Assembly (NCBI GenBank): GCA_945876015.1
Contig: CAMCNM010000049.1
Coordinates: forward strand, 1 to 10,091
Source of the DNA: Gemmatimonas phototrophica
GTDB taxonomy: Bacteria; Gemmatimonadota; Gemmatimonadetes; Longimicrobiales; Gaopeijiaceae
Reading direction: 5' to 3'
Length of the DNA stretch: 10,091 nucleotides
Part shown: positions 1 to 10,091 of the stretch, one piece after another
Numbering within the stretch: the stretch's first letter is position 1
Layout of the letters: the number at the start of each line of letters is the position of its first letter
The notes under the pieces: generated by a model
What the model was told of the DNA's origin: nothing
The model's input: the letters and a program-made list of their open reading frames with translations, nothing else
The model's database searches: none
Program-made: the position numbers and the translations under genes

Positions 1-482
1 GACCACCCGCGCGAACGGCCCCTCGGTCAGCAGCGACAGCGCGATGCACCCGCTTCCGGTCCCGAGGTCGAGCGCGGAATAGTCCTCCCTTCCTCGGGAG
101 CGGACCCACTCCAGCACCACGTCCACCAGCACCTCGGTCTCGGGGCGCGGGATGAGCACGCGCCGATCGACCGCCAACTCCAGCTCGCGGAAGGCCGCCC
201 GTCCGATCACGTACTGGAGCGGCTCCCGCTTCGCGCGGCGCAGCAGCAGCGGCTTGAAGACCGCCAGCTCGCCCGCGTTCACCGGCCGGTCGAACTGCAG
301 ATAGAGCTGTAGCCGCGTCGTGCCGAGCGCGTGCGCCAGGAGGTGCTCGGCATCGAGGCGGCCGTGCTCGACCCCCTTCTCCGCCAGGTAGTCCGCGCTC
401 CAGAGGATCAGGCTCAAGACGGTCCACGGCCCCTCGGCTCGGCGGGCCGCGTCGCCTCCCGCGATGGCCCGCGCGGGCTCGC

Positions 483-486
<4 letters not shown>
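1..486 (-). CDS. prmC: Peptide chain release factor N5-glutamine methyltransferase (N-terminal part)
   Basis: PrmC uses S-adenosylmethionine to methylate the glutamine of the GGQ motif in release factors, which speeds peptide release. The first 162 codons are present and the gene runs off the left edge. Residues 22-90 look like the helical N-terminal domain that binds the release factor (ADYLAEKGV and [13 protein letters not shown] stretches). IPRPETE at 112-118 is a PrmC signature. [11 protein letters not shown] at 140-150 is SAM-binding motif I. The catalytic NPPY motif would lie outside the window. The GTG start at 486-484 overlaps the prfA stop (GTGA). No strong ribosome site precedes it, so translation is probably coupled to prfA, whose product is the substrate. 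The first 20 or so residues precede the usual family start and may be a variable extension. Family identity is secure. Confidence 0.95.
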
Positions 487-1577
<1,091 letters not shown>

Positions 1578-1617
1578 AGTTTCATACGATTGAGATCAGC
1601 CCGAGGCTCCAAGCGAA

Positions 1618-1645
1618 ACGGCCGGGAACGCGGGTCCCCGGCCGT
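1618..1645 (-). terminator. Hairpin between rpmE and prfA, probable weak intrinsic terminator
   Basis: On the minus-strand transcript, arms at 1645-1634 and 1629-1618 form a 12-bp GC-rich stem (one G-U pair) with a CCGC loop. It is followed by TTTCGCTT, a broken U-tract. It starts 30 bases after the rpmE stop. The poor U-tract suggests partial termination, letting some transcripts continue into prfA. An RNA-stabilising role is also possible. No clear separate prfA promoter is visible. Confidence 0.55.
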
Positions 1646-1674
1646 CGCATGTCCACCGGGTTCGCCCTGGGTGG

Positions 1675-1884
1675 TCAGCTCTTCGCCGCCGTCGTGTACC
1701 TACGCTTGTAGCGCTCGACCCGTCCGGCGGTGTCCACAAGGCGCTGCTTGCCCGTATAGAACGGATGGCAGACCGAGCAGATTTCGACGTGGATCTCGTC
1801 CTGAGTGGACAGCGTGTCGATGCGGTTCCCGCATGCGCACACGATGGTCGTCTTTTTGATCTCGGGATGGATGCCGGCCTTCAT
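1675..1884 (-). CDS. rpmE: 50S ribosomal protein L31 (bL31), zinc-binding form
   Basis: bL31 is a small protein of the large ribosomal subunit that helps bridge the subunits. The 69-residue product matches the family in length and sequence: MKAGIHPE at the N-terminus, CxC at C16/C18, CxxC at C36/C39, then HPFYTGKQR and [10 protein letters not shown]. The four cysteines mark the C-plus (zinc-binding) form; cysteine-less paralogues in other bacteria are induced when zinc is scarce, and none is visible here. The ATG start is preceded by a near-consensus AGGAGG. The gene follows the ferritin-like gene after a 130-base structured leader and precedes prfA, a common neighbour. Confidence 0.98.
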
Positions 1885-1888
1885 AACC

Positions 1889-1894
1889 CCTCCT
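1889..1894 (-). promoter_or_regulatory. Shine-Dalgarno sequence of rpmE
   Basis: AGGAGG on the minus strand, four bases before the ATG and part of a longer purine run (AGAGGAGGGG). It is the strongest ribosome site in the window, as expected for an abundant ribosomal protein. Confidence 0.85.
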
Positions 1895-1914
1895 CTGACA
1901 CGAAGCGGGCCTGG

Positions 1915-1984
1915 GGCCCCCTCTCTGGGGACCTCGCGCGTCGCCTTCGGCGACGCGGCCCGCCCGATTCCCCGTGACGGGGAA
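1915..1984 (-). promoter_or_regulatory. Three tandem hairpins in the rpmE 5' leader
   Basis: Three perfect or near-perfect inverted repeats lie in a row in the 130-base gap upstream of rpmE. In transcript order they are: 1984-1968 (7 bp, loop TCA), 1957-1937 (9 bp, CGCGTCGCC with loop GAA), and 1933-1915 (7 bp including one G-U, loop AGAGA). The last ends about 20 bases before the Shine-Dalgarno sequence. None is followed by a T-run, so they do not look like ordinary intrinsic terminators of the ferritin gene. In E. coli, L31 is known to repress its own mRNA through a leader; a similar role here is inference from position only. Confidence 0.5.
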
Positions 1985-1997
1985 CCATAGCCGGGGG

Positions 1998-2003
1998 AAT
2001 ATA
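1998..2003 (-). promoter_or_regulatory. Candidate -10 element (TATATT) for rpmE
   Basis: TATATT sits in the only AT-rich patch of this intergenic region, about 110 bases before the rpmE ATG and just upstream of the hairpins. The best -35 match at suitable spacing (CTGGAA, 18 bases upstream, inside the end of the ferritin gene) is weak. A start site near 1991 would put all three hairpins in the leader RNA. In such GC-rich DNA the AT-rich patch is suggestive but not proof. Confidence 0.3.
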
Positions 2004-2014
2004 AAGGCGATTTC

Positions 2015-2515
2015 TCAGGTCTTCCAGTTGGTGAGGATGCGGTCGATCTCCTCGGCGTGGTGGGTCTCGTCCACGATCAGGTCCTCCAGACGGACCTTGA
2101 GCGCCACCTCCCCGAGGGCCGCGGCCTGCTCCGCCCGCTCCGTGTAACGCCGGACGGTGTCCCGCTCGGCCTTGAGGGCGATCTCGAGCATGCGGTGGTT
2201 GTCGGTCGTGATCTGGACCGGGGCGGGACCGGTGATGGGGGTCCCCCCGAAGGCGACGATCTTATCCGCCAGGAACATGGCGTGGGCCAACTCGTCCGGG
2301 ATCTCGGACTCGAAGAACTGCCTCAGCTCCTGCCGATAGGGTCCGCTGCACATGGACGCGAACAGCCGATAGCTGATGATCGCGTTGAACTCCCAGGAAA
2401 GGTCTTCGTTGAGTCCGGCGATGAGCTCGCGCACGTCGCCTTTCGGCTTGCCGTTTCCCGACTCGGCCTCGCGGGCCTCGTTCCGCTCCTTCTCCTTCCT
2501 CGCGCCCTTGCCCAT
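2015..2515 (-). CDS. Bacterioferritin-like diiron ferritin-family protein
   Basis: This is a 166-residue four-helix-bundle protein of the ferritin-like superfamily, probably a cytoplasmic iron oxidation/storage or oxidative-stress protein. Candidate diiron ligands are E42, E75, H78, E117, E150 and H153. Their spacing (33, 3, 39, 33, 3) almost exactly matches E. coli bacterioferritin E18, E51, H54, E94, E127, H130. Bacterioferritin's heme-ligand methionine directly follows the second glutamate; here that position is leucine (L76), so heme binding by that ligand is not expected. A highly charged, low-complexity extension of about 27 residues ([19 protein letters not shown]) precedes helix A. 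The ATG at 2515 was chosen over an in-frame GTG at 2530 because GAGAGG lies seven bases before the ATG. The gene lies between lnt and rpmE with no functional link apparent. Whether it forms a 24-mer cage cannot be told. Confidence 0.88.
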
Positions 2516-2522
2516 GGTGCAG

Positions 2523-2528
2523 CCTCTC
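2523..2528 (-). promoter_or_regulatory. Shine-Dalgarno sequence of the ferritin-like gene
   Basis: GAGAGG on the minus strand, seven bases before the ATG at 2515. It decides the start: the in-frame GTG at 2530 has no comparable site upstream. Confidence 0.7.
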
Positions 2529-2529
2529 A

Positions 2530-2558
2530 CTCGGATTTGATGGATACGAATCTCCGAG
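2530..2558 (-). repeat. Imperfect inverted repeat between lnt and the ferritin-like gene
   Basis: CTCGGA and TCCGAG arms (2558-2553 and 2535-2530) enclose 17 bases in the 48-base gap. The 6-bp stem lies immediately upstream of the ferritin Shine-Dalgarno sequence. There is no T-run after it, so it is a poor terminator. It could be chance, or a weak structure near the ribosome site. No convincing promoter is visible in the gap. Confidence 0.25.
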
Positions 2559-2563
2559 CCGGG

Positions 2564-4117
2564 TCACATGGAAGAGTCGTGCCTCCGGCGGGGGATCGTC
2601 AGGACGAGGAGGGCGACCAGGCACATGGCCGCGACGGGGCCGGTCACGTCGCCGGTGCGCACGAACAAGGTCGGGACGGGCGCCTCCGGAACGACTCCGG
2701 CGGCCGCGGTCTCCGACGGCCAGGCGGCGCGGCTCAGCTCAAGCCCGCTGGGACCGATCAGGGCAGCCGGTCCCCCGTTGGACGATCGCACCGCGCTGGT
2801 CCGGGTCTCGACGGCCCGGACGGTCAGATGGGCCATCTGCTGCGCGATCCCGGCGGAGCGAGCCCCGCTCCCGCCGCCGAACCAGGCGTCGCTCGTGAGC
2901 GCAACCAGCGTGTTGGCGCCGTTCCGCACCAGCCGGCGGGCGTCGGCGCCGAACGCGACCTCGTAGCAGATGAGGACGCCGGCCCGGAGCGGGCCGGCGA
3001 GCGCCACGGGAAAGCCCTCGCCCGCGTCGTACCCTCCCGCCTCCACGGGCGCGAGCCAGGGCGCATGTACGGCCGACGTCCGCTCGACCCCGGGGACCAG
3101 GCGGCGCTTGTCGGCGCGGAACGCGCCGATCCCGTCCGCTCCGATCAGCATCGCCGAGTTGAACGCGCGCGCATCATCGCCGCCGAGCGCTCCCACCAGG
3201 ATCGGCGCTCCGATCCGCTCCGACTGCACGCGCAGGCGCTCGACGAGCGCGTTGCCTGCGGGTGTGTTCGGGTCGAGCGCGAGCACCATCTCGGGCAGCA
3301 CGGCGAGATCGGTGGAGCCCGGTGCCACGCTGGCCAGCGCGCGCTCGGCCGCGGCCACGGAGGTCCGTGCCCATGCGGGATCGGTCGCCGAGGGCGGCAC
3401 GTCGAGCGCGAGCGCGGTGACCCGGCCGACGGGCATGGACGCCGCGAACCCGTCGAGGCGCGCCGCGCGCATGTAGCCCCACCACACCGGAGCGAACGCG
3501 AGAACGAGTGCGCAGGCCCACAACCCCACCGCGCGAAGCGCGCGCGCGGGCGCGGTATCCAGCGCCTCCGCTACCAGCCCGCTCACCAGCGCGAGCCACG
3601 CGGTGACGCCACCGATTCCCACCAGCTCGGCTACGCCAAGCGTCGCGGGCCAGCGAGCCAGGCCCAGACCGAGGGGCGTCCACGGGAACGCCAACCCGAA
3701 CGGCAGGTGCGCGAGCGCCCATTCGAGCCCCACCCACGCGAACGGCAGCGCGAACGCCGGCGGCAGCCCGTTCGGTCCCGCCGTCAGACGGTGCGTCGCC
3801 CACGCCGCGACGCCGGTGAGCCCGGCCAGGACCGCCAGCACCGCGGCGAACGCGACCCACCCCGTCGCCGGCCCCGCCACCGCGCCAAGCGTGAACGGCA
3901 ACCAGCGGAGCCCCCACGCGTGCTGCAGCGCGCCCGCCACCATGCCCGCGCCGACCGCCGCGAACGCGCCGCGCGGGTCGTCCGGCAGCCGACGCAGGAG
4001 GATCGCGAGGGGAACGAGCGCAATGAATGGAAGAATGGGCGAAGGCGCGGGCGGAGTGCTCGCCGCGAGCAGGAGCCCAGACGCGACAGGAAGCGCGCTC
4101 TTCGCGCGCTCGTTCAC
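2564..4117 (-). CDS. lnt: Apolipoprotein N-acyltransferase
   Basis: Lnt moves an acyl chain from a phospholipid to the free amino group of the N-terminal diacylglyceryl-cysteine of lipoproteins, completing their maturation in the inner membrane. The product is 517 residues (E. coli Lnt has 512). Several hydrophobic segments in residues 8-210 form the membrane part, with family-like stretches such as WGLRWLPF and GLAFPWTPLG. The periplasmic nitrilase-type domain covers about 230-480. The catalytic triad is E276 (VLPEM), K337 (ADKRRLVPG) and C384 (LICYEVAF, with E386). SDAWFG and RAVETR are further conserved motifs. A last membrane helix lies at about 492-508. The GTG start at 4117-4115 overlaps the upstream Lnb-family stop (GTGA), with GGAG five bases before it. 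An open frame continues far upstream but overlaps the Lnb gene and is a GC artefact. All catalytic residues are present, so it is probably active. Confidence 0.95.
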   Translation of the reverse strand: MNERAKSALPVASGLLLAASTPPAPSPILPFIALVPLAILLRRLPDDPRGAFAAVGAGMVAGALQHAWGLRWLPFTLGAVAGPATGWVAFAAVLAVLAGLTGVAAWATHRLTAGPNGLPPAFALPFAWVGLEWALAHLPFGLAFPWTPLGLGLARWPATLGVAELVGIGGVTAWLALVSGLVAEALDTAPARALRAVGLWACALVLAFAPVWWGYMRAARLDGFAASMPVGRVTALALDVPPSATDPAWARTSVAAAERALASVAPGSTDLAVLPEMVLALDPNTPAGNALVERLRVQSERIGAPILVGALGGDDARAFNSAMLIGADGIGAFRADKRRLVPGVERTSAVHAPWLAPVEAGGYDAGEGFPVALAGPLRAGVLICYEVAFGADARRLVRNGANTLVALTSDAWFGGGSGARSAGIAQQMAHLTVRAVETRTSAVRSSNGGPAALIGPSGLELSRAAWPSETAAAGVVPEAPVPTLFVRTGDVTGPVAAMCLVALLVLTIPRRRHDSSM

Positions 4118-5391
4118 GCCGGCTCCAAGCTCCGCGCCGAGCGGCGCAACCGGACGAGCGCGAGCAGAACCCCGAGGTTGGCGGGCACGGTCAGGCCGAG
4201 GATCTCGCCGTTCTGCTGGTCCAGCGCGTTCACGAAGTTCAGAACGAGGCCGAGCGCGGAAAGCCCGGCCACGACAGCGGCCAACCGGTAGAGCCGCCGT
4301 CCGGGCACGGGGCGGATGAGCACCGGCAGGGCGAGCACCCCGACCGCGAGCGACAGCGGATTCAGCTGGAGCAGATTCGCGTTCGGGTACCAGAACACGT
4401 GGTCGGTGAAGAGCCAGGATCCGAGCAGAACCACGCCCGCGAGACCCGCCACGACGCTCCATCCCGCGACGAGCGCCACCATCGGGACCCGCGCCCAGCC
4501 GGAGGGATGCGCGAGCAGGAACAGGAGGAGCGCGAGGGCGAGTCCCGGCACGAGGTACCAGCGGAGATGACTCGGGACGGACGTCGCTTCGGGCGGCCCC
4601 ATCGTGCGGTACACCTCGCGTTCGCTCATCACGAGCGACATCTCGCCGCCGAGACCGTCCGGCACGCGCACCTCGCGAATCCCTTCCATCAGCTTGATGG
4701 GGAGGAACGCCTCCCTCCACCGGTCGATCTCGCGGTCCGCCTTGCTGGCGAGGACCACCTGGATGCCCGTGTACATCGTCGGCATGGGCTGGAGCAGCCG
4801 GCGGGTGTGGAACCGGTAGCTCGTCCCCGTGGGCACGCCCTCGAGAGCCGTGCGCACCCGACCGTCCAGGACTTGGTCCAGCGCGTCACGCACGCGCGTC
4901 GAGCAGTTGTCCTGATAGTAGTCGTACCGATAGTACATGTTCTCGGGGAGCGCGTTGAGCGCGAGCGCGGCCTGCAGCTCGAGCTTCTGGTCCGTCGTGA
5001 GCGCCAGCTCCTGCACGAAGATCGACCGGTCGGCCGCGACGTAGGAGTCGATCATCGCCTGGACCCTGAACGGCGCCATCCAATACATCATCGTTCCGCG
5101 CAGCAGCCGGCCGAGGAAGCCCTCCTGGTCGAAGCTGAACATCCCCCAGTTGTACGCGAGGTCGGTTCCCGCCTGGGGATCGTGGATCCAGAGCGCGTTG
5201 TGGCCGAAGCGCTCCCACACCTGGGTACCTGGCCCGAACGTGACGAGGAAGACCTGGAGCGGAGCTGGAGCGAGACTGTCGGCGGTCGCGGCGGGTGGCG
5301 GAGCGGGTGCGGCTTGCTGGACGGGTGGCGCGGCGGCACACAGGAGCAGGATCAGGCCCGCGGGCAGGGGCCATCTAGACGGACGGGTCAG
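4114..5391 (-). CDS. Lnb/DUF4105-family protein, candidate second lipoprotein N-acyltransferase
   Basis: The family (Lnb N-terminal periplasmic domain plus a five-helix membrane domain) includes the Bacteroides lipoprotein N-acyltransferase Lnb, which does the job of Lnt in bacteria lacking Lnt. Read from the CTG at 5391-5389, the product has 425 residues. Residues 1-25 are a signal peptide (MTRPSRW, then a Leu/Ala-rich core). The periplasmic domain spans about 46-270, with ERFGHNAL (H64) and YDYYQDNCSTRVRD (C163), a His/Cys pair suggesting a papain-like thiol enzyme. Five hydrophobic helices follow at about 279-295, 303-327, 341-359, 368-387 and 397-414. A conserved-looking membrane motif TDHVFWYPNANLLQLNPLSL covers the loop into helix 3. 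The CTG overlaps the upstream oxidoreductase stop (CTGA) and has GAGG seven bases before it. The nearest standard start (GTG at 5220) would remove the signal peptide and the first strand. LLLC in the signal is not a good lipobox. Family membership is firm; the acyltransferase role is inferred. Confidence 0.85.
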   Translation of the reverse strand: MTRPSRWPLPAGLILLLCAAAPPVQQAAPAPPPAATADSLAPAPLQVFLVTFGPGTQVWERFGHNALWIHDPQAGTDLAYNWGMFSFDQEGFLGRLLRGTMMYWMAPFRVQAMIDSYVAADRSIFVQELALTTDQKLELQAALALNALPENMYYRYDYYQDNCSTRVRDALDQVLDGRVRTALEGVPTGTSYRFHTRRLLQPMPTMYTGIQVVLASKADREIDRWREAFLPIKLMEGIREVRVPDGLGGEMSLVMSEREVYRTMGPPEATSVPSHLRWYLVPGLALALLLFLLAHPSGWARVPMVALVAGWSVVAGLAGVVLLGSWLFTDHVFWYPNANLLQLNPLSLAVGVLALPVLIRPVPGRRLYRLAAVVAGLSALGLVLNFVNALDQQNGEILGLTVPANLGVLLALVRLRRSARSLEPA

Positions 5392-6404
5392 ACGTCAACC
5401 TCACGACCCTTGGCGGCGGAGCGGTAGGCGGCTGCGATCACCTTCATCAGCGCGTACTGCTCCTGCGGGAGCGGGACGCCGCGCTCGCCCGCGATGGCGC
5501 GGATGTAGAGGTCCAGCTCCTTCCGATAGGCGGCGTGATACGGGTTCTCGGCCGCGCGCGGCAGGGACTGCTGCGGCGTGGCGTCGAGCGGCCGTCCGCC
5601 CAGCTGCTTGAAGACCTGGAGCGGCGGGAGCGAGCCCGATCCCTCGCTGCCCATGACGCGGAAGAACTGGCGATCCTCGTTGCCGAAGAAGCTCCAGCTC
5701 ACCTCGACCGTGATCACCAGCCCCTTCGCCGTGGTCGCCATCACCAGGGCGGCGTCCTCCACCTCGTACGCCCCGCGCGCGAGAACCGCGCTGACTCGCT
5801 TGATGGGCGGATAGCCGATCATGTAGAGGCACAGGTCGAGGGCCGGAACGCCCAGATCCATCAGCGCGCCGCCGCCGGAGAGCGCTTTGTTCTGGCGCCA
5901 GGTCGGCCGGTTCAGGTGCAGCTTCCGGTTGAGCCAGCTGCCGCGCACCTGGTAGACCTGGCCCAGCTCGCCGCCCGCCACGAACGACGCGAGCGCCGCG
6001 GCGTCGGGCCGGTAGCGGTGGCTCATGCCCGCCATCAGCACGCGCCCGGCTTTGCGCGCGGTCTTGAGCAGACGGTCCACGCCGCGCGCGGTCAGCGCGA
6101 GCGGCCGCTCGACCAGCACATGCTTGCCGGCCCGGAGCGCGGCCATCGCCTGCTCTTCGTGCAGGTGGCTCGGGGTCGAGATCACCACGCCGTCCACGAG
6201 ATCGCCCTCGAGCAACTGCTGATCGCTCACCACCCGTTTCACGCCGAAGCGCGCCGCGATCGCCTTGGCCTTGGGCACGTCCGCGTCCGAGACGGCGACC
6301 ACCTCCACGTCGGGGCGGCCGGTCAGGATCGGCATATGCACGATCTGATTGACGGCGCCCGTGCCGAGCACGCCGAGCCGGACGGGGCGGCGCGGGTCGG
6401 TCAT
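5388..6404 (-). CDS. Gfo/Idh/MocA-family oxidoreductase
   Basis: These are NAD(P)-dependent dehydrogenases, mostly acting on sugars, sugar nucleotides or inositols; the substrate here is unknown. The 338-residue product has the N-terminal Rossmann fold (RLGVLGTGAVNQ, residues 9-20) and acidic SDAD at 39-42 ending the second strand, which favours NAD over NADP. It also has the STPSHLHEEQA and GKHVLVERP stretches and a C-terminal Gfo/MocA domain. Two usual signature residues differ: the EKP motif reads E99-R100-P101, and the histidine usually found in the DLGVHALD-type motif is proline (D183-L-G-V-P187-A-L-D190). It may use other residues or have altered activity. The ATG at 6404 overlaps the upstream stop (ATGA) with GAGGAG eight bases before it. 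The open frame extending further upstream overlaps the barrel gene and was discarded. Confidence 0.9.
   Translation of the reverse strand: MTDPRRPVRLGVLGTGAVNQIVHMPILTGRPDVEVVAVSDADVPKAKAIAARFGVKRVVSDQQLLEGDLVDGVVISTPSHLHEEQAMAALRAGKHVLVERPLALTARGVDRLLKTARKAGRVLMAGMSHRYRPDAAALASFVAGGELGQVYQVRGSWLNRKLHLNRPTWRQNKALSGGGALMDLGVPALDLCLYMIGYPPIKRVSAVLARGAYEVEDAALVMATTAKGLVITVEVSWSFFGNEDRQFFRVMGSEGSGSLPPLQVFKQLGGRPLDATPQQSLPRAAENPYHAAYRKELDLYIRAIAGERGVPLPQEQYALMKVIAAAYRSAAKGREVDV
5399..5402 (-). promoter_or_regulatory. Shine-Dalgarno sequence supporting the CTG start of the Lnb-family gene
   Basis: GAGG on the minus strand lies seven bases before the CTG at 5391, inside the last codons of the oxidoreductase gene. 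No ATG, GTG or TTG exists in this frame between the upstream stop and the GTG at 5220. This site and the signal peptide are the main reasons to accept a CTG start. Confidence 0.5.
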
Positions 6405-7072
6405 CGCTGACGCTCCTCGCCCGTAGCCGGGCCGCCGAACTGGATCTGCAGCCCGCCCCGCAGGGCGGAATAACGGATGTCCTCGAGCAGCTCGAGCCGC
6501 CCGGTGCCGTAGAGCCGGATGTGGCGATTCACCGGGTATTCGAGCCCCGTCTGGAGGGCCAGTCCCGCCGAAATGGAGTCCAGGAGATCCTCGATGAACG
6601 TGTCCGCGATCGCGGCGCCGTCCCCGTTCAGGAAATGGACCGACGCCCCCGCTCCCAGGAAAGTGAGGAAACCGAGCGGGACCCGCCACACCACGTGCGC
6701 ATCGAGCGCCACGTTCACGTCCGACCAGTCGATCGTGCCCAGGTCTACGCCCGGCGAGGGGACCCCTTGCTGGCGCGCGATCAAGCTGTCCACGCGGTTC
6801 TCGAGCTGGGCTACTTCCGACCCCTTCATGCGCGACGACCAGTACGTCACCGATGGCGTCAGGCGCAGCCCGGGTCCCAGATATCCTAGGTCCATGCGCA
6901 CGCCGTACGACGGCGCCGGCTGGATCTTGTCAGGCCAGATGTAGCCCGCCTCGAGCCCGAAGCCACGGAACGAGAAGTTCTCGTAGTCGAAGTCCGCGAG
7001 GCTCTGGGCGCGCGCCGGCGCAGGCGCGGCGAGCGCCGCGGCCGTCAGCAGGAGCAGCGCGGGGATCCTCAT
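6401..7072 (-). CDS. Secreted outer-membrane-barrel-like protein of unknown function
   Basis: I do not recognise a named family. The 223-residue product begins with a clear Sec signal peptide (MRIPALLLLTAAALAAP) and a likely cleavage after ARA, before Q23. The mature part has alternating polar/hydrophobic stretches with many Gly, Tyr and Phe residues (GFGLEAGYIW, YGVRMDLGYLGPGLRLTPSVTYW, LALQTGLEYPV, RLYGTGRLELLE, ALRGGLQIQFGG). This suggests a small beta-barrel of about eight strands. An acidic, helix-like insert (about 80-110, SEVAQLENRVDSLIARQQ) may be a loop. It does not end with the terminal aromatic residue common in such barrels; about ten polar residues (GPATGEERQR) follow the last strand. 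The ATG comes one base after the hemL stop (TGACATG), and its own stop overlaps the oxidoreductase start. Being in an operon with lipoprotein acyltransferases fits an envelope role but does not define it. Confidence 0.75.
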   Translation of the reverse strand: MRIPALLLLTAAALAAPAPARAQSLADFDYENFSFRGFGLEAGYIWPDKIQPAPSYGVRMDLGYLGPGLRLTPSVTYWSSRMKGSEVAQLENRVDSLIARQQGVPSPGVDLGTIDWSDVNVALDAHVVWRVPLGFLTFLGAGASVHFLNGDGAAIADTFIEDLLDSISAGLALQTGLEYPVNRHIRLYGTGRLELLEDIRYSALRGGLQIQFGGPATGEERQR

Positions 7073-7073
7073 G

Positions 7074-8354
7074 TCAGCCCCGCGCCGCCACGGAAGCCGC
7101 CTCGGCCGCGGCGGCGAGCGTGAACGACACTTCCGCATCCCCGTGCGCCGTCGAGACGAACCCCGCCTCGAACGCGGACGGTGCCAGGAAGACCCCGCGC
7201 TCGAGCATCGCGCGATGGAAGCGCCCGAACGCCTTCGTGTCGGAGGTCTTGGCTTCCTCGTAGGAGCGGGGCGCGCCCTCCCGGAAGAACACGCCGAACA
7301 TCGAGCCCACCGCGGCGCCCACCGCGGGGATGCCCGCGTCGCGCGCGGCGGAGGCGATCCCGTCGGCGACTTTCTTCGCCACCTGCTCGAGACGCATGTA
7401 CGGATCGTTCTTCTCGAGCCATTCGAGCTGGGCGTTCCCCGCGGCGGTAGCGAGCGGATTGCCCGAAAGCGTGCCCGCCTGGTAGACCGGCCCCGCGGGC
7501 GCCACCCGCTCCATCAGATCGCGCCGACCGCCGTACGCGCCGACCGGCAGCCCGCCGCCGATCACCTTGCCCAGCGTCGTCAGGTCGGGCGTGATGCCGA
7601 AGCGGGCCTGCGCGCCGCCGAGGGCGACGCGGAAGCCGGTCATCACCTCGTCGAACACGAGCAGCGCGCCGTGGCGATGCGTGATGTCGCGGAGCCCCTG
7701 CAGAAAGCCGGGCATCGGCTCGATCAAACCGGAGTTGCCGATCACCGGCTCGACGAACACGGCGGCGATCTGGTCACCCTGCCGCTTGAAGACGGCCTCG
7801 ACCGCGTCGAGGTCGTTGAACGGCGCCACGCCGGTGTCGCCCGCGGCGCCCTTGCTCACCCCGGGCGAGTCGGGCAATCCGAGCGTGGCGACGCCGCTCC
7901 CCGCGGACACCAGGAAGGCGTCGCCGTGCCCGTGGTAGCAGCCAGTGAACTTGAGCATCCCCGCGCGACCGGTGGCGGCGCGCGCCACGCGCAAAGCGCT
8001 GATGGTCGCCTCGGTCCCGCTGTTCACCAGACGTACCATCTCGATCGAGGGCATCAACCGGACGATGCGCTCCGCGAGCTCGACCTCTCCCTCGGTGGGG
8101 GTGCCGTAGCTCGTGCCGCGGGCCAGCTGCGCGGCCAACGCCTCGACCACCACGCGCGGCGCGTGGCCCAGGATGAGCGGACCCCACGAGAGCACGTAGT
8201 CCACGTAGCGCCGCCCTTCGGTATCCCACAGATACGCCCCCTCGCCGCGCGCGACGAAGAACGGCGTCGAGCCCACGCCGCGGAACGAGCGCACCGGGGA
8301 GTTCACGCCCCCAGGAATCACCGCTAGCGCGCGACTCCAGAGATCGGCGCTCAC
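7074..8354 (-). CDS. hemL: Glutamate-1-semialdehyde 2,1-aminomutase
   Basis: HemL is a PLP enzyme that converts glutamate-1-semialdehyde to 5-aminolevulinate, the first committed precursor of heme and other tetrapyrroles in the C5 pathway. The 426-residue product is full length. Signatures include IPGGVNSPVRSF (13-24), SWGPLILGH (57-64), NSGTEA (111-116, phosphate binding), CYHGHGD (139-145), DEVMTGFR (235-242, with D235 for the PLP ring nitrogen) and the PLP lysine K263 in TTLGKVIGGGLPVGAYGG. The GTG start at 8354-8352 overlaps the rimO stop (GTGA) and gives the standard N-terminus. An open frame upstream of it overlaps rimO and was discarded. No other tetrapyrrole gene is in the window. Confidence 0.97.
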   Translation of the reverse strand: MSADLWSRALAVIPGGVNSPVRSFRGVGSTPFFVARGEGAYLWDTEGRRYVDYVLSWGPLILGHAPRVVVEALAAQLARGTSYGTPTEGEVELAERIVRLMPSIEMVRLVNSGTEATISALRVARAATGRAGMLKFTGCYHGHGDAFLVSAGSGVATLGLPDSPGVSKGAAGDTGVAPFNDLDAVEAVFKRQGDQIAAVFVEPVIGNSGLIEPMPGFLQGLRDITHRHGALLVFDEVMTGFRVALGGAQARFGITPDLTTLGKVIGGGLPVGAYGGRRDLMERVAPAGPVYQAGTLSGNPLATAAGNAQLEWLEKNDPYMRLEQVAKKVADGIASAARDAGIPAVGAAVGSMFGVFFREGAPRSYEEAKTSDTKAFGRFHRAMLERGVFLAPSAFEAGFVSTAHGDAEVSFTLAAAAEAASVAARG

Positions 8355-9832
8355 GCCACCACCCGTCCGGTCAGGTCGTGGTCTCCCGCGTCTACGATCT
8401 CGACCTGGACGAAGTCGCCCGGGCGGACGCCTTCGGCGCCCTCGGGCACGATCCACGTCGCGCCGTCCACGTCGATCGCCTGCCCGGTGGTGTGCGCCAA
8501 CAGCGCGAACTCGGGCTCGTCATCGAGGACCCGGTCCACCAGGGCCGTCTGTACCGCGCCGACCATCTCGAGATTCTTCTCGAGCGAGATCATGCGCTGC
8601 ACGTCGAGCAGCTCCTCGAGCCGCTCGCGCCGGACCGTCTCGGGCACCTGATCGGCCATCAGCGCGGCCGGGGTGTCGTCCTCGGGGGAATACGCGAACG
8701 CGCCGACCCGCTCGAAGCGGATCTCCTCGAGCAGGTCGAGCATGGTGCGGAAGTCCTCGTCGGTCTCGCCGGGGAAACCCACGATCACGGTGGTCCGGAG
8801 CGTCAGGCCGGGGATCGCGTCCCGTAGCCAGCCCACGCGCTCGCGGATCGTGTGCTGCCGCTCGGGGCGGCGCATCGCGGCCAGGATCCGGTCGCTGCCG
8901 TGCTGGAGCGGCATGTCGAGGTAGGGCAGAATGCGCGAGCCCTGGGTGCGCGACGAGGCCTTCGCGAGCAGCTCCACCATGGGCTGCGTGATGCCCGAGG
9001 GATACATGTAGAACAGGCGGTACCAGTCGATCCCGGTGCGCTCGAGCAGCGCTTCGAGCAGATCGGCGAGCAGCGCCGCGCCCGGCTCCTTGCGGCGCTG
9101 GTCGCGGCCGTACCAGGTCGTGTCCTGGCTGACGATGTTGATCTCGCGCACGCCCTGGCGCGCCATCGCGGCGGCCTCGCGCACCAGATCCTCCACCGGA
9201 GCGGAGCGGTGCAACCCGCGCATGAGCGGGATCGCGCAGAATGCGCAGGTGTGGTCGCACCCCTCGCTGATCTTGAGGAACGAGGTGTGCTTGGTCTCGG
9301 TCGAGAGCACGCGGAGCGGCTGCTCCATGAGCGGCACGGACGTCTCGGGAAGGAGCCCGCGGCTCCGCAGCTCGGGCACCAGGGTCGAGAGGCCGGTTAG
9401 CCCGAGGTAGAGATCGACCTCCGGGATCTCCCGCTCGAGCTCCTCCTGATAACGCTGCACCATGCAGCCCACCGCGACCACCGCGCGGATCTCGCCCCGC
9501 TCCTTCATCCCGCACGCCTGGAGGATCGTCTCGATCGACTCCTCCTTCGCCGCCTGGATGAACCCGCAGGTGTTGATCACGACCACGTCAGCGCCCTCGG
9601 GATCGCTCGACACGCGCGCGCCGTGCCCGATCAACGTCGCCATGATGCGCTCGGAGTCCACCGTGTTCTTGTCGCAGCCGAGCGTGACGAGCGCGATGCG
9701 CGGACCGCCGTACGGCCCGACCGGCTCGAGCTCGAGGCGCACCGCCTCGACGTCGCGGCTCACGCCGGGACGGATCGGATCGGGGGACAGAGGGAAGACG
9801 GGGAGGTCCCGTCGCCGCTCGGTGGTGCTCAC
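8351..9832 (-). CDS. rimO: Ribosomal protein S12 methylthiotransferase
   Basis: RimO is a radical-SAM enzyme with two iron-sulfur clusters that adds a methylthio group to a conserved aspartate of ribosomal protein S12. The predicted product has 493 residues. The N-terminal MTTase domain carries the cluster cysteines C53 (LGCDKNTVDSE), C89 (INTCGF) and C123 (VGCMVQRY). The radical-SAM motif CxxxCxxC is C192, C196, C199 (SEGCDHTCAFCAIP). A C-terminal TRAM domain follows from about residue 425 (IDVDGATWIV, VEIVDAGDHDLTGRVV). LGCDKNTVDSE points to RimO, since MiaB has a different sequence around the first cysteine. The GTG at 9832 was chosen because GAGG lies eight bases before it and it clears the lolA stop by 13 bases. 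It leaves about 45 residues (Pro- and Arg-rich) before the domain, longer than usual; a GTG further in is possible but has no ribosome site. Confidence 0.95.
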   Translation of the reverse strand: MSTTERRRDLPVFPLSPDPIRPGVSRDVEAVRLELEPVGPYGGPRIALVTLGCDKNTVDSERIMATLIGHGARVSSDPEGADVVVINTCGFIQAAKEESIETILQACGMKERGEIRAVVAVGCMVQRYQEELEREIPEVDLYLGLTGLSTLVPELRSRGLLPETSVPLMEQPLRVLSTETKHTSFLKISEGCDHTCAFCAIPLMRGLHRSAPVEDLVREAAAMARQGVREINIVSQDTTWYGRDQRRKEPGAALLADLLEALLERTGIDWYRLFYMYPSGITQPMVELLAKASSRTQGSRILPYLDMPLQHGSDRILAAMRRPERQHTIRERVGWLRDAIPGLTLRTTVIVGFPGETDEDFRTMLDLLEEIRFERVGAFAYSPEDDTPAALMADQVPETVRRERLEELLDVQRMISLEKNLEMVGAVQTALVDRVLDDEPEFALLAHTTGQAIDVDGATWIVPEGAEGVRPGDFVQVEIVDAGDHDLTGRVVA

Positions 9833-9840
9833 CGGAGCGG

Positions 9841-9844
9841 CCTC
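9841..9844 (-). promoter_or_regulatory. Shine-Dalgarno sequence of rimO
   Basis: GAGG on the minus strand, eight bases before the GTG at 9832 and just after the lolA stop. It supports this start over an in-frame ATG at 9895, which would overlap lolA by about 50 bases. Confidence 0.5.
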
Positions 9845-9845
9845 A

Positions 9846-10091
9846 TCACCGGCTGATGACCTGGGCGCCAGCGGGCGGGGTGAAGCGGAAGACATCCTCG
9901 GCCAGCTTCGGGTTGAGCTCGACCCTCCGCAGCCTGACCGTGCGCACCGAACCGTTCTCCTCTGTGATCTCGACTTTGCGCAGGAGCGAGTCGCCCGCGT
10001 CGATCCACAGCTTGGCGGTGCGATAGGAGGTCTTCTCGAGGGGCGTCAGCGCCACCTGGTGGACGGACTTCCCGTCGAGCGCCTGCCTCCC
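9846..10091 (-). CDS. lolA: LolA-type outer membrane lipoprotein carrier (C-terminal part)
   Basis: LolA is the periplasmic chaperone that carries mature lipoproteins from the LolCDE exporter to the outer membrane. Only the last 81 codons are present; the gene enters from the right edge. The visible part matches the LolA C-terminal half: VALTPLEKTSYRTAKLWID, then SLLRKVEITEENG, then VELNPKLAEDVFRFTPPAGAQVI, which ends the beta-sheet barrel. The gene stops 13 bases before rimO and is probably cotranscribed with it. Its link to the two lipoprotein acyltransferase genes downstream is functional. Because the N-terminal half is outside the window, a broader DUF4292/LolA-like protein cannot be excluded. 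Confidence 0.85.
   Translation of the reverse strand, partial: GRQALDGKSVHQVALTPLEKTSYRTAKLWIDAGDSLLRKVEITEENGSVRTVRLRRVELNPKLAEDVFRFTPPAGAQVISR

Follow-up and report, generated by a model that had tools for sequence, protein, structure and literature searches.

Why should a bacterium keep members of two unrelated lipoprotein N-acyltransferase families in a single overlapping gene pair? The question is raised by the window analyzed here, i.e., the whole stretch of 10,091 nucleotides from a Gemmatimonadota genome, in which a gene of the Lnb family runs into the start of a complete lnt. To our knowledge, Bacteroides lack Lnt. Their N-acyltransferase is a DUF4105 protein, as relayed by PMC12994826 in the part considered here. 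In Lnt, according to the relevant sections of PMC5500890, an acyl chain passes from a phospholipid to a thioester and then to the amino group of the lipoprotein; the portion of PMC11784454 considered here describes the enzyme as essential in Escherichia coli and reports it to be dispensable in some other bacteria. An earlier note on this DNA had described the two families as one overlapping pair and had taken the possession of both as seemingly redundant; the four-base overlap, the domain matches, and the intact catalytic residues bear out the description of the pair. None of the outcomes that the note had named as refuting it was observed: the Lnb domains match, H64 and C163 are invariant, and close relatives share the adjacency.

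The source genome, a 1.98-Mb draft in 276 contigs, is 73% complete and has one Lnb_N match, one Lnt above the cut-off, and genes for Lgt and LspA. On the minus strand of the window, the order of transcription is the end of a LolA-like gene, rimO, a hemL-type aminotransferase gene, a beta-barrel-like gene, gfo, Lnb, lnt, a ferritin-like gene, prfA, and prmC, where the names rimO, hemL, and prfA are presumptive, based on Pfam domains. A scan of the window for promoters and terminators found none of either. The features referred to below are the following.

9849..10091, minus strand: LolA-like lipoprotein carrier, C-terminal part, the gene being cut by the window end
6401..7072, minus strand: omp, outer-membrane beta-barrel-like protein of the conserved neighborhood, with a Pfam match below the cut-off
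5388..6404, minus strand: gfo, Gfo/Idh/MocA oxidoreductase, upstream border of the slot, whose stop TGA overlaps the Lnb CTG
4114..5391, minus strand: Lnb-family protein P0001, 425 amino acids from CTG, with a signal-like N terminus, a periplasmic domain of permuted NlpC/P60 type, H64 and C163, and five C-terminal helices
4114..4117, minus strand: four-base overlap GTGA, containing the lnt start and the Lnb stop
2564..4117, minus strand: lnt, apolipoprotein N-acyltransferase, 517 amino acids from GTG, with an intact Glu-Lys-Cys triad
2015..2515, minus strand: ferritin-like protein, found between lnt and prfA in some slots
483..1577, minus strand: prfA-type release factor, downstream border of the slot

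The LolA-like fragment matched LolA above the cut-off, with a higher score for DUF2092, and relatives carry a longer lolA-like gene in the corresponding place; it lies near the Lnb-lnt pair, both enzymes of which would serve the last step of lipoprotein maturation.

The Lnb frame (5391-4114) contains no in-frame ATG, GTG, or TTG upstream of the GTG at 5220. Since a CTG at 5391-5389 overlaps the gfo stop in a CTGA and opens a signal-like N terminus, we took this codon as the likely start. Both domains expected of the family were found above their Pfam cut-offs, Lnb_N (PF13387) clearly (E value of 1.6e-17, 64.1 bits against 22.2) and 5TMH_Lnb (PF25221) only narrowly (E value of 1.2e-5, 25.8 bits against 25.2). 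Furthermore, the NCBI Lnb model NF051878 aligned over positions 29 to 367 of its 394 (E value of 2e-47), but the score of 161.9 bits is far below the 550 bits required of an equivalog, and the protein was thus filed as an Lnb-family homologue and not as an equivalog; two Bacteroidota homologues likewise fall below this cut-off, and the wide shortfall of the window protein counts against the reading preferred below. All 37 alignment rows (two of them identical) have H64 and C163, the His and Cys of the permuted NlpC/P60 core. The predicted structure presents a permuted NlpC/P60 (YiiX/LRAT-like) periplasmic fold and, between residues 276 and 421, the five long C-terminal helices that had been read from the sequence. 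When the Lnb profile was compared by sequence with solved structures, the matches obtained were all weak and looked unrelated (best E value of 0.026). Thus, the protein resembles the Lnb of Bacteroides in the equal order of both domains, in the periplasmic His and Cys, and in a match along most of NF051878, but differs from it in scoring far below the equivalog cut-off and in adjoining lnt. The His/Cys core, together with the DUF4105 report for Bacteroides, suggests that it may use Lnt-like chemistry.

The lnt gene (4117-2564) is intact from its GTG at 4117-4115, and the numbering of its protein P0002 begins one codon before this GTG. The protein passes TIGR00546 (E value of 1.8e-56, 192 bits against an equivalog cut-off of 132.9), carries LNT_N and CN_hydrolase above their cut-offs, and shows the Glu-Lys-Cys triad, invariant in 29 of 29 alignment rows, as well as the equivalent of E. 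coli E343. The 24 best PDB matches of the predicted fold are all Lnt (best E value of 6.7e-23), with a TM-score of about 0.8 to the E. coli and Pseudomonas aeruginosa structures. Domains, fold, triad, and E343 equivalent are those of Lnt, and the predicted folds of both proteins of the pair fit their families.

The Lnb stop TGA (4116-4114) and the lnt start share the GTGA. As the reading frames overlap, a coupled translation is suggested, and the two genes are probably cotranscribed and translationally coupled. The survey of relatives for this adjacency found the tandem, always with Lnb first, in at least 15 genomes of 8 genera, the window included, all of one family, here called f1 (G000, G001, G002, G005, G006, G008, G016, G021, G030, G350, G399, G203, G389, G287, and G123); the number is a lower bound, as gene order was read in part of the f1 genomes with both genes. 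Eight of the 15 loci allow an NTGA overlap, and in the other seven the distance between the Lnb stop and the nearest predicted lnt start ranges from -17 to +51 bases. H64, C163, and the Lnt triad are kept in all 15. Outside f1, where 15 genomes have both genes, no adjacency occurs in the 10 that could be placed (G035, G051, G053, G102, G340, G160, G195, G396, G047, and G050): Lnb and Lnt are separated by 1.7 Mb in G195 and are found on different contigs in the other nine. An assembly artefact or a chance adjacency, which the fragmentary state of the source draft would favor, is ruled out by an order identical in 15 loci and 8 genera, one-contig genomes (G006 and G123) included, and its probability is negligible. 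Decay of one partner was likewise rejected: 38 Lnb and 38 Lnt rows (G162 counted twice among the former, and G034 Lnb and G029 Lnt cut short) each lie within one open frame and keep the catalytic residues as far as the row extends, the frames having been pre-cut at stops so that the absence of a stop is by itself no test.

The neighborhood of the pair was compared in 71 loci (the window and 70 stretches, with G162 represented twice) and in 19 further stretches (with G195 again). In f1 and the neighboring families, the genes are arranged as ftsK-lolA-rimO-(hemL)-omp-(gfo)-X-(ferritin)-prfA-prmC-ylbF-(CDP-alcohol transferase)-MIPS, individual genes being absent from some genomes or truncated where a contig ends; ftsK, ylbF, CDP-alcohol transferase, MIPS, and tmk are presumptive names given from the sequences. 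The slot X holds the Lnb-Lnt tandem in the 15 loci above; Lnt alone in all 18 loci with an unlinked Lnt (L177-L194; criterion, gfo or omp directly upstream); and Lnb alone in G004, G162, and, in another family, G065, with 2.7 kb between Lnb and prfA. Moreover, between kept borders no recognizable Lnb or Lnt was found in nine genomes (G024, G031, G007, G191, G257, G103, G036, G037, and G298), and in G028 only the downstream border is recognizable; these ten were picked for having Lnb and no Lnt that could be found, and their Lnb thus reflects the selection and is not a result. The unlinked Lnb loci lie, in 18 of 18 cases, in other contexts and without any slot gene. In other families, Lnt is immediately preceded by gfo in 8 of 10 stretches, and Lnb has gfo as a neighbor in 6 of 9, once in the opposite orientation. 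It follows from the slot states and from the gfo neighbors across families that either enzyme can occupy one chromosomal place. In Gemmatimonadota, Lnb and Lnt are thus alternative occupants of a place behind gfo, and in one family Lnb may have been inserted ahead of the resident Lnt, with the reading frames overlapped and, probably, cotranscription and translational coupling as the outcome.

To place the pair in the phylum, Lnb (profile A1, E value of 1e-10) and Lnt (profile A2, E value of 1e-25) were called in 395 evenly drawn Gemmatimonadota genomes, the strict Lnt threshold excluding other nitrilase-like proteins at the price of possibly missing weak true Lnts. Lnb was found in 262 and Lnt in 197 of the 395: both in 80, Lnb only in 182, Lnt only in 117, and neither in 16 (Fisher P = 3.7e-29, kinship ignored). 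The two enzymes avoid each other as a rule in this sample, and f1, the family of the window, is the exception, with both in 65 genomes, Lnb only in 12, and Lnt only in 17, compared to 15, 170, and 100 outside it. The avoidance recurs within families (both/Lnb only/Lnt only, 2/40/35 in f4, 3/105/24 in f5, and 4/6/18 in f7). Having both is common in f1, where 65 of the 94 genomes carrying either enzyme have the two and make up 65 of all 80 such genomes. The persistence of both genes in these 65 genomes is unexpected under plain redundancy and counts against the preferred reading, as do the 16 genomes with neither gene, for which incompleteness, the thresholds, or other routes are alternative explanations. 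Among 59 related genomes, that of the window included, PF13387 was found in 53 and TIGR00546 above the cut-off in 28.

The history of the slot was followed on a tree of prfA, prmC, and ylbF from 46 chosen genomes, on which Lnt presence changes eight times, Lnb presence four times, and Lnb in the slot four times (the last count with G062 and G385 left out). Among the slot-Lnb proteins, 17 of 18 fall in one weakly bounded group of 30, together with 13 non-slot Lnbs of the same family, and that of G065 falls outside it; a single insertion is not demonstrated by the trees, since the slot-Lnb label needs four changes on both. The tandem of G016 and the lone Lnb of G162, which belong to one genus, point to the loss of Lnt beside a retained Lnb. 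Both genes are still under purifying selection: in the genus of the window (G000 versus G002), Lnb, Lnt, and prfA have dN/dS values of 0.25, 0.21, and 0.11, respectively, which are rough given dS of 0.94 to 1.33 (the G008-G389 Lnb pair was set aside for a second Lnb copy, and some G162 or G172 pairs gave no dS).

We consider it reasonably probable that two non-homologous N-acyltransferases with overlapping function are at work, that Lnb has been set before a resident Lnt, and that both are still selected, an arrangement that looks like an enzyme swap paused halfway. Lnb can probably carry the N-acylation load alone, as most genomes without a found Lnt have Lnb (182 of 198). The avoidance pattern and the shared place also disfavor an unrelated reaction for Lnb. 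In a rival reading, the homologue is a pathway partner of lnt that performs a different step, in which it trims acyl chains, acts as a phospholipase, or serves another acceptor. Its predicted fold also fits YiiX, TseH, and, weakly, H-REV107, in a group that includes lipid hydrolases according to the part of PMC12994826 considered here, and the equivalog cut-off was missed; however, the many Lnb-only genomes, the several families with Lnb where others have Lnt, and the match of the Lnb model to 34 of 34 homologues at E values of 1e-5 or lower make this different step improbable.

A division of labor, with Lnb as the general N-acyltransferase and Lnt narrowed to a set of substrates, to an acyl donor, or to another acceptor, has more to recommend it, and we regard it as possible although unlikely. 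At 80 Lnt columns at least 90% conserved in 60 Lnt-only genomes, the mean departure is 15.2% in 54 genomes with both enzymes versus 3.1% in the Lnt-only ones, which conform partly by construction; the Lnt of the window departs at 23.7% (19 of 80 columns), its Lnb, over the 63 columns that Lnb-only genomes conserve, at 7.9%, the Lnb means being 7.1% in 52 rows from genomes with both versus 3.6% in 44 Lnb-only rows. Departures of more than 10% occur in 30 of 53 Lnt rows from genomes with Lnb and in 4 of 60 without, ancestry being shared among rows. Relative to prfA, prmC, and ylbF, the rate of Lnt falls in two classes, 0.73 to 0.96 (three Lnt-only genomes and ten with both) and 1.36 to 2.90 (17 genomes with both), with 1.60 to 1.63 in the genus of the window (1.63 in the window itself) compared to 0.80 to 0.91 in the three Lnt-only genomes. 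The machinery is retained, in that the triad is kept in the listed rows from genomes with both (the G029 row being cut) and the equivalents of E343, V339, N314, and R432 are invariant in 53 of 53. At the position that follows the catalytic Cys, equivalent to E. coli Y388, 9 of these 53 rows carry I, N, S, or W, as do none of the 60 Lnt-only rows, all of which have Y or F; in the part of PMC5500890 concerned, E. coli Y388A gave no rescue of an Lnt-depleted strain, and Y388W was inactive yet still formed the acyl-enzyme. A precedent exists in AatD, an Lnt homologue acylating glycine (PMC7943197, in part). Against this, ten Lnb-bearing genomes have a slow Lnt, and divergence occurs without Lnb in four genomes (G141, G033, G063, and G059); of the 14 f1 Lnt-only genomes, 12 depart at 0 to 2.5%, the others being G141 (32.5%) and G033 (28.8%). 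Moreover, the association of Lnt divergence with Lnb presence, strong in simple counts, was not significant in independent pairs on the Lnt tree (about 0.7 for and 0.1 against, of 9). The window Lnt keeps Y388 but carries Ala where E. coli has Y333. A freed or re-tuned Lnt is thus a lead, not a result. A settled two-enzyme system, in which Lnb would have taken over general N-acylation and Lnt, with its machinery kept, would serve another acceptor or acyl donor, seems to us rather doubtful; if true, coupled, unrelated enzymes would give rise to two classes of N-acylated proteins.

The replacement of one family by the other is known already: the part of PMC12994826 (PLoS Biol 2026) considered here reports three genomic contexts in which Lnt has repeatedly displaced DUF4105 proteins. 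Our data support the notion of a replacement intermediate advanced in the earlier note, but the displacement itself is not new. Our loci share with it the exchange of families in shared genomic contexts and differ in that both genes are found side by side in 8 genera, in most cases with an overlap or no more than some 50 bases from each other. What is added is this co-resident overlapping pair, a variant of replacement, of which there is no mention in the displacement section of PMC12994826, Fig. 4B aside, nor in the sections considered of PMC12994826, PMC12345273, PMC5500890, PMC3850990, PMC7943197, and PMC11784454. Within the literature covered, a search for a lipoprotein N-acyltransferase in Gemmatimonadota found no paper. 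With AatD, as far as the part of PMC7943197 considered here describes it, the pair has in common a second enzyme in a cell already provided with an N-acyltransferase; AatD, however, is an Lnt-type enzyme with a new substrate, encoded in a secretion cluster, whereas here the second enzyme is unrelated.

Among relatives, one chromosomal place holds Lnt alone, both enzymes, Lnb alone, or neither. In our judgment, it is rare that an enzyme essential in E. coli is replaced by an unrelated one and the intermediate is preserved. The slot thus offers a natural experiment that bears on the equivalence of Lnb and Lnt outside Bacteroides and on the Lnt residues that become free once a second enzyme is present, the window Lnt differing from those of Lnt-only Gemmatimonadota at its 19 departing columns, the Y333 equivalent among them. 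The co-occurrence is not unique to the phylum, since three of seven further Lnb-bearing records, titled Rhodanobacteraceae, Myxococcales, and Spirochaetaceae, also carry an Lnt above the cut-off.

The apparent start codon of Lnb in the window is the CTG at 5389-5391, which lies in a CTGA overlap with the stop codon of gfo, the gene of the Gfo/Idh/MocA oxidoreductase bordering the slot upstream. In the Lnb frame of the window sequence, no in-frame ATG, GTG or TTG occurs upstream of the GTG at 5220, and a sequence error near the start of Lnb is possible.

A further gene of the neighbourhood is kept near gfo and Lnt across the window's family:

6401-7072, beta-barrel-like outer membrane protein (Pfam match below the cut-off)

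In the genome G067 (locus L325), Lnb is flanked by prfA and gfo and oriented opposite to both, as if it had been inserted or inverted within the slot.

As for Lnt itself, in two genomes of the window's family, G033 (L225) and G141 (L224), the protein is strongly divergent and no Lnb was found, for which either an assembly gap or a recent loss of Lnb could account. In G017, where Lnb is also present, the Lnt (L182, 5248-6762) carries a Trp at the position equivalent to E. coli Y388, the residue right after the catalytic Cys; according to PMC5500890, E. coli Lnt with Trp at this position still forms the acyl-enzyme and is inactive.

An extra Lnb was noticed in G389 (L156, 5147-6418); since it is almost the same in sequence as the Lnb of G022, with a matching gene order, the G389 draft genome looks contaminated. 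In several relatives (L002-L019) there is another protein of DUF4105 type besides Lnb; its reading frame is often about 300 residues long, and its Lnb_N score is higher than that of the Lnb studied here.
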